Below, one piece after another: positions 1 to 64,000 of a stretch of 64,000 nucleotides of DNA. The DNA comes from Lentisphaera profundi. GTDB taxonomy: Bacteria > Verrucomicrobiota > Lentisphaeria > Lentisphaerales > Lentisphaeraceae. Every line of letters starts with the position of its first letter. Position 1 is the stretch's first letter. Position numbers and translations under genes: made by a program. Under the pieces are notes generated by a model. It did not search any database, had not been told where the DNA came from, and worked only from the letters and a program-made list of their open reading frames with translations. The stretch covers positions 2,418,001 to 2,482,000 of the forward strand of contig NZ_CP117811.1 in the NCBI RefSeq assembly GCF_028728065.1, written 5' to 3'.

Positions 1-1066
1 CGGCACAGTTTTAAGCATGGATACTCATCCAAGCTCAGAAGATTTTGAATGCTTGATTAAGCGCTTTCCAAAAGGACTCTGCTCCTTCATCACACCGTTT
101 AATTTCCCCATCAATCTTATTGCCCATAAAGTGGCACCCGCTATAGCTGCAGGTTGCCCTTTTATTATTAAACCCTCAGATAAAACACCTATATGCGCGC
201 TAAAATTCGCTGAGATATTACAACAGTCCTCCCTTCCTAAAGAGGCGTTTTCAGTTGTCCCTTGTACAATTGAAGATTCGCTAAAGCTCGTAACAGACCC
301 TAGAGCCAATTTTTTAAGTTTCACCGGCTCAGAACAAGTGGGATGGAAATTAAAAACATTGGCTGAGCGAAAATCTGTCTGTCTTGAATTAGGCGGCACT
401 GCCAGCTGTGTAGTTTACCCTGACACAGACTTAGAATTAGCCGCAAAAGAAATAGTCAATGCTGCCTTTGCACAAGCAGGACAAAGTTGCATTAGCTTAC
501 AGAAGCTATATATCCATGAAGATATAATTGATAAACTAAGCTCTTTACTAGTAGAACTAACATCCAAAATCAAACTCGGTAATCCGCTAGATCCATCAAC
601 GGACCTAGGACCCATAATCAATAAGGACAGCTTGAGTCGTATTACAAAATTAGTCGACCATAGTATAAGTACTGGGGCAAAAATATTAGTCGGTGGAACT
701 ACTCAAGGCAAATTTTTCGAAGCAACTATTCTCACTAATATCAAAAGTGACGACCCCATACGCGATGAAGAAGTCTTTGCACCAATTTTTATCATTGATA
801 CATTCTCCAATACTGATGAACTGTTTAAACAATTGAACCAATCTTGCTATGGCATCCATGTTGGTATCTATTCAAAAGACATAAATATCGCCACAAAAGC
901 CTGGGATGAACTAGAATACACAGCTATTATTATCGGCCATACACCTAGCTGGAGGTCAGATAAAATGCCTTATGGAGGCATTAAAAATAGTGGCTGTGGC
1001 CGTGAAGGCATTTCCTATGCCATTGAAGAAATGACCGAATTAAAATCCCTTATCATCAAAAAATAA
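1..1066 (+). CDS. Aldehyde dehydrogenase, 5' end outside the window
   Basis: NAD(P)-dependent aldehyde dehydrogenase that oxidises an aldehyde to an acid; the substrate cannot be told from sequence. The visible part carries the PFNFP and KPSDKTP nucleotide-binding segments, FTGSEQVG, ELGG (general-base Glu) and AQAGQSC with the catalytic Cys near base 488. The frame is open from base 2 without a stop, and the first Met at base 17 lies inside the conserved Rossmann region. The gene is therefore cut by the window edge: about 350 residues are visible of a family norm near 480. It ends at a hairpin shared with the convergent pilus-like operon. Family assignment is firm, subfamily is not. Confidence 0.93.
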   Translation, partial: GTVLSMDTHPSSEDFECLIKRFPKGLCSFITPFNFPINLIAHKVAPAIAAGCPFIIKPSDKTPICALKFAEILQQSSLPKEAFSVVPCTIEDSLKLVTDPRANFLSFTGSEQVGWKLKTLAERKSVCLELGGTASCVVYPDTDLELAAKEIVNAAFAQAGQSCISLQKLYIHEDIIDKLSSLLVELTSKIKLGNPLDPSTDLGPIINKDSLSRITKLVDHSISTGAKILVGGTTQGKFFEATILTNIKSDDPIRDEEVFAPIFIIDTFSNTDELFKQLNQSCYGIHVGIYSKDINIATKAWDELEYTAIIIGHTPSWRSDKMPYGGIKNSGCGREGISYAIEEMTELKSLIIKK

Positions 1067-1067
1067 A

Positions 1068-1096
1068 AAAGCACTGAAATTAAATTTCAGTGCTTT
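1068..1096. terminator. Bidirectional hairpin terminator
   Basis: A perfect inverted repeat with a one-base loop (GCACTGAAATT pairing with AATTTCAGTGC) is flanked by AAA on the left and TTT on the right. It sits between the convergent aldehyde dehydrogenase and the TLK-repeat gene, so it can serve both strands. Confidence 0.8.
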
Positions 1097-1119
1097 CATT
1101 GGAAAATCAGTCTTGCTAA

Positions 1120-2061
1120 CTAGCCAACTATTTTAAACATTTCCATATACTGGTCAATATTTTTAAATACTGTAAAGCCTAGTACGCCAGTGGCAGCAAT
1201 CGCAACTAGAACAGTAACAATACCAGGTTTACCTTTAGTATCTGACTCTAGTAAGTCTTCGTTGGAAACTCCACTTTGAGCTTTTGCTTTAACCTTTGGA
1301 GATGAAGCTCTTTGAGTTCCTGCAGTCTTTAATTTAAGTGTCCCACCAGCAGCATCTGGATCAACTTTTAAGGTCTCATCTGCAGCTACAGGAGCTTTGA
1401 TTTTAAGTGTTCCTGATGCACCTTCAGTAGGACCTGAAGTTTTGATTTTTAAGGTTCCGCCACCATCAGGACTTTTAATTTTAAGCGTTCCGCCACCATC
1501 ACTTGGCGATTGAACTTTAAGAGTACTTCCGGCGTTTGACTGTTCGCTTACTGGTGCTTGAATCTTGAGTGTTCCAGCAGAAGAAGGTTCAGCGGCTATT
1601 GGAGCTTTGACACGAAGTGTACCCGCAGATGCAGGTCCCGAAACTTTAATTGTACCCGTATCTGTAGATACAGAATCTGCTACTTTTAAAGTTGATGCTG
1701 CATTGCGCTGAGGAGGCAAGCGAAGTTCTTGAGTCATTACAGTAGAATCTGTATTACGTACCTCTGCAGATTTAGTGCCCGCTGAAGGTGGTCGTAAACG
1801 AATTGTCTGACTAGCAGTCAAAATACCTGATAATTGTTTCTTACGCTCTTTAATAACTTTCAGGTGTACTGTGTCAGTATAATTCTCACCGTCTAAATTA
1901 ATATTTTGCGTACTGGGTGATACACGTTTTAATTTTGTGGTATCTGTATCACGAATCATTAATGGATCAGTTTCTGCAGCTTCAAGCTGTGGAGAAGCTC
2001 CATTTTGAGCACCCATATTAACGGTCTCGGTATTTTCTATATCTTTATTATTTTCAGACAT
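1120..2061 (-). CDS. TLK(I/V)-repeat protein with C-terminal membrane anchor
   Basis: Unrecognised 313-residue protein, last gene of the pilus-like operon, 15 bases after the third secretin. From about residue 120 to 250 it carries some ten short repeats of the form [ST]-L/I-K/R-I/V/L (GTLKI, STLKV, GTIKV, GTLRV, ETLKV, GTLKL) separated by Pro/Gly/Ala/Ser-rich linkers. Looser TIRL and ELRL versions lie upstream. Residues about 280-298 are a single hydrophobic segment followed by a short tail. There is no signal peptide, so the long disordered part probably stays in the cytoplasm, tail-anchored in the inner membrane. The start is supported by an AGGAG site 9 bases upstream. The role is unknown; position suggests a scaffold or regulator of the secretin system. 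Confidence 0.75.
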   Translation of the reverse strand: MSENNKDIENTETVNMGAQNGASPQLEAAETDPLMIRDTDTTKLKRVSPSTQNINLDGENYTDTVHLKVIKERKKQLSGILTASQTIRLRPPSAGTKSAEVRNTDSTVMTQELRLPPQRNAASTLKVADSVSTDTGTIKVSGPASAGTLRVKAPIAAEPSSAGTLKIQAPVSEQSNAGSTLKVQSPSDGGGTLKIKSPDGGGTLKIKTSGPTEGASGTLKIKAPVAADETLKVDPDAAGGTLKLKTAGTQRASSPKVKAKAQSGVSNEDLLESDTKGKPGIVTVLVAIAATGVLGFTVFKNIDQYMEMFKIVG

Positions 2062-2076
2062 AATAATTTCTCCTAT

Positions 2077-4518
2077 CTACAATTGCTTGAAGTCTGGAAG
2101 ACCTCGAACTGTCATTTTTTTATAAGGTGTACCTACGGGACTTATCAATCTTCCTGTTACAAATATTAAAAGGTTTGATTTCTCAGAACGCTCACCTTTA
2201 CTTTGAAAGAATCTTCCCAAATAGGGGATATCAGAAATATAGGGTATTGAGTCATCAACTGAATATACATTCTCTCTTACTAAACCACCAATCAAGAGTG
2301 TTTCACCATCCCAAATTTGTGCTCGTGTCTCAACCTGACGCACGGCTATAATAGGCATTGCATAGTTGAAAAAATTGGGGATAACAGTATCAAACACAGG
2401 TGATGTATAATCTGAATTAAGATCAGTATCATAGCTTATAAATTCTACTTGTTGTGGATTCAAGTCTAAACTAATCGTATTATTATCTGCAGATACTTCT
2501 GGAGTCACCTCTAAAATCACACCAATATCTCGAGCCTCACCAAAGGTTGGAGTCGTGGGTATTGTAGCATCAGCGTCAAGTTGAGCTTCTTCCCATTCTT
2601 CAGGAAAAAAGCGCTCTTGTACAACTCGTAGTACCACTGTGTTACCACTTTGTGTAACTGCATTAGGTGACGTTAAGAGTTCAGAAGTATCTGTTTGATC
2701 AAGAGCTCTAATCATCATCTGCAGTGATTGATTCCCGAAAACCAAATCTGCTGCCAATTGAACTGGACCTTCTTGAGAAGTAACTACTTCTTGTATTCCT
2801 CGAATATTATTATCGAATCTTTCAGCATTAGCGACGCCGCCATTACCCTGAGCAAAAATCCTATCTCCTGTCAGAGTATGATTAGGTGTCTCTGGACCTG
2901 TCCAACGCCACATAAAGCCTAGTTCTTGAGTACTATTGAAATCGACGTCAATAAATTTAGTTTCCACAGATATTTGTGCACTTGGACGTCCTAATTCATC
3001 GATAATTCTTTTGATCAATTGAATATTAACCGCTGTATTAGTCACAACTAAACGATTGACATTGCTTACAAAAGCAACTTTTGAACCCGCTGGAAAAGTC
3101 ACACCAGAATTGGTGAAATAACTTTGCCAGTTTGTTTCTTCAGAATTTCTTTCAAGGCCATCATCAGTTAAGCCCGCGCCGGCATCACCAACCACATCAA
3201 TCATTGATAAAGGGACATCAAAGAATACAGTTTCAGTTTCTTCTAATGGGTAGTCTTGATCGGCTATATAAACCGCATGCTTATCTATCTTAATCTTTAA
3301 ACCAAGTATATCTGTTATCTGATTAATTAGTTCACCCAACTGCATATCTTCAACACTTAAAAATAGCCTAGCCTGTTTAGCTTGATTATTTGCTACTGCG
3401 GCAACAGGACTATCGCCTTCGTCACCAAAGCCTTCGTCACCAAAGCCTTCGTCACCAAAGCCTTCGTCTGCAAAACCATCGTCTGCAGAAGCTACTGGTG
3501 CTAGCTGCTTGACTTTAGATGCAAAATAGACAATATTGACTCCTTTACCTTCTGGATCAGGATCGAATTCCTTAGATTTCCTTATCAAATCTTCAACAAT
3601 TGATTCAATGCCATCACCATCATAACTGACTGAAGGTATATAAATACGTCTCAAGCGTTCATGAATAGATGTTACATTTTCAGCATTCACATTAATGCTT
3701 GAAGAATTTAATAATTCTGCGTTTAAATCAGCACTCACTCTGATTTTATCTTCCCATTTCCATGAAGTTTCTGCAAGAAGATCTTTCTGTGTAACTCTAT
3801 TTCTTTGTTTACCAAGTGTTTTTATTTCTTCAAAGGTTCTAAAAAGTAAGTGGCTTGCAGGGATATTAAATTTGTCAATTAGTAAAAGGTCTTCTAATTC
3901 TTCACGACATTTAGAGTACTCACCTTGATCAAAGTAAACTTGAGCGCGCTGCATTCTTACATCAACACTCTCTTGCTTGACTAACTCCTCTTCAGTAATC
4001 TGCTCTTCACCGATTAATTTTCTGTACGCTTCTTGAGTAATTGATTCATCTAAACTCGAGATTTTTTCTTTATAAAGTTTTTCATTATCAGGATCTAATT
4101 CTATTAGTTCTTTAAGATACGTTTTTGCTAAATCAAATGATTTGCTTTCTTTCGCTTTATCTGAGTTAGCTAATTTTTCAACAACTAAATTATTGTAAAC
4201 AACAATTTTAAGCTTATCGACATTAGCCACCTTATTAACTAAACGATTTGAAGAACTTTGAGCCTGTAAATACACTTCTTTAGCAGACTGTAGATATGTT
4301 ATCGCAACATGGTTAGAACCATCTTCTACGGCAGTCATAGCTTTGTAATATAAACCGTCTGCTTCTAGTTCTAATTGCTGCTTTCTTATCAGTTCATTAT
4401 TAACAAGCGTCGTCGCATCTATAGATTCCACTGCTACTTTTTCTTGTGCAATTGCATCAATAGAACTTAAACAAGCTATAAGAACAAATGTTTTTGTATA
4501 ATTATTCATCTTAGACAT
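2077..4518 (-). CDS. Secretin 3 of 3, Amuc_1098-type pilus outer-membrane protein
   Basis: Outer-membrane secretin of 813 residues. A signal peptide ends near IDAIA-Q. A helical TPR-like N-terminal half includes the shared start segment NELIRKQQ, followed by an acidic linker with GFGDE repeats (residues about 345-368), N-domain-like modules, and the C-terminal secretin domain with the typical WDGETLLIGGL and IPYISDIPYLGRFF segments. It ends in GLPDFKQL, a tail close to the one on both sister secretins. It is probably the pore of a type IV pilus/type II secretion-like machine. It lies 8 bases behind secretin 2 and shares long near-identical stretches with it. The start is placed after a GAGGA-type site. 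Confidence 0.9.
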   Translation of the reverse strand: MSKMNNYTKTFVLIACLSSIDAIAQEKVAVESIDATTLVNNELIRKQQLELEADGLYYKAMTAVEDGSNHVAITYLQSAKEVYLQAQSSSNRLVNKVANVDKLKIVVYNNLVVEKLANSDKAKESKSFDLAKTYLKELIELDPDNEKLYKEKISSLDESITQEAYRKLIGEEQITEEELVKQESVDVRMQRAQVYFDQGEYSKCREELEDLLLIDKFNIPASHLLFRTFEEIKTLGKQRNRVTQKDLLAETSWKWEDKIRVSADLNAELLNSSSINVNAENVTSIHERLRRIYIPSVSYDGDGIESIVEDLIRKSKEFDPDPEGKGVNIVYFASKVKQLAPVASADDGFADEGFGDEGFGDEGFGDEGDSPVAAVANNQAKQARLFLSVEDMQLGELINQITDILGLKIKIDKHAVYIADQDYPLEETETVFFDVPLSMIDVVGDAGAGLTDDGLERNSEETNWQSYFTNSGVTFPAGSKVAFVSNVNRLVVTNTAVNIQLIKRIIDELGRPSAQISVETKFIDVDFNSTQELGFMWRWTGPETPNHTLTGDRIFAQGNGGVANAERFDNNIRGIQEVVTSQEGPVQLAADLVFGNQSLQMMIRALDQTDTSELLTSPNAVTQSGNTVVLRVVQERFFPEEWEEAQLDADATIPTTPTFGEARDIGVILEVTPEVSADNNTISLDLNPQQVEFISYDTDLNSDYTSPVFDTVIPNFFNYAMPIIAVRQVETRAQIWDGETLLIGGLVRENVYSVDDSIPYISDIPYLGRFFQSKGERSEKSNLLIFVTGRLISPVGTPYKKMTVRGLPDFKQL
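3416..3475 (-). repeat. In-frame 15-bp minisatellite in secretin 3
   Basis: Four tandem 15-base units (ccttcgtcaccaaag and variants) encode the acidic GFGDE linker. Because the unit length is a multiple of three, copy-number change would alter linker length without breaking the frame. Confidence 0.85.
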
Positions 4519-4526
4519 AAATTTAC

Positions 4527-6986
4527 CTAAATCCTCTTAAAGTCTGGAAGGCCTGGCACCTGATTGATCCTCAATGGTAAGCCACTCTCTGTTATCAAAC
4601 GAGCTGTAATAAACATTAATAATGAACGTTTCTCGGAGGCTTCGCCCTTACTTTGAAAAAGTCTTCCGATAAATGGTATATCAGAAATATAAGGGATAGA
4701 GTCGTCTACTGTCCAAACATTCTCTCTAATCAATCCACCTAGCGTAAAGGTCTGGCCATCCCAAAGTTTCACCCTGGTTTCAATTGACCGTACTTCGAAT
4801 ATTGGCATTGAGTAAATAAACTCTACATTATAGTCGCCTAAACCAGGTAACTGTATAACAGTTGAAGTATTAAGGTCCGTATCGTAGCCTATAAACTCAA
4901 CAAATTCAGGATTCACTTCCATTGTAATCACAGTATTATTTGGATCGACTTCAGGAGTGACACTTAAAACAAAACCAATGTCTTTTTCTTCTCCAAATAC
5001 GGGTGTACTAGGAATGATTTCTTGACTATTACTAAATTCTCCTTCTTCCCATTCTTCTACAAATTGAGTCGAAGTCACAACTCTGATGATGGCTGTTTCA
5101 CCACTTTTCGTCAAGACATTCGGAGCCATTAAAATCTCATTGGTATCTGATTGATCAAGCGCACGAATCATCATCTGAAGTTCTTGGTTACCAAAAATCA
5201 AATCCGCTGCTAATTGCACCGGCCCTTCTTGACCCGTTTTGACTTCATTAATTCCGCGAATATTATTATCAAACCTTTCCCCTACAGAAGTCCCACCATT
5301 ACCTTGGGCAAAAATCCTATCTCCAGTCAAAGTATGATTCGGAGTCTCAGGGCCTGTCCAGCGCCATAAAAAGCCCAATTCTTGCATGGCATTCCAAGTA
5401 ATATCAACAACTTTTGCTTCTACATTAACTTGTGCAGAGCCAGTATTTAAGTTATTTATAATGTCTTGTATCAAATGATTATTGTTTACTGTATTAGTCA
5501 CTACTAAGCGATTAACACTCGCAACATATGATAACTTGGCTCCTGCGGGGAATGTAACGCCCATATTCCTAAAATAAGCCGTCCAATCTTGGCCTGAAGA
5601 GTTATCTCTTGTTACGCCTGCAGTTTCCTCAACTAAGTTAAGATTATCTCTCGTTGGTATAATCTCAAGCATTCCTGCTGGGACATTAAAGAATTTGGTC
5701 TCCATAAGATCGAGCTGTACATTGGGCTCTGCAATTACGACCATATGTTCTTCTATCTTCATATTTAAACCCTGAGATTGTACAATCAATTCCAATAGTT
5801 TACCCATGGGAATTTTCTCAACATTTAAACGTACAGGATAAGTTTTTGTAGCTTGTGGTGCAGCTTCAACTAATGCTGGCTCGTCATCGAATGATTCTTC
5901 TTCAAAACCTGAATCTGCAAAGGCATCATCAGCTTCTCCAAATTCATCACTCTCTATAGAAGAAGGCTGTGCTGTAGTGATATTTTCACGTAGAAATACA
6001 ATATTTACACCTTTACCTTCAATATCTTGCTGCTTACTGATTTCTATAAGTTTTTCAATGACATCTGCAAGTGGCTCACCATCATAATTAACTACTGGGA
6101 TTTCTATTTCTAACTTTCTATAAATTTCACCAAAGTTATCATCGTTGCGTTGAACTTGGCTTACTAAAAGGTTCGCCTTATTACCAGATTTAACAATAGG
6201 ATCAACCCACTTCCATGAGTTTTCACTTGCCAATTCTTGGGAAAGTGCTTTTTGACGCTGGGCGCCCTTCACTTTCACAATTTTAGCGATCTGAAATTTA
6301 AGATGACTCGCATCTAGATTATAGGGATCCAAAGTAAGAATTTTATCCAAAACCTCTAAAGCCTTAATATAATCGCCTATATTCTTTAAGATTTCAGCCT
6401 TAGCATAGTAGAGTTTAATCTCTTGGTTAACGCCTTTAACTTCTTCTTGTATGGCTTCTTCATTCACACTTTCTGTATATTCAATATCTTTGTACTGCTC
6501 TTCTAAACCAGCTTTTAACGATAGATATTTCTTTTCATTGTCCGGATCCAAATCTACAGCTAGGTCGAGTAAATCTTTCCCTTTCTGTATTTGCGCGCTA
6601 TTTTTTGCTTTATCCACTACCGCGAGAATATTATCGATTCTATAAATTAAAAAATCTAATTCAATGGCTTTTAATTCATCTTTCAAAACCTGTACAGCGG
6701 CTGAAGATGATGCCAGTGAACTTAAATCATTTTTAGCCTTTTTAATACCATTGTTTAAATCTTCAACAAAGCCAGCATTGAGTTTCTTTCTTAATTCAGA
6801 AATGAAAATTTTTGACTCTAAAAATAGTTGCTGTTTCCTTACTATTTCATTTGATTTAATTGTAGAAGAAGTGATTTGATCAGTTTCACCAGCCAAAATA
6901 TTTTCTGCCACAAGATCTGCATTTTGCGAATGCAAAGAGCCTATGCAGAGAACTTGGTATATAAAAGCTTTTCCAAACTTCATCAT
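4527..6986 (-). CDS. Secretin 2 of 3, Amuc_1098-type pilus outer-membrane protein
   Basis: Second tandem secretin, 819 residues. It has the same layout as its neighbours: hydrophobic N-terminus (FIYQVLCIGSLHS), TPR-like helical region starting with NEIVRKQQ, acidic linker at about residues 345-372 (less regular than in the other two), periplasmic N-domains, and a secretin domain with WDGQTFTLGGL and IPYISDIPFIGRLF. The C-terminus is GLPDFKRI. The block around WRWTGPETPNHTLTGD is identical to secretin 3 over about 25 residues, while secretin 1 differs there. This points to a later duplication or gene conversion between secretins 2 and 3. A GAGG site precedes the start. Confidence 0.9.
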   Translation of the reverse strand: MMKFGKAFIYQVLCIGSLHSQNADLVAENILAGETDQITSSTIKSNEIVRKQQLFLESKIFISELRKKLNAGFVEDLNNGIKKAKNDLSSLASSSAAVQVLKDELKAIELDFLIYRIDNILAVVDKAKNSAQIQKGKDLLDLAVDLDPDNEKKYLSLKAGLEEQYKDIEYTESVNEEAIQEEVKGVNQEIKLYYAKAEILKNIGDYIKALEVLDKILTLDPYNLDASHLKFQIAKIVKVKGAQRQKALSQELASENSWKWVDPIVKSGNKANLLVSQVQRNDDNFGEIYRKLEIEIPVVNYDGEPLADVIEKLIEISKQQDIEGKGVNIVFLRENITTAQPSSIESDEFGEADDAFADSGFEEESFDDEPALVEAAPQATKTYPVRLNVEKIPMGKLLELIVQSQGLNMKIEEHMVVIAEPNVQLDLMETKFFNVPAGMLEIIPTRDNLNLVEETAGVTRDNSSGQDWTAYFRNMGVTFPAGAKLSYVASVNRLVVTNTVNNNHLIQDIINNLNTGSAQVNVEAKVVDITWNAMQELGFLWRWTGPETPNHTLTGDRIFAQGNGGTSVGERFDNNIRGINEVKTGQEGPVQLAADLIFGNQELQMMIRALDQSDTNEILMAPNVLTKSGETAIIRVVTSTQFVEEWEEGEFSNSQEIIPSTPVFGEEKDIGFVLSVTPEVDPNNTVITMEVNPEFVEFIGYDTDLNTSTVIQLPGLGDYNVEFIYSMPIFEVRSIETRVKLWDGQTFTLGGLIRENVWTVDDSIPYISDIPFIGRLFQSKGEASEKRSLLMFITARLITESGLPLRINQVPGLPDFKRI

Positions 6987-6998
6987 ATTAAACCTCTT

Positions 6999-9671
6999 CT
7001 ATAGCCTTTTAAAATCAGGTAGGCCACTCAACGTTCCTGGGCTTACCGGTAGACCTGAAGGGTCAATTAATCTAGCTGTAACAAATATAATTAAATTTTG
7101 CTTTATTGATCGCTCACCATTCGATGTGAAAAATCTTCCTAAAAATGGGATATCTCCTAAGTAGGGTATCTTATCCTCGTAGGTGACTTTTTCTTCACTA
7201 ATCATTCCACCTAAAGCCAGTGTCTCACCATCCCAAACTCGCACAGTTGTATCAACTGTTCTCGATTCAAAAATCGGCATACTAAACTTCTGTTCAAAGG
7301 CGTTATAAACGATTACTTCTGAAGTGCCACCTGTGATAGGATTGATAAGTACAACTTCAGTCCCTACCAGCATATCGACATTGAAAGATTCGTCATACTC
7401 GACAAACTCAATCACTTCTGGCTTGAGCTGAAGCTCAATTACGCGTTGATCTGGGTCGATTTGTGGCGTTACAGTTAGCACCGCACCTATATCTCTGGCT
7501 TCGCCAAAAACAGGCTTAGAAGGAGTCACACTTGACTGACTGCCACCATCACCTTGAGAATTCTGCTCAACTTCTGGCTCTTCCCATTCTTCAGGGAAAT
7601 AGCGCTCTTGCACAACTCTAATCTTCGCAGTATGACCATTTTGCGTCGTTACTTTCGGCGCATTTAAAACGTCTTCGCCACTTCTTTGTTGAATCGCACT
7701 AACCAAAGTATTAAATGTTGTATCACCTAAAATAGAGGCAAACTTAAATGTGCCCTGGCTTAAGCCATTGCCAAGTACACTACCTAGACTTCTGACGGCA
7801 GATTCTAGACCATCTCCGCCATTTGAGGTAAGGTCTCCACTTTTATCTAAGCTGAAACCATCACTTAAAAAATCTGACAGAGGATCGCCATTGACATCAT
7901 AGAGATCACTTGGAGCCCTACCGACATAACCCGCATTTGGGTCAGTAAATCCTGAACCATCTTCAATACGTGCAATCGACCATTCAAAGGCAAGCTCTTC
8001 AATATCTTCTTGATTAATCTCATAGAATTTTGATTCAATAATGATCTGATTTTCAGCCGGTGCTAATTCTTTTATAATTCTATCAATCTTACTATGCTCA
8101 GCCGGCGTATTCTTCACAACTAAACGATTGACCGACTGAATAAAAGATATTTCAGAACCCGCATCAAATTTTATTCCAAATTCATCAAAGTATTCTCTCA
8201 CACCTTTAGCTGTGCCACCACCATCACCAGCACCACCTACGTCTTCAATTAAACTTGCTCCGCCCGTGTCAAGATTAGGCTCAATCAAGTCTAAAAAACC
8301 TGCTGGGACATCATAAAAACGTACTTCCATTGTATCTAAAGGAATGCTTTTATCCGCGATAATAACCGCATGTTCAGTAACTTTGAATTTTAAGTCTTGC
8401 TGCAAGCAAATAAGCTCAATTATTTTCAAAATTGGCACATCACTTAATCGTAATGACACTCCATTACTTTGCTGTGGTGCAGCTGCAACTTCAGCTCCTC
8501 CGTCTAAGCCAGCATCTTCTCCAAAGCCAGCATCTTCTCCGAATCCAGCGTCTTCTCCAAATCCGGCGTCTTCTCCAAATCCAGGCTCTTCTACTTTTGC
8601 CGCAGCAGCAGCCTCATTTATACGCAAGATAATATTAACACCTCGCTTTACGGGGTCTGGATCATAATCTTTAGACATCTGCTTAAGTCGAGCAACAATT
8701 GAATCGAGAGAATCATTATCAAATACTACACTGGGAACTTTAATGCCATTAAGCTTATCAAATACATCTTTAACTCTAGCATCATCATTCCGGATTCGAC
8801 CATCTATGGCTACATTGACGGCAGTACCAATTTGAGTACTCGGTCTAAGTGGTTGATTCCACTCCCACTCAACCTGAGCTAACCTTTCTTCACGCGTAGC
8901 TTTACGCCTAACTCTTCCCAATTCTTCGACTCTTGCATTAACTCTTAACAACAAAGTCATTGCCTCGGAATCGAATGGGTTCGCAACTAAAATCTGTTCC
9001 AATACATCTTTGGAATCCATGTATCTTCTATTGGCAAAGAGAATCTCTGCTTGCTCATACTTAATGGCGTTAGGTCTATCAATCTCTTCTTCTCTTATTT
9101 GATTAATACCTTTTTCGTCTACTTTCTTTACAAACAATAACTCTTCTTCAATTTCTTTATACTCTTTGATTTTCTCATTAATCTCATCTTCTCTTAGCGG
9201 GTTAACCGCTATAGCCGCATTTAATGTTGAGATGGCTTCAGAATATAAATCTGCGTCTACTTCCTCCCTAGCCTTAGTCATAAGTTGACCTGACTTAAGA
9301 ACCAAAGCTTCTGCTTTATTTTTATTGGCAATATCAATTTTCGCCAAAACGTCTTCACGAGTTTTTGAAACTCCGCCATACCCCATAACAGCCGCGTCAA
9401 AGCCAGCTATCGCAGCGTCGTAATCACCCAAGGCAAAATTCTTCATGGCTCTATTAAACTTCAACTCGGATTCAATCAATCGCTGCTGGCGTCTTATTTC
9501 TTCATTTCGTGTGACCGTTGATCTAGTAGCTTTGGAGCCGTTTTCATCACTTTGATTTTCTTTTAATATTTCTTCAGATACTTTTGCAGCTTCATCTTGA
9601 GCAAGTGCTGAAAAAGATAGTGACAAAGCTACAACCGTCGCCAATCTACTATATAATGACGTATTGTTCAT
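6999..9671 (-). CDS. Secretin 1 of 3, Amuc_1098-type pilus outer-membrane protein
   Basis: First of three tandem secretins in transcription order, and the longest (890 residues). It has a clear signal peptide ending SFSALA-Q, a TPR-like N-terminal half (NEEIRRQQ), an acidic GFGEDA repeat linker at about residues 363-388, and a secretin domain with WDGETLALGGM and IPYLGDIPFLGRFF. The C-terminus is GLPDFKRL. It is the most diverged of the three, with an extra loop rich in Gly/Asp/Ser about residues 560-640. In Akkermansia the corresponding locus has, as far as I recall, one secretin (Amuc_1098). Whether the three form mixed or separate rings cannot be told. An AGGAT site precedes the start. Confidence 0.9.
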   Translation of the reverse strand: MNNTSLYSRLATVVALSLSFSALAQDEAAKVSEEILKENQSDENGSKATRSTVTRNEEIRRQQRLIESELKFNRAMKNFALGDYDAAIAGFDAAVMGYGGVSKTREDVLAKIDIANKNKAEALVLKSGQLMTKAREEVDADLYSEAISTLNAAIAVNPLREDEINEKIKEYKEIEEELLFVKKVDEKGINQIREEEIDRPNAIKYEQAEILFANRRYMDSKDVLEQILVANPFDSEAMTLLLRVNARVEELGRVRRKATREERLAQVEWEWNQPLRPSTQIGTAVNVAIDGRIRNDDARVKDVFDKLNGIKVPSVVFDNDSLDSIVARLKQMSKDYDPDPVKRGVNIILRINEAAAAAKVEEPGFGEDAGFGEDAGFGEDAGFGEDAGLDGGAEVAAAPQQSNGVSLRLSDVPILKIIELICLQQDLKFKVTEHAVIIADKSIPLDTMEVRFYDVPAGFLDLIEPNLDTGGASLIEDVGGAGDGGGTAKGVREYFDEFGIKFDAGSEISFIQSVNRLVVKNTPAEHSKIDRIIKELAPAENQIIIESKFYEINQEDIEELAFEWSIARIEDGSGFTDPNAGYVGRAPSDLYDVNGDPLSDFLSDGFSLDKSGDLTSNGGDGLESAVRSLGSVLGNGLSQGTFKFASILGDTTFNTLVSAIQQRSGEDVLNAPKVTTQNGHTAKIRVVQERYFPEEWEEPEVEQNSQGDGGSQSSVTPSKPVFGEARDIGAVLTVTPQIDPDQRVIELQLKPEVIEFVEYDESFNVDMLVGTEVVLINPITGGTSEVIVYNAFEQKFSMPIFESRTVDTTVRVWDGETLALGGMISEEKVTYEDKIPYLGDIPFLGRFFTSNGERSIKQNLIIFVTARLIDPSGLPVSPGTLSGLPDFKRL
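8509..8580 (-). repeat. In-frame 18-bp minisatellite in secretin 1
   Basis: Four tandem 18-base units plus a partial fifth (ccagcatcttctccaaag and variants) encode GFGEDA repeats. This is the equivalent of the 15-bp repeat in secretin 3, but with a different unit length. Confidence 0.85.
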
Positions 9672-9703
9672 ATTAACAAATCCTCGTTCTCTATTGATAA
9701 ATT

Positions 9704-10717
9704 TTATTTAACAGGGCTTAATATCGATTTCTTACTATCGATTTCAAACTCTTCATTTGTTTTTCTACTGAATATAATGGCCTTTAATACCTTTTCTTTA
9801 CCAATTCTTCGCCATCCTCTAAAGTCCACCACTTCCTTAACACCATCTAAGCCTAATAAATTATGTTTGGAATCGTCCGCTACGAACTCTTGTTTCCCAC
9901 CTAAGTTATTGTATATAACCATTCCGCTACCATTGGGCGGATACACATACTTGCCCTTATAAACCTTTATAAGCTCCGCACCTTCCTTTTTAACCGAAAG
10001 CACAACTTTACCTTCAACTTTTTCTATATCTACCAAGCTATAGTCGCTAGCAAAAATCACACCACCAACTCTCACCCACCTCGTCTTACGACGAGAATCC
10101 ACAAACTGGACTTCCCATAAGGCTTTATTAGATCCTGAGGTCTGGTCTGATTTATAAATAAACTGTAATGGCTTTGCTTTCTTTGGTATCGCCTGAATAA
10201 AATTAAGCATCGATGGATAACTAGATGGATCATCGATCAAAGTCGGCACACCGTTAATCCCCACGGTAATTTCATCATAATTACTAAAACCATCTTTATC
10301 CCTATCCTCTAAAGCATCATCCGGATTATTCGGATCCATATTGTACTCAGCTTCCACTGTGTCAAGTATGCCATCGCCATCACTATCTCCATCCTCAATC
10401 TCTTTAGCAAAATCAACTTGAGTTTTACACCATGGACACTTTCTGAAATCATCATGAAAAACTTTATTGCACGTCTCATCTCGGCAGAGTAAATATTGGC
10501 GGTTTTCAAACACGGTCTCTAACCTTAGAGCCTTCACTGGCTTCCCCGATATGACCTTCCCATCTACCACTTCTATCGGCTGAGAACCAGAAAGTTTTAT
10601 CAATTCTATGGGGTTCACATCTACCGTCGCAACAACAAAGACTGCTACAACCACTAATACCGCCATCACAACAATCAACATCACCTTTTCAAGGTTGGCT
10701 TTTATAAAATCTTTCAT
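9704..10717 (-). CDS. Amuc_1099-like pilus-system protein with zinc ribbon and TSP3-type repeat
   Basis: Membrane protein of 337 residues in the position of Amuc_1099. One N-terminal transmembrane helix (about residues 11-33) is followed by a four-Cys cluster, C-x4-C-x10-C-x2-C, at about residues 78-98 that should bind zinc. A calcium-type thrombospondin-3/dockerin-like stretch (DSDGDGILD and DRDKDGFSNYDE) follows at about residues 112-150, then an unrecognised beta-rich C-terminal part. The single N-terminal helix suggests the bulk is periplasmic. It lies one base after the Amuc_1100-like gene and 32 bases before the first secretin. By position it may link the inner-membrane parts to the secretin. 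Confidence 0.75.
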   Translation of the reverse strand: MKDFIKANLEKVMLIVVMAVLVVVAVFVVATVDVNPIELIKLSGSQPIEVVDGKVISGKPVKALRLETVFENRQYLLCRDETCNKVFHDDFRKCPWCKTQVDFAKEIEDGDSDGDGILDTVEAEYNMDPNNPDDALEDRDKDGFSNYDEITVGINGVPTLIDDPSSYPSMLNFIQAIPKKAKPLQFIYKSDQTSGSNKALWEVQFVDSRRKTRWVRVGGVIFASDYSLVDIEKVEGKVVLSVKKEGAELIKVYKGKYVYPPNGSGMVIYNNLGGKQEFVADDSKHNLLGLDGVKEVVDFRGWRRIGKEKVLKAIIFSRKTNEEFEIDSKKSILSPVK

Positions 10718-10718
10718 T

Positions 10719-11690
10719 CTATTGTTCCAAATAACTAGCTTTAAATTGAATCCAATCCAAACTAATCTTCATAGTTTGTTCTGGCGCCTCAAATGCACGA
10801 ATATTAACTCTTTCCTCAGGCTCCACTTCCACTTCCACTTCCTCACTTAACAAAGCCTCTCCTTCAACTTGATTCAACAAATCATCCACACTAGTGACTT
10901 TATCCTCATCTGGAGATTTGATTGGAGCGGCCTCTTTAAGCATCAAAGGAACAAGATCCTTATCCACCTGCGCAGCCGTCACCATACTCACACTATTAAT
11001 TCTATAATAAAACTGCTTATCATTGGTGATTTTATTTAAAACTGTACCAAAACCCTCAGGCTTAACCTTTAATACCAATACAAAAGTATAAACTTTTGCG
11101 TAAGCTTCCCCCATCTGAGTTTCCTCTAATTGATTAGGGCGACTTACACTCGAAATCTCAACCACACCACTACTAGCAATGATTTTTACCAAGTTTTCAA
11201 TAGCTACAAGTTGCTCCATTACCTTAACTTTATCTCGAGCTTCCATTTTGAATACCCTTGACACCTCATCATCAAAAGAAAAATTGAACTCATCTGTAAC
11301 TACAATCTCTGCACTCTCACAGATTTTTCTTAATGACTCTATTGACTCCAAAAACTTATCCTGAACATCTTCCGACCGCATTTCAGCAACCGCAGACGCA
11401 TCGTGATTATAATCTTCGATCAAAGAGGAATAATAGTCGTTAAAACCACTTTTCAAGGAGGCTATATTATCTTGAGATAACTTCCTATTAAGGTCATCCA
11501 GCTTATATTTAGTGCTATTTATCTGCTGTGTATCATTACCCAACCGTGCTTTTTCTTCTTGCAGTTTTGCCGTCTCAGATTTATATACAAAAGAAAGCTT
11601 AAACAATACTGTACTCACAACGAACACCGAAACTAGCAATGCGACATTTGCTTTATTATCTTTTATTATCTCTAAAATTTTATCTTTCAT
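10719..11690 (-). CDS. Amuc_1100-like / PilO-like pilus protein
   Basis: Protein of 323 residues, close to the size of Akkermansia Amuc_1100. It has an N-terminal membrane helix (about residues 16-33), a coiled coil (about 35-75), a ferredoxin-like alpha/beta part and an acidic Pro/Glu/Val-rich tail. This helix-coil-ferredoxin plan is that of PilO/GspM-type alignment proteins. Its start codon overlaps the stop of the PilM-PilN gene (TAATG), showing translational coupling, and the next gene begins one base after its stop. Assignment rests on gene order, size and fold plan rather than on a strong motif, because this family is weakly conserved. Confidence 0.72.
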   Translation of the reverse strand: MKDKILEIIKDNKANVALLVSVFVVSTVLFKLSFVYKSETAKLQEEKARLGNDTQQINSTKYKLDDLNRKLSQDNIASLKSGFNDYYSSLIEDYNHDASAVAEMRSEDVQDKFLESIESLRKICESAEIVVTDEFNFSFDDEVSRVFKMEARDKVKVMEQLVAIENLVKIIASSGVVEISSVSRPNQLEETQMGEAYAKVYTFVLVLKVKPEGFGTVLNKITNDKQFYYRINSVSMVTAAQVDKDLVPLMLKEAAPIKSPDEDKVTSVDDLLNQVEGEALLSEEVEVEVEPEERVNIRAFEAPEQTMKISLDWIQFKASYLEQ

Positions 11691-13462
11691 TAATCAACCC
11701 TACCAATATTCTTTACACCTAACTGCGCTTTAAAATAAGCAAAGGCCTTATTTTTACTCTGTCGCTTCTCTAAAGGCCCCGTTATACCAGGAGGGTCAAC
11801 TAAGACGTACTCCGATATTGCAATATCCTCTAACATTTTGGACAAGACTTTCTGTCTTTTTCCTGTACTGCCTAGTACCGGATATTGAACATAATAACCC
11901 TCAACAATAACTGATCCCACATCGGTTGATTGTGTTTGACTGTGTAATACTTTATCTCGCTCAGCTTTTTTTACAGCAAACTTCGACAAGGTCTTAGTGT
12001 CTTTTAGAACCTCTCCCTGTAAAACACTCACTGCCTGACCTGCCTGAGGCGTTATTGAGGTGATCCACAAAGGCTTAGGTTTATATTTTCTAAGATCATT
12101 TAAAAAACTTAGCCACTCAAATCTCTCTTCATTTAAAACTTCTAATTCAGTCACTTTATTTTTAACTGACTCACGAAGCTTATTCTGTTCATTGATTTTA
12201 TCTAAAATCTTTTTATAACCCTCTATCTTAGCTGCTTTACCCTCAATCTGACCCTGATAATGCAAACGCTCCCTAAAGGATCCCGCTAGAATAATCAAAG
12301 GCACCAATATAGCAACCGCAGCCGTAGCGTAGTTATAGGGCATTTTACCTTTTCTAATCAAGTCCTTTTGCACAGACTCGGGGGTCAATGAAATCTCTAC
12401 CGGACACTCACTTATTCGTAAGACCAAGCCAATCACTTCACTAAATAAATGCGCTAATTCAGCCAGCTCTTGCCTATCTACGTTCGCCCCTAAACTCACT
12501 CCATTCTGAAATGGATTGAAATACTTAACATCGATCTTCATTTTTTCTTGAAAAAATGTCTCGGTGAACAGCATCGTTGAACTACCACCAGAGAGGTGCA
12601 TTATTTCTGGCTTTGCACCCTTCTGCTGATTCTTGAAAATGTTAATAGAGCGACTAACTTCACCGTGTAATCGCGTCATCACATTACGAACAATTTTTGA
12701 AATTGTCGCAGCTACCTCAGACTCAGGCTCTTCATAAGCCCCGCCCAATGCAACAAAACCATGACGCCTCTTCAACTCTTCTGCCTCTTCCAAACCAATA
12801 CCGAATTCTTTCGCTACTTGCTGAGTTATAGCATGCCCCGCAATTGGAATATTTCGTGAGAAGAAACTTGTTCCATCTGAAAATATTAAATTAGATACAC
12901 GTGATCCAATATTCAGGACCATCGCACATTTATCAAAACCAATCCGATTAACTCGTATAGCGTTGTATGAGCTCGAGGTCGCAATATCAACGATCTCTAC
13001 TTTTAAGCCACACGCTTCAACTGTTGCCACTAACTCTTCAACAATTTCATTTTTAATCGCAACAAACATCACTTCAACTTCTTCTGCATCCGTAGAAGAA
13101 ATTAACTGGTAATCCCAAATCACTTCATTCATTTCAAAAGGCACATTTTGTCGAGCTTCAAACTCTACAACTTGCCTTATCTTATGAACATCATCACCTA
13201 CTGGAGGCAATTTAACAAATTTTGTAAACGCCATCTGCGCAGATAGGCTGACGTAAGCTTTTTTCGCCTGTACACCACGCTCTTGAATAAGCTTAGTTAA
13301 GGTTGATTTTAATAGAGCAGCTCTATTGCTCTCTGTTTGCAACTCGTCATATTCACGATAACCAAATCTCTCAAGTGTAATTACTTTATGATCGACTTTA
13401 AACTCACCAAGTTTTAAGCTTGATGCGCCAATATCAATGGTGACTACTGATTCTGAAGCCAT
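11690..13462 (-). CDS. pilM: PilM-PilN fusion (GspL-like), Amuc_1101-type
   Basis: Inner-membrane protein of 590 residues. The N-terminal 340 residues are an actin-like PilM/FtsA-fold ATPase domain: it opens with VTIDIGASSLKLGEF, has a second phosphate-type segment near VLNIGSRVSNL, and contains LSGGSSTMLF. A transmembrane helix at about residues 376-396 is followed by a coiled coil and a periplasmic PilN-like region (WLSFLNDLRKYKPK, LWITSITPQ). The layout equals GspL or a PilM fused to PilN. It should recruit the Amuc_1100/PilO-like partner, whose gene overlaps its stop. It is the second gene of the operon. Confidence 0.88.
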   Translation of the reverse strand: MASESVVTIDIGASSLKLGEFKVDHKVITLERFGYREYDELQTESNRAALLKSTLTKLIQERGVQAKKAYVSLSAQMAFTKFVKLPPVGDDVHKIRQVVEFEARQNVPFEMNEVIWDYQLISSTDAEEVEVMFVAIKNEIVEELVATVEACGLKVEIVDIATSSSYNAIRVNRIGFDKCAMVLNIGSRVSNLIFSDGTSFFSRNIPIAGHAITQQVAKEFGIGLEEAEELKRRHGFVALGGAYEEPESEVAATISKIVRNVMTRLHGEVSRSINIFKNQQKGAKPEIMHLSGGSSTMLFTETFFQEKMKIDVKYFNPFQNGVSLGANVDRQELAELAHLFSEVIGLVLRISECPVEISLTPESVQKDLIRKGKMPYNYATAAVAILVPLIILAGSFRERLHYQGQIEGKAAKIEGYKKILDKINEQNKLRESVKNKVTELEVLNEERFEWLSFLNDLRKYKPKPLWITSITPQAGQAVSVLQGEVLKDTKTLSKFAVKKAERDKVLHSQTQSTDVGSVIVEGYYVQYPVLGSTGKRQKVLSKMLEDIAISEYVLVDPPGITGPLEKRQSKNKAFAYFKAQLGVKNIGRVD

Positions 13463-13471
13463 ATAATCGAC

Positions 13472-14128
13472 CTATTTTTTGTTTGAAATTTTGGGAAAAA
13501 TCTGAGATTGAGTAGCAGCCCACGGACTATCATCTTTCGATGTAAAGATTCCCTCAACTGAATCCAAATTTTCGCTATCAAATGAAGTCTCTTTAAAACC
13601 TTTCATTAGCGATTTCTGACGCTTTCCTGACTGCACATAAAACTTCGTATTCAACTGTGTTTTCCCTTCCACTTTAAACACCGCATAGACACTTAAGATT
13701 TTATGGACATCTTTAATACCACCTAGATAGCGATTGATGACATCAGGACTTACTAAAATAGTCGCGTAATAATCACCATTTGTTATGTTTTCATACGTGA
13801 CTACTTTCTGTGTTTTTTTATACTTTCCGTCTCTTGCCTTATACAAACCCTTCCAGGTAATACTTACTTTATTTAACCAAGTCCCATCATCCAAGGCATT
13901 TGCTTTTTTTGCGACGCCTTTAACGCGAAACTGAACTGTTATTGATGTCCACTCGCCTGTATTTGGATTCGAACTTTTAACTATATTATTAACTGTTATC
14001 GGAGGTGCTAATTTAGTATTGACATCGATCTTGCCGACCTCAATTATTGACTGACCACTCTGGGCAAGCGCCGTAAAACTACTTCCTACAGTTAACACGA
14101 ACATAAAAAATGAAGTTATTTTTCTCAT
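13472..14128 (-). CDS. Amuc_1102-like secreted pilus-system protein
   Basis: First gene of the operon, 218 residues with a signal peptide cleaved near TALA-Q, then a beta-rich mature part (ITVQFRVKG, WLNKVSITWKG, YYATILVSP). By order and size it matches Amuc_1102 of Akkermansia, which lies beside the PilM-type gene there. It lacks motifs I can tie to a function. An AAGG site lies before the ATG. The 87 bases upstream to floA are AT-rich with TATAAA-like stretches and probably hold the operon promoter, but no clear spacing of -35 and -10 boxes can be defended. Confidence 0.7.
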   Translation of the reverse strand: MRKITSFFMFVLTVGSSFTALAQSGQSIIEVGKIDVNTKLAPPITVNNIVKSSNPNTGEWTSITVQFRVKGVAKKANALDDGTWLNKVSITWKGLYKARDGKYKKTQKVVTYENITNGDYYATILVSPDVINRYLGGIKDVHKILSVYAVFKVEGKTQLNTKFYVQSGKRQKSLMKGFKETSFDSENLDSVEGIFTSKDDSPWAATQSQIFPKISNKK

Positions 14129-14215
14129 GGATTTCCCTTATTAAACCTTTTGCTTTTATAAAAATTTTAACACATACACAAAAAAGCTAGACTGTGTTAA
14201 CAATGATGCAAGCAC

Positions 14216-15166
14216 TTAAAGGGACTGAGCACGCCATTGTGAGACGTTTTTTACACTAGATTCTTTCGTTCCGATCACGCCATCGTCAATTCCACACTTT
14301 ATAGCACTTGGCAACACTGCCCTCGCCAAAACAACTCCCGCGCCCATTTCTTGCAACTTTGCTTTCATTTCTTGTTGCCTTGCTTTCGCCTCGGCCTTTT
14401 TCGCTTCTGCGCGCGATTCTGCAACTTTTTTATCCGCTTCAGATTGGATTGAATCTAGCTTCGCCTTAAGATTATCTAAAACCTGCACACCTGAAACATC
14501 GACTGAGACCAGCGTGAAATAGGTACCATTCAATACATCTGAATCAGCTTTGAGGTGCTCGACTAACAAGGACGGGTTATTTAAAATTTCTTTATGAGTT
14601 TCCCTCGACCCCACAGCTCCCAAGATCTTCTCTTGAACTCTTGCCTCCACCGTTGAAACACCCGCTCCACCAATCAATTTATTTAAATCCGACCTAACGG
14701 TTAACTTCACATTAATACCAAGACGAATCCCATCCTTAGCTACCGTAACTATATGTCCACCATTCCGATGATCTGGACAATTTATAACAATTGGATTTAC
14801 ATAACTACCAACTGCCTCCACCACATCTCGTCCCGCTAGATCTAAGGAACAGAATTGCTCGAAGTCTATATCTAATGACGATTTCAAAGAAGACACCGAC
14901 GCATCAACAACTGCAAATACATTACCACCACACAAAGCATGACTCTCGAGTCGCACATATTCCACATCAATACCGGCCCGTATCAGCATAATATAAGCAT
15001 CAACGAGCATATCGGGATTCAAGCCTCTCAGGCGCGAAAAAACGATATTGACAAAACCTAAGTCGATACCGTTTGATTTTACTTTGACGTAGGCGCCTAT
15101 ATTAACAAACACTAAAAAGACCAGCATTAAGAAAACTAATACCCCTAGTGCTATTAATAAATACAT
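14216..15166 (-). CDS. floA: Flotillin-like protein FloA
   Basis: Membrane scaffold protein of 316 residues, close to the usual 330 of FloA (YqfA). An N-terminal membrane segment (about residues 2-24) is followed by an SPFH-type core (VKSNGIDLGFVNI, IDVEYVRLESHALCGGN), an Ala/Glu/Lys-rich coiled coil (about 235-275) and the C-terminal LPSAIKCGI segment typical of the family. FloA organises functional membrane microdomains in other bacteria. Its ATG lies one base after the guaB stop, so the two are probably co-translated. It sits directly upstream of the pilus-like operon in the same direction. Confidence 0.9.
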   Translation of the reverse strand: MYLLIALGVLVFLMLVFLVFVNIGAYVKVKSNGIDLGFVNIVFSRLRGLNPDMLVDAYIMLIRAGIDVEYVRLESHALCGGNVFAVVDASVSSLKSSLDIDFEQFCSLDLAGRDVVEAVGSYVNPIVINCPDHRNGGHIVTVAKDGIRLGINVKLTVRSDLNKLIGGAGVSTVEARVQEKILGAVGSRETHKEILNNPSLLVEHLKADSDVLNGTYFTLVSVDVSGVQVLDNLKAKLDSIQSEADKKVAESRAEAKKAEAKARQQEMKAKLQEMGAGVVLARAVLPSAIKCGIDDGVIGTKESSVKNVSQWRAQSL

Positions 15167-15167
15167 A

Positions 15168-16670
15168 CTACACTGTACGATAGTTTGGCGCGTCTTTCAC
15201 CATTTGAATGTCATGTGGATGAGCCTCGCGCAATCCAGAGGGCGTTACTCGGTATAAAATCCCTTTGCTCTGTAACTCTGGGACTGTCTTCGAACCGCAA
15301 TAACCTAGCGAGAATTTTAAACTTCCTGCAAATTGATGTAGAACACTTCCTGCTGTGCCCCTATATGGAACACGGCCTTCTACTCCCTGAGGAATCAACT
15401 GACTAGAATCTTCTACATCACCCTGAGAATAGCGTTCACGACTTCCTTTTCCACTTTTCATCGCTTCTAAACTACCCATACCGCGATACACCACAAATCT
15501 ACGACCTTGCATCATGATTTTTTCACCAGGGCTCTCTTCCGTAGCCGCCAATAAACCTCCCATCATAACACTGCTCGCACCAGCTGCAATCGCTTTTGGC
15601 ACATCACCTGATTGCTTAATTCCGCCATCCGCAATGATCGGCACATCAGAGGACACTGCTCTAGAAGCTGCATGTATTGCCGATATTTGTGGAATCCCTA
15701 CTCCGCAAACAATTCGTGTCGTACAAATAGAACCCGGACCGATACCAACTTTTATCGCATCTGCACCTGCATCTGCCAATGCTTTTGCACCGACTGCCGT
15801 ACCTACGTTACCTGCAACCACATCTACCGAGCTAGCCATACCTGCTTTGAGCTCTTTCACTGTCTCAACCACGCCTTTTGAATGACCATGAGCTGTGTCA
15901 ATAACAATCGCGTCAACACCGGCATTGATCAATGCTTCAGCACGATCAAAATCATATGGACTAATTGCAGCAGCGCAACGCAACTGATACTTTGAATCTA
16001 GATTTTCGAGCTTCGAAGTTCCTGTTATCAACGCATTCACGTCGTGAAAACTATACAGGCCTGCCAATTCTCCGTTCTTACACAAAAGAGGCAACTTACC
16101 TATTTTCTTATCAATCATGATCTTATAGGCATCTTCTAGAGTGGTGCCTTCTTTAGCAGTCAAGATAGCACTCGTCATGATATCTTTTAATTTAAGTCTA
16201 CGATCATTACAAAACTTCAAATCTTTAGCCGTTAAAATCCCTGCAACTCTGCCAGCTGCATCAACTATAGGAAAACCCGAAAAAGGCAAATGCTTATCTT
16301 CTTTGTAATTTAACAACTCTTCTACAGTTTGAGTTTCCAAGAAACTTACAGGCTCTTGTATCAAGCCATTTGAATGTAATTTGACTTTTTTAACTGCCTC
16401 CGCATGCAGAGCGATATCCATGTTTTTATGAATAACACCAATGCCACCTAGGCGGGCCATTGCTATAGCCATAGAAGATCCTGTTACCGTATCCATCGCA
16501 GCACTGACAAATGGTATATTCAAATCAATATTACGACTAAACTTGGACTTAGTAAGTGTGTCTTCAGGAAGGAAATCGGCATACTGCGTAACTAAGGTTA
16601 CGTCATCAAAAGTCAACCCTTGCAATTTTGTCAACTGCATCAGTTCGTCAACACTTTTGTTTACTATCAT
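15168..16670 (-). CDS. guaB: Inosine-5'-monophosphate dehydrogenase
   Basis: Converts IMP to XMP with NAD+, the committed step of GMP synthesis, in the cytoplasm. All family landmarks are present over 500 residues (usual 480-510): an N-terminal barrel part with LTFDDVTL, two CBS domains (about residues 100-230), the active-site loop GPGSICTTR with the catalytic Cys near residue 316, IADGGI, MMGGLLA and the flap segment [10 protein letters not shown]. It is read away from glgB and leads into floA. Confidence 0.97.
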
Positions 16671-16871
16671 TTTTGGACCTTACAATTTAAAATTTTCACT
16701 ATTAGGTCTACCAAAAATACATGAGCATTTCAATCATGCAAGCTCTTTAATCGCTGTTTTAAAAAATCAAAAACACTGACACAATCTTAAAAGCTCTATG
16801 TTTGTATACTAACAATCTCAATCTATACTTTATACGTATATATTAGGAGCCATAACACAATCGAGGACCAC

Positions 16872-19031
16872 ATGATTTCCCCTGAACAACAACGTGCCAT
16901 CTGCGAATTAAACCACGAAAACCCACATAACTATCTAGGCCTTCATAAGATTGATGAAAAATGGATCGTACGTAATTACGAACCCTTTGCTGAACAAGTT
17001 AATATAAGTATCGATAGTAAAACCTACCCCAGCACACGGCATGAGAGTGGCTTCTTCATTACCGAATTAGATAAAGAACCTAAGAAGAATTACAAAGTAC
17101 AAATCAAGTACCCGGACTCGACCTTAAGTAAATACGACCCCTACTCCTTCCTTCCCAGCCTAGGAGAACTAGACATCCACCTAATGCACGAAGGCAATCA
17201 CCTTGAACTCTATAAAGTCCTCGGCAGTCAATCCTTTAGATCTAATGATATCGACGGCATAAGCTTCAAAGTCTGGGCACCAGAAGCGCAAGGAGTTTCA
17301 CTAATCGGCAATTTCAATGGCTGGAACAAAGCTATAAATCCCATGAGAAAACTTATGGGGAGCAATGGAATCTGGGAAATATTCATGCCCGAAATGGCCC
17401 TAGGCGAATACTACAAATTTGCGATCAAAACCAAAGATGGTGATATAGTAGAAAAACAAGACCCCCTCGGCAAATTCTGCGAACTTCGCCCAGGCACGGC
17501 TAGCGTCGTCTGGGATAATAGTGAGATCACATGGTCTGATGACAAATGGATGTCACAACGAGCAAATACTGACCCACTAAAAGCACCTCTTTCAATTTAT
17601 GAAATACACCTTGGCTCCTGGAATCACCCCGAACTTAAGCGCGATGGGGAATTTGCAAACTACAGAGACCTAGCGCATACTTTGGGTGAATACATCAAAG
17701 AAATGGGCTACACGCACATTGAGCTTCTGCCTATCACTGAATTTCCATACGATCCCTCATGGGGCTATCAAGCAACAGGCTACTTTGCTCCAAGCTCTAG
17801 ATTTGGTACCCCTGCAGATTTTGCCTACTTCATAAACCACCTACATGAACTTGAAATCGGCGTCTTAATCGACTGGGTTCCTGCCCATTTCCCCACAGAT
17901 CGCCATGCCCTGGGAAAATTTGACGGCAGCTCACTCTACGAACACGATAATCCTGACGAAGGCTATCACCCCGATTGGAAGACCTTTATATTTAACTTTG
18001 GAAGAACAGAGGTCTCTAACTTCTTAATATCTTCAGCCCTGTACTGGCTCAAAGAATTCCACATCGACGGGCTAAGAGTTGATGCCGTTGCATCCATGCT
18101 TTATCGTGACTACTCTCGCAACGAAGGAGAATGGCGCACAAACAAAGATGGCGGCCGAGAAAACTACGAAGCCATTGAATTCTTGCAGCGATTAAATACC
18201 CTCGCTCACGAAACATGCCCTGGCACAATGGTTATTGCTGAAGAGTCAACCGCATTTCCAAAAGTCTCCAGACCTACCTACGACAATGGCCTCGGCTTCA
18301 CAATGAAATGGAATATGGGCTGGATGCATGACACCTTAGAATATTTTTCCACTGAACCCGTACACCGTAAACACCACCAAAACCAACTAACTTTCTCACT
18401 TGTTTACGCCTTCAACGAAAATTTTGTTCTACCCCTCAGCCATGATGAAGTTGTCCACGGAAAAGGATCCTTAATCAACAAAATGCCTGGGGATATCTGG
18501 CAAAAATTTGCCAACCTAAGATGCCTATATGCCTATATGTATGCTCACCCGGGTAAAAAAATCATCTTCATGGGATGCGAACTTGCACAATGGAGCGAAT
18601 GGAGCGAAGCAAAAAGCTTAGATTGGGCGACACTAAACAACGACAACCACAAAGGTATGCAAGAATTCAGTAAAAGTCTTAACCATATCTATAAGCAAGA
18701 AAACTGCTTCTGGGAAAATGATTTTAGCCACGAAGGCTTTGAATGGGTTGATGCACAAGATAATGAACAAAGCGTACTGTCGTTCCTAAGGAAAAACAAT
18801 GCTAAGGAAAGCATCCTATGCGTAATGAACCTAACCCCTGTCCCTAGAGACTCATACATCATAGGCGTCCCAACAGCGGGCAACTACCAGATCCTCCTAA
18901 ACTCTGACGACGGCTCTTTCGGAGGCAGTAACTACTCCCCTAACAAATCCTATCATTCAAGCCCTATCACTGCACACAACAATAGCAACAGTATTTGCGT
19001 AGATCTGCCCCCCTATCCGTACTGTACCTAA
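16872..19031 (+). CDS. glgB: 1,4-alpha-glucan branching enzyme
   Basis: Makes the alpha-1,6 branches of glycogen. The 719-residue protein has the GlgB plan: N-terminal carbohydrate-binding modules, GH13 barrel and beta-rich end. Catalytic residues align one position off the E. coli numbering: Asp404 in DGLRVDAV, Glu457 in VIAEES, Asp525 in SHDEVVHGKGS. A GAGGA site lies 7 bases before the ATG. It is divergent from guaB across 200 bp and only 13 bases ahead of the AsmA-like gene, so the two are probably co-transcribed. No other glycogen gene is nearby. Confidence 0.97.
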   Translation: MISPEQQRAICELNHENPHNYLGLHKIDEKWIVRNYEPFAEQVNISIDSKTYPSTRHESGFFITELDKEPKKNYKVQIKYPDSTLSKYDPYSFLPSLGELDIHLMHEGNHLELYKVLGSQSFRSNDIDGISFKVWAPEAQGVSLIGNFNGWNKAINPMRKLMGSNGIWEIFMPEMALGEYYKFAIKTKDGDIVEKQDPLGKFCELRPGTASVVWDNSEITWSDDKWMSQRANTDPLKAPLSIYEIHLGSWNHPELKRDGEFANYRDLAHTLGEYIKEMGYTHIELLPITEFPYDPSWGYQATGYFAPSSRFGTPADFAYFINHLHELEIGVLIDWVPAHFPTDRHALGKFDGSSLYEHDNPDEGYHPDWKTFIFNFGRTEVSNFLISSALYWLKEFHIDGLRVDAVASMLYRDYSRNEGEWRTNKDGGRENYEAIEFLQRLNTLAHETCPGTMVIAEESTAFPKVSRPTYDNGLGFTMKWNMGWMHDTLEYFSTEPVHRKHHQNQLTFSLVYAFNENFVLPLSHDEVVHGKGSLINKMPGDIWQKFANLRCLYAYMYAHPGKKIIFMGCELAQWSEWSEAKSLDWATLNNDNHKGMQEFSKSLNHIYKQENCFWENDFSHEGFEWVDAQDNEQSVLSFLRKNNAKESILCVMNLTPVPRDSYIIGVPTAGNYQILLNSDDGSFGGSNYSPNKSYHSSPITAHNNSNSICVDLPPYPYCT

Positions 19032-19044
19032 AAAGTGATAATTA

Positions 19045-21552
19045 ATGCTTTTAAAAATTTGGCATATTTTTCGAGGGATATTTTCATTAACAGGGATGAC
19101 TCTTTGCGTTCTAATCCTTATCTTAGAAATCAAAGGTCTCCCTGAAAATATCATTCTAGGGCTACGTCAGCGACTCGACACAAGTCAATTAAAATATACC
19201 ATAGAAAAAGTCCATCTAGGCCCTATCAGTGGCCTAAAAGTCCACAAACTCAGCATTCAAGACCACAAACAAAACGAAGTACTTTACCAAGCAGATGAAA
19301 TACAAGTTTCATTCGACCTATCCGACCTCAGCCAAGGGACTTTCACCCCAGAATCTCTCGTTATTCAAAATGCAAACTTCAACATAAATCTAAAAAATAA
19401 ATCACAAGAAGAGTACCTCAAACTTAATAATATGAACTTGAACGCTAAGTTCGTGAACTCAAGTAATATTCAAATTAAAAGCTTTAAATGCAACACCAAA
19501 AACCTAAAACTCACCCTCCAAGGCGACCTCGCTAATCTCAAATCGAAAAAGAAAGACTCCAAAGATCCAACTATATCCCTCCCTAGCGCGCAAGAGCTCA
19601 ATGAACTCATTCCCGAGCACATAAAAGAGGCGATTATCAATATTAATGACGTAGCAGATCTCTTAAACATTACTGATAAAACAGATGTTAACATACACTT
19701 CTACTATGATTCTCTAACTCCAAAGATGAGCACCGCCCAGATAGATTTTTCTCTACCTGAATTCCTGTACTTAGGCAACCTCATCAAAAGCACTAAAGTC
19801 AGCCTTGAACTCAAGAAAAACATTATCACCATTACTCAGTTTGAAATCAAAGCTGACGAGAAGGAGCTTATCTCTGGTCAACTCGAGTACAGTCTCAAAG
19901 ACAAAACACTTAACGGTCAACTCACCGGTCAACTATTCCCATTGAAGTACCTAAAATTATTTGCACCAAACACCCTTCCGCACATCGATTTTCTCAAGTT
20001 CACTGACACGCCCCCACATATCGATATTTTCTTTAACTCTAATAACGTAACAGACCCAAAGAGCTGGGATATCAAGGGCGATTTACGAGCGTCTAATTTT
20101 AAAGTACAGGGATTATACGTTGACTTAATTGAGGGTCCTATAAAATTCAAAAACCTGAACTTTCAATCCGACACGCTTAAATTCTCAGGCCCCCAAATAA
20201 ACGGAAAGGTTCAAGTACGATTCGATTTCACCAATAACAAAGTCTCTCTTTATGCCGATGCCTCCGGCGATCCTCGCCACATAAGCCATTTTATCTTTAG
20301 CGATAACGGTCGAAAAAACTACCTTAACGTATGGGATAGATTCTCCTGGGGAAGAACTGCCATACCTACATGGTCTGGATATTTTGACTATCGCTACGAC
20401 CCTATTAGAGATCAAGACTTAATGACTTTCGATGGATCCTTTCAAGCCGATGGCGCATCAATCAATGGCGTCAATACACAAAAATTCTCCGCCAACATCT
20501 ACATGCAATTCCCTGAACAAGTACTCGTCCATAACATACAAGCGGACACTACTGACACCCACGCACGAGGAAACCTAGGCTTCAAAAACCTTACCGGTGA
20601 CACCACTATTGATTATCAATTCTATTCAACACTATCAATCCCCCAAACTCTTCGCATTGCTAACCACGACTGGAAAGATCTATTAAATGCCCTTGAACTA
20701 CCAAACAAAAGCTACGCCCGCATAACCGGCCACGTAAACCTAGAAGACCCACTCAACGCTCGTAGCGAAGCCTATATTGAACTTCCTGAATTCTCATTTA
20801 GCGACCTTAAGCTTGACAATCCATTAATCACTTTCAATATGCGTGATCAGAAAATTATGGTGGCATCCCGCAAGGCTAAATTTTACTCCGGGGATTTACA
20901 TTTCATCTATCAAGACAACCTGAAACTCAACCAGCAAGCACTTAAGCTCACTGCATCGGACGTAGACTTAGCAGGAATTATATCAGAACTCCAAAAAGAT
21001 TCTTTAAACACCGCCGCTGGTCGCGTCAACTTCGGTGCTGATCTCAACCTCAAGAGTCACAAAGGAAAAATCCATAGCATTTTAGGCGAAGGATTTATCC
21101 ATATTCATGACGGCTTATTCTTAGAAATACCCTTTCTATCGACTTTTTTTAATAGACTTGAATCCATACTACCCTTTGTATCGGCTGCACAAGTCAAAGA
21201 ACTCTCAGCACAACTCAAATTCTTTGATCAACAAGTCAATATCGATAACTTCTTTAGCGATGGCAAACTCGTTGCTCTATCAGGGGATGGATGGTTTGAC
21301 TGGGGCCAAACGATGTATTCATTCAATATAAATACACATTATTTGAAAGATATCCTTACATTGCCTAAACCACTCAATGTGGATATCCTTAAAACCTTAT
21401 TCAGTCCTCTTTCCGTATTAATGAAAGCGGAAGTCCGAGGCAATAAAGACGACTATGAATGGACCATCAACAGCATGAGCAACCTTAAAAAATCCATTAA
21501 CCGCACACCCTCCCGACTGTTAAACATCTTCAAGACAGACCCAGAAAGGTGA
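19045..21552 (+). CDS. AsmA/YhdP-like large envelope protein
   Basis: Protein of 835 residues with one N-terminal membrane anchor (about residues 10-28) followed by a very long repetitive beta-strand region of the AsmA/TamB/YhdP type. The C-terminal part (GRVNFGADLNLKSHKG, IHIHDGLFLEIPFLSTFF, LSGDGWFDWG) resembles the AsmA C-terminal domain. Relatives form periplasm-spanning grooves thought to carry phospholipids to the outer membrane. This fits a diderm envelope but is inferred from overall shape. It follows glgB by 13 bases without an evident functional link. Confidence 0.65.
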   Translation: MLLKIWHIFRGIFSLTGMTLCVLILILEIKGLPENIILGLRQRLDTSQLKYTIEKVHLGPISGLKVHKLSIQDHKQNEVLYQADEIQVSFDLSDLSQGTFTPESLVIQNANFNINLKNKSQEEYLKLNNMNLNAKFVNSSNIQIKSFKCNTKNLKLTLQGDLANLKSKKKDSKDPTISLPSAQELNELIPEHIKEAIININDVADLLNITDKTDVNIHFYYDSLTPKMSTAQIDFSLPEFLYLGNLIKSTKVSLELKKNIITITQFEIKADEKELISGQLEYSLKDKTLNGQLTGQLFPLKYLKLFAPNTLPHIDFLKFTDTPPHIDIFFNSNNVTDPKSWDIKGDLRASNFKVQGLYVDLIEGPIKFKNLNFQSDTLKFSGPQINGKVQVRFDFTNNKVSLYADASGDPRHISHFIFSDNGRKNYLNVWDRFSWGRTAIPTWSGYFDYRYDPIRDQDLMTFDGSFQADGASINGVNTQKFSANIYMQFPEQVLVHNIQADTTDTHARGNLGFKNLTGDTTIDYQFYSTLSIPQTLRIANHDWKDLLNALELPNKSYARITGHVNLEDPLNARSEAYIELPEFSFSDLKLDNPLITFNMRDQKIMVASRKAKFYSGDLHFIYQDNLKLNQQALKLTASDVDLAGIISELQKDSLNTAAGRVNFGADLNLKSHKGKIHSILGEGFIHIHDGLFLEIPFLSTFFNRLESILPFVSAAQVKELSAQLKFFDQQVNIDNFFSDGKLVALSGDGWFDWGQTMYSFNINTHYLKDILTLPKPLNVDILKTLFSPLSVLMKAEVRGNKDDYEWTINSMSNLKKSINRTPSRLLNIFKTDPER

Positions 21553-21703
21553 AAAACTTTTAGTACTAGAAGATTTCATCCTCAAGCACTTACCGTCTAT
21601 GGAAAAGTACAAATCAAGCGAGATATCTCACCCCGTAAAGCGAAGACTAGGCTAAGCGAGTGTGATTTCCCTGAGAAGCCTCATTTAAACTAATCTGTAG
21701 AAA

Positions 21704-22225
21704 CTAACTATCCTTCTTTTTTAACATCGCTTGACGCTGAGCTTTAAGCTCTTTTTCAGCTTTTGCCTGAGCTTTCTTAGCAGCATTTCGCTTCGCTGTC
21801 TCAGCTTTTCTTTCTTCTCTTCTTTTCAGAATTTCAGCCTTATGCTCAGCTTCCACTTCAGCTTGAAGTCTCTTCTTCTCTTCCAATTCAGCTCTCTTCT
21901 CTTCGTCTTTAACCTTTTGGCGGCGCTGAAAGTCAACATCTTCTTTCAAAATAATAGGCTCGCCATTCACAGCGTCAAACTCCGTAAGAGTTTGTTCAAC
22001 CTTATCATTGGGAGCGTAGTCCAATGGAGTTAAACCCTTTTTATCTCTTACATTAACATCCGCACCACTAGCAACTAAAATCCTTATGATCTGCAAATTC
22101 AAAGCATAATGTAGTGCAACTTTGCCATGTAAATCTTTTTGATTTACTTCAAAATTAGGATCCTGTAAAGCCCTATAGATATCTGCAAGCTTCTCATCTT
22201 TAACGAGTCTAAAAAAATCAATCAT
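21704..22225 (-). CDS. Ankyrin-repeat protein with charged coiled-coil tail
   Basis: Cytoplasmic protein of 173 residues. The first 85 residues hold about two ankyrin repeats (NQKDLHGKVALHYAL and VNVRDKKGLTPLDYA). From residue 105 to the end it is a continuous Lys/Glu/Ala/Arg-rich helix, probably a coiled coil. It has no signal peptide or membrane segment. It stands alone between the glgB unit and a divergent secreted-protein gene. The partner is unknown. Confidence 0.8.
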   Translation of the reverse strand: MIDFFRLVKDEKLADIYRALQDPNFEVNQKDLHGKVALHYALNLQIIRILVASGADVNVRDKKGLTPLDYAPNDKVEQTLTEFDAVNGEPIILKEDVDFQRRQKVKDEEKRAELEEKKRLQAEVEAEHKAEILKRREERKAETAKRNAAKKAQAKAEKELKAQRQAMLKKKDS

Positions 22226-22398
22226 TCATCCATCCAATTTTTGGGTAATTATCTCTCATGTATAGAAAAAGTCTATAATCATAACATAATTCAAGAAAAT
22301 TTCAACATGATAAACTTGCAAGTCATATTTCCACTTGCTCAGTGGAATTTTAGCGGTATCCTAATGAAATTGAATTTAAAATCACTCCAAGGCTAAAC

Positions 22399-24081
22399 AT
22401 GAAAGTCACCTCCTTTAACAAGTTTTTTCTACTACTCTGCTCTCTCTCCTCTCTCTTAATGGCTCGATCGACTGAAGACCAACAAGTCTTATTAAAAAAC
22501 ACGGTTGCAGCCTACCCTGAATTCAAAGAAATCTTACCTACATCAAGCCTCAATAACGCTATTATTTCTTATGTCCCTGTAATCTCTAACAAAAAAGCAC
22601 ACGGCATAGACGTCATCCCTCAAAGCCCCCTTGACAAAAAAGACATCGCTCGCCTCAGAGATGTCCCGATAAACAACTCTTCTATATTGCTGGAACCCAA
22701 ATCTCTTCCCATAATCTTTGAGATGCTGACGCAAGCCATCGCCAACAAAGACAATATGCAAATAGGCTTCTGGACTGCATGCCTCAACAATAATATCGCT
22801 TTCTACAGTGACCTAAGTGCTCTTTCAGAAATAAACTATCTATCAAAATACATCCCCTCACTAGATCCCGATCTTAATAATGCCAAAGGTGAGGCCATCT
22901 CAATGCGAGGATCTGCAACAACTTCTTTCAGCGAGGCCATGAAAGATGAAAAGGCCTTCGCTTTTTACGAAAAATCTATGAAAGATTTCACTCCAAAAAT
23001 CATCACTAACAAGCCTGAATACATGACCTCATTCCTACTTCAAAGGCCTACATCTATTTTAAAGAACACACAATTGCATGCCAACAAGCTCGCGCTCAAC
23101 CTACAAAGAGCCGCTTTGACTGATGACAAAACGAGTTTTAACGGAAAACTTGCAGTAATCAAGTCATCTTCAGATAGTATCATGACGACCGCATCCATCC
23201 TCAGAACGTCAGTCGCATTCGCCAAAAACAAGATAAAATACAAAGCACCAAACAGCAAAGAAATTACTGACTTAATAAAGAAATCTGTACTTCCCATTCC
23301 CTTAGAAAAGAATATTTTTCTCCAGGAAATTTTTCAAAAACAAAGCGCTGATGGTGTCATTGGATTACTTATCGAGCCCCTTTCCACCACACAAGGATCA
23401 CTTCTTGGCAAGCCATCTACCATCCTAGCATCACAGGTCGGCTCTGCACTTATCAAAAAGAAAATTGAATACAGAATCCTTAACCTTGACTCAATACTCC
23501 GCACTAGTTTCCCCTCCGCTAAATCAATGCCAGTACTTATCATCCCATGCACGACCTACGCAGCTCGCTCTGGTTCGCATTTGCAAAGTGCACTAAACAA
23601 ACTCGTCTATGACTACCAAAAAAGCGGGGGTCGCATCATGTGGGTATCCTCTCACAGAGTCAACTTCCTTGGTGACATTTCACAAAATCTACAAAGTGCA
23701 CCTAAGGCTATTAACATAGATCCGGAAGAAGAAGAAAATGACGAAATTATTGTACATAAAGTACTTAACTCATCTCAAGAGGATAGTTTCATTGATATGA
23801 TACGCTCCCCCGCCCAATTCAACGAAGCGATTCCATTGGGTTATATTGTTAAAGAACAAGAGAATATACTTCCCTTAATTTCCTTTGACACCAATGATGA
23901 AATATTCACAATCGCTGCCATCAACAAAGACAAAAGCGCTCTATATTTCAATCCCATCATACTTTATCCAGCGGCAGTAGACACTGAAGTAACTGCTCTT
24001 ATCCCAGCAAAATTCCAAAGCAAACTCGAAGAAGCGTTCCTTTCGAGTGTCAGACTTTTACTGGACCCCAACACTCTCTAA
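22399..24081 (+). CDS. Secreted protein of unknown function
   Basis: I do not recognise this 560-residue protein. It starts with a signal peptide (LLLCSLSSLLMA-R). The region from about residue 315 to 450 (GVIGLLIEPLSTTQG, MPVLIIPCTTYAA, YQKSGGRIMWVSS) has the alternating strand-helix pattern of a class I glutamine-amidotransferase-like or beta-galactosidase-trimerisation-like fold. That resemblance is weak and no catalytic set is visible. Its stop overlaps the start of the next gene (TAATG), so the two are translated together and probably work together at the inner membrane. Confidence 0.55.
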   Translation: MKVTSFNKFFLLLCSLSSLLMARSTEDQQVLLKNTVAAYPEFKEILPTSSLNNAIISYVPVISNKKAHGIDVIPQSPLDKKDIARLRDVPINNSSILLEPKSLPIIFEMLTQAIANKDNMQIGFWTACLNNNIAFYSDLSALSEINYLSKYIPSLDPDLNNAKGEAISMRGSATTSFSEAMKDEKAFAFYEKSMKDFTPKIITNKPEYMTSFLLQRPTSILKNTQLHANKLALNLQRAALTDDKTSFNGKLAVIKSSSDSIMTTASILRTSVAFAKNKIKYKAPNSKEITDLIKKSVLPIPLEKNIFLQEIFQKQSADGVIGLLIEPLSTTQGSLLGKPSTILASQVGSALIKKKIEYRILNLDSILRTSFPSAKSMPVLIIPCTTYAARSGSHLQSALNKLVYDYQKSGGRIMWVSSHRVNFLGDISQNLQSAPKAINIDPEEEENDEIIVHKVLNSSQEDSFIDMIRSPAQFNEAIPLGYIVKEQENILPLISFDTNDEIFTIAAINKDKSALYFNPIILYPAAVDTEVTALIPAKFQSKLEEAFLSSVRLLLDPNTL

Positions 24082-24884
24082 TGCAGAAGATCACTAAGTT
24101 CTTCAAGTCATACACCCACTTTTACCAAAAAGAGCAACACCTACACGCCCTCTCAAAATGGCGCAATGGCTTGCTCTTTCTTTTGGTCTTATCTATTTAT
24201 TCCGCCATTTTACCCTGGTGGACTGCAAAAAAGAACTTTAATCACTTCTACTCAACACAGGTCGCCCCACTACTGATACAAGCTCCAGATTTATACATTA
24301 AAAATGATGAAATTTCGATAACAAATAAAATCGAAATAAAGTCTTCCGAAAGTGACAACACAATTATTTTAATAAACAAAGAACTTGACCTAGAGAGTAA
24401 TATCCCCATACAAATTAGCGAAGACAAGCTCGCCATCTTACACCCAGATTTTACTCAAATTCTTTACCTAAGCACATTTTCTCAACTAGAGAAAACCCAG
24501 CATTTCCTGACCGATTCAGAAGAAAGAGAGGAAATACCCTTAAAGGATTACCTGCAAAAAAATTCAGATTTCATTAGAAGCATCCAGATCCATCAATTCT
24601 TTGCTTCCGTACGCTCGCTGTTCTTTACCAATATCATTCAATGTGCCTTTTTAGCAGGCTTATTCTTTTTCCTGCACCGAAGAATTGTCCGAGCCCCCTT
24701 CATGGATTTTTTTAAAATCAGCATCCTTGCCTGCGTTCCATTTTCTCTCACCTTGGCACTTTTTCTTTTCTACGAAAACGTTTCTTTCTTTGCCACACTC
24801 ATCCCTACCATTCTGCATTTTATTTTCTTTTTTCGAGCTATCCCTTCTCTCATCGAATTCCAAGAAGGCAAAGCACTGAAATAA
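24081..24884 (+). CDS. DUF1189-like membrane protein
   Basis: Integral membrane protein of 267 residues with one N-terminal membrane segment (about 30-48), an extracytoplasmic part of about 130 residues, then three segments (about 190-260). This matches the DUF1189 family plan, and the opening KFFKSYTHFY is also in keeping with that family. The function of DUF1189 is unknown. It is translationally coupled to the secreted protein just upstream. The family call is made by eye and is moderate. Confidence 0.6.
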   Translation: MQKITKFFKSYTHFYQKEQHLHALSKWRNGLLFLLVLSIYSAILPWWTAKKNFNHFYSTQVAPLLIQAPDLYIKNDEISITNKIEIKSSESDNTIILINKELDLESNIPIQISEDKLAILHPDFTQILYLSTFSQLEKTQHFLTDSEEREEIPLKDYLQKNSDFIRSIQIHQFFASVRSLFFTNIIQCAFLAGLFFFLHRRIVRAPFMDFFKISILACVPFSLTLALFLFYENVSFFATLIPTILHFIFFFRAIPSLIEFQEGKALK

Positions 24885-24967
24885 CCCTCTCACGAATAAA
24901 GCATCTACTTGTATATTAAGGGCTTTAAGCTTAATTCAGAGAAATTATATTATCTAGGAGAATCACA

Positions 24968-26263
24968 ATGGCTATCTGGTCAACCTCAGCAAACGATGAA
25001 GGCTTCAACTCACGCCTGCATGAAATCTGCTTCAAAACCAACCTTGATTACGACAATAAACTACTTCCCTGGGATATCATTGCTCTGATTTCTCATGGAC
25101 GAATGCTCGAAAAATGCAAGCTCATTACTAGCGCCGACGCCAAACTCATTGAGATCCATTTACAGGAAATGAAAATTGAGGCACTCGAAGGCACGCTCAA
25201 AATGCTTCCCGAGATGGAGGATTGCCACTCCCTTATTGAAGACGAACTCATTAAGCGTGCTGGCGACGCTGGAAAACAACTCTACATGGCAAGAAGTCGC
25301 AATGACCAAGTCGTTTCGGCAACTAGGCTCTTTGGCAAAAATAAATTAATTGCAATTAAAGCCACTCTGAAAGATTTTATTGATGAGCTTTTAAAATTTG
25401 CCAAGAAATACGAAATTACACCCATGCCTGGCTACACTCACACACAACGTGCAATGCCTTCTTCTATCGGTCTATGGGCTTCATCTTTTGCCGAAATCCT
25501 CATTAACCAAAAAGAAACTATCGACGCAGCCATTTCACTTAACGACGTCAATGTTTTAGGTTCAGCTGCAGGCTACGGTACTGCCTTCCCTATTGACAGA
25601 GAATTTGTCACTCGAGACTTAGGCCTTGCCCGCACACAAGTGAACTCCCTTTCCTGCCAGCTTAGTAGAGGTCAAGTTGAATGCCAAACACTCCAAGCTC
25701 TATGGGGAACCATGTTTGTCATCAATAGACTTGCGAATGATATGGTCTGGATGACAAGTGCTGAATTCGATTTCTTCGATGTCAATAAATCCTGTACTAC
25801 TGGCTCTAGCATAATGCCCAATAAAAAGAATCTTGACCCCTGCGAAATCATTCGTAGCCGCTACCACCTCTTTACCGGTCAAATCAGCCAGGCTCAAGGC
25901 GTGATTTCAAATCTATTTTCTGGATACAATAGTGATTACCAAGAAACGAAAGGCGTCTTCATGGAAGGCCTAACCCTCGTAGAAGAATCACTAGAGGCCA
26001 TGGGCATCATCATCTCCAATACTGACATCAAAGAAGAGCGTTTATTGAGCTTTTTCTCAAAAGATATTTACGCTACTGACCTAGTTAATCGTCAGGTCTT
26101 AGCGGGTAAAACTTTCCGAGATGCCTATATTGAAGTTAAGCAATCTTTAGATTCAGTTGCCCTCGAAGATCCCTACGAAAACATCAAAGGAAAAACTCAC
26201 CTCGGAGCCCCAGGTAATCCCGGCGTGGATATCCTTATAGAACGCCTTTCAGATTTCATTTGA
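24968..26263 (+). CDS. argH: Argininosuccinate lyase
   Basis: Last step of arginine synthesis, argininosuccinate to arginine plus fumarate. The 431 residues include MARSRNDQV, GYTHTQRAMP and the signature loop GSSIMPNKKN, in which Asn replaces the usual Gln after MP. The protein is slightly shorter than the usual 455-470, mainly at the ends, and looks complete. AGGAG lies 7 bases before the ATG. It leads a tight five-gene run with eboA, eboB, the lptA-like gene and ttcA. Confidence 0.95.
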   Translation: MAIWSTSANDEGFNSRLHEICFKTNLDYDNKLLPWDIIALISHGRMLEKCKLITSADAKLIEIHLQEMKIEALEGTLKMLPEMEDCHSLIEDELIKRAGDAGKQLYMARSRNDQVVSATRLFGKNKLIAIKATLKDFIDELLKFAKKYEITPMPGYTHTQRAMPSSIGLWASSFAEILINQKETIDAAISLNDVNVLGSAAGYGTAFPIDREFVTRDLGLARTQVNSLSCQLSRGQVECQTLQALWGTMFVINRLANDMVWMTSAEFDFFDVNKSCTTGSSIMPNKKNLDPCEIIRSRYHLFTGQISQAQGVISNLFSGYNSDYQETKGVFMEGLTLVEESLEAMGIIISNTDIKEERLLSFFSKDIYATDLVNRQVLAGKTFRDAYIEVKQSLDSVALEDPYENIKGKTHLGAPGNPGVDILIERLSDFI

Positions 26264-26293
26264 AAAAACCTACTTTTTGAGCCATCTTAAACT

Positions 26294-26947
26294 ATGAAAA
26301 ATACAGCCGCAATAAAATCTATTTTACTTATCCATGCTCCCAAGCAAGGAAGAGCCCTAGCCTATTATGATTTTCTGGAGACTGTAAATCCTAGTCAAAA
26401 AGATTTCCTCATTCAGTTTTCAGGTGTCCCCCGTAAACTAGGACGCCACACCCCAGACTATACAGACCAAGAAATTCTTCAGTTAAACGAATTAGCACCT
26501 GCCTTAGCCTTACTCAGTATCGGCAATCTCGGTCGAGTCTTATTAGCAGCAAACCTTGCTAGTACAGAAGACATTCAAGAAGTCTTACTTAGAGGCGATG
26601 ATTTTGAAAAAGCCGCGGTACTACTTGCCCTGAATTTTCGGGATGACGGCAAGCAATTACACTTAGACGTCGTCAACGTTTGTCGCACTAACTCTTTAGA
26701 TACCTATAAAGCCTTGGCACTGAATAACCCTTATCCAGCAAATAATTTTACTGAAGACGAATTCATTCAACTCACCCTAAAAGTTCTCTTTATGGGCTTA
26801 CCCTTCGATCAAATTCACGGCCTAGAAAAGCGCTGTAATCAAAAATTGATCGAAGCTGTTTTATTCTTTTACACTGAGCGCACTGCTGCGAAACGCATTG
26901 TTCCAGATATTTGTATTAATTTTCTTAAGGAGAAAAATGCTCTATGA
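26294..26947 (+). CDS. eboA: EboA-domain protein
   Basis: Protein of 217 residues, all-helical by appearance, with the segments SGVPRKLGRHTPDY and FMGLPFDQIHGLEKR that I associate with EboA of the ebo (EDB) cluster. That cluster is known from cyanobacteria, algae and scattered bacteria and is tied there to export or synthesis of unknown or indole-alkaloid products. Its stop overlaps the next start by ATGA, and the next gene is a clear EboB, which strengthens the call. The biochemical role of EboA is unknown. Confidence 0.75.
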   Translation: MKNTAAIKSILLIHAPKQGRALAYYDFLETVNPSQKDFLIQFSGVPRKLGRHTPDYTDQEILQLNELAPALALLSIGNLGRVLLAANLASTEDIQEVLLRGDDFEKAAVLLALNFRDDGKQLHLDVVNVCRTNSLDTYKALALNNPYPANNFTEDEFIQLTLKVLFMGLPFDQIHGLEKRCNQKLIEAVLFFYTERTAAKRIVPDICINFLKEKNAL

Positions 26948-27834
26948 AATACTTCGATCCACATATCCACATGTCTTCTCGTACGACTGATGATTACATC
27001 GCCATGTATAAATCCGGCATCCGTGCTGTAATCGAACCCGCTTTCTGGCTAGGACAGCCCAGGACTCATGCAGGCTCTTTTGATGACTACTTCCAATCTA
27101 TTACTGGCTGGGAACGTTTCCGCGCATCACAATTTGGCATTCGCCATTTTTGTACCATTTGTCTTAATGCAAAAGAAGCCAACAATCCAGAATATGCCGA
27201 TAAAGTTCTAGAGTTATTACCCTTATATCTCGAAAAAGACAATGTTGTCGGCATCGGTGAAATTGGTTATGACGACATGACTGATCACGAACACATGCTC
27301 TTCAAAGTTCAACTAGAAATGGCAAAAGAACGTAACTTACCCGTCATCGTTCATACTCCTCACCGTGATAAATTAAATGGCACTAAAGCTACTATCGATC
27401 TCATCCGCGAAGTTGGTATTGATGAGACCTTAGTCGTCATTGATCACAATAACGAAGAAACCCTCCCTTTAGTTTTAGAAACTAATTGCTGGGCAGGACA
27501 CACCATTTATCCATACTCAAAAATGGATGCCGATCGTATGGTCGAACTCATCCAGCAGTATGGCTCTGATCGTATTCTCGTCAATAGTTCTGCTGACTGG
27601 GGCGTTTCAAATCCCTTAGCAGTCCCTGTTACGGCAGGACTCATGAAAGAGCAGAACTTTAGTGATGAAATCATTACTAAAGTGATGTGGGAAAACCCTA
27701 TCGCACTTTTTGAAAAATCAGGCGCTTTCACAAAAGCTGAACTCGAAACAGAACTCGAATTTGATCAAAGTTTGCTCTTTCACGGAAACTCAGTTCTCCG
27801 TGGTCAACGCCCTGAAAAAAGAACTAATGATTAA
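26944..27834 (+). CDS. eboB: EboB, TatD-family metal-dependent hydrolase
   Basis: TIM-barrel hydrolase of 296 residues. It begins with the metal-binding FDPHIHMSSRT and carries the EboB-type stretch IEPAFWLGQPRTH. Further metal ligands are visible in GIGEIGYDD, VIVHTPH and VIDHNNE, and NSSADWG gives the last Asp. The start overlaps the eboA stop (ATGA) and the end overlaps the lptA-like gene by 8 bases. The usual ebo partners (UbiA-type prenyltransferase, dehydroquinate-synthase-like EboD, EboE, EboF) are absent here. Confidence 0.88.
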   Translation: MKYFDPHIHMSSRTTDDYIAMYKSGIRAVIEPAFWLGQPRTHAGSFDDYFQSITGWERFRASQFGIRHFCTICLNAKEANNPEYADKVLELLPLYLEKDNVVGIGEIGYDDMTDHEHMLFKVQLEMAKERNLPVIVHTPHRDKLNGTKATIDLIREVGIDETLVVIDHNNEETLPLVLETNCWAGHTIYPYSKMDADRMVELIQQYGSDRILVNSSADWGVSNPLAVPVTAGLMKEQNFSDEIITKVMWENPIALFEKSGAFTKAELETELEFDQSLLFHGNSVLRGQRPEKRTND

Positions 27835-28318
27835 ACTACTTTTTCTTTTATTATTCGGCCTCACTGCTTTTGCTGAGGTCGATGCTACAAAGGCTTCAAT
27901 CACCGAAAAGCCGGTAAATAAAGAAACTGAAGAAGTTATCATTACTTCTGACACTCTTGATTTCTTTAATCAAGAGCAAAAACGCATGGCTATTTTTGAG
28001 CATAACGTTGTAGTCATCAGAGGGAAAATGACCATAACTGCAAAAAAAATGACTGCTTACTTCAATAGCAAAAATGAGATTCATCTCATCATTGCAGAAG
28101 GAGATGTGGTCATAACTGAAGAAGATAATAAATCCACTTCACAAAAAGTGGCCTACTCCCCCAAAGAAAAGAAAATTATCCTCATTCGGAAACCCGTGAT
28201 TTACATGAATGAAAATAAAATTGAAGCTCGCCGAATTACTATCTACCAAGAAAGTGGCGACATCTTTTTTGACGAACCTATAATGCACACTTTAGTCAAA
28301 AATGAGCAAATTAAGTAA
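27827..28318 (+). CDS. lptA: LptA/OstA-like periplasmic lipopolysaccharide transport protein
   Basis: Periplasmic OstA-fold protein of 163 residues. I choose the ATG at 27827 because it directly precedes a signal peptide (MIKLLFLLLFGLTAFA); a longer frame would overlap eboB by 125 bases without an equally good N-terminus. The body shows the repeating strand pattern of LptA (VVVIRGKMTITAKKMTAYF, LIIAEGDVVITEE, KIEARRITIYQESGDI). LptA bridges the periplasm for LPS, so the host should be diderm. It overlaps both eboB (8 bases) and ttcA (17 bases). LptB and LptC are not adjacent. Confidence 0.72.
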   Translation: MIKLLFLLLFGLTAFAEVDATKASITEKPVNKETEEVIITSDTLDFFNQEQKRMAIFEHNVVVIRGKMTITAKKMTAYFNSKNEIHLIIAEGDVVITEEDNKSTSQKVAYSPKEKKIILIRKPVIYMNENKIEARRITIYQESGDIFFDEPIMHTLVKNEQIK

Positions 28319-29057
28319 TACCATACGCAAGCAAGTTTCTAAGGCCCTCAACGATTACAATATGATTGCTGATGGTGACCAGATAATGGTAGCCTGCTCA
28401 GGTGGCAAAGATTCTTCTATACTACTTCTGGCCCTAGAAGAAATTCGCAAAAAAAGCCCCATTAAATTCACGCTGCATCCCGTTATGCTCGATCAAAAGC
28501 AACCGGGGTTTGATGCCGTTGAATTCATTCATTTCATGCGCGAACACAATTTGAATATCACCCTCCTACAAGAAGATACTTATTCGATCGTCAAAGAGAA
28601 AACCCCCGAGGGCAAAGCTTTCTGTGGCATCTGCTCACGTCTTCGACGTGGAATTCTCTATACATACGCTAAAAAACATCAGTATAACAGCATTGCCTTA
28701 GGTCATCATCGCGATGATATGAATCAAACTTTGTTAATGAACCTCTTCTTCGCAGGTAAAATCGCTGGCATGCCACCTAAATTAAAGTCTGACGATGGAG
28801 AGAATATTGTCATTCGCCCCTTAGCCTATTGTGCTGAAAGTGATTTAATTGCATTAGCCAAAGAATATGACTTTCCTGTAGTCCCCTGCAATCTTTGCGG
28901 AACACAGAGCAATTTACAACGCCAAGAAATGAAAAAGATGCTTCAGCAAATGGAACTCAATCACCCAAATATTGGTGCCGTCATGCAAAACGCCCAAGCA
29001 AATGTGCGACCATCGCAACTAGCCGATCATAATCTTTGGGATTTCTCCACGCTCTAA
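28302..29057 (+). CDS. ttcA: tRNA 2-thiocytidine biosynthesis protein TtcA
   Basis: Iron-sulfur PP-loop enzyme that thiolates C32 of certain tRNAs. In 251 residues it has the PP-loop SGGKDSS (about residue 34), the CxxC pair FCGICSRLRRG and the third Cys-containing motif CNLCG, all needed for the 4Fe-4S centre, and LGHHRDDMNQT. It ends the argH-eboA-eboB-lptA run and overlaps the lptA-like gene by 17 bases. The convergent transporter gene lies 10 bases beyond its stop. Confidence 0.95.
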   Translation: MSKLSNTIRKQVSKALNDYNMIADGDQIMVACSGGKDSSILLLALEEIRKKSPIKFTLHPVMLDQKQPGFDAVEFIHFMREHNLNITLLQEDTYSIVKEKTPEGKAFCGICSRLRRGILYTYAKKHQYNSIALGHHRDDMNQTLLMNLFFAGKIAGMPPKLKSDDGENIVIRPLAYCAESDLIALAKEYDFPVVPCNLCGTQSNLQRQEMKKMLQQMELNHPNIGAVMQNAQANVRPSQLADHNLWDFSTL

Positions 29058-29067
29058 TAACTTGGCT

Positions 29068-30459
29068 TTACCAAAGAATAAAGCGAATCCAAATTAAAGA
29101 CGAAGTCACTCCCACTATAGCGGCAATTATTCCCGTTATTAAAAAATCACTAGCTTTCAATAAGCCCGACGAAGATGCAAGCGCATTAGGGGGCGTAGAA
29201 ACAGGCATACACATCGCCGTTGACGAAGCTAAGGCGATTGCCACCAACATAGGCTTTTCATGACCTACAGCCATTGCTGCAGCTATCGGCATAATAATAT
29301 TAGCGGCCGCAGTATTACTCATGAAGTTTGAAACTATACAGGCCATGATCGCCATCATAATTACCAGTACAAACATATTATCTCCGACACTCGGCATGGC
29401 TTCCACCAAAGTATGAGCCAAACCGCTTGTTTCCACTGCCACACCCAGAGTCAGACCACCCGCCAGTAAAATGAGGACATCCCAGGGTAACTGGCGCATA
29501 TCATCTGCCTCTATCACACCATTCAAAGGGAGTAAGACTATGGGTACAAAGGCGACTACTGATGCCGGAATTCCATGTAAGCTCCCAGTACACCATAGAA
29601 TTACAGTCAACAAAAATACCGCTATCACATAAGCTGAGGTTTTATTGATAGGCACTTGTTCAAAATCAAACTTAGTTTCGTTCTTGCCCTTACAATCATA
29701 AGTAGTGCGCAGATAAAACCACAGCACAAATAAACAAACTATGGCTGGAGGCATGCCATACCACATCCAAGTCAAGAAATCTACGGCTTCGCCCCTCTCT
29801 CCTAGCAATGCAGCGGCGACCGCATTTGGAGGTGTCCCAATTATACTGCCCATCCCACCAATATTAGCTCCTAGAGGTACAGCCATTATGTAGGCTTTCT
29901 TTCTTCTATCTGCTTTGGCGAAGTTAGCTAAGACTGGACCCATTAAGCCCAGCATCATTGCCGCTGTAGCTGTATTGCTCATGAAATTTGAAAAAATAAA
30001 ACTCAGAAACATGATCCCAAATAACAAAAGTGAATGAGAGTCGCCCAATTTACTTAGTAGCATTGATGAAACGCGCTTGTTCACCCCCGTCTTCTCTGCC
30101 GCTCGCGCTAAAATCAAGCCGCCTAGAAACAACCATATAATCGGACTCGACCAAGTATTTGTAAAAGTTTGCCACGGAATTTCGCCTCCTCTCTCTGGAG
30201 ATAGCAGGAAAATAGAAAGCCCTATCACTAAGAAACCCACCGCAAATGCCGGTAGCGCTTCCGTCATCCACATACTCGCTGACAAAAGTAAAATAAACAA
30301 AGCTCGACGTTCGGGTATAGGCATCCCACCATATTCTGGGTAAAAGGAGGCTAATAAGCTCATCCCCAATAGAAAAACGATTTTTATGCCATCTCGATAG
30401 GGGTGTGCCTGATAAACACCCATCAACTGCTTCAAATGACGTCTCGAACTTAACTGCAT
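29068..30459 (-). CDS. DASS/SLC13-family sodium-dependent anion transporter
   Basis: Inner-membrane symporter of 463 residues with about eleven or twelve hydrophobic segments. The two clamshell motifs of the divalent anion/sodium symporter family are seen as SNFMSNTAT and SNFMSNTAA, and GTPPNAVA and STPPNALA are the matching hairpin-tip segments. Substrates in the family are dicarboxylates, citrate or sulfate; the sequence alone does not decide. GAGGAG lies just before the ATG. It is read alone, convergent with ttcA. Confidence 0.92.
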   Translation of the reverse strand: MQLSSRRHLKQLMGVYQAHPYRDGIKIVFLLGMSLLASFYPEYGGMPIPERRALFILLLSASMWMTEALPAFAVGFLVIGLSIFLLSPERGGEIPWQTFTNTWSSPIIWLFLGGLILARAAEKTGVNKRVSSMLLSKLGDSHSLLLFGIMFLSFIFSNFMSNTATAAMMLGLMGPVLANFAKADRRKKAYIMAVPLGANIGGMGSIIGTPPNAVAAALLGERGEAVDFLTWMWYGMPPAIVCLFVLWFYLRTTYDCKGKNETKFDFEQVPINKTSAYVIAVFLLTVILWCTGSLHGIPASVVAFVPIVLLPLNGVIEADDMRQLPWDVLILLAGGLTLGVAVETSGLAHTLVEAMPSVGDNMFVLVIMMAIMACIVSNFMSNTAAANIIMPIAAAMAVGHEKPMLVAIALASSTAMCMPVSTPPNALASSSGLLKASDFLITGIIAAIVGVTSSLIWIRFILW

Positions 30460-30527
30460 ATCGACTCCTCGGATTAAGCCTAAGAATTTAGATCATCACC
30501 AACATAAAGCAATGGCCTCAGCATGAC

Positions 30528-30561
30528 AAAAAAATAAGGGCAGCAATGAATTGCTGCCCTT
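30528..30561 (-). terminator. Rho-independent terminator after tRNA-Ser
   Basis: A 12-base perfect inverted repeat (AAGGGCAGCAAT and its complement, two-base loop) is followed on the minus strand by a run of seven T. It lies 9 bases past the encoded CCA end of tRNA-Ser. Confidence 0.85.
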
Positions 30562-30570
30562 AAGAAAGTA

Positions 30571-30660
30571 TGGCGGAAGAGGTGAGATTCGAACTCACGG
30601 AGGACTTTCACCCTCTTCGGTTTTCAAGACCGACGCCTTAAACCACTCGACCACTCTTCC
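30571..30660 (-). tRNA. tRNA-Ser (anticodon UGA)
   Basis: Read on the minus strand, a GGAAGAG/CTCTTCC acceptor stem encloses a class II tRNA with a D-arm (GGTCGAGTGGTTTAAGG). The anticodon loop is CTTGAAA with TGA at 30624-30626 (reverse complement). A long variable arm and the T-loop GTTCGAATC follow. The discriminator G and the CCA end are encoded. Confidence 0.97.
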
Positions 30661-30745
30661 GCTTGAGTGTGCACAGATAATATAGCCACTTATTTCTTTG
30701 TCAAACACAGTCCTTTAAAGAAATTAAGTTTTTTTATTATTCCTC

Positions 30746-31123
30746 CTAATCTAGGGGAATTGTCAGTTTTTGACCAATAAAAATACGGTTTTGATCTTTA
30801 ATATTATTCACTGTCATCAATTTCGTAATACTCACCCCATGTCTCCCTGCAATCACAGATAGACGATCGCCACTTTTCACCACGTAGCTTTTAGTTCTCG
30901 TACTCGGAACAGTGGGTGAATTACGGGGACTTGGTACTACTTGATTTACACTTGGTGGATTGGAAGAATTTGATTCAGCGTTTTCATTTTGCGCCTGCTC
31001 GATTTTCTGAGCTTCTCCTGCCGTAGGCTCACCAGCGTGACGAGTCACGACCCATGTCACTCCTCCAACAATAAAATGCACCGCCAGAACAGCAATAAAC
31101 AAAGCGAATGATTTGATTTTCAT
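30746..31123 (-). CDS. Membrane-anchored LysM-domain protein
   Basis: Protein of 125 residues. An N-terminal membrane segment (about residues 5-25) acts as signal or anchor; a Pro/Ser/Asn-rich linker leads to one LysM domain at the C-terminus (YVVKSGDRLSVIAGRHG ... IGQKLTIP) that should bind peptidoglycan. It stands alone upstream of tRNA-Ser, in the same direction, and may be a cell-wall binding accessory protein. Confidence 0.9.
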   Translation of the reverse strand: MKIKSFALFIAVLAVHFIVGGVTWVVTRHAGEPTAGEAQKIEQAQNENAESNSSNPPSVNQVVPSPRNSPTVPSTRTKSYVVKSGDRLSVIAGRHGVSITKLMTVNNIKDQNRIFIGQKLTIPLD

Positions 31124-31224
31124 AAATTAACCTGCACAAAAATTAAAAAGGGATATAAGTTCCAATATAGCTTTACATTAATAATTGCAACTCACAGAAA
31201 TTGAAAACTTAAGACGACTTTATC

Positions 31225-31950
31225 ATGCCTTACTCAATACTTAACATGAACGAAGCTGCAGATTACCTACATCTCAGTATAAATGAACTCGAAAAGTTAG
31301 TCAATAAGCGAAGTATTCCTTTTGACCGCTCAAGAGGCCAAATAGTTTTTAGAAAAATCGAATTACGTGATTGGTCGAATCAAGTAATGTTGGATTCCTG
31401 TAAAAAAACAATTACCGCCGCCCACAAAAGAATTGATTTACACCTTTTTGAAACTCCTGACGATAACAAAGCTTTCCTTTCTAAGAGCATTTTTCCAGGC
31501 TGCATGATCCCAGACCTTGCAGGTAAAACACGTAAAAAAATTCTTCAAACTTTAGCTCAGGCCGCTTTTGACACCAGCTATGCTACTGATGAAAATGAGA
31601 TTTTTCGTTTATTAGAAGAAAGAGAAGAACTCTGTCCCACTGGCATTGCAGGCGGTATTGCCATTCCACATACTCGTGTGCACAGCCCTTATCTCTATCT
31701 TGAAAATATGATTCTCATTGGCAAAACAGATAGAGGCATCCCCTTTGGCGCCGCCGATCACAAAATGACCGACATCTTTGTCATGCCCTGCACGGTTGAT
31801 GATCGTCACCACTTATACATGCTCTCAAGAATTGCTCTACTCTTTCAAACTACTGACTTAGCTAATAAACTTCGCGAAGCTCACAGCGCTGATGAAATGG
31901 AAGATGCTTTAAAAGAATGTGAAAAAGAAATCATACAGCCAAAAAAATGA
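31225..31950 (+). CDS. HTH-EIIA(Ntr/fructose-type) fusion protein
   Basis: Protein of 241 residues. The first 50 residues form an excisionase-type helix-turn-helix (MNEAADYLHLSINELEKLV); residues about 85-235 are a PTS EIIA type 2 domain with the phosphorylatable His near residue 149 in GGIAIPHTRV. Such fusions suggest a phosphate-sensing regulator rather than a sugar-uptake component, and no EIIB/EIIC genes are near. Its TGA overlaps the trpF ATG (ATGA). Confidence 0.85.
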   Translation: MPYSILNMNEAADYLHLSINELEKLVNKRSIPFDRSRGQIVFRKIELRDWSNQVMLDSCKKTITAAHKRIDLHLFETPDDNKAFLSKSIFPGCMIPDLAGKTRKKILQTLAQAAFDTSYATDENEIFRLLEEREELCPTGIAGGIAIPHTRVHSPYLYLENMILIGKTDRGIPFGAADHKMTDIFVMPCTVDDRHHLYMLSRIALLFQTTDLANKLREAHSADEMEDALKECEKEIIQPKK

Positions 31951-32567
31951 AACCTTATATAAAAATCTGTGGGATTAGTGAACCACAACATATCGCCAAA
32001 CTCATCGAACGAAAAACTAATGCTATTGGCTTTGTCGCCTACCCTCCATCACCTCGCTTCGTCAGTCCCGAACAAGTTCGCGAACTTTGCAAAACTATTC
32101 CCGACCATATTGCACGTGTCCTCGTTGTCGTCGACATGAGCCCAGAAGAAATCCAACCCTACCTAGATGCAGGAATCAACACCCTCCAGTTTCATGGCAA
32201 AGAAAGTGCGCAATTCGCAAAAAATTTCTCTTGTGAGATCTGGCGCGCCGTTCGCCTCAAAGACGAATCTCAAATTGAAGATGAACTCAACTTCCCTTGT
32301 ACTAAATATGTTTTAGATGCCGCACCCAAAAACGCGAGCCTCCCTGGTGGCACCGGAGAACTTGGTGACTGGGTCTTAAGTAAAAAATTTGTTCTAGCAA
32401 GTCCTAAGCCCGTGCTTATTGCCGGAGGAATCAATCTTGATAATTTTCAAGAAGCTCTTCAAATAACTGGAGCTCAAGGCCTCGATCTTTCATCTGGAGT
32501 CGAGGATTCTCCTGGCATAAAGTCTTCGTTAAAAATAGATCAGCTCTTTAATAAAATTAATAACTAA
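31947..32567 (+). CDS. trpF: Phosphoribosylanthranilate isomerase
   Basis: Third step of tryptophan synthesis from anthranilate. The 206-residue TIM barrel has KICGIS with the catalytic Cys near residue 8, LQFHGKES, the catalytic Asp in YVLDAAP, the phosphate-binding LPGGTGE and ISGG-like IAGGI, and DLSSGVEDSPG. It is translationally coupled to the HTH-EIIA gene. No other trp gene is in the window. Confidence 0.95.
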   Translation: MKPYIKICGISEPQHIAKLIERKTNAIGFVAYPPSPRFVSPEQVRELCKTIPDHIARVLVVVDMSPEEIQPYLDAGINTLQFHGKESAQFAKNFSCEIWRAVRLKDESQIEDELNFPCTKYVLDAAPKNASLPGGTGELGDWVLSKKFVLASPKPVLIAGGINLDNFQEALQITGAQGLDLSSGVEDSPGIKSSLKIDQLFNKINN

Positions 32568-32610
32568 ACGTGATAGCTTATCTCATCCACTAATTTATAA
32601 GGTTTAAATC

Positions 32611-33264
32611 ATGAAGAAACAAATTATTGCCCTACTCTTTTCCGCCCTGTTCTTAGGGTGCGCCAGTAAAATAGCTGATGAAGATGAATACTCTGGTTTC
32701 CTCAAAAGCTACAAATATTTACAAGAGATGGAAGCAAGTGATCAAGTCGATGTCCTAGCTTGGACTAGTGACAACTTCAAAAAGGGGAAATTCCATTCTA
32801 TTCTTTTAGACCCCGTTGCCATCTACCCCGCTATTCCTAGTAAAGATGATATGTCAAAGTCTACAGTCAAAATCATGCTCGACCATTTTAACTCCGCACT
32901 TCAATCGGAGCTTTCTAAAACAGTTAAATTAGCTGATACTCCTGGCCCCGGGGTAGCTCGTTTACGTATTGCTATCACGTCAGTAGACAAAACTATAAAA
33001 GACTATAAATGGTATTCTTATAGCCCGATTACTTTTGTTGTGACTTCTGCTGGTGAGCTTACTGGCTTAAGGGACAAAGTCGTTGTACTTAATGTCGAGG
33101 CTGAGCTTGTGGATTCAATAACTAACGAAGCTCAACTCGCTGCTGTTAGAAAAGATTTTGGCTTACCTATTGATGGCGATGATCAAATCCCTATGGATAG
33201 CATCAAGAAAACCATTGATAAATGGGCTAAAAACATTGGCAGTTACATGAAAAAGAATTTCTGA
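32611..33264 (+). CDS. DUF3313-like lipoprotein
   Basis: Secreted lipoprotein of 217 residues with a lipobox ALFLGC near residue 17. The body (YSGFLKSYKYLQEM, ILLDPVAIYP, LRIAITSVDKT) resembles DUF3313, a family of outer-membrane-associated lipoproteins of unknown function. It follows trpF by 43 bases but has its own start site. A weak terminator-like hairpin lies after it. Confidence 0.75.
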   Translation: MKKQIIALLFSALFLGCASKIADEDEYSGFLKSYKYLQEMEASDQVDVLAWTSDNFKKGKFHSILLDPVAIYPAIPSKDDMSKSTVKIMLDHFNSALQSELSKTVKLADTPGPGVARLRIAITSVDKTIKDYKWYSYSPITFVVTSAGELTGLRDKVVVLNVEAELVDSITNEAQLAAVRKDFGLPIDGDDQIPMDSIKKTIDKWAKNIGSYMKKNF

Positions 33265-33307
33265 TACGTCTTTTATGAGCGATGCTCCGTATCATTCATT
33301 TTTTTTA
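33262..33307 (+). terminator. Probable terminator after the DUF3313 gene
   Basis: TGATACG and CGTATCA form the outer stem, GAGC-GAT-GCTC a small inner hairpin, and a T-rich run (nine T in ten bases) follows. The bulge between the two stems makes this less certain than the other terminators. It overlaps the 3' end of the convergent Rep gene. Confidence 0.5.
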
Positions 33308-34738
33308 TACATCCATTAAACGCCCACGTCTCATTAAGCGAGCTTTAATATCGCCTTCGTTTTCGATGCTATATCCTTGCTCAGTCATGAAAATCGCTTT
33401 ACTAAAGCGGTCTTTTAAGCGTTCACTCTCCACGATCCAGCTTTGAAAATAAGCCTTAACTTGCGGGTGATTTAAACCATTTGTGAGTAGCAATTCATTA
33501 ACGGGCGCATATAAGGCTTGTTCTGGCTGAGTCATGAGGTATTTGGAGAAGCCTTTAAAGTGCGTGGGCCCTTCTGCTTGAATAAACTTTTCAACTGCCT
33601 TTTTATACCAAGCCTGATGAGCTCTTTCTACAAAATTTTCGATGGCCCGACGACGATCGCCCTGTGCGGAAGCCACTTCTGCAGGCGTAGCCGCACTAAT
33701 CTCTTCATTATCACCGGCGTAATTCCTCATAATCGCGGCTCGTGCGTAACGACTAATATCCGTATTTATTCCGCGCTTACGGTTCTTTAAAACACGCTCT
33801 AAGGTCAGCTTAAGGTTAGCTTCGAGATAGCTAACGTCATATTTGACGGCTAAAACATGGGCTTCTTCGCGCTCGAATTGAAATTCTTCAACAAGCCGCT
33901 GAAAGATCCCCTTGAGCTCATCCGGAATTTCATCTGGTAAACTATTCTGATTCAGTGACTGCTCTTTGTCATCACTCGATTGATTTGAAAAGTCCTCACT
34001 ACTACCAAGGTAATTATATTTCTTTAAGCCTTCTTTGATGAATTCATTATTGGGGTCGGGCTTAATTTCAAAGTTTAAACTACTTATTTTCCTACCTTCT
34101 TTCGCTTCTTGATAAGAAATCGTAATATCTGAAAATTTGTTGATTTCTTCTACTGCTGGTTCCAAAACCTTCACTCGTAAATTGGAATAAAGCGGATACT
34201 TCCTTTCTAAACCCAGCATTATACGCAACTTCTCGATGGATACATTGCGCTTACCTATAGTTTCATACTGCTTCAAGAGCTCGTAAAGCGATTCTGAATA
34301 ACAGTTCTCCATGTGGATTAAGTTAATCATTTTATAACGCGTATAAAACTTTTTCAACTGAATCAAATAACGTTTCAAGGAGGGCGTGAAACGAAAGGTG
34401 AAAATCTTTTGTTTCTTGTGGTACTTGGCTTCACTCAACCATGTTGCAGTGAAGCGTTCGACATCATTTTCAACCGTAAAGGGTTTAGACATAATGCCAT
34501 GGGCAATCCGCTCATACTCTTTAGCCGCATTTTTATCTGTAATAGAAAAGAATTGAATAAACTCTTCAATGGGAAAACGGTACTCTTTAAAGTCATCATC
34601 ATAGGGACTTATACAGGAAACCATATAGGCAACCAATTTTCGTTCCCGTGTGGTCAAATGCATACTGCGCTTTGCCTCGACTAGGTCATTACCTTTCGCG
34701 ACATAACGGTCTTTTCTACTTTTAACAACTTTATTCAT
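33305..34738 (-). CDS. Plasmid-type replication initiator (Rep_3/RepB family)
   Basis: Protein of 477 residues whose first 250 show the two winged-helix domains of Rep_3 initiators of iteron plasmids (LTTRERKLVAYMVS, YRFPIEEFIQFF, SLYELLKQYETIG, LRVKVLEPAVEEIN). The C-terminal half is long, charged and unrecognised. No iteron array is visible in the short gaps on either side. The neighbours are housekeeping genes, so it is either a chromosomal relic of an integrated plasmid or a recruited DNA-binding protein. It may also act on an origin elsewhere. Confidence 0.82.
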   Translation of the reverse strand: MNKVVKSRKDRYVAKGNDLVEAKRSMHLTTRERKLVAYMVSCISPYDDDFKEYRFPIEEFIQFFSITDKNAAKEYERIAHGIMSKPFTVENDVERFTATWLSEAKYHKKQKIFTFRFTPSLKRYLIQLKKFYTRYKMINLIHMENCYSESLYELLKQYETIGKRNVSIEKLRIMLGLERKYPLYSNLRVKVLEPAVEEINKFSDITISYQEAKEGRKISSLNFEIKPDPNNEFIKEGLKKYNYLGSSEDFSNQSSDDKEQSLNQNSLPDEIPDELKGIFQRLVEEFQFEREEAHVLAVKYDVSYLEANLKLTLERVLKNRKRGINTDISRYARAAIMRNYAGDNEEISAATPAEVASAQGDRRRAIENFVERAHQAWYKKAVEKFIQAEGPTHFKGFSKYLMTQPEQALYAPVNELLLTNGLNHPQVKAYFQSWIVESERLKDRFSKAIFMTEQGYSIENEGDIKARLMRRGRLMDV

Positions 34739-34847
34739 TTAACACACCAATTTTTGAGAGACTCACACTCTAATTTGATTATTTTCCCTTTGCAAGTGCC
34801 CCTAGGATTTCCTCTTGATCATTATCAGAAGCTTTTCTCCTAATAAG

Positions 34848-37682
34848 CTAAGCATCTAAATAATTTTCGGAACCTTTCCATATTAAACGCAAAGAATCTT
34901 GACGAAGCCGCGCCTTAGGAATTTCAACTACTAGTAATTGGTAGGCACTCTCAAGTTCTGAGAGCTCCGCATCACTTATAAAATCATTCTTTTCTTTCAA
35001 AGTTTTAAGACGAGCAATTTCATTTTCAAAATGAGTTTTTACTTTTGCTTCTGCCTGCTTAAGCAAATCTTGAGATTTTTCCAAAGCAATTTTTTGCGTT
35101 TTCCGCAACATCTCGGGGACGAGTTGTTTTTTTACTGCTTTTTTATCGAGCAGTCTCTCCGCATCACCAGCTTCTAAATCTTCCTCTTTGAAAGGTGATT
35201 CATCTGTAATATTACGGCCACGATGGTCCACCCGAACAAATATTGGCGTTGGCGGCAGGAACCTATTAATTCCCGATTTTGCGGGCAATAAACATTCTAA
35301 AACTAATACGGCTTCCAAAATAATACTGCGACTACTAGGATCCACACACAAAGCAAAACAGTTATTCCCCGCTTCGCCAGAGGCCACTATATCCATACCT
35401 GCACGCAATAAAGGGTGTTCCCATGTCATCAAAGCCACATCTTCCCTTTTCAGAGTTTCCGCACGTTGAGTGGCAATGAGCTTCCCTTCACTATTTAAGC
35501 CCGGCAAGTCACAGAGTAGATTTTGCCCCGGCTCTATTTTATAGACCGCATCATCTACGTCACGGAAATCCACACCTAAATAATCAAAGAGATCTTCTAG
35601 GTAGCTAAACAAATCTCCCGCTCTATCGCTCTTGCGTAATTGCTGGCAAATCTCCAATCCTCTATCAGCATCAAAGGAGTAAAGCTCTAATAAATGATCT
35701 CGTCCCTCTTCCAATTGCTCCTTGGTCTCTTTTGCTAATTTTTTAGCTAGACTAATCAAAGCACTTAAAGCCTTGTCAGCCCCTTCCATGTTTTCAGCAC
35801 GCTGAATGATCACTTCTTCCAAAGAAGGGCGCAATTCTTGGGTCATTTTTTCGCCACCGTGCAAGGGTCGAGCAAAGGCATCTAAGCCCTGACTGTAGAA
35901 ATCAGCCAATACCGATTCCACACTTTCCTTTCTATAAGGATAAAAAATCTGGATATCTGAAGTTTGCCCAATTCGATCCAAGCGACCAATTCTTTGCTCA
36001 AGCAAACCTGGATTCATCGGCAAATCAAAGAGTATGAGGTTTTGACAAAATTGGAAATTTCGTCCCTCAGAACCAATTTCTGAACAAATTAATAAACGCG
36101 CACCTAAATCTTGTGAGAAAAATACCGCATTGCGATCTCTTTGATTTAAACTCAGGCCCTCATGGAAGACGACCATTTTTAAATCCATGTGTTCGCGAAT
36201 TCCCTTCTCAATGGCCTCAGCTTTTTCTCGGCTAGAACAAATCAGTAGAAATTTCTCATCCGCTTTCGCCTTCAAAGTTTCACAGATCCACTGAATCTTT
36301 AAATTATTTCCTGGCTGGACAAATAAATCACTATCGACTTCTTCAAGAATAGCTTGAGCACCTTGGCGTGTATATTGACGACTCTCTTTAGCTAATTCAA
36401 TCGCTTGCGGACAACGCACAGGAAAATTTTCCATTACTTTCCGCGTGTTTCTGAATATAATTCTTGAGCTCCCATGACGATCAATAAGTTCTCGCAGTAA
36501 ATCGTGGCGAATTTTGCCTTCATAATTTTCTTTTTTGAGGCGACTTAGGAGAGGATGATCTTTCCCAAGTAAGGTTTCACACAATTGAAAATCTGTTTTA
36601 CTCAGTGAGTCTGCATAGAGAAGTTTATCTATCCCCTTAACTTTACTGCGATAATTTTCTTGTTCTTTTTTAAAGACTTCTAAATCATAAAAACGATCCG
36701 GATCGAGTAATCTCAAACGCGCGAAATGTGATTCTTCTCCCAGTTGATCAGGCGTTGCTGTTAAAAGAATTAATCGTTCAACTCGTTTAGCCAATTCTTC
36801 CACTAAACTATATTCACGCGAAACCTGATCCTGACTCCAAGACAAATGATGAGCTTCATCCACAATAATTAAATCCCACTCGCCTTCGACAATGGCCTCA
36901 GAGACTTTTGCAGATGAAGAGGCATAAGCCGTACTCGTAATAATTAAGCTCTCTTCAAGGAAAGGATTTGGATTTTCTGGATTAGCTTCCACTACTTTAA
37001 AACGTTCCTCATCAATAATCGAAAACCAAAGATTGAACTTGCGGTACATCTCCACGAACCACTGATTTTGCAGCGCATCTGGCAATAGGATAAGAACTCG
37101 TTTCACATCACCTCGCAAAAGTAAACGGTGAAGAATTAAACCCGCTTCAATTGTTTTACCTAAGCCCACTTCATCCGCTAGCAATACACGCGCTTTCACC
37201 ATGGAGCTCACTTCGTCGGCGACATAAAATTGATGAGGCAATAAATCTAAACGTGCACCTTGGAAGCCGTAAATCTCTGAGCCTAATTGTTCACTCTGGT
37301 GCATTAAGGTTCTTCTTCTCAAATCAAATAAATGAGCATCATCAAAATTCCCGGCTAATAAGCGATCTTCGGGACCACTTAAGCTAAGCTCATTGGGCAA
37401 TTGAAATTCTCGAACTTGATCACCTTTTTCATTGATATAAATATAGCCTTCGTCTTCTTCCAGAATTTCGATGATTTTGAATGCCTCGCCCTCGAAATCA
37501 AAAATTTGTCCCTCTCTCAAACTTACGCGTTTCACTGGAGCACTTTCACTTACATAAAGACGACGAGTTTCAGTTGCAGGAAACAATACCTCTAGATTCC
37601 CAAATTCATGTTTTAAAATCACTCCCAAACCCAATTCGGGTTCAGATTTAGAAAAATAGCGTTGCCCGGCTTTATACATCAT
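34848..37682 (-). CDS. rapA: RNA polymerase-associated helicase RapA
   Basis: SNF2-family ATPase that recycles stalled RNA polymerase. The 944 residues have the RapA order: N-terminal Tudor-like beta domains, Walker A LADEVGLGKTIEAG (about residues 168-181), DEAH motif IIVDEAHHLSW, LLTATP, then the second helicase lobe with GSEGRNFQF and QRIGRLDRIGQ and the RapA-specific C-terminal part. AAGGAT precedes the ATG. It is read toward the Rep_3 gene. Confidence 0.95.
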   Translation of the reverse strand: MMYKAGQRYFSKSEPELGLGVILKHEFGNLEVLFPATETRRLYVSESAPVKRVSLREGQIFDFEGEAFKIIEILEEDEGYIYINEKGDQVREFQLPNELSLSGPEDRLLAGNFDDAHLFDLRRRTLMHQSEQLGSEIYGFQGARLDLLPHQFYVADEVSSMVKARVLLADEVGLGKTIEAGLILHRLLLRGDVKRVLILLPDALQNQWFVEMYRKFNLWFSIIDEERFKVVEANPENPNPFLEESLIITSTAYASSSAKVSEAIVEGEWDLIIVDEAHHLSWSQDQVSREYSLVEELAKRVERLILLTATPDQLGEESHFARLRLLDPDRFYDLEVFKKEQENYRSKVKGIDKLLYADSLSKTDFQLCETLLGKDHPLLSRLKKENYEGKIRHDLLRELIDRHGSSRIIFRNTRKVMENFPVRCPQAIELAKESRQYTRQGAQAILEEVDSDLFVQPGNNLKIQWICETLKAKADEKFLLICSSREKAEAIEKGIREHMDLKMVVFHEGLSLNQRDRNAVFFSQDLGARLLICSEIGSEGRNFQFCQNLILFDLPMNPGLLEQRIGRLDRIGQTSDIQIFYPYRKESVESVLADFYSQGLDAFARPLHGGEKMTQELRPSLEEVIIQRAENMEGADKALSALISLAKKLAKETKEQLEEGRDHLLELYSFDADRGLEICQQLRKSDRAGDLFSYLEDLFDYLGVDFRDVDDAVYKIEPGQNLLCDLPGLNSEGKLIATQRAETLKREDVALMTWEHPLLRAGMDIVASGEAGNNCFALCVDPSSRSIILEAVLVLECLLPAKSGINRFLPPTPIFVRVDHRGRNITDESPFKEEDLEAGDAERLLDKKAVKKQLVPEMLRKTQKIALEKSQDLLKQAEAKVKTHFENEIARLKTLKEKNDFISDAELSELESAYQLLVVEIPKARLRQDSLRLIWKGSENYLDA

Positions 37683-37860
37683 TTTATCCTTATTTACTTT
37701 CTTTCCTATAATCCGAGCTCATTTTTTGTCAACCTGTGCTTAATAAGTACCGCGTATCAATACTTCAGATCAAGAGTCGTAAAATCATCCAGAGCATTAA
37801 GCCGAATCGAACGCTCAGTTCTAATTCCCTATTTTGTGAATTCTCTAGCCTTATCTAATA

Positions 37861-38367
37861 CTATAGATACAGACTACCTTTCATCTCGTGGTAAGTGAGA
37901 TAGACCCTTAAATCAAATTCTAATTGAAAATAGCCGGGCTCCATGTGCTTGCAGAGTTTATAAAAAGCCTTGTTGTGTTCTTTTTCTTTTAAATGGGCTA
38001 ACTCGTGCACGAGAATTACTCGCATAAATTCTAGTGGTACTTTTTTAAGTACACTCGCAATGCGAATCTCATTCTTTGCTTTTAATTTTTTCCCTTGAAC
38101 TCGCGAGACAAAACTATGTAGACCCAAGGCTTGTTGCTTGAGAGAAATCTTGTTATCATAAAGAACTTTACTCAAGGGGCCCGATGATTTTAGGTAAGCT
38201 TTCTTTAAGCCCACAGCCAAATCATATAAGGCCTTATCAGATTTTAGATCATGAGCATGGGGATATTTATTCAAAATAAATTGCCCAAGTTTATCTTTAT
38301 CGATTAAAGCCTGAATCTGCTCTAACAAGCCTTCAGAGTAGCCACGTAAATAACTTAAATCACTCAT
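37861..38367 (-). CDS. YgjP-like (DUF45) putative metallopeptidase
   Basis: Protein of 168 residues with a zincin motif HELAHLKEKEH (HExxH, with a further His) near residues 120-130 and a following aromatic-rich tail, as in the small YgjP/WLM-type family. N-terminal half helical, no signal peptide. Substrate unknown. It is preceded by a GC-rich palindromic stretch separating it from the SPFH/zinc-ribbon pair. Confidence 0.82.
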   Translation of the reverse strand: MSDLSYLRGYSEGLLEQIQALIDKDKLGQFILNKYPHAHDLKSDKALYDLAVGLKKAYLKSSGPLSKVLYDNKISLKQQALGLHSFVSRVQGKKLKAKNEIRIASVLKKVPLEFMRVILVHELAHLKEKEHNKAFYKLCKHMEPGYFQLEFDLRVYLTYHEMKGSLYL

Positions 38368-38379
38368 GGCGTCCTGAAA

Positions 38380-38460
38380 TCGCCTCGTCTAGGACTGCCC
38401 AGTCCTGCCAGGGGAGTTCGAGGGGACGGCGTCCTCTCGTGTGCGAAGCACCCATAAAAA
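38380..38460. repeat. GC-rich palindromic element
   Basis: Short GC-rich segment in AT-rich surroundings. It contains the perfect palindrome AGGACTGCCCAGTCCT (38391-38406) and a second hairpin (38420-38438, GAGGGGAC with GTCCTCTC around GGC, one G-T pair). It may be a REP-type intergenic repeat or a structured RNA leader; only one copy is seen here. Confidence 0.45.
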
Positions 38461-38511
38461 CATTAAGAGATACTATCTCGGGAAGCGTATAATTCATCGA
38501 ATAAGTTTTGA

Positions 38512-39588
38512 TTATTGACAAGCAATAACAATTATTGCGATCAGTGCAATACTTGCGAGTACCGCAAGAGTGATTTTTACCCAGCTATAAGGACGTTCAC
38601 CCTGTACTTCACCCGTGCGAGCATTAATCACAACGCGATACACTTTGTCTTTAAAACGATAGGCTGACACCCATACAGGCAAGAGAATATGCTTAAAAGT
38701 CACCTCGTTCCAATCCGTATAAGAATTATGAACTCTTTGTTCATCTCCACCAATATCACGTAAAATTGTTGTCCGAATCTCTGGCTCAGCTTCTTCTTTC
38801 GCCAAGTCAAAACCTTGGCGAAGACTAATCGAATAATGCTCTGATTTAAAACCACTCAAATATTCATCTGCAAAGGGTACGAGTTCGTGTAGATCCCAGG
38901 GCTCAAGTTCCTTGGTGTATTTGCGCGGCAATGAATCACTCGCCACAATCAGTAAATCATCAAAAGTATTATAGACATGCCCACAGACGGGATACCAACG
39001 GGTCTTTCGAACTTGGCGAGTCTTGCTATTCCCCTCTGAATCAGTATAGGACTCAGTTACATAATAGTGCACACCTCGTGAACCACTATAATCCGTTGAT
39101 GTACTCGTATCATAAGTCCAATGCGCTAAATAAATCCCTTGTAATTTTTCTGATTGTCGAGCGTATTCTTTCAGTTTATTTGGTGCAAACCAACGACTCG
39201 AAACCCAAGATTGAAATTCCTTCATGCCTTCTTTTGAATCAATTTTAAAAGGAAGCAAGGCATGAGGCTTAATTATTTTTTCACTATGGGGTTCCGCAAC
39301 AAAGGGCGTATCACAAAAAGGACAGGCGCCCGCTTGGACCTCACTGCCCATAGTCGTATTGGCGCCACAGGCTCCGCAAGAAACTTCTTTAACTTCAACT
39401 AAATCCGCTTCATTGGGACATTCTTCCAACTCACGCATTTTAACTAAGTAATCATGCTCAACAATGGCTTCTGCGGGAACTTCTAATTCATTTGAACTCG
39501 CACAATAAGGACATTCCATTTTGCTCGAGCCGGGTAAGAATAATAAATCGGCTCCACAGTTATTACACGGAAATTGACGTTTGGACAT
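38512..39588 (-). CDS. TFIIB-type zinc-ribbon membrane protein (YdjG-like)
   Basis: Protein of 358 residues with two zinc ribbons at the N-terminus (CNNCGAD...CPYCASS and CGACGAN...CPFCDTP), a beta-rich middle and a single C-terminal membrane helix (about 335-355). This resembles YdjG of Bacillus subtilis, which with YdjH and the SPFH protein YdjI works with a PspA protein in membrane stress. The SPFH gene lies 11 bases upstream in the same direction. No PspA gene is in the window. Confidence 0.75.
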   Translation of the reverse strand: MSKRQFPCNNCGADLLFLPGSSKMECPYCASSNELEVPAEAIVEHDYLVKMRELEECPNEADLVEVKEVSCGACGANTTMGSEVQAGACPFCDTPFVAEPHSEKIIKPHALLPFKIDSKEGMKEFQSWVSSRWFAPNKLKEYARQSEKLQGIYLAHWTYDTSTSTDYSGSRGVHYYVTESYTDSEGNSKTRQVRKTRWYPVCGHVYNTFDDLLIVASDSLPRKYTKELEPWDLHELVPFADEYLSGFKSEHYSISLRQGFDLAKEEAEPEIRTTILRDIGGDEQRVHNSYTDWNEVTFKHILLPVWVSAYRFKDKVYRVVINARTGEVQGERPYSWVKITLAVLASIALIAIIVIACQ

Positions 39589-39599
39589 AAATTAATACC

Positions 39600-40748
39600 C
39601 TACATTGGGGGTGGAGGTGGAACACTTCCACCAGGCATTGGAGGAGGTGTAGGAGGCCCAAATAAGTTTGCGAGTTCCGCAACTTGTCCCGCGGCAGACC
39701 AATTCGCCATGCCCTGACGCCAGACCATGCTTTCTCCTGTGATCTGACCCGCCTGCACATGCTGTGCAAAAGTATTCATATCATAGGGACCATAACTTTC
39801 GCCATTCACACTCACATGAAAAGAAACATTACTGGCTCCAGGTGCTGGAGGGGGTGGTGCTGACGCTTGCTGATTTTGTTGAGTTCCACCCATGGCTTGA
39901 CCCATTTGATTGGCCATGGCAAAACCCATACCCATACCCATGCCGCCGCCCATTGCACCACCTGCTTCACCCGTATTAGAGGCCGCAGCTTCCATCGCAT
40001 TCGCTGCTTGAAATTGGGTATACTGATTCAAATTACCCAAAATCCCCATACTCGAGCGCTTATCTAAGGCTTCTTCAACTTCTGGTGGAAGCGCTATATT
40101 CTCAACTAAAAACTTCGGCAGTGCCACACCATATTCTTTAAATTCAGGCTCAATTTTTGCTTGAATTAAATCCGCTATCTCATCGTAATTAGAAGCGAGA
40201 TCTAAAGCAGGAATTTTTGATTCCCCTAACTTATCGGTAAAGCGCGAGACTATGATATTGCGTAACTGATCCGTCAGATCACTTGCTTCAAAAGCTCCAT
40301 CAGTACCTACTAGAGTTGTAATAAATGCTCTTGGATCCACTACTTTAATTGCGTAAGTTCCGAAAGCGCGTAAACGAATTGGGCCAAACTCTGGGTCGCG
40401 AAGCATCACGGGGTTTTTAGTTCCCCATTTACGATCGACAATCTGTGAGGTCGTCACAAAAATAACTTCTGCTTTAAAAGGACTTTCAAATCCGTACTTC
40501 CAACCCTTTAAAGTTGAGAGAATCGGTAAATTATTTGTCTGTAATTCATACATCCCCGGTTCAAAAACATCCGCAATTTGCCCTTCATTGACAAATACCG
40601 CTGCTTGTCCAGGACGTACTGTGAGCTTAGCTCCGTACTTAATCTCATTGCCATAACGCTCAAAACGCCAGGCTAAAGTTTCGCGATCATCATTCGTCCA
40701 CTCAATGATATCAACAAATTCACCAGTTAATTTATCCCATAGTCCCAT
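39600..40748 (-). CDS. SPFH-domain protein (YdjI-like) with C-terminal GYF_2 domain
   Basis: Protein of 382 residues. Residues about 35-250 are the SPFH domain of the YdjI ('virion core protein-like') group (LTVRPGQAAVFVNEGQ, FEPGMYELQT). A Gly/Met/Gln/Ala-rich linker (about 255-305) leads to a GYF_2 domain (ESYGPYDMNTFAQHV, MVWRQGMANWSAA) and a Pro-rich tail. There is no membrane segment, so it probably binds the membrane or its zinc-ribbon partner. Loss of the usual C-terminal zinc ribbon in favour of GYF_2 is a variation of the family. Confidence 0.88.
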   Translation of the reverse strand: MGLWDKLTGEFVDIIEWTNDDRETLAWRFERYGNEIKYGAKLTVRPGQAAVFVNEGQIADVFEPGMYELQTNNLPILSTLKGWKYGFESPFKAEVIFVTTSQIVDRKWGTKNPVMLRDPEFGPIRLRAFGTYAIKVVDPRAFITTLVGTDGAFEASDLTDQLRNIIVSRFTDKLGESKIPALDLASNYDEIADLIQAKIEPEFKEYGVALPKFLVENIALPPEVEEALDKRSSMGILGNLNQYTQFQAANAMEAAASNTGEAGGAMGGGMGMGMGFAMANQMGQAMGGTQQNQQASAPPPPAPGASNVSFHVSVNGESYGPYDMNTFAQHVQAGQITGESMVWRQGMANWSAAGQVAELANLFGPPTPPPMPGGSVPPPPPM

Positions 40749-41084
40749 ATCAATTCTCTCCTAATATTATTAATTCCCCATTCTCTATAAAGAGGACACT
40801 TATATAATATATTATGATTTTCAGCATGATTTTCAAGTCCCACAGCTACTTTTACTACTCGTGAGGCATCGAAAGAAGCCGACCATCACCATCTTAGCTT
40901 ATTACCTTGTCATCAATCAGCTTTTTATCTATTTAATCTGTACGGGAATCTTACGTTAAAATCCCTGTGAAGAATGGCTTAGGACTTATCAATCTTCATA
41001 GAATATTCACATAAAGACTTGAATTTTATCTATATTGAGATTATATCTAAGTTAGACAAAGAAGGAAATAATCGGTCCACCACT
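40749..41084. other. Intergenic, AT-rich, no gene seen
   Basis: About 336 bases between the SPFH gene and a small plus-strand gene. A TATATAAT-like stretch near 40800-40815 could hold the minus-strand promoter. No hairpin, repeat or convincing frame is visible. Confidence 0.5.
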
Positions 41085-41237
41085 ATGAAAAAAACCATTT
41101 GCAAACTAAGTAAGAGTGACTTAAGAGATAGGCTAGATGAGCTTGCCTCTATTGTGTCGAGTCCTCAATACCTTTGTACAAAATGTGGTCGTGCCGCCAA
41201 CAAAAAACGCAATCTCTGCAAAAGCATTGAGCTCTAA
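41085..41237 (+). CDS. Small zinc-ribbon-like protein
   Basis: Short frame of 50 residues starting MKKTICKLSKSD and ending with C-x2-C-x10-C (LCTKCGRAANKKRNLC), which could bind a metal. I place the start at the ATG (41085); a TTG 66 bases upstream would also keep the frame. AAGGA lies rather far upstream (about 20 bases). Its last 41 bases recur exactly at 42221-42261, showing that the gene end has been copied. Real expression is uncertain. Confidence 0.5.
   Translation: MKKTICKLSKSDLRDRLDELASIVSSPQYLCTKCGRAANKKRNLCKSIEL
41197..41237 (+). repeat. 41-bp direct repeat, left copy
   Basis: Identical to 42221-42261 over 41 bases; similarity continues weakly on both sides. It is the 3' end of the small zinc-ribbon gene. 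Together the copies bracket a 1-kb segment with one gene. Confidence 0.92.
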
Positions 41238-41254
41238 AATTCATTAAGAAATTA

Positions 41255-42031
41255 TTATTGATCTTTCTTTCGGGATTTATCAGCTCTTACATTTTTGACT
41301 TGTTCTAATATTTGATTTTTAATTTTTTCACTTTTAATATTTTTAGTCAAAATTTCAGTCAGCTCTGTTTCTGCGTCTTCTCCTTGAGAATAATTTTCAA
41401 CAATCGCTGCTGCAACCTTTCTAATTAATACAGCCTGATGATTTCTCAAAAAAGTTCTTTGAAGGCGTTGTTTAGCGACCTTTGAATTTTCTTTGATATT
41501 AGCCTCGTATTCAGCTCTTAATTGTAGATCTTGTATATTTTCAGGAGATACCCCAGCAGGTAGTCCCGTCTCAAGAGGCGGTATTACATTCATTAAAGGT
41601 ATTTCATCTGGAATTTGATTTAATGTATCAAAAAATTCTTGTAAGGTTTTTGATAAAGCTTCAACATGTTCTTTTCTATATTTCACATCATTAGGAGAAT
41701 ATCTAAATTTAGTGAGTAAAACAACTTTTTCCTCTAGTGTTATATGAGGAAGCGCTTGATATATCAAATTAGCCGTAAGCTCTATACTTTCTGGAGAAAC
41801 TTGGATTTCACGAGCTATGTGCCAGCATGTCTGTATGGTGACATGGCCAATATATTTATCTCTAGGAGAAGAAGTCCAGCTTGAAACAGAAGTATAAATT
41901 TTAGCATAATTTTCAACATCTTGTAAATCATATTTTTTGATTTTTTCAATACCATGAACTACTTGAGTCGGAATTTCAGCTGATTGCGCATAGGCTATAG
42001 ACAAGGTGAAAATTATAAAAAGTTTGTTCAT
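41255..42031 (-). CDS. Secreted protein of unknown function
   Basis: Unrecognised 258-residue protein with a signal peptide (MNKLFIIFTLSIAYAQSA) and an otherwise mainly helical, charged sequence ending in a Lys/Arg/Asp-rich tail. No catalytic motif is visible. It lies alone on the minus strand between two exact 41-bp direct repeats, which suggests the segment came by insertion or local duplication. Confidence 0.6.
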   Translation of the reverse strand: MNKLFIIFTLSIAYAQSAEIPTQVVHGIEKIKKYDLQDVENYAKIYTSVSSWTSSPRDKYIGHVTIQTCWHIAREIQVSPESIELTANLIYQALPHITLEEKVVLLTKFRYSPNDVKYRKEHVEALSKTLQEFFDTLNQIPDEIPLMNVIPPLETGLPAGVSPENIQDLQLRAEYEANIKENSKVAKQRLQRTFLRNHQAVLIRKVAAAIVENYSQGEDAETELTEILTKNIKSEKIKNQILEQVKNVRADKSRKKDQ

Positions 42032-42365
42032 ATGACCTCGCTGATTTATATCCGAATAAATAATTCAGTACTCTATGGGGTTTTCAAAAATTAGAAAACA
42101 TATATAACTTGAGAGACGAAAAACTTGATGATAATTTAATATTATTTGAGATGCCTTACCCTGTGACAAATAATTGGTCCGTACTCACTGCTGTTGAAAG
42201 CTAAAGATATAAAGGACTTACCAACAAAAAACGCAATCTCTGCAAAAGCATTGAGCTCTAAGAATTCTTATTGTGATCTAGTCTAGTTTTCGATTTCTAG
42301 ATAGCTATTGTATTTCCTTTCTCTTCGCATAAGTTCCCCATATTATAACAAATAATGGATCTATT
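42032..42365. other. Intergenic with decayed copy of the small gene region
   Basis: Holds no intact gene. From about 42160 to 42261 it is an internally shortened copy of the 41065-41237 region: a stretch like AAATAATYGGTCC is shared near its start and the 41-bp repeat at its end. The last 60 bases before ferritin are AT-rich and may contain its promoter. Confidence 0.6.
42221..42261 (+). repeat. 41-bp direct repeat, right copy
   Basis: Exact second copy of 41197-41237, here without the rest of the small gene; 1024 bases separate the two copies' starts. Confidence 0.92.
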
Positions 42366-42908
42366 ATGCTCAGCGACAAAATGGTAGGACTGCTTAATAA
42401 GCAAATCAATTTAGAATTTTATTCATCCAACCTCTATCTTCAAATGAGTGCTTGGTGTGAATACAAAGCACTTGAAAGTTGTGCAGAGTTTTTACGTCTT
42501 CATGCTGAAGAAGAAATGACTCACATGAACCGCCTCTTTAAATACGTGGCCGATACCGGTGCTTTAGCAAAAATCGGTGCTATTGACTCACCAAAAGCTG
42601 AATTCACCGACGTCATCGAGCTCTTCAAAGATATTTATGCACATGAGCAATTTATCACAGCTCAAATCAACGACTTGGCTCATGCTGCCTTCAGTGAAAA
42701 AGATTACTCGACTTTCAATTTCCTCCAATGGTATGTTGGCGAACAACATGAAGAAGAGAAATTATTTAAGTCTATTCTCGATAAACTCGAAATGATTGGC
42801 ACTAATGGCAATAGCCTTTATTTCTTCGACAAAGAAATCGCGCTATTAACTAAAGGCGAAAAATCACTTCAATCCATGGTAAACTTATTTCCAGGTAACG
42901 AAGCTTAG
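42366..42908 (+). CDS. ftnA: Ferritin (FtnA type)
   Basis: Iron-storage protein of 180 residues, a four-helix subunit of a 24-mer cage. All ferroxidase-centre ligands fall at the E. coli FtnA positions: Glu17, Glu50, His53, Glu94, Gln127 and Glu130. It stores Fe(III) in the cytoplasm. It stands alone and is followed by a strong terminator. Confidence 0.96.
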
Positions 42909-42929
42909 GTTTCTAAAAAACTTTCCTTG

Positions 42930-42959
42930 AGGGCTGCATTTATGCAGCCCTTTTTTTTT
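42930..42959 (+). terminator. Rho-independent terminator after ferritin
   Basis: AGGGCTGCAT and ATGCAGCCCT pair around a TT loop and are followed by a run of T, 21 bases past the ferritin stop. Confidence 0.92.
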
Positions 42960-43059
42960 GTGTTTATTTGCTAAGCTTAACAAAGAGCATGATGCTACCT
43001 ATACGATGAGAACACTGTACCCCCTCGAGCTCTCCATATCAGAAGTGTGAATTTGTAAA

Positions 43060-43260
43060 GAGTAAGCGCGGGCGCGCAGCGACTAGCCTTGGGATTCTTA
43101 AGGGGTGTTGCCACACAGGCGGATAAAAATCATTGGCCCGTACGCAGTACCTTGAGCGAGTTTTGGGGCAGAGCCCCAGGTATTTTTATCGCCTGTGTGG
43201 CAGCACCCTCCGGTGGCCGAGGAGCCCTCGGGGCCATACTAAAAAAAGTAGCAACACGCT
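43060..43260. repeat. GC-rich multi-hairpin intergenic element
   Basis: The stretch after the ferritin terminator holds no convincing gene. It has a long inverted repeat, 43103-43130 against 43182-43207 (27-28 base arms, one mismatch and one base of length difference). Inside is GGGGC-AGA-GCCCC, and just outside is CCGAGG-AGC-CCTCGG. The GC content is well above the surroundings. Short frames crossing it look accidental. It could be a structured RNA, a non-autonomous repeat or a strong bidirectional terminator. Confidence 0.55.
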
Positions 43261-43276
43261 TAATGGCGAGTCGTAT

Positions 43277-46399
<3,123 letters not shown>

Positions 46400-46460
46400 T
46401 TATCATATAATAAATGATTTAGTGCTTATCATCACTCACCCTGCTGGGTCGATCGAAGTT

Positions 46461-48200
46461 TTATTTCTTAAGATTTTTATGCTTTTGTAATTCAGACCAA
46501 GACAAGTCCCCATCCTTGTTCGAATCTGCACTAGGATTCTTTTTGAAATAAGCTTTTTTCCAGTCCACAGCACTCTTCTTACTCTCAGAACTCGATTTTT
46601 TCTGAGTGCCATTCTCTTTCGATCTTGTGCTTGGTACAGTTTTAGAGAAATCTAATTCGGCCATGGCAATTAATTCTGCTTTCATCTTTTCTTTGACTTC
46701 GGTGTACTCAGGATTCATTGCCAAATTTGTATGTTCGCCTGGATCTACATCATGTTTATAGAGCTCTTCTTTGCCATTATTATAACGTATGTAACGCCAG
46801 TCTTTTGAGCGTAAAGTCCAATGCTGTAAGCTGGGATCCCAGCCCGTGTGAGGCCCCGCATAAACCATCGTCAGAGCAGAATTGGGTCCTTGCCATTCTC
46901 CATTCTTAGGATCTTCTAAAAAGGGACGTATGCTAAAGCCACTGAGTCGAATCCCCTTATCATTTTTGCGATTATCGCCTTCTAAAGAACACAAATCTAC
47001 TAAAGTGGGATAAAGGTCAATAAGGGAAATCGGCTGCTCTGCTACCATGCCTGATTGAGCTACTTTAGGGGCCCGAATAATAAAGGGAATTCTTGCACTT
47101 TCTTCCCACAATGAATTCTTAAATAAGAAATCTTTCTCACCCATATTCCATCCATGATCCGAAGTGAAAATCACAATGGTATTGTCCTTAAAACGACTCT
47201 TATCTACTGCGTCAATAACTTGACCAATATTTTCATCCACTGCCGTGATACAGGCTAAATACGCTTGAGTAAAGGCTCGTAAACCTGCTTCTTGATTCGG
47301 ATAAGATTCCTTTAATAAACGAAAGTATTTCAAGCCTTTCTGATCCGCTTCAAAAACCGATTCATAAAAGGTATCATCTTTATCATTCATTTTGATTTCG
47401 GGCAAAATAATATCTTTTTGTGGAAACATATCAAAATATTTTTGCGGAACATGCAAAGGCGTGTGTGGCCGTATAAATCCCACTGAAAGAAAAAAAGGTT
47501 TTTTAATATTTTCCTTATCAAATTCAGCAATTTGCTCTGCTGCCCACTTGGCATTGTACTCATCTGGAGTCGGATCGCGATCGGGCCCAGTAGCATTATA
47601 AGCTTTTTTTGATTTCCAGTCGCCAAAAAACCAAAAGGCATTCTCACTCTCATTATCTATAGCACTTTCTAGAGAACCATAGGAACCATCAATGGCTCCG
47701 ATCTCACTAAAAGGAGCCGGAACATCGGGATGGGCTTTTAAGTCTTTGCCCACTTTCCAAAAAGGACCATAGTTAGCTTCTTTGTGAAATTCAGTATAAA
47801 TTGAAGCTTTATTATGATGAAGTAATTTTCCTGAACCCACCACGTGATAGCCATTCTCTTTAAACATTTCCATCATCGTTTTACAGTGCTTCAAAGTATC
47901 TTGTTGATACCATTTTTGCCAAAATAAATTTTTTGATTGATGGGGGTAAATTCCAGTAAAAATGCTCGCACGAGAAGGTGCACACACAGGGTTATTTGAG
48001 TAGGCCCTCTTAAAAGCCACTGCGCTTTTCGCGAATTTCTCTAAATTTGGAGTGCGTACCTGAGGGTGGCTTCCCATTCCAGATATGTAATCATTTAAAT
48101 CATCACACATAATTAAAACAACATTAGGACGCGGTGCTGCTAAACTCACAAAAGTCCATAGACAAACAATTGTGGTGAAAAATATAATTTTTACTTTCAT
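46461..48200 (-). CDS. Secreted sulfatase, iduronate-2-sulfatase-like, with EF-hand tail
   Basis: Type I sulfatase of 579 residues. Signal peptide ends near VSLAA; metal-binding DD lies in VLIMCDDLN. The formylglycine motif CAPSRAS is at about residue 77, followed by GSGKLLHH and FTSDHGWNMGE. The whole resembles iduronate-2-sulfatases more than arylsulfatases. After a Ser/Lys-rich linker the C-terminus carries one canonical EF-hand loop, DSNKDGDLSWSE, likely a calcium site. It is divergent from the next sulfatase over 319 bases. Confidence 0.92.
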   Translation of the reverse strand: MKVKIIFFTTIVCLWTFVSLAAPRPNVVLIMCDDLNDYISGMGSHPQVRTPNLEKFAKSAVAFKRAYSNNPVCAPSRASIFTGIYPHQSKNLFWQKWYQQDTLKHCKTMMEMFKENGYHVVGSGKLLHHNKASIYTEFHKEANYGPFWKVGKDLKAHPDVPAPFSEIGAIDGSYGSLESAIDNESENAFWFFGDWKSKKAYNATGPDRDPTPDEYNAKWAAEQIAEFDKENIKKPFFLSVGFIRPHTPLHVPQKYFDMFPQKDIILPEIKMNDKDDTFYESVFEADQKGLKYFRLLKESYPNQEAGLRAFTQAYLACITAVDENIGQVIDAVDKSRFKDNTIVIFTSDHGWNMGEKDFLFKNSLWEESARIPFIIRAPKVAQSGMVAEQPISLIDLYPTLVDLCSLEGDNRKNDKGIRLSGFSIRPFLEDPKNGEWQGPNSALTMVYAGPHTGWDPSLQHWTLRSKDWRYIRYNNGKEELYKHDVDPGEHTNLAMNPEYTEVKEKMKAELIAMAELDFSKTVPSTRSKENGTQKKSSSESKKSAVDWKKAYFKKNPSADSNKDGDLSWSELQKHKNLKK

Positions 48201-48519
48201 AAATAACCTATTAAATTAAAATCTCTTTAGACGACGTAGGTCATTACTTCATCAACTTACGCAATCTGACTAAGTCTTAAAAATGAATCGCTAGTTTTGA
48301 GATAAAAAACCAACGCTAGAAGAAAAAGTGACTCCTGCTCACAATCAAATTAATTATTTCCCACTATGATTTTACTGTGAAATCAGCTCAAACTTAAGCT
48401 TTGCCATAATCAAATAATAACAATGCTCTCATTAGTTCTAATATTACTGAAAAGTGAAGTCAATGACTTAAATTCCTTTCGTATTATCTTGATAACACCA
48501 AATTAAATAGGAATAAATT
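48201..48519. other. Divergent intergenic region between two sulfatases
   Basis: 319 AT-rich bases between start codons of divergent sulfatase genes. It should contain both promoters. I see no clear palindromic operator, hairpin or additional gene. Confidence 0.5.
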
Positions 48520-50034
48520 ATGACCAAATATTTAACGAGCCTCTTGTTTGTCTTGCTAGGTTTTCAGACTATTGCTAGCGATAAACCTAATATCATTATT
48601 ATCTATGCCGATGACATGGGCTACGGCGATATGTCCAACATGAATCCCGAGAGTAAAATACCGACACCAAATCTCGATAAACTTGCGGCCAATGGCATGC
48701 GTTTTGATGATGGCCATAGCTCTTCTGGAATTTGTACGCCCAGTCGCTACGCTTTACTGACAGGTAATTATCATTGGCGACGGATGCATGGCATCGTCAA
48801 TTCTTTTGGTGAATCTGTCTTCAAAGAAAATGAAATGACTCTTCCTCGCATGTTAAAAGGGCAAGGTTATAAAACCGCTGCTATTGGCAAATGGCATTTA
48901 GGCTTCAATTGGAAATCTATTATGATTGATCCTGAAGCCAAAACTAAAGCAGGGAAAAAAAGTGCTTATACCCCAGCGGCTTTTGATTGGAGCAAAGCCA
49001 TTCCTGGCGGACCTCTCAGCATTGGTTTCGATACATATTTTGGCGATGGAGTCATCAATTTTCCTCCTTATTGCTGGGTAGAAAATGATCGTGTCATTGA
49101 AGCTCCTAGCACGATGCTTGATCTCAAAGGAACTAGACCCCCTGAAGGTGGCTGGGAATGTCGCCCTGGTCCCGCTGTAAAAGACTGGGATATTTATCAA
49201 GTGCTACCCACTCTAACTAAGAAAGCAGTTGAATTCATTTCACAGCAAAAAAAAGATCAGCCTTTTTTCCTTTATTTTGCTCTCCCAGCACCTCACGCGC
49301 CAATTATTCCCAACAAAGAATTTATCGGCATGAGCCAAGCTGGTCCCTACGGAGATTTTGTTTGCCAAGTTGATTGGGTCACGGGTCAAGTTTTAGATAA
49401 ACTCAAAGAAAAAGGTTTGGATCAAAATTCTATTGTGATCTTCACTGCAGATAATGGTCCTGAGCATTATGCCTACAAACGTTTGGAAAAGACGGGTCAT
49501 AGTAGTCCCGGTATTTTGCGTGGTTTGAAGCGCGATATTTACGAAGGTGGCCACCGCGTTCCCTTTATCGTTTCTTGGCCCGGAAAAATTAAAACCTCAA
49601 TTTCGCTTGAAACGATTAGCCAAGTAGACCTAATGGCTACTATGGCAAAAATCACTGGTGCGAACCTCAAAGAAAACGAAGCCGTGGATAGTTACAATAT
49701 TTTACCTGTTTTGAAAAGTGAAAGTTATTCATCTCCCCTACGTGAGGCGACTGTACAAAATACTAAAACAGATAAATTTGCGATTCGTCGTGGCGACTGG
49801 TTATATCTAGATACTTATACGGGGCATCACAGCGGAGGCCATGATAAAATTTTCTCAGTAAAGAATGGCTTCCATCAAGTTAATCGCAAAGCTCCTGGCT
49901 TGCTTTATAACCTAAAGAATGACATTTCACAAAAGAATAATCTTTATGATCAGCATCCTGAGATTGTAAAGGAACTCAAAGATTTACTCAAGTCTTACCG
50001 TGAAGGAAGCCGTAGTGCTCCTCTCTTAGACTAG
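48520..50034 (+). CDS. Secreted arylsulfatase-type sulfatase
   Basis: Type I sulfatase of 504 residues. Signal peptide ends [18 protein letters not shown] gives the first metal Asp pair, [11 protein letters not shown] the formylglycine motif, GKWHLG the substrate-side Lys/His, and FTADNGPEH the second metal site. It belongs to the arylsulfatase A/GALNS-like branch. Its stop TAG lies in a CTAG that is the landing site of an IS. The last 76 bases of the gene occur a second time at 58133-58208. Confidence 0.93.
49959..50034 (+). repeat. 76-bp direct repeat, left copy (sulfatase 3' end)
   Basis: The final 76 bases of the sulfatase gene, from TGAGATTG to its stop TAG, are identical to 58133-58208. 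The two copies border an 8.1-kb segment of mobile elements and gene remnants. Confidence 0.92.
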
Positions 50035-51626
50035 ATGCACTCCGACATTCTATGCAGCGACCTCAAGCTCTATTTGACATAATAACTGGCAGATCCTTTC
50101 CAAGTTGAATCCTATGGCGCTTATGAGAGTTTCTTGACGAACCCTCTTTAAGCCACAAACGGTAAATCGCTCAAGATTGTGATAGTTCTTCAGCTTTGAA
50201 ATACCTGCTTCGGAAATTGATCGAATATTTCTCGCAAGTTGGTAGTTTTCACTCTCATAAATATCTTCTCCTAAGAGCTTCTTTCCCTTTGAGCCACTAA
50301 CACTGACTAATGTTGCCCCTTTTTCGATGGCATAATCTAAATTGGCGGCAGAGCTATATCCGTCATCCACACTGATCATCATTGCGCTCTCGCCCGTCAT
50401 CTTTTTATTTTCATCAAGGCAATTACTGAAGGCCTTGCTGTCACTGGTGTTTCCAGATTCTAGGGTGAATGATGTCAGAAAACCATTGGCACTAAAGGCG
50501 AAATTTGGTCGGTAGCCAAATACGGTTTCTCGACCACCCTTTTTAATAAATGCTGCATCATTATCACTCATGCTGTAAATTTTCCGTGCCGTCTTCGTAT
50601 CGTAGTCCTTAGGAGCCATGTTGAAGCGATGTTCAACCATCAAAACTTTATCTATGAAGCGAGATAGACATTCGTCAATCATCAGAACTTTGGCACTTTC
50701 ACAGTGTTGTTTAATTTGAGGAAGAGTCTTCTCCAGGCGAATAATAAATTTTCGGCACCTCGGTAAAAGTTCTTGCGTATAAAACTTTTGCCTCATTTTT
50801 CTTGCTCCTTTTTTTCCTTTAAGCATAGAGATCTCGAAATCCAGTTTACTCATATAATCACAGTAATTTTGCAGGCGTTTGAGAGGGATCTTCCTGCGCT
50901 CAACACAGGGAAGCTGATCATGAACGTCACTGATGTTTTTCATCATTTTGCAACTAAGGTTCTTTAGTAATTGACTATCGACAGGCCACGCTGAATCGGC
51001 CTTAATGACTGTAGAATCAATAATCACTGCTGAAAAATCATCCAGGCCACACTCCTTAACGCAGTTCAAAATAGCTTGATGAAAAAGATTAAGGGTCTTC
51101 TCAGAAAGAGCAGAGACTTGTTCATGAATCGTATTGCGTGAAGGGAAGCTTCCTATGCCCAAGCGCCCAATAAACTGCTGCAAGGAACTATTCTCACATA
51201 GCATACTATAGCCTCGTTCACCGTAACAATTATCATAAAAGTGACGGGCTATAAACAAAGCCACCACCAATTCAGCTGGGGGGTCTTTTTGGGTAGAGCT
51301 ATTTTTAAACTCGCGGTTTCTAGTGGCAGCTCTATCTTTACTCAACTGAAGTTGATCATCTTCAATTACCTTTTTGATCTCTTGAAATTCAGGACGAAGT
51401 ATGATTTGCCCCGCAATCTTCAATGGTCCGTTTAAAATTCCTATAGTTTGCCGTAATTCCTCGATGAAATATTCGGGAAAAAGAGTATCGTACATTGAAA
51501 GTCCCACTTGCTGTTATTGTCGGTGTAAGCTACTACAATATAGGCGATTAAGTGGGATTTTTTATTGGAAATTATAACTTTAAGCTATTTTTTAATAGCA
51601 CATGAGAGTGATCTGTCGGAGTGCAT
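50035..51626. mobile_element. Insertion sequence with 13-bp terminal inverted repeats and CTAG flanks
   Basis: A 1592-base element bounded by ATGCACTCCGACA and its exact complement (51614-51626), with CTAG directly outside each end (50031-50034 and 51627-51630). CTAG on both sides fits a 4-bp target duplication or target choice. It carries one complete transposase gene on the minus strand. Left flank is the end of a sulfatase gene, right flank the middle of a prepilin-like gene. Confidence 0.88.
50050..51507 (-). CDS. IS transposase, probably DDE type
   Basis: Intact 485-residue transposase. An N-terminal DUF772-like part (DPPAELVVALFIARHFY, GERGYSMLCE) is followed by a core with IIDSTVIKADSAWP, FGYRPNFAFSANGF and SVDDGYSSAANLDYA that supply candidate acidic catalytic residues, and a closing stretch with RQETLISAIGFNLERI. 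Length and domain plan resemble the IS1182/IS5 superfamily; the family is not settled by eye. The frame is unbroken, so it may still be active. Confidence 0.85.
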   Translation of the reverse strand: MGLSMYDTLFPEYFIEELRQTIGILNGPLKIAGQIILRPEFQEIKKVIEDDQLQLSKDRAATRNREFKNSSTQKDPPAELVVALFIARHFYDNCYGERGYSMLCENSSLQQFIGRLGIGSFPSRNTIHEQVSALSEKTLNLFHQAILNCVKECGLDDFSAVIIDSTVIKADSAWPVDSQLLKNLSCKMMKNISDVHDQLPCVERRKIPLKRLQNYCDYMSKLDFEISMLKGKKGARKMRQKFYTQELLPRCRKFIIRLEKTLPQIKQHCESAKVLMIDECLSRFIDKVLMVEHRFNMAPKDYDTKTARKIYSMSDNDAAFIKKGGRETVFGYRPNFAFSANGFLTSFTLESGNTSDSKAFSNCLDENKKMTGESAMMISVDDGYSSAANLDYAIEKGATLVSVSGSKGKKLLGEDIYESENYQLARNIRSISEAGISKLKNYHNLERFTVCGLKRVRQETLISAIGFNLERICQLLCQIELEVAA

Positions 51627-52181
51627 CTAGCAGGTTATGATGGACGAACTGTAGCTTATTCTGACCTATACACTAATACTGCTATCAAGGCAAGCCGATC
51701 AAATGCGGGAATTTACGCATGCCCATCTGATGATATCCAACGCCTATATGGGACTGATCCAGATGCTCTTACTCTATCTTATTCGCCAAGCTGGCTATCT
51801 GGTGGGAGTGGGTCAAATCCTAAAACTTATGCATCATCTAGAGGAATCATCGGTGACTACAATTACGGTGGTTCAACTGGCCGTATAAATCGAAGCTTGA
51901 AGATATCTGAAATTAATCAACAAAGCGAAACTTTAATGATCTTTGAATACATGGAAACCCAGCGCTGCCTTGGTAGGAAAGATAAAAGTATTATCAAAAC
52001 CTCTTCCCTCATCAACAATCCCGATAGGGTTCCTCACGAGGGTTTAACTAAATCAAATTTTTTATTTGTTGATGGTCATGTAGAATCATGGAGTTATTTT
52101 CAAACTATGCAAAACAGCAACGGTGGTATGGGCTCAGCCGCCGATCAAACTGACACCATGTGGGATTCGCAAAAGAATTAA
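51627..52181 (+). pseudogene. Prepilin-like protein, C-terminal fragment
   Basis: About 185 codons of the C-terminal part of a prepilin-type secreted protein, paralogous to the intact gene that faces it. Shared features are the YDGR segment, YACPSDDIQR, the H-x9-DG-type motif (HEGLTKSNFLFVDGH) and the last residues DTMWDSQ. The N-terminal methylation segment is missing: the frame runs straight into the IS end at CTAG, where CTA GCA codes for Leu-Ala of the lost gene. The other side of the IS is a sulfatase, so the missing part has been deleted or moved. Confidence 0.8.
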
Positions 52182-52225
52182 CCTACGATTTTAATTCACA
52201 CAATTAAGATCTTTAGCTATCGTGA

Positions 52226-52996
52226 TTATTTTTCACTATCCCACAAAGTGTCAAGAATATCATTCGGAGTACCCGATCCACCACCATCTTTTGCTAAAGT
52301 GCCCAAAAAAGTCATTGTTTTAACACTGCCATCTGCCATGAGGTAATTGTCTTTACCATATTTTTCATGGGGAGTTTGCTCATTTTGATAAGAACCTATT
52401 GCCACAAATGATCCCTCACCGCGACCGACAATTCTGTTTGTAGCCGATAGTTCTACCATAGTTAAAGTTGTTGAAGGTGAATTCAAATTACTAATATTTT
52501 GAGTCCTACTTGGATTTTTACTCGTGATTCCACGAGCCCAATTAGTTAGTACCCAATTAGCCCCAAAATAACGAACAGTTAAAGCATAGCTTGCGGGTGA
52601 AATTTTAGCATTTCCGATCCAATGAGTACGTTGTAATGTATCCGACGGACATGAATACAAATCTGAGTTATATCCTAAACTTTTTAAAAGAACTTGGTTC
52701 TGTAACGCAGCTGTATCTCTTATCTCTCTTCCATCATAGGAAGATAATAAATCATCCCATGAATACTGACCCGGAGGACCACTTGAGTTCTGATTATCTG
52801 AAAAAGGGTAATAACCATTATTATCATCATGGTACATCATCATAGCATAATTAATTTGCTTAATATTGCTTTTACATACTGCCATTTTTGATTTTTCTCT
52901 CGCAATTCTTAGTGCTGGCAAAAGTAAACTTGCAAGTATCGCTACTATGGCTATAACAACAAGTAGTTCGATGAGAGTGAATTTCTTTCTGTTCAT
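52226..52996 (-). CDS. Prepilin-type protein (type II secretion/pilin-like, H-x9-DG)
   Basis: Secreted protein of 256 residues with an N-terminal prepilin segment [19 protein letters not shown] (cleavage before F, Glu at +5) and a long beta-rich C-terminal part with YSCPSD and [15 protein letters not shown]. It is one of a large expanded family in Lentisphaerota and Planctomycetota thought to be pseudopilins. I choose the ATG at 52996 because it starts the prepilin segment; the longer frame adds an unlikely 25 residues. It is convergent with its truncated paralogue. Confidence 0.88.
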
Positions 52997-53071
52997 AATA
53001 AATAAGCCTATCTTTAGTAAATGTAGGATTATTAACAAAGGAAAAACAACGAGTGCTACAAAAAAGCACAA

Positions 53072-53376
53072 TTAATTACACGATTATTTATTTTACATTA
53101 TGATAAAATCCTCCACCTATAATCTCTCCTTGTCATTCTCGAGCTAATTCTCTAAAAAGTAGACGATGTATTTAGTTTTATTTATTTATTTGATGTCTAC
53201 TTGAATGTTTCAGAAGCTCCTGTCCCCATTGCAGAGATTGAACTGGATTAAAGCAAAAAATTCATCACTCTAATCACGTCCCGCATTTACTAATATCTTC
53301 TTTAGTCTCACACACTTTGCGGAACGTGATTTTTTACTTTCAATTGTACACTAGAATAGTAAATCCTAGATCTGAA
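53072..53376. other. Intergenic stretch without a gene
   Basis: AT-rich. An imperfect inverted repeat (53272-53285 with 53318-53331, 13 of 14 bases, 32-base loop) may have been a terminator of the broken aldolase gene. A lone CCTGTCCCC (53219-53227) matches the end motif of the Y1 elements nearby and may be a remnant or chance. Confidence 0.45.
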
Positions 53377-53561
53377 TTATTTAAATAATTGACAGAAGCT
53401 TTGGGCATCTTGCGCTAGTTGAGATAAATCTTTTCCTGGCTTATACAGGCTACCACCCAAGCCAAAGCCATCGGCACCTACTTCAGTCCAATCTTTAACA
53501 TTACTCAGGTCCACTCCACCTACAGCGTAGATCTCGGTACCTTTCGGCAAAAAAGTAAAAC
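53377..53561 (-). pseudogene. DgoA/KDPG-type aldolase, C-terminal fragment
   Basis: Read on the minus strand, 61 codons ending in TAA at 53377-53379 encode AVGGVDLSNVKDW, GADGFGLGGSLYKPG and a closing helix. This is the C-terminal end of a 2-dehydro-3-deoxy-6-phosphogalactonate/gluconate aldolase. The frame breaks exactly at the left end of a Y1 element (53562). The rest of the gene is not found at the other end of the element, so sequence was lost. It hints at a former galactonate or uronate pathway here. Confidence 0.82.
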
Positions 53562-54849
53562 GGGGACAGGTTAAATTTTGAAGGGGAAAACTCTGTAAAA
53601 ACTTGCTAGTAAAAATTAGTGCATATAGATTCTTTTAGGTATATAAAATCTAGAAGGAGAAATAAAATGGCACGGAAAGCAAGAATTAAACTCACAGTTG
53701 GTTCCTATTACCACGTAACAAACCGCGTTGCAGGTTTTAAAGAAGACCGTCCCTTTGGGGATATCGAAAAAGCCTATTTTTACAAGCTACTCAATCAAAT
53801 GCGAGAGTTTTATACGATAGACGTTCTCTCCTCAGTATGCATGAGCAATCATTTTCATCTCGTGATCTTTGCACCAAGGGAAAACCCAAGCCATAAGGCG
53901 GTAGTAAAGCGCTACAAAAAATATCGCGGTCAAAAATTTAACTTAGTCGATGAAAATTGTTTGAAAAATGAACAGTTCCTTGCGAAACTCGCAAGTCGTA
54001 TGAGGGATATTTCGGAGTTCATGAAAGATTTCCAACAGCGTTTCACCCGTTGGTATAATCGTACCCGAAAAGACAAGTACGGCAGCATTCATCCACGTCG
54101 AGGCAGACTTTGGCAAGATCGCTTTTTTAGCGGACTCATTGAAAAGAAATCTTATCTCTGGATATGCCTCCTTTATATCGAACTCAATCCCGTTCGTGCT
54201 CATATTTACAATGAAGCAAGTCTTTATAATTACTCAAGTTACGGACAGTACTGTGGGTCTGGCAAGCATCCTTACAAGCAAGAACTAATAAAGCATTTTA
54301 AAAGTGATATTGAATCAAAATCTGATGAAGAACACTTTACCGATTTAATGGAGGAAATGAGGACAGCCTTCCTTAGTGTTCAAACTTTTTTATTTGGTGG
54401 AGAAGATGAAGAAAGCCAAGTTTCAAAGAGACTCGAGGAGATCTCGCGGCGAGCGTCTTATTGGACTAAGGGCTTACTTGTAGGAAGTAAGAGTTTTGTT
54501 TTGGAGCATGCTGCTAAAACTTACGAAAAAGAATCGCTGAAACGGCTTGAGCGTCGTTTGAAACGAGAGGAAAAATCGAATCAAAGTGGTCTTGGTATAT
54601 TTAGCCTGCAAGGCATCTAAAAAACCATAAAAAACAAGTCATGAACTTAGTGAAATTATCACTGAGTTAAATGCTTGTGTATTTATCGCAAGATTTTATG
54701 AGAATATCTCATTCAATCAAAAAATTTTTGACTGGTGGAGATCAATACCTGACCAAGTCGCTTTTATCTCGTCTCTAATCGCGCAAAAGTCCAAAACTAG
54801 CCAAAGGAAATACAAAAATACTCGTCCTTTAAAAAAGTGTCCTGTCCCC
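53562..54849 (+). mobile_element. Y1-transposase (RAYT-like) element, copy 1
   Basis: A 1288-base unit that starts GGGGACAGG and ends CCTGTCCCC, almost identical to copy 2. It has one gene, with subterminal hairpins behind it (54645-54654 with 54660-54669, and GAGAATATCTC). Flanks are an aldolase fragment on the left and an unrelated transposase fragment on the right. This fits IS200/IS605 or REP-associated elements, which need hairpins rather than long inverted repeats. Confidence 0.85.
53667..54620 (+). CDS. Y1 (HUH) transposase, RAYT-like, copy 1
   Basis: Single-strand transposase of 317 residues. The HUH pair is in CMSNHFHLVIF (His62 and His64) and a candidate catalytic Tyr is near residue 170 in LLYIELNPVRAH. 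RLWQDRFFSGL between them is typical of REP-associated transposases (PF01797). I choose the ATG at 53667, 6 bases after AAGGAGA, over a GTG 48 bases upstream. It differs from copy 2 by about five residues, and both are intact. Confidence 0.93.
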   Translation: MARKARIKLTVGSYYHVTNRVAGFKEDRPFGDIEKAYFYKLLNQMREFYTIDVLSSVCMSNHFHLVIFAPRENPSHKAVVKRYKKYRGQKFNLVDENCLKNEQFLAKLASRMRDISEFMKDFQQRFTRWYNRTRKDKYGSIHPRRGRLWQDRFFSGLIEKKSYLWICLLYIELNPVRAHIYNEASLYNYSSYGQYCGSGKHPYKQELIKHFKSDIESKSDEEHFTDLMEEMRTAFLSVQTFLFGGEDEESQVSKRLEEISRRASYWTKGLLVGSKSFVLEHAAKTYEKESLKRLERRLKREEKSNQSGLGIFSLQGI

Positions 54850-55313
54850 AAAACTCCACTAAGAAAAATCCTGCGGACTAAAGGTCGAAGTAGTTCAAGA
54901 TCTACCGTATAAGCTTTGTGAAGAATTCTTTTTAAGGCGGCGGTACCTAGAGATTTTTTACAGCCCAAGAGTTTTTGCCAAGCTTCATCTTTCTGCAAGG
55001 TATCGAAAGTTTTTAAACTACTTTCGGTACCGTCTGTGAAAAAGAGCACCAACTGAAAAAAGGCTTCTTCAAGCTTTATCCCTTTCTTACTTTTTCTTAA
55101 ATCTTGTAATACCTTCGCAAGTTCATCACAAATGCCAGTGCCATTAATGAAATTAACAAAAGGTGCTAATCCTGATCGTGAACTTAGACAGTTTGTGGTG
55201 ACTCCAATTTCTTTGATTGTTCTACGACATTCTTTCTGGGTTATTCTAGTTTTTTTGTTTTTCTTGGGTATCGTAACTCTGTGGTGTTTTGGGTTGGTGT
55301 TTTTTAGTCGAAA
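54850..55313 (-). pseudogene. DDE-type transposase remnant, N-terminal fragment
   Basis: On the minus strand an open frame without a good start codon encodes about 155 residues (IPKKNKKTRITQKECRR, GLAPFVNFINGTGIC, ALKRILHKAYT). This resembles the N-terminal part of IS1380/IS4-like transposases. It is cut at 54850 by the right end of Y1 element copy 1, and no continuation is seen to the left of that element. The IS family is a guess by eye. Confidence 0.55.
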
Positions 55314-55414
55314 CTAATTTAGCCCAAACGCCACTTTTCACCTCCCCAGTGAAAGTTTTATGCCTAAAGCGTATTTCTTAGGTCTATGGAATCTATTTAA
55401 AAAAAGGAAAAGCA

Positions 55415-56371
55415 ATGAAGCCATTTACGATTTTCGGGCTTATAGCTCTTTTTGCCGCTTGCGCAGTACAGGCCAAGGACACCTGGGCCGATAGTCAAAA
55501 ATTTGCAGAAAAACAAACCACCGAATTCTTAACAAAATACCCGAGTGTTCAATCGGATAGCTTTGTGTTTAAAACAATTAAACTTCCCAATGGAAATTCC
55601 CTTGCCTTGGATTTACGTATCGAACGTCCCAAAGAAAAGAAACTATGCCCCGTTGTATTTTTTGTTCATGGTGGTGGTTGGGGCGCTGGTAGTAAAGGCG
55701 CATTTTGTCCGCAGTCCTTTGAACTTGCCAAGCATGGTATTGCCGGAGTACGAATCGAGTATCGCCTCAAGGGTCAAGGCGGTAAATTCACCAATGTCAT
55801 TAAAGATGTGCTGGACGCCATTGATTTCATTCGACATAGAAAAGACGAGCTCGTCCTGGACTTCACCCGAGTCGGTCTTGCTGGAGGCTCGGCCGGTGGG
55901 CACCTTTCATCTATCGCAGCCCAGCTTACTCCAGAGTGTATTTCTTACGATGGTTATAATGGACTTTTTGACGCTTTCCAGCGTGATGGAAGCCGCTTTG
56001 GCGGTGGCAATTATACTGGCACTACTGAAGCCCAAAAGAAAAATGCATCCGCCATTTATATCATCAAAGACAAGCCTCCACATACACTGCTCTATCATGG
56101 CACCGCAGACACAACTATTGTTCCAAAGCAAGCCCATCGTTTTGCCCAGGCCATTCGTGATAAAGGCGGCCAGGCCGATGTACTGATCTACGAAGGCGCG
56201 GGGCATTCTTTTTTCAACAAGGAACCCTATCTATCTGTAACCACAAAGGCCCTACTCGCTCATACATCCTTTGTTTTCGGCATGACCGATCACAAACCCA
56301 ATTTACAAGATTATAATGTTGAGCCTACTGAAGCACTAACAAAGCCTAAGAAGAAAAAGGAGCGAAAGTAA
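55415..56371 (+). CDS. Secreted alpha/beta-hydrolase, BD-FAE/acetyl-esterase-like
   Basis: Esterase of 318 residues with a signal peptide (LFAACAVQA-K). The oxyanion segment is VHGGGWGAG, the nucleophile elbow GGSAGG (Ser near 157), the acid is in HGTADTTI and the His in GAGHSFF. Relatives remove acetyl or feruloyl groups from plant or algal polysaccharides. A Lys-rich tail ends the protein. Its stop overlaps the start of the truncated sulfatase (TAATG), showing that the two were one transcription unit. Confidence 0.88.
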   Translation: MKPFTIFGLIALFAACAVQAKDTWADSQKFAEKQTTEFLTKYPSVQSDSFVFKTIKLPNGNSLALDLRIERPKEKKLCPVVFFVHGGGWGAGSKGAFCPQSFELAKHGIAGVRIEYRLKGQGGKFTNVIKDVLDAIDFIRHRKDELVLDFTRVGLAGGSAGGHLSSIAAQLTPECISYDGYNGLFDAFQRDGSRFGGGNYTGTTEAQKKNASAIYIIKDKPPHTLLYHGTADTTIVPKQAHRFAQAIRDKGGQADVLIYEGAGHSFFNKEPYLSVTTKALLAHTSFVFGMTDHKPNLQDYNVEPTEALTKPKKKKERK

Positions 56372-56729
56372 TGGGAAAGCTAATGACAGCAGTTTCTATG
56401 ATTTTTTACATTGGATTAACTCACCTTTCGGCGGCGGAAAGCCTACCAAATTTTGTTATTATTTATACTGATGACCAAGGGTACCAGGATCTGGGCTGTT
56501 ATGGCTCACCTAATATCGACAAAATGGCGAGTGAGGGCATGAAGTTCACCAGCTTCTATGCCCAGACCGTCTGCGGCCCATCCCGTGCATCTCTATTGAC
56601 GGGGTCTTATCCCATGAGAATAGAAAGACATAGCGGTGATAATGAAAAGGCTCCGCACCCCGCGATGTCATTGAATGAAATTACGATCCCGGAAATACTA
56701 AAGCCTCTTGGCTATAAAACCGAGGATAT
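56371..56729 (+). pseudogene. Sulfatase, N-terminal fragment cut by Y1 element copy 2
   Basis: The first 120 codons of a secreted type I sulfatase. A signal peptide, FVIIYTDDQGYQD (metal site) and CGPSRASLLTGSY (formylglycine motif) are intact. The frame is cut at 56730 within what is normally the GKWHLG motif, after GYKTEDM. The remainder of the gene is absent beyond the element. It would lack the second metal site and cannot be an active sulfatase. Confidence 0.88.
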
Positions 56730-58020
56730 GGGGACAGGTTAAATTTTGAAGGGGAAAACTCTGTAAAAACTTGCTAGTAAAAATTAGTGCATATAGATTC
56801 TTTTAGGTATATAAAATCTAGAAGGAGAAATGAAATGGCACGGAAAGCAAGAATTAAACTCACAGTTGGTTCCTATTACCACGTAACAAACCGCGTTGCA
56901 GGTTTTAAAGAAGACCGTCCCTTTGGGGATATCGAAAAAGCCTATTTTTACAAGCTACTCAATCAAATGCGAGAGTTTTATACGATAGACGTTCTCTCCT
57001 CAGTATGCATGAGCAATCATTTTCATCTCGTGATCTTTGCTCCAAGGGAAAATCCAAGCCATAAGGCGGTAGTAAAGCGCTACAAAAAATATCGCGGTCA
57101 AAAATTTAACTTAGTCGATGAAAATTGTTTGAAAAATGAACAGTTCCTTGCGAAACTCGCAAGTCGTATGAGGGATATTTCGGAATTCATGAAAGATTTT
57201 CAACAGCGTTTCACCCGTTGGTATAATCGTACCCGAAAAGACAAGTACGGCAGCATTCATCCACGTCGAGGCAGACTTTGGCAAGATCGCTTTTTTAGCG
57301 GACTCATTGAAAAGAAATCTTATCTCTGGATATGCCTCCTTTATATCGAACTCAATCCCGTTCGTGCTCATATTTACAAGGAAGCAAGTCTTTATAATTA
57401 CTCAAGTTACGGACAGTACTGTGGGTCTGGCAAGCATCCTTACAAGCAAGAACTAATAAAGCATTTTAAAAGTGATATTGAATCAAAATCTGATGAAGAA
57501 CACTTTAGGGATTTAATGGAGGAAATGAGAAAAGCCTTCCTTAGTGTTCAAACTTTTTTATTTGGTGGAGAAGATGAAGAAAGCCAAGTTTCAAAGAGAC
57601 TCGAGGAGATCTCGCGGCGAGCTTCGTATTGGACTAAGGGCTTGCTTGTAGGAAGTAAGACTTTTGTTTTGGAGCATGCTGCTAAAACTTACGAAAAAGA
57701 ATCGCTGAAACGGCTTGAGCGTCGTTTGAAACGAGAGGAAAAATCGAATCAAAGTGGTCTTGGTATATTTAGCCTGCAAGGCCTCTAAAAATCCATAAAA
57801 AACAAGCCATTAACTTAGTGAAAATTATCACTGAGTTAAATGCTCGTGTATTTATCGCAAGATTTTATGAGAATATCTCATTCAATCTAAAAAAGTTTTG
57901 ACTTGTAGAGATAAATACCTGACCAAGTCACTTTTATCTCGTCTCTAATCGCGCAAAAGTCCAAAAATAGCCAAAGGAAATACAAAAATACTCGTCCTTT
58001 AAAAAAGTATCCTGTCCCCC
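56730..58020 (+). mobile_element. Y1-transposase (RAYT-like) element, copy 2
   Basis: Unit of about 1290 bases with the same GGGGACAGG start and CCTGTCCCC end as copy 1. It is inserted in the sulfatase gene that begins at 56371. High identity along the whole length, non-coding ends included, shows recent spread. Confidence 0.86.
56835..57788 (+). CDS. Y1 (HUH) transposase, RAYT-like, copy 2
   Basis: Intact 317-residue twin of copy 1. The HUH motif (NHFHLVIF) and the Tyr region (YIELNPVRAH) are unchanged. Visible replacements are Asn to Lys in the HIYxEAS segment, Thr to Arg and Thr to Lys around DLMEEMR, Ser to Thr in VGSKxFV, and the final residue Leu for Ile. ATG chosen 6 bases after AAGGAGA. 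Confidence 0.93.
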   Translation: MARKARIKLTVGSYYHVTNRVAGFKEDRPFGDIEKAYFYKLLNQMREFYTIDVLSSVCMSNHFHLVIFAPRENPSHKAVVKRYKKYRGQKFNLVDENCLKNEQFLAKLASRMRDISEFMKDFQQRFTRWYNRTRKDKYGSIHPRRGRLWQDRFFSGLIEKKSYLWICLLYIELNPVRAHIYKEASLYNYSSYGQYCGSGKHPYKQELIKHFKSDIESKSDEEHFRDLMEEMRKAFLSVQTFLFGGEDEESQVSKRLEEISRRASYWTKGLLVGSKTFVLEHAAKTYEKESLKRLERRLKREEKSNQSGLGIFSLQGL

Positions 58021-58132
58021 AAAATTCTGTCAGCCAAAGGAAATCAAAGAATACGCGTCCTTTTTAAAAAGTGTCCTGTCCCCCAAAATTAGTCCCCCAA
58101 AATTATAAAAAGTGTCCTGTCCCCCAAAATTT
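58021..58132 (+). repeat. Tandem stray right ends of the Y1 element
   Basis: After the end of copy 2 the terminal sequence recurs without a gene. A unit at about 58033-58084 has GCCAAAGGAAAT through GTGTCCTGTCCCCC, and a shorter one lies at about 58106-58125; an AGTCCCCCAAAATT fragment sits between. These look like decayed or non-autonomous ends stacked next to one another. Confidence 0.75.
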
Positions 58133-58208
58133 TGAGATTGTAAAGGAACTCAAAGATTTACTCAAGTCTTACCGTGAAGGAAGCCGTAGTGCTCCTCTCT
58201 TAGACTAG
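58133..58208 (+). repeat. 76-bp direct repeat, right copy (sulfatase 3' end)
   Basis: Exact copy of the last 76 bases of the sulfatase gene at 48520-50034, including the stop TAG. Here it has no upstream gene body; it is joined on the left to stray Y1 ends and on the right to a MITE-like element. Confidence 0.92.
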
Positions 58209-58367
58209 CAGCCTATTGGACTTTGAGCTTCGCAGCGAAAAATGAGCTAAACAAATTCGGTTATTATCCGCAACGAGGCGAATATCAGGCATATTTAATG
58301 ATTTTCGGGTGATAATCCGTCGAAGTATCGCTGTTTTGAGTCGAACGGAGAGAAGTCCGACAGGCTG
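58209..58367. mobile_element. MITE-like element flanked by CTAG
   Basis: 159 bases with imperfect terminal inverted repeats (CAGCCTATTGGACTT at the left, complement of CAGCCTGTCGGACTT at the right, 13 of 15) and CTAG directly outside both ends (58205-58208, 58368-58371). It contains a small TTCGC-A-GCGAA hairpin and no coding frame. The ends are not the same as those of the IS at 50035, so a different element elsewhere should mobilise it. Confidence 0.75.
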
Positions 58368-59102
58368 CTAGAGCTGAGCTTTAATCGATCTTGCAGTATA
58401 CAAACACTGCTGCAAGATCTCTGCTAAATCACTTTCGCTAATATTGTGACTATTCACAGTCACGCCCACGCTACCTTTGACCGTATCACCTTGAAGGATC
58501 GGTACACAAATACGGCTTATATCGGCACGTTTATAGCTTTCTTTGCGAATGAAGTATCCTTGCTCACGAATTGTTTTAAAGTTTTCAAGAACTTCTGCAG
58601 GATCATAATTAAACGCCTCCTCACTTTCGTCGAAAATACGCTGACTCTTTTCAGGTGATAAAAAAGGCAATAAACAGTAAAAAAAGGCATTATTTGCCGA
58701 GTGAATTTCACGACTTTCTAAGTTGAGGTAATGATAGGAATTAGCGACTTCTTCTTTCGCAATCAGTTTCACCCATTCACCATCATAAGTAAAAAAAGCG
58801 GCTGATTCCTGCGTATTGCCAGCTAATTTCTTCACTTCAGAAAGGACTATATCCTCCAGAGATTTACGTTCGAGAATGGATTTGCTCAAATCAAAACTTG
58901 CTGGGCCCAAACTATACAGACCCGAAACCGGATCTTTGTCCAGAAAACCCCATTCTATATACGTTTTCAATATCCTTGATAAAACATTTGCACTGAGTTG
59001 CGAATGATTTTTAATCATTTGAAAGCTCACCTCTTTTTGTTTATCTGCCATAAACTGCAATACAATTAAAGCTTTTGGTAAAGTCCCAGTTAAATCTTTC
59101 AT
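58368..59102 (-). CDS. IclR-family transcriptional regulator
   Basis: DNA-binding regulator of 244 residues. The N-terminal winged helix (about residues 1-70: LPKALIVLQFM, LSANVLSRILKTYIEWGFL) is followed by an IclR effector domain (about 80-240: LAGNTQESAAFFTYDG, IREQGYFIRKE, ISRICVPILQGDTVKGSVGV). It is divergent from a sulfatase-SUMF1 gene pair across 158 bases containing repeated CTAGTTAA sites, so it probably controls that pair and itself. Its stop TAG lies in the CTAG at the right side of the MITE-like element. Confidence 0.9.
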   Translation of the reverse strand: MKDLTGTLPKALIVLQFMADKQKEVSFQMIKNHSQLSANVLSRILKTYIEWGFLDKDPVSGLYSLGPASFDLSKSILERKSLEDIVLSEVKKLAGNTQESAAFFTYDGEWVKLIAKEEVANSYHYLNLESREIHSANNAFFYCLLPFLSPEKSQRIFDESEEAFNYDPAEVLENFKTIREQGYFIRKESYKRADISRICVPILQGDTVKGSVGVTVNSHNISESDLAEILQQCLYTARSIKAQL

Positions 59103-59110
59103 AAGTGCAT

Positions 59111-59252
59111 CTAGTTAAATTATTGAATCGACATTACATAATACGTATTTTTCAGACATTCAAACTCACATGTGAAGACAGAAAAATTATTACATGTACT
59201 TGAAAAATACCACTAGTTAAATTAACTTACCTTGATTCAATAAATTAACTAG
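59111..59252. promoter_or_regulatory. Candidate IclR-type operator sites in divergent promoter
   Basis: CTAGTTAAATTA occurs at 59111-59122 and 59213-59224, and the inverted form TTAACTAG at 59245-59252. The last two form a spaced inverted pair just ahead of the sulfatase start; the first lies next to the regulator start. Placement on both sides of the divergent promoter fits autoregulated control. Confidence 0.55.
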
Positions 59253-59260
59253 GGTGTTTT

Positions 59261-60844
59261 ATGAAATATATACTAGCATTTTTTCTGCTCTTTCAGGCTT
59301 TAGCAGATTCCAAACCCAATATCATCTTTATCATGTCAGATGACCACACAAGCCAAGCCATTGGTGCTTATGGCGGACGCTTAGCAAAACTTAATCCCAC
59401 TCCGACCATCGACCAACTCGCTAAAGAAGGCATCATCATGAGCAATGCATTTTGCTCTAATTCTATTTGCACTCCTAGTCGCGCCTCGATCATGACTGGC
59501 CAATACGCCCACATTAATGGCGTATTAGATTTAAAGGGCAGTATTCCTTCTGACCAACAATACCTCGCTCACGAAATGCGCCGAGCGGGATACCAGACTG
59601 CCATGATTGGTAAATGGCATTTAAAGAAACTTCCCGCGGCCTTTGATTATTACAAAGTTCTTCCTGGTCAGGGTAAATACTTCGACCCGAATTTTTTTGA
59701 GGGTACTTATGGTGATGAAATAGGTTCTCCCGTGGTCATGCGCGGGCATTCATCGGATTGTTTAACCGATTCTGCTCTTGATTGGCTTAGCAATAAACGT
59801 AAGCCCAAGCAAGCATTCTTTCTCAAATTTCATTTTAAAGCCCCTCATGATTTCTTTCATTACGCACCACGTTATGAAAATTATTTAGCTGATGTCCACA
59901 TCCCCGAACCAAGCAGCCTATGGGACAACAAGAACAATGGCTCTTTAGCCACAAAGGGACATAAAGATGAACTCATCAATCACATCGGCACCTCAATTGG
60001 TTTGCGTAATACGCGTCGAAATTATGCCAATACTTGGGCAAAAGGAATCAAAGACGAGACTTTAGCCAAGAGAACTGCTTATCAAACCTACCTAAAAAAG
60101 TACCTCCGCTGCGTCAAGGGAATTGATGATAATATGAAGCGCTTAATAAGTTATTTAAAGAAAGAAAACTTATATGATAACACCATTATTATTTATACTG
60201 GTGACCAAGGCTTCATGCTCGGCGAACACGATTACCAAGACAAACGCTGGGCCTACGAGGAAACCATGCGCATGCCCTTCATTATCCGTTATCCAAAAAC
60301 AATTAAAGCAGGCTCACAATCAGATGCGATTATCGAAAATATTGATTACCCCGCGATGATGTTAGATTATGCCGGAGTCAAAACTCCCTCATACATGCAA
60401 GGCCGAAGTTTTCGCTCTATTCTGGAAACGACCAAAGAACCAAAAGACTGGAAGCAAGCCGCCTATTATCAGTACTGGATGCACATGGCTCACCACGATA
60501 ATCCGGCTCATATTGCGATGCGCACGAAAAAATATAAATTGATTCTCTATTACGGTGCTAAACCTCAAGATTTAAGTCCCGAAACACCTCCTGCTTGGGA
60601 ACTCTATGACTTAGAGAATGATCCGCACGAATTACAAAATATCTACGAAACTGCACCCAAGAACCTCGTCTTTCGACTCAAAAAACAATTCGCTGATATG
60701 CGTAAAGAAAATGGTGCTGACAATTCAAAATTTGCCGTCAATCAAGTCATTAATGACTTCTGGAACTACGATGAAGACGATCGTCAGCAGGCGATCCAAA
60801 TCTCCAAAAAATACGCTGAATCTCGCTCAGCTAAAGAACAATAG
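59261..60844 (+). CDS. Secreted sulfatase
   Basis: Type I sulfatase of 527 residues. Signal peptide ends QALA-D; IIFIMSDDHTSQA carries the metal Asp pair, CTPSRASIMTGQYAH the formylglycine motif, MIGKWHLKK the Lys/His pair, and YTGDQGFMLGEH the second metal site. It resembles the heparan/choline-sulfatase-like branch. The IclR regulator diverges from it, and a SUMF1-like lipoprotein gene follows after 9 bases, so the pair is probably one operon. Confidence 0.93.
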   Translation: MKYILAFFLLFQALADSKPNIIFIMSDDHTSQAIGAYGGRLAKLNPTPTIDQLAKEGIIMSNAFCSNSICTPSRASIMTGQYAHINGVLDLKGSIPSDQQYLAHEMRRAGYQTAMIGKWHLKKLPAAFDYYKVLPGQGKYFDPNFFEGTYGDEIGSPVVMRGHSSDCLTDSALDWLSNKRKPKQAFFLKFHFKAPHDFFHYAPRYENYLADVHIPEPSSLWDNKNNGSLATKGHKDELINHIGTSIGLRNTRRNYANTWAKGIKDETLAKRTAYQTYLKKYLRCVKGIDDNMKRLISYLKKENLYDNTIIIYTGDQGFMLGEHDYQDKRWAYEETMRMPFIIRYPKTIKAGSQSDAIIENIDYPAMMLDYAGVKTPSYMQGRSFRSILETTKEPKDWKQAAYYQYWMHMAHHDNPAHIAMRTKKYKLILYYGAKPQDLSPETPPAWELYDLENDPHELQNIYETAPKNLVFRLKKQFADMRKENGADNSKFAVNQVINDFWNYDEDDRQQAIQISKKYAESRSAKEQ

Positions 60845-60853
60845 GAGCTCTAT

Positions 60854-61636
60854 ATGAAAACAACTTTAATCATTAGTCTTTTCACTTTTCTCTTCATGAG
60901 TTGCACTAGCCAAGATTCATCTTTAAGTATTGATGAAATGACATTCCAAGCCATTCCCAAAGGAAATTTCCACATGGGGACAAGCGCGGGCAGTAGTGAT
61001 CAACAACCCGCACGTAATGTCACTATCAGTCAAAATTTCTGGATGGCAAAATACGAACTTACCCAAGAAAAATGGTTGCAGTACACAGGTAAAACGATTC
61101 AACAACAACGAGATCTCACAAATCCTCTTTGGTCCTTACGTGGCGTAGGTCCTCAGCATCCAATTTATTATGTTTCATGGCAGGAATGCCAAAGTTTGAT
61201 CAATAAACTGAATACACAGTTGGCTGATCAACTTCCAAAAGGATACGTTTTTGCCTTGCCCTCAGAGGCTCAATGGGAATATGCCTGCCAAGCAAATGGC
61301 TCCGCTAAACCGAGTGGCGATTTATCTTTACTCGCTTGGTTTGATGGCAACTCAGATGAGCAATGCCATCCCGTGGGAACGAAAAACTCCAATGCTTGGG
61401 GCATACATGATATGTATGGAAACGTTTGGGAATGGTGTTCAGATTATTATGAACATTACAATCCCAAGGATTTAATAGATCCTATCGCGTCAAAACAATC
61501 AAATGTCCATAGTACTCGTGGTGCCAGCTGGCACGAAGGCGCAGGCGACTGTTATGCCGCCAAACGCGATTGGTATTCAGCTGATGGCCGCCTTTACAAT
61601 TTGGGCTTGCGTTTAGCTATTGTTCCAAGAGATTAA
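60854..61636 (+). CDS. SUMF1/FGE-sulfatase-domain lipoprotein lacking a catalytic Cys
   Basis: Protein of 260 residues with a lipobox FLFMSC, so it is lipid-anchored outside the cytoplasm, then a formylglycine-generating-enzyme-type domain (MGTSAGSSDQQPARNVTIS, LPSEAQWEYACQ, GNVWEWCSDYY, TRGASWHEGAGDC). True aerobic enzymes have two Cys in the GGSW-x-C-x4-C region. Here the first is replaced (SWHEGAGDC) and only the second remains. It is therefore unlikely to make formylglycine and may be a binding or accessory protein of the sulfatase before it. Its stop overlaps that of the convergent sulfatase. Confidence 0.85.
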   Translation: MKTTLIISLFTFLFMSCTSQDSSLSIDEMTFQAIPKGNFHMGTSAGSSDQQPARNVTISQNFWMAKYELTQEKWLQYTGKTIQQQRDLTNPLWSLRGVGPQHPIYYVSWQECQSLINKLNTQLADQLPKGYVFALPSEAQWEYACQANGSAKPSGDLSLLAWFDGNSDEQCHPVGTKNSNAWGIHDMYGNVWEWCSDYYEHYNPKDLIDPIASKQSNVHSTRGASWHEGAGDCYAAKRDWYSADGRLYNLGLRLAIVPRD

Positions 61637-63195
61637 CGAGCTTCTATATAGCCATTAGAGCGCTGTTTGCCGTTGCCCTTATATTCCTTACTCAAGTAAT
61701 TGGCATGTTTCTTTTCCATGCCAACTAACTTTTGCTTCCCCGCCAATTGCTGTTTTGCTTTTTCTGCATCATAACGTTTATCTTTTTCTGGGAATTTAGC
61801 CTTTTTTTCTTGAAGCCACGACTCTAACTTTTTGGCGAGCTCCTGAGCTTTTTCAGGATGACTAGCTGCGAGATTATTCTGCTCACCAATATCATCATCA
61901 ATCTTATAGAGTTCATTGCGTCCATCTTCATAATAATGAATTAATTTCCAGTTCCCCGAGCGAATGATTGACGAAGGCTCACCACCTTGATTACCAAAGT
62001 GGGGATAATGCCAAAAAAGATCTCGTTTAGGCATCGGGCGACCTTCGAGTGCCGCTTTTAAACTCACCCCATCTACATGCTGTTCAGGTTTAAGGGCTAA
62101 ACCCGCTAAATCGAGGATTGTCGGATAAAAATCGGCTCCCGTGGCGGGAACTCCCACAAATTTCTCTTCGTCTGCCAAGCCAGGTACATGAATGTAGAAA
62201 GGTTGGCGAATTCCGCCTTCCCATTGACGGCCTTTACCCCCTCTAAAGGGTAGACAAGCCGTTGCATAAGCATCACCGGATGATACGCCACCATTATCAG
62301 ACGTGAAAATCACTACCGTATTTTTAGCTAAGCCAAGTTCTTTAAGTTTATCTAAAACAATACCGACTCCATTGTCCATACTTTCCATCATTCCCGCATA
62401 AATAGGATTATCCTGTACTTGGCGAACCGCTTGAGTACGATCAAAAATAAAACGCTGCTTCTCTCCAGTCAAGCCCATTTTCTCAGCCTTTGCCTGATAC
62501 TTTTTAAACAAAGTACGACTAGTTTGAATCGGAGCGTGAACCGCGTAAAAAGATAAGTAAGCAAAAAATTTCTCGTCTTTGTTAGCTTCAATAAACTTTG
62601 CCGTCTCCATCCCTAAACGTTCACTTAAATTTTCACCCTTCGGCCCATCTTCCAAACTCGCATTTCCATAGGGCGAGAAAAAACCTCCGTCTTTACCATT
62701 GCCGTAAGGGCCTCCCTTTTCGTAGCCGCCCTTATTAATATCAAAACCATGATCCTCTGGGTAGGAACCCTTGTTGCCTAGATGCCACTTCCCCGTGAAA
62801 AAAGTTTTGTAGCCAGCTTCCTTCAAAGCTTCTGCAATAGTAATATCTTTCGCAGGTAAAGCATGCACATATTCTGCTGGCATCACTTTATTGTTACGCT
62901 TCCATTTTAATCCCGATGCTGCGCCAATATATTCTGTGATTCCATGTGTCGCAGGGTACTGACCCAACATAATACTCGCTCGTGAGGGCGAACACACCTG
63001 ACAAGTTGAGTATCCATCCGTAAAGCGTGCCGAGCTCTTGGCTAAAGCATCTAAATTCGGTGTTTCATAAAAAGTACTGCCTTCCACTCCGAGATCTTTG
63101 ATCCCCAAATCATCGGCCAAAATAAAGACAAAATTCATCGGCTTTGCGAACAGCGCAAAATTCATAAGAAAAAGAAGAGATAAAAAATATTTCAC
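61633..63195 (-). CDS. Secreted arylsulfatase-type sulfatase
   Basis: Type I sulfatase of 520 residues. Signal peptide ends FALFA-K; FILADDLGIKDLG (metal site), CSPSRASIMLGQYPA (formylglycine motif), TGKWHLGNKG and FTSDNGGVS follow in normal order. The C-terminal 60 residues are Lys/Glu-rich. It belongs to the arylsulfatase A-like branch. Convergent with the SUMF1-like gene: the two stop codons overlap in TTAA at 61633-61636, so no terminator separates them. Confidence 0.93.
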   Translation of the reverse strand: MKYFLSLLFLMNFALFAKPMNFVFILADDLGIKDLGVEGSTFYETPNLDALAKSSARFTDGYSTCQVCSPSRASIMLGQYPATHGITEYIGAASGLKWKRNNKVMPAEYVHALPAKDITIAEALKEAGYKTFFTGKWHLGNKGSYPEDHGFDINKGGYEKGGPYGNGKDGGFFSPYGNASLEDGPKGENLSERLGMETAKFIEANKDEKFFAYLSFYAVHAPIQTSRTLFKKYQAKAEKMGLTGEKQRFIFDRTQAVRQVQDNPIYAGMMESMDNGVGIVLDKLKELGLAKNTVVIFTSDNGGVSSGDAYATACLPFRGGKGRQWEGGIRQPFYIHVPGLADEEKFVGVPATGADFYPTILDLAGLALKPEQHVDGVSLKAALEGRPMPKRDLFWHYPHFGNQGGEPSSIIRSGNWKLIHYYEDGRNELYKIDDDIGEQNNLAASHPEKAQELAKKLESWLQEKKAKFPEKDKRYDAEKAKQQLAGKQKLVGMEKKHANYLSKEYKGNGKQRSNGYIEAR

Positions 63196-63323
63196 GATAA
63201 GGCTCCTAAAGTTTTTTAAACGTACTCATGATTTGATCTTAAATCTAAACAAGACCTGAGAATATTACTTAATTAAACCATTCGCAGAAAAACCAGGATC
63301 TTGCGTGAAAATATATTTAGAGG

Positions 63324-63728
63324 CTAATCTTCCGGGCCAATCCAAGCAAATGGATTGTAAGCGATCTCCCATAAGTGACCATCTGGATCAGAGAAATAGG
63401 CATGATAACCTCCCCATTCAGCTTTCTGGGGCTCTTTGATTAACTTCGCGCCCGCATTCTTAGCTTCTTCTATTAAGTCATCAACTTCCTGTTCAGAGCT
63501 TACATTATGTGCCATATTGATAGCCGAAAATCCACTACCTTCAGGACTCATGCCGATATCTTTAGCCAAGACTGAACGCACACACAAACCCAACCAGCTT
63601 CCATTTAAATCAAAAAATGCCGCATTGGGCAAAGCTTGGAATAAAGGGAAGCCCAAATCCTTATAAAACTTAACTGAGCGATCTAAATCAGTAACGCCAA
63701 GTGAGACCATGCTGATTCTAGCTTTCAA
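63324..63728 (-). CDS. VOC (glyoxalase/bleomycin-resistance) family protein
   Basis: Protein of 134 residues with two beta-alpha-beta-beta-beta modules: VSLGVTDLDRSVKFYKDLGF at the start and HAYFSDPDGHLWEIAYNP at the end. The usual first metal ligand (His/Gln/Glu in the first strand) is not evident while Glu in LWEIAYN is present, so the metal site may be incomplete. Its start overlaps the end of the upstream small membrane-protein gene by 11 bases. Confidence 0.9.
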   Translation of the reverse strand: MKARISMVSLGVTDLDRSVKFYKDLGFPLFQALPNAAFFDLNGSWLGLCVRSVLAKDIGMSPEGSGFSAINMAHNVSSEQEVDDLIEEAKNAGAKLIKEPQKAEWGGYHAYFSDPDGHLWEIAYNPFAWIGPED

Positions 63729-63963
63729 TTTTAGCCTCCACTAATACACAATGCTTTTTTAGTTTGCGCAGTTTTAAATAAAGAATTATAGAAACTAAAC
63801 AAAGCACAAAGGTAAATAGAGGCCAAAGAACACAAAAAAACCAGACATTAATCTCGTAATAAGTCATTCCAATGAGATCTCCTGACCAAATTAAGAATTC
63901 CACACAGTCATCAAATATTGTATTAATCCAAGCACTTTCCGAAATCAACTCTTCTCTTTGCAT
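63718..63963 (-). CDS. Small membrane protein of unknown function
   Basis: Protein of 81 residues with one long hydrophobic stretch (about residues 38-62, WFFCVLWPLFTFVLCLVS) and a Lys/Arg-rich tail. I choose the ATG at 63963 because GGGAG lies 6 bases ahead of it; an ATG two codons earlier would sit on top of that site. It overlaps the VOC gene by 11 bases. No family recognised. Confidence 0.6.
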   Translation of the reverse strand: MQREELISESAWINTIFDDCVEFLIWSGDLIGMTYYEINVWFFCVLWPLFTFVLCLVSIILYLKLRKLKKHCVLVEAKIES

Positions 63964-64000
63964 CACCATCTCCCAAACTCAATTAATAACTATTCAGTCT

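Follow-up and report, generated by a model that had tools for sequence, protein, structure and literature searches.

The Amuc_1098-1102-like operon of Lentisphaera profundi carries three tandem, strongly diverged secretin genes beside single copies of its remaining components, and judging from sequence comparison, the three paralogues may cooperate, most likely as mixed rings, a reading to which we give about an even chance. The operon lies in the window, as we call the 64,000-nucleotide stretch of DNA analyzed here (contig NZ_CP117811.1, positions 2,418,001 to 2,482,000), on the larger replicon of a 5.46 Mb genome that has two. This gene set is known from Akkermansia, and the multiplied tandem secretins represent a new variant of it. 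Secretins have been treated as homomeric; recurrent duplication confined to the secretin, together with domain-matched co-evolution of the copies, offers a testable case for mixed rings, and a case for how symmetric membrane machines turn asymmetric.

The operon comprises eight minus-strand open reading frames running from position 14128 down to 1120, in the order 1102-1101-1100-1099, three secretins (S1, S2, and S3), and a TLK-repeat protein, with intergenic gaps (5′ to 3′) of 9, −1, 1, 32, 12, 8, and 15 bp. The coordinates, order, and close packing given in a first-pass annotation of the sequence all held. The first gene (13472–14128) encodes an exported Amuc_1102-like protein of 218 aa, whose first place in the operon is conserved, and is followed by the Amuc_1101-like PilM-PilN fusion (11690–13462, 590 aa), an Amuc_1100-like, PilO-like inner-membrane protein (10719–11690, 323 aa), and an Amuc_1099-like protein (9704–10717, 337 aa). 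Next come S1 (6999–9671, 890 aa), S2 (4527–6986, 819 aa), S3 (2077–4518, 813 aa), and the TLK-repeat protein (1120–2061, 313 aa). A 14-pair terminator-like hairpin with a T tail lies directly 3′ of this last gene (1097–1067, minus strand); as this is the sole strong one, with none between the eight genes, they likely form one transcription unit rather than the separate units that the first-pass annotation had considered for the secretins. Upstream on the same strand, a flotillin-like FloA gene (14216–15166) is separated from the first gene by an 87-bp gap.

The proposed kinship with the Akkermansia set drew NCBIfam or profile support for all five families, at scores below the equivalog cut-offs. 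Amuc_1098_fam matched all three secretins (S1, 7e-114; S2, 7e-84; S3, 1e-96), and direct matches were also obtained for the 1101-like (NF045709, 8e-127), 1100-like (NF038287, 5e-15), and 1099-like (NF042425, 3e-6) proteins. Because every score fell under its curated cut-off (381, 282, and 324 vs. 750 bits for S1, S2, and S3; 27 vs. 50 for 1099; 56 vs. 180 for 1100; 425 vs. 650 for 1101), we regard the window proteins as homologous relatives of the Amuc families rather than equivalogs. The Amuc_1102-like protein had no direct NCBIfam match; 20 of its 24 aligned relatives matched NF042424 (Amuc_1102), and its family profile found PDB 7dsz (Amuc_1102). The 1100-like family profile found PDB 6lad and 6kny (Amuc_1100). 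Single-sequence searches of the PDB with the 1102-like and 1100-like proteins returned nothing useful, and the 1099-family profile had no match there. A mismatch of the small proteins, which the first-pass annotation had named as refuting its reading, is thus absent, the 1102-like protein matching via its relatives.

As the Akkermansia reference, we used A. muciniphila MucT (G272, 2,664,102 bp), in which iterated profiles of the window proteins recovered the proteins of locus L108 at the same positions (1102, 102 bits; 1101, 551; 1100, 210; 1099, 76; secretin, 345). The two operons share five families in identical gene order; the Akkermansia operon has one secretin where the window has three, and lacks the TLK protein and the GLPDF tail, both present in the window. 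The Amuc_1099 of Akkermansia also lacks the Cys4 knuckle carried by Lentisphaeria members. A single secretin has been described for the Akkermansia cluster, with L. araneosa mentioned merely as having a homologue (PMC4960237, PMC5332112). The single secretin given in the first-pass annotation is correct for the operon, but MucT has a second Amuc_1098-family secretin at an unlinked locus (L109:9147-11672; C1:1979191). We rejected this secretin as part of the operon, given it is accompanied by one other gene only. That gene follows the secretin, and its product has 546 aa and a basic segment at the N-terminus; the same pairing occurs in genome G364 (L111), with a 519-aa protein.

The most fitting interpretation of the operon is a PilMNOPQ-like alignment complex for a type IV pilus with dispersed motor genes, given that the Amuc_1101-like protein is the sole strong PilM in the genome, that PilT-PilC (C1:1775985) and PilB (C2:2064946) lie elsewhere without neighboring secretins, that the two other secretin loci each sit inside a system with its own motor, and that S2 is PilQ-like and the 1100-like protein PilO-like. 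The PilM assignment is supported by PF11104 (E 1e-38) and TIGR01175 (135 bits vs. a cut-off of 133); a PilN-like part, after a transmembrane segment at residues 378–394, is suggested by the Amuc_1101 family and transmembrane topology. While the window Amuc_1100-like protein itself had no PilO match, its relatives matched Pfam PilO (2/20, 6e-6) and T2SSM (1/20), in agreement with a published structural comparison that likens Amuc_1100 to proteins of type IV pili and of the T2SS (PMC13119276). In its AF2 model, S2 combines TPRs at the N-terminus with N domains and a barrel, and the best PDB match is the pilus secretin PilQ of V. cholerae (6w6m, Foldseek E 2.4e-22).

The Amuc_1099-like protein probably takes the PilP role, being PilP/GspC-like by position. 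It comprises a transmembrane helix, a Cys4 knuckle (10427–10486), calcium-type TSP3 loops (10271–10393; TSP3_bac in 13/21 relatives), and two C-terminal beta domains. Its AF2 model (pLDDT 77) gave LspC (GspC-type, 0.80) and PilP (0.69) the top Foldseek probabilities among the matches listed, at a non-significant E of ~0.4. In Lentisphaeria proteins of this family, the Cys4 knuckle adjoins the calcium-type TSP3 loops (10271–10486 in the window).

With the PilMNOPQ complex of type IVa pili, the system shares PilM (fused here to a probable PilN), a probable PilO-like protein, a secretin of PilQ-like fold, and PilB/PilT/PilC encoded separately in the genome. It differs in the fusion, the TPR on the secretin, the several secretins, and a divergent protein in the PilP position with zinc- and calcium-type motifs. 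We propose that the PilM-PilN fusion, the PilO-like and probable PilP-like proteins, the secretins, and the exported Amuc_1102-like protein would assemble into an envelope-spanning alignment complex, presumably powered by PilB, PilT, and PilC from the other loci. The same parts could instead serve mainly in secretion or in the uptake of polymers rather than as a pilus machine, which is compatible with any model of the ring. The operon contains no pilin genes, and a review states that mucin uptake by Akkermansia requires pili-encoding genes (PMC12418764), both of which suit such a device. Against this, the parts are of PilM-PilN-PilO type, the best secretin match is the PilQ of a type IV competence pilus, and the genome holds motor genes of a retractable pilus, so we consider the device quite unlikely. 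The alignment-complex reading places the therapeutic protein family Amuc_1100 within a widespread environmental pilus machine.

The three secretins share 34–46% pairwise identity. All keep the TPR, N domains, a complete PF00263 barrel (1e-33 in S1), and a C-terminal tail; the Amuc_1098 profile matched S1 over its full length, and S2 and S3 in two pieces. Synonymous sites are near saturation, and the frames are intact in 3/3 Lentisphaera species. Identity of S1 to S2/S3 is only 34%, and its outer hairpin loop differs from theirs and is longer. A block of 78 aa covering the first barrel hairpin and its loop is common to S2 and S3 (5151–5384 in S2; 2695–2928 in S3), with 87% identity in the window and 86–88% across the three species, compared to 39–40% elsewhere in the two proteins. 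The idea that S2 and S3 recently underwent gene conversion was set aside, the sign of it being weak; codon identity in the block is at ortholog level, which was reached by 3/167 overlapping blocks outside it, and constraint is equally possible. Within the same blocks, the variable loop residues of each Lentisphaera species are often shared by its S2 and S3 (e.g., TGPRTP in both copies of genome G004), which hints at conversion or co-adaptation.

The tail carries an RGLPDF[RK]R-like motif (S1, 7011–7025; S2, 4539–4553; S3, 2089–2103) seen in 63 of 70 aligned Lentisphaeria secretin rows and in 0/26 others sampled. It is possibly a binding motif for an outer-membrane partner.

We surveyed secretin copy number in relatives, a check proposed with the first-pass annotation, over 61 loci, a few of them cut by contig ends and three representing second secretins away from the operon. 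Secretins were recounted on the fetched loci, as the search tables scored merely 2–4 candidates per genome. The order 1102-1101-1100-1099-secretin was constant, with only the number of secretins varying, from one to three. Within the class, families f2, f4, f5, f6, f9, f10, f12, f13, and f14 have a single secretin, whereas f3, f17–f20, f23, and f24, as well as the Lentisphaeraceae member G003, have two. Tandem pairs also occur outside the class (G249, G405, G280, G459, G439, and G383), and three secretins were found only in Lentisphaera (3/3 species). The pattern recurred in 80 named loci of GTDB species, a set that overlaps in part with these genomes. Much of Lentisphaeria thus has tandem pairs as its standard state, such pairs are also present in several further verrucomicrobial families, and the third copy is a genus-level step. 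A 1954-aa frame in the search list suggested a fusion of both secretins in G249; this was rejected, as a TAA separates the two genes.

Wherever the secretin has multiplied, the 1099-1102 genes are single-copy. The earlier view that the outer-membrane part had multiplied over a single inner part thus stands, while the expansion is not peculiar to this genome and is recurrent elsewhere. Victivallales-type Lentisphaeria and some verrucomicrobial families likewise show secretin-only duplication in a fixed order, with the tail motif kept in Lentisphaeria; their two copies stem from independent duplications, compared to three copies in Lentisphaera. Given that free-living and environmental genomes widely carry the Amuc_1098-1102-like set, the basic role of the system is not host signalling or otherwise host-specific, in line with the host-independent role first suggested.

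In the secretin tree, the copies of f17–f24 form two mirror clades of 21 genomes, and both copies are retained, in fixed order, in all 21. Those of Lentisphaeraceae group by themselves, dividing S1 from S2/S3, with the S2-S3 split placed within the Lentisphaera line, and the duplication in G007 is separate from all others. A single ancient duplication behind all second copies was rejected (AU test, p 6e-8), as was a common origin for the second copies of Lentisphaera and of f18–f24 (p 3e-4). On the tree and these tests, the expansion is recurrent, having occurred by our reading of the tree at least five times, always confined to the secretin.

Co-variation of the copies was analyzed in 19 pair-bearing genomes (relatives of the f17–f24 type rather than Lentisphaera, which offers three close species only), with the distances of 1099, 1100, and 1101 removed. 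Between copy 1 and copy 2, it reached 0.70 for barrel-barrel, 0.62 for N-N, and 0.27 for TPR-TPR comparisons, whereas barrel and N domain within one protein gave 0.22 and 0.32. The values were stable on leave-one-out, with the barrel signal falling to 0.43–0.46 in subsets. GspD, an unrelated secretin taken from 17 of these genomes as a control that may mix paralogues, gave 0.15 and 0.04 against the two barrels, and controlling for it altered nothing. Since the barrel and N-domain signals exceed those within a protein, and GspD is low, the ring-forming domains of the paralogues evolve as if touching or facing the same partner, which favors copies that cooperate over copies that act alone.

We propose that the three long-diverged paralogues, arising by secretin-only duplication, would serve one machine together, most likely with their subunits side by side in one hetero-oligomeric ring. 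Exchange would be easiest between S2 and S3, as their outer-hairpin block is nearly identical, and S1 would be a distinct subunit. A single machine is supported by the gene order fixed in 61 loci, the sole strong PilM, motor loci without secretins, and the PilQ match of S2, as well as by the 21/21 retention with mirror topologies, the 0.70/0.62 co-variation, and the 87% S2-S3 block. To our knowledge, known secretin rings are homo-oligomers, and we found no report of natural hetero-secretins or tandem secretin genes in the open-access literature. Mixed multimers are on record for the f1/IKe pIV proteins. They have likewise been described for two forms of PulD (PMC4604470). The broader proposition, that two or three diverged paralogues share one mixed outer-membrane ring of a type IV pilus, and that such rings arose independently on several occasions within Verrucomicrobiota and were extended to three subunits in Lentisphaera, may hold, at slightly less than an even chance.

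The 34% identity and differing hairpin loop of S1 speak against a mixed ring, and co-evolution could also arise if separate rings were acted on by a common substrate, one and the same pilus. The three secretins might then form separate homomeric pores on one inner-membrane base, for different conditions or cell sites, as their strong divergence, differing surface hairpins, and the unlinked second secretins of Akkermansia and other lineages would allow; yet the tight gene order and the retention of both copies in 21/21 genomes point to simultaneous use, and the domain-matched co-evolution exceeds that within a protein, leaving separate pores unlikely. The first-pass annotation had left a choice between one base serving three pores and mixed rings. 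The co-evolution data favor copies that cooperate, but do not tell a mixed ring apart from a pair of rings serving one pilus, and for this reason our confidence in the mixed ring goes no higher than even.

The full-length Amuc_1098 match of S1, compared to the two-piece matches of S2 and S3, would suit a pore formed by one paralogue with the others as accessories (gate, periplasmic ring, or assembly partners), but with the TPR, N domains, full barrel, and tail present in all three and none degraded-looking, this is very unlikely. The chance that duplication was neutral or a matter of dosage, giving the extra copies no function of their own, is slimmer still, as their frames are intact in three Lentisphaera species despite near-saturated synonymous sites, and both copies persist across the f17–f24 clade.

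The last gene of the operon encodes the TLK-repeat protein, with a C-terminal transmembrane anchor, found only in Lentisphaera and in the Lentisphaeraceae member G003, where two copies flank the secretins. Of its 31 threonines, 19 fall in T-x-x-[ILV] repeats, compared to 5.6 expected from shuffles (maximum of 15 in 2000). Phosphothreonine-binding FHA domains favor this spacing, and the genome encodes 13 FHA proteins. The repeats are suggestive of an array of candidate FHA-binding phosphothreonine sites, and our guess is that the protein could act as a phospho-regulated docking rod. The threonine enrichment and the anchor were also noted for the TLK proteins at L082:6803-7774 and L082:13134-14015. 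On C2 of the L. profundi genome, genes for a PilT-like ATPase and an FHA-domain protein lie ~2 kb apart on opposite strands (L243:8317-9429 and 11340-12629).
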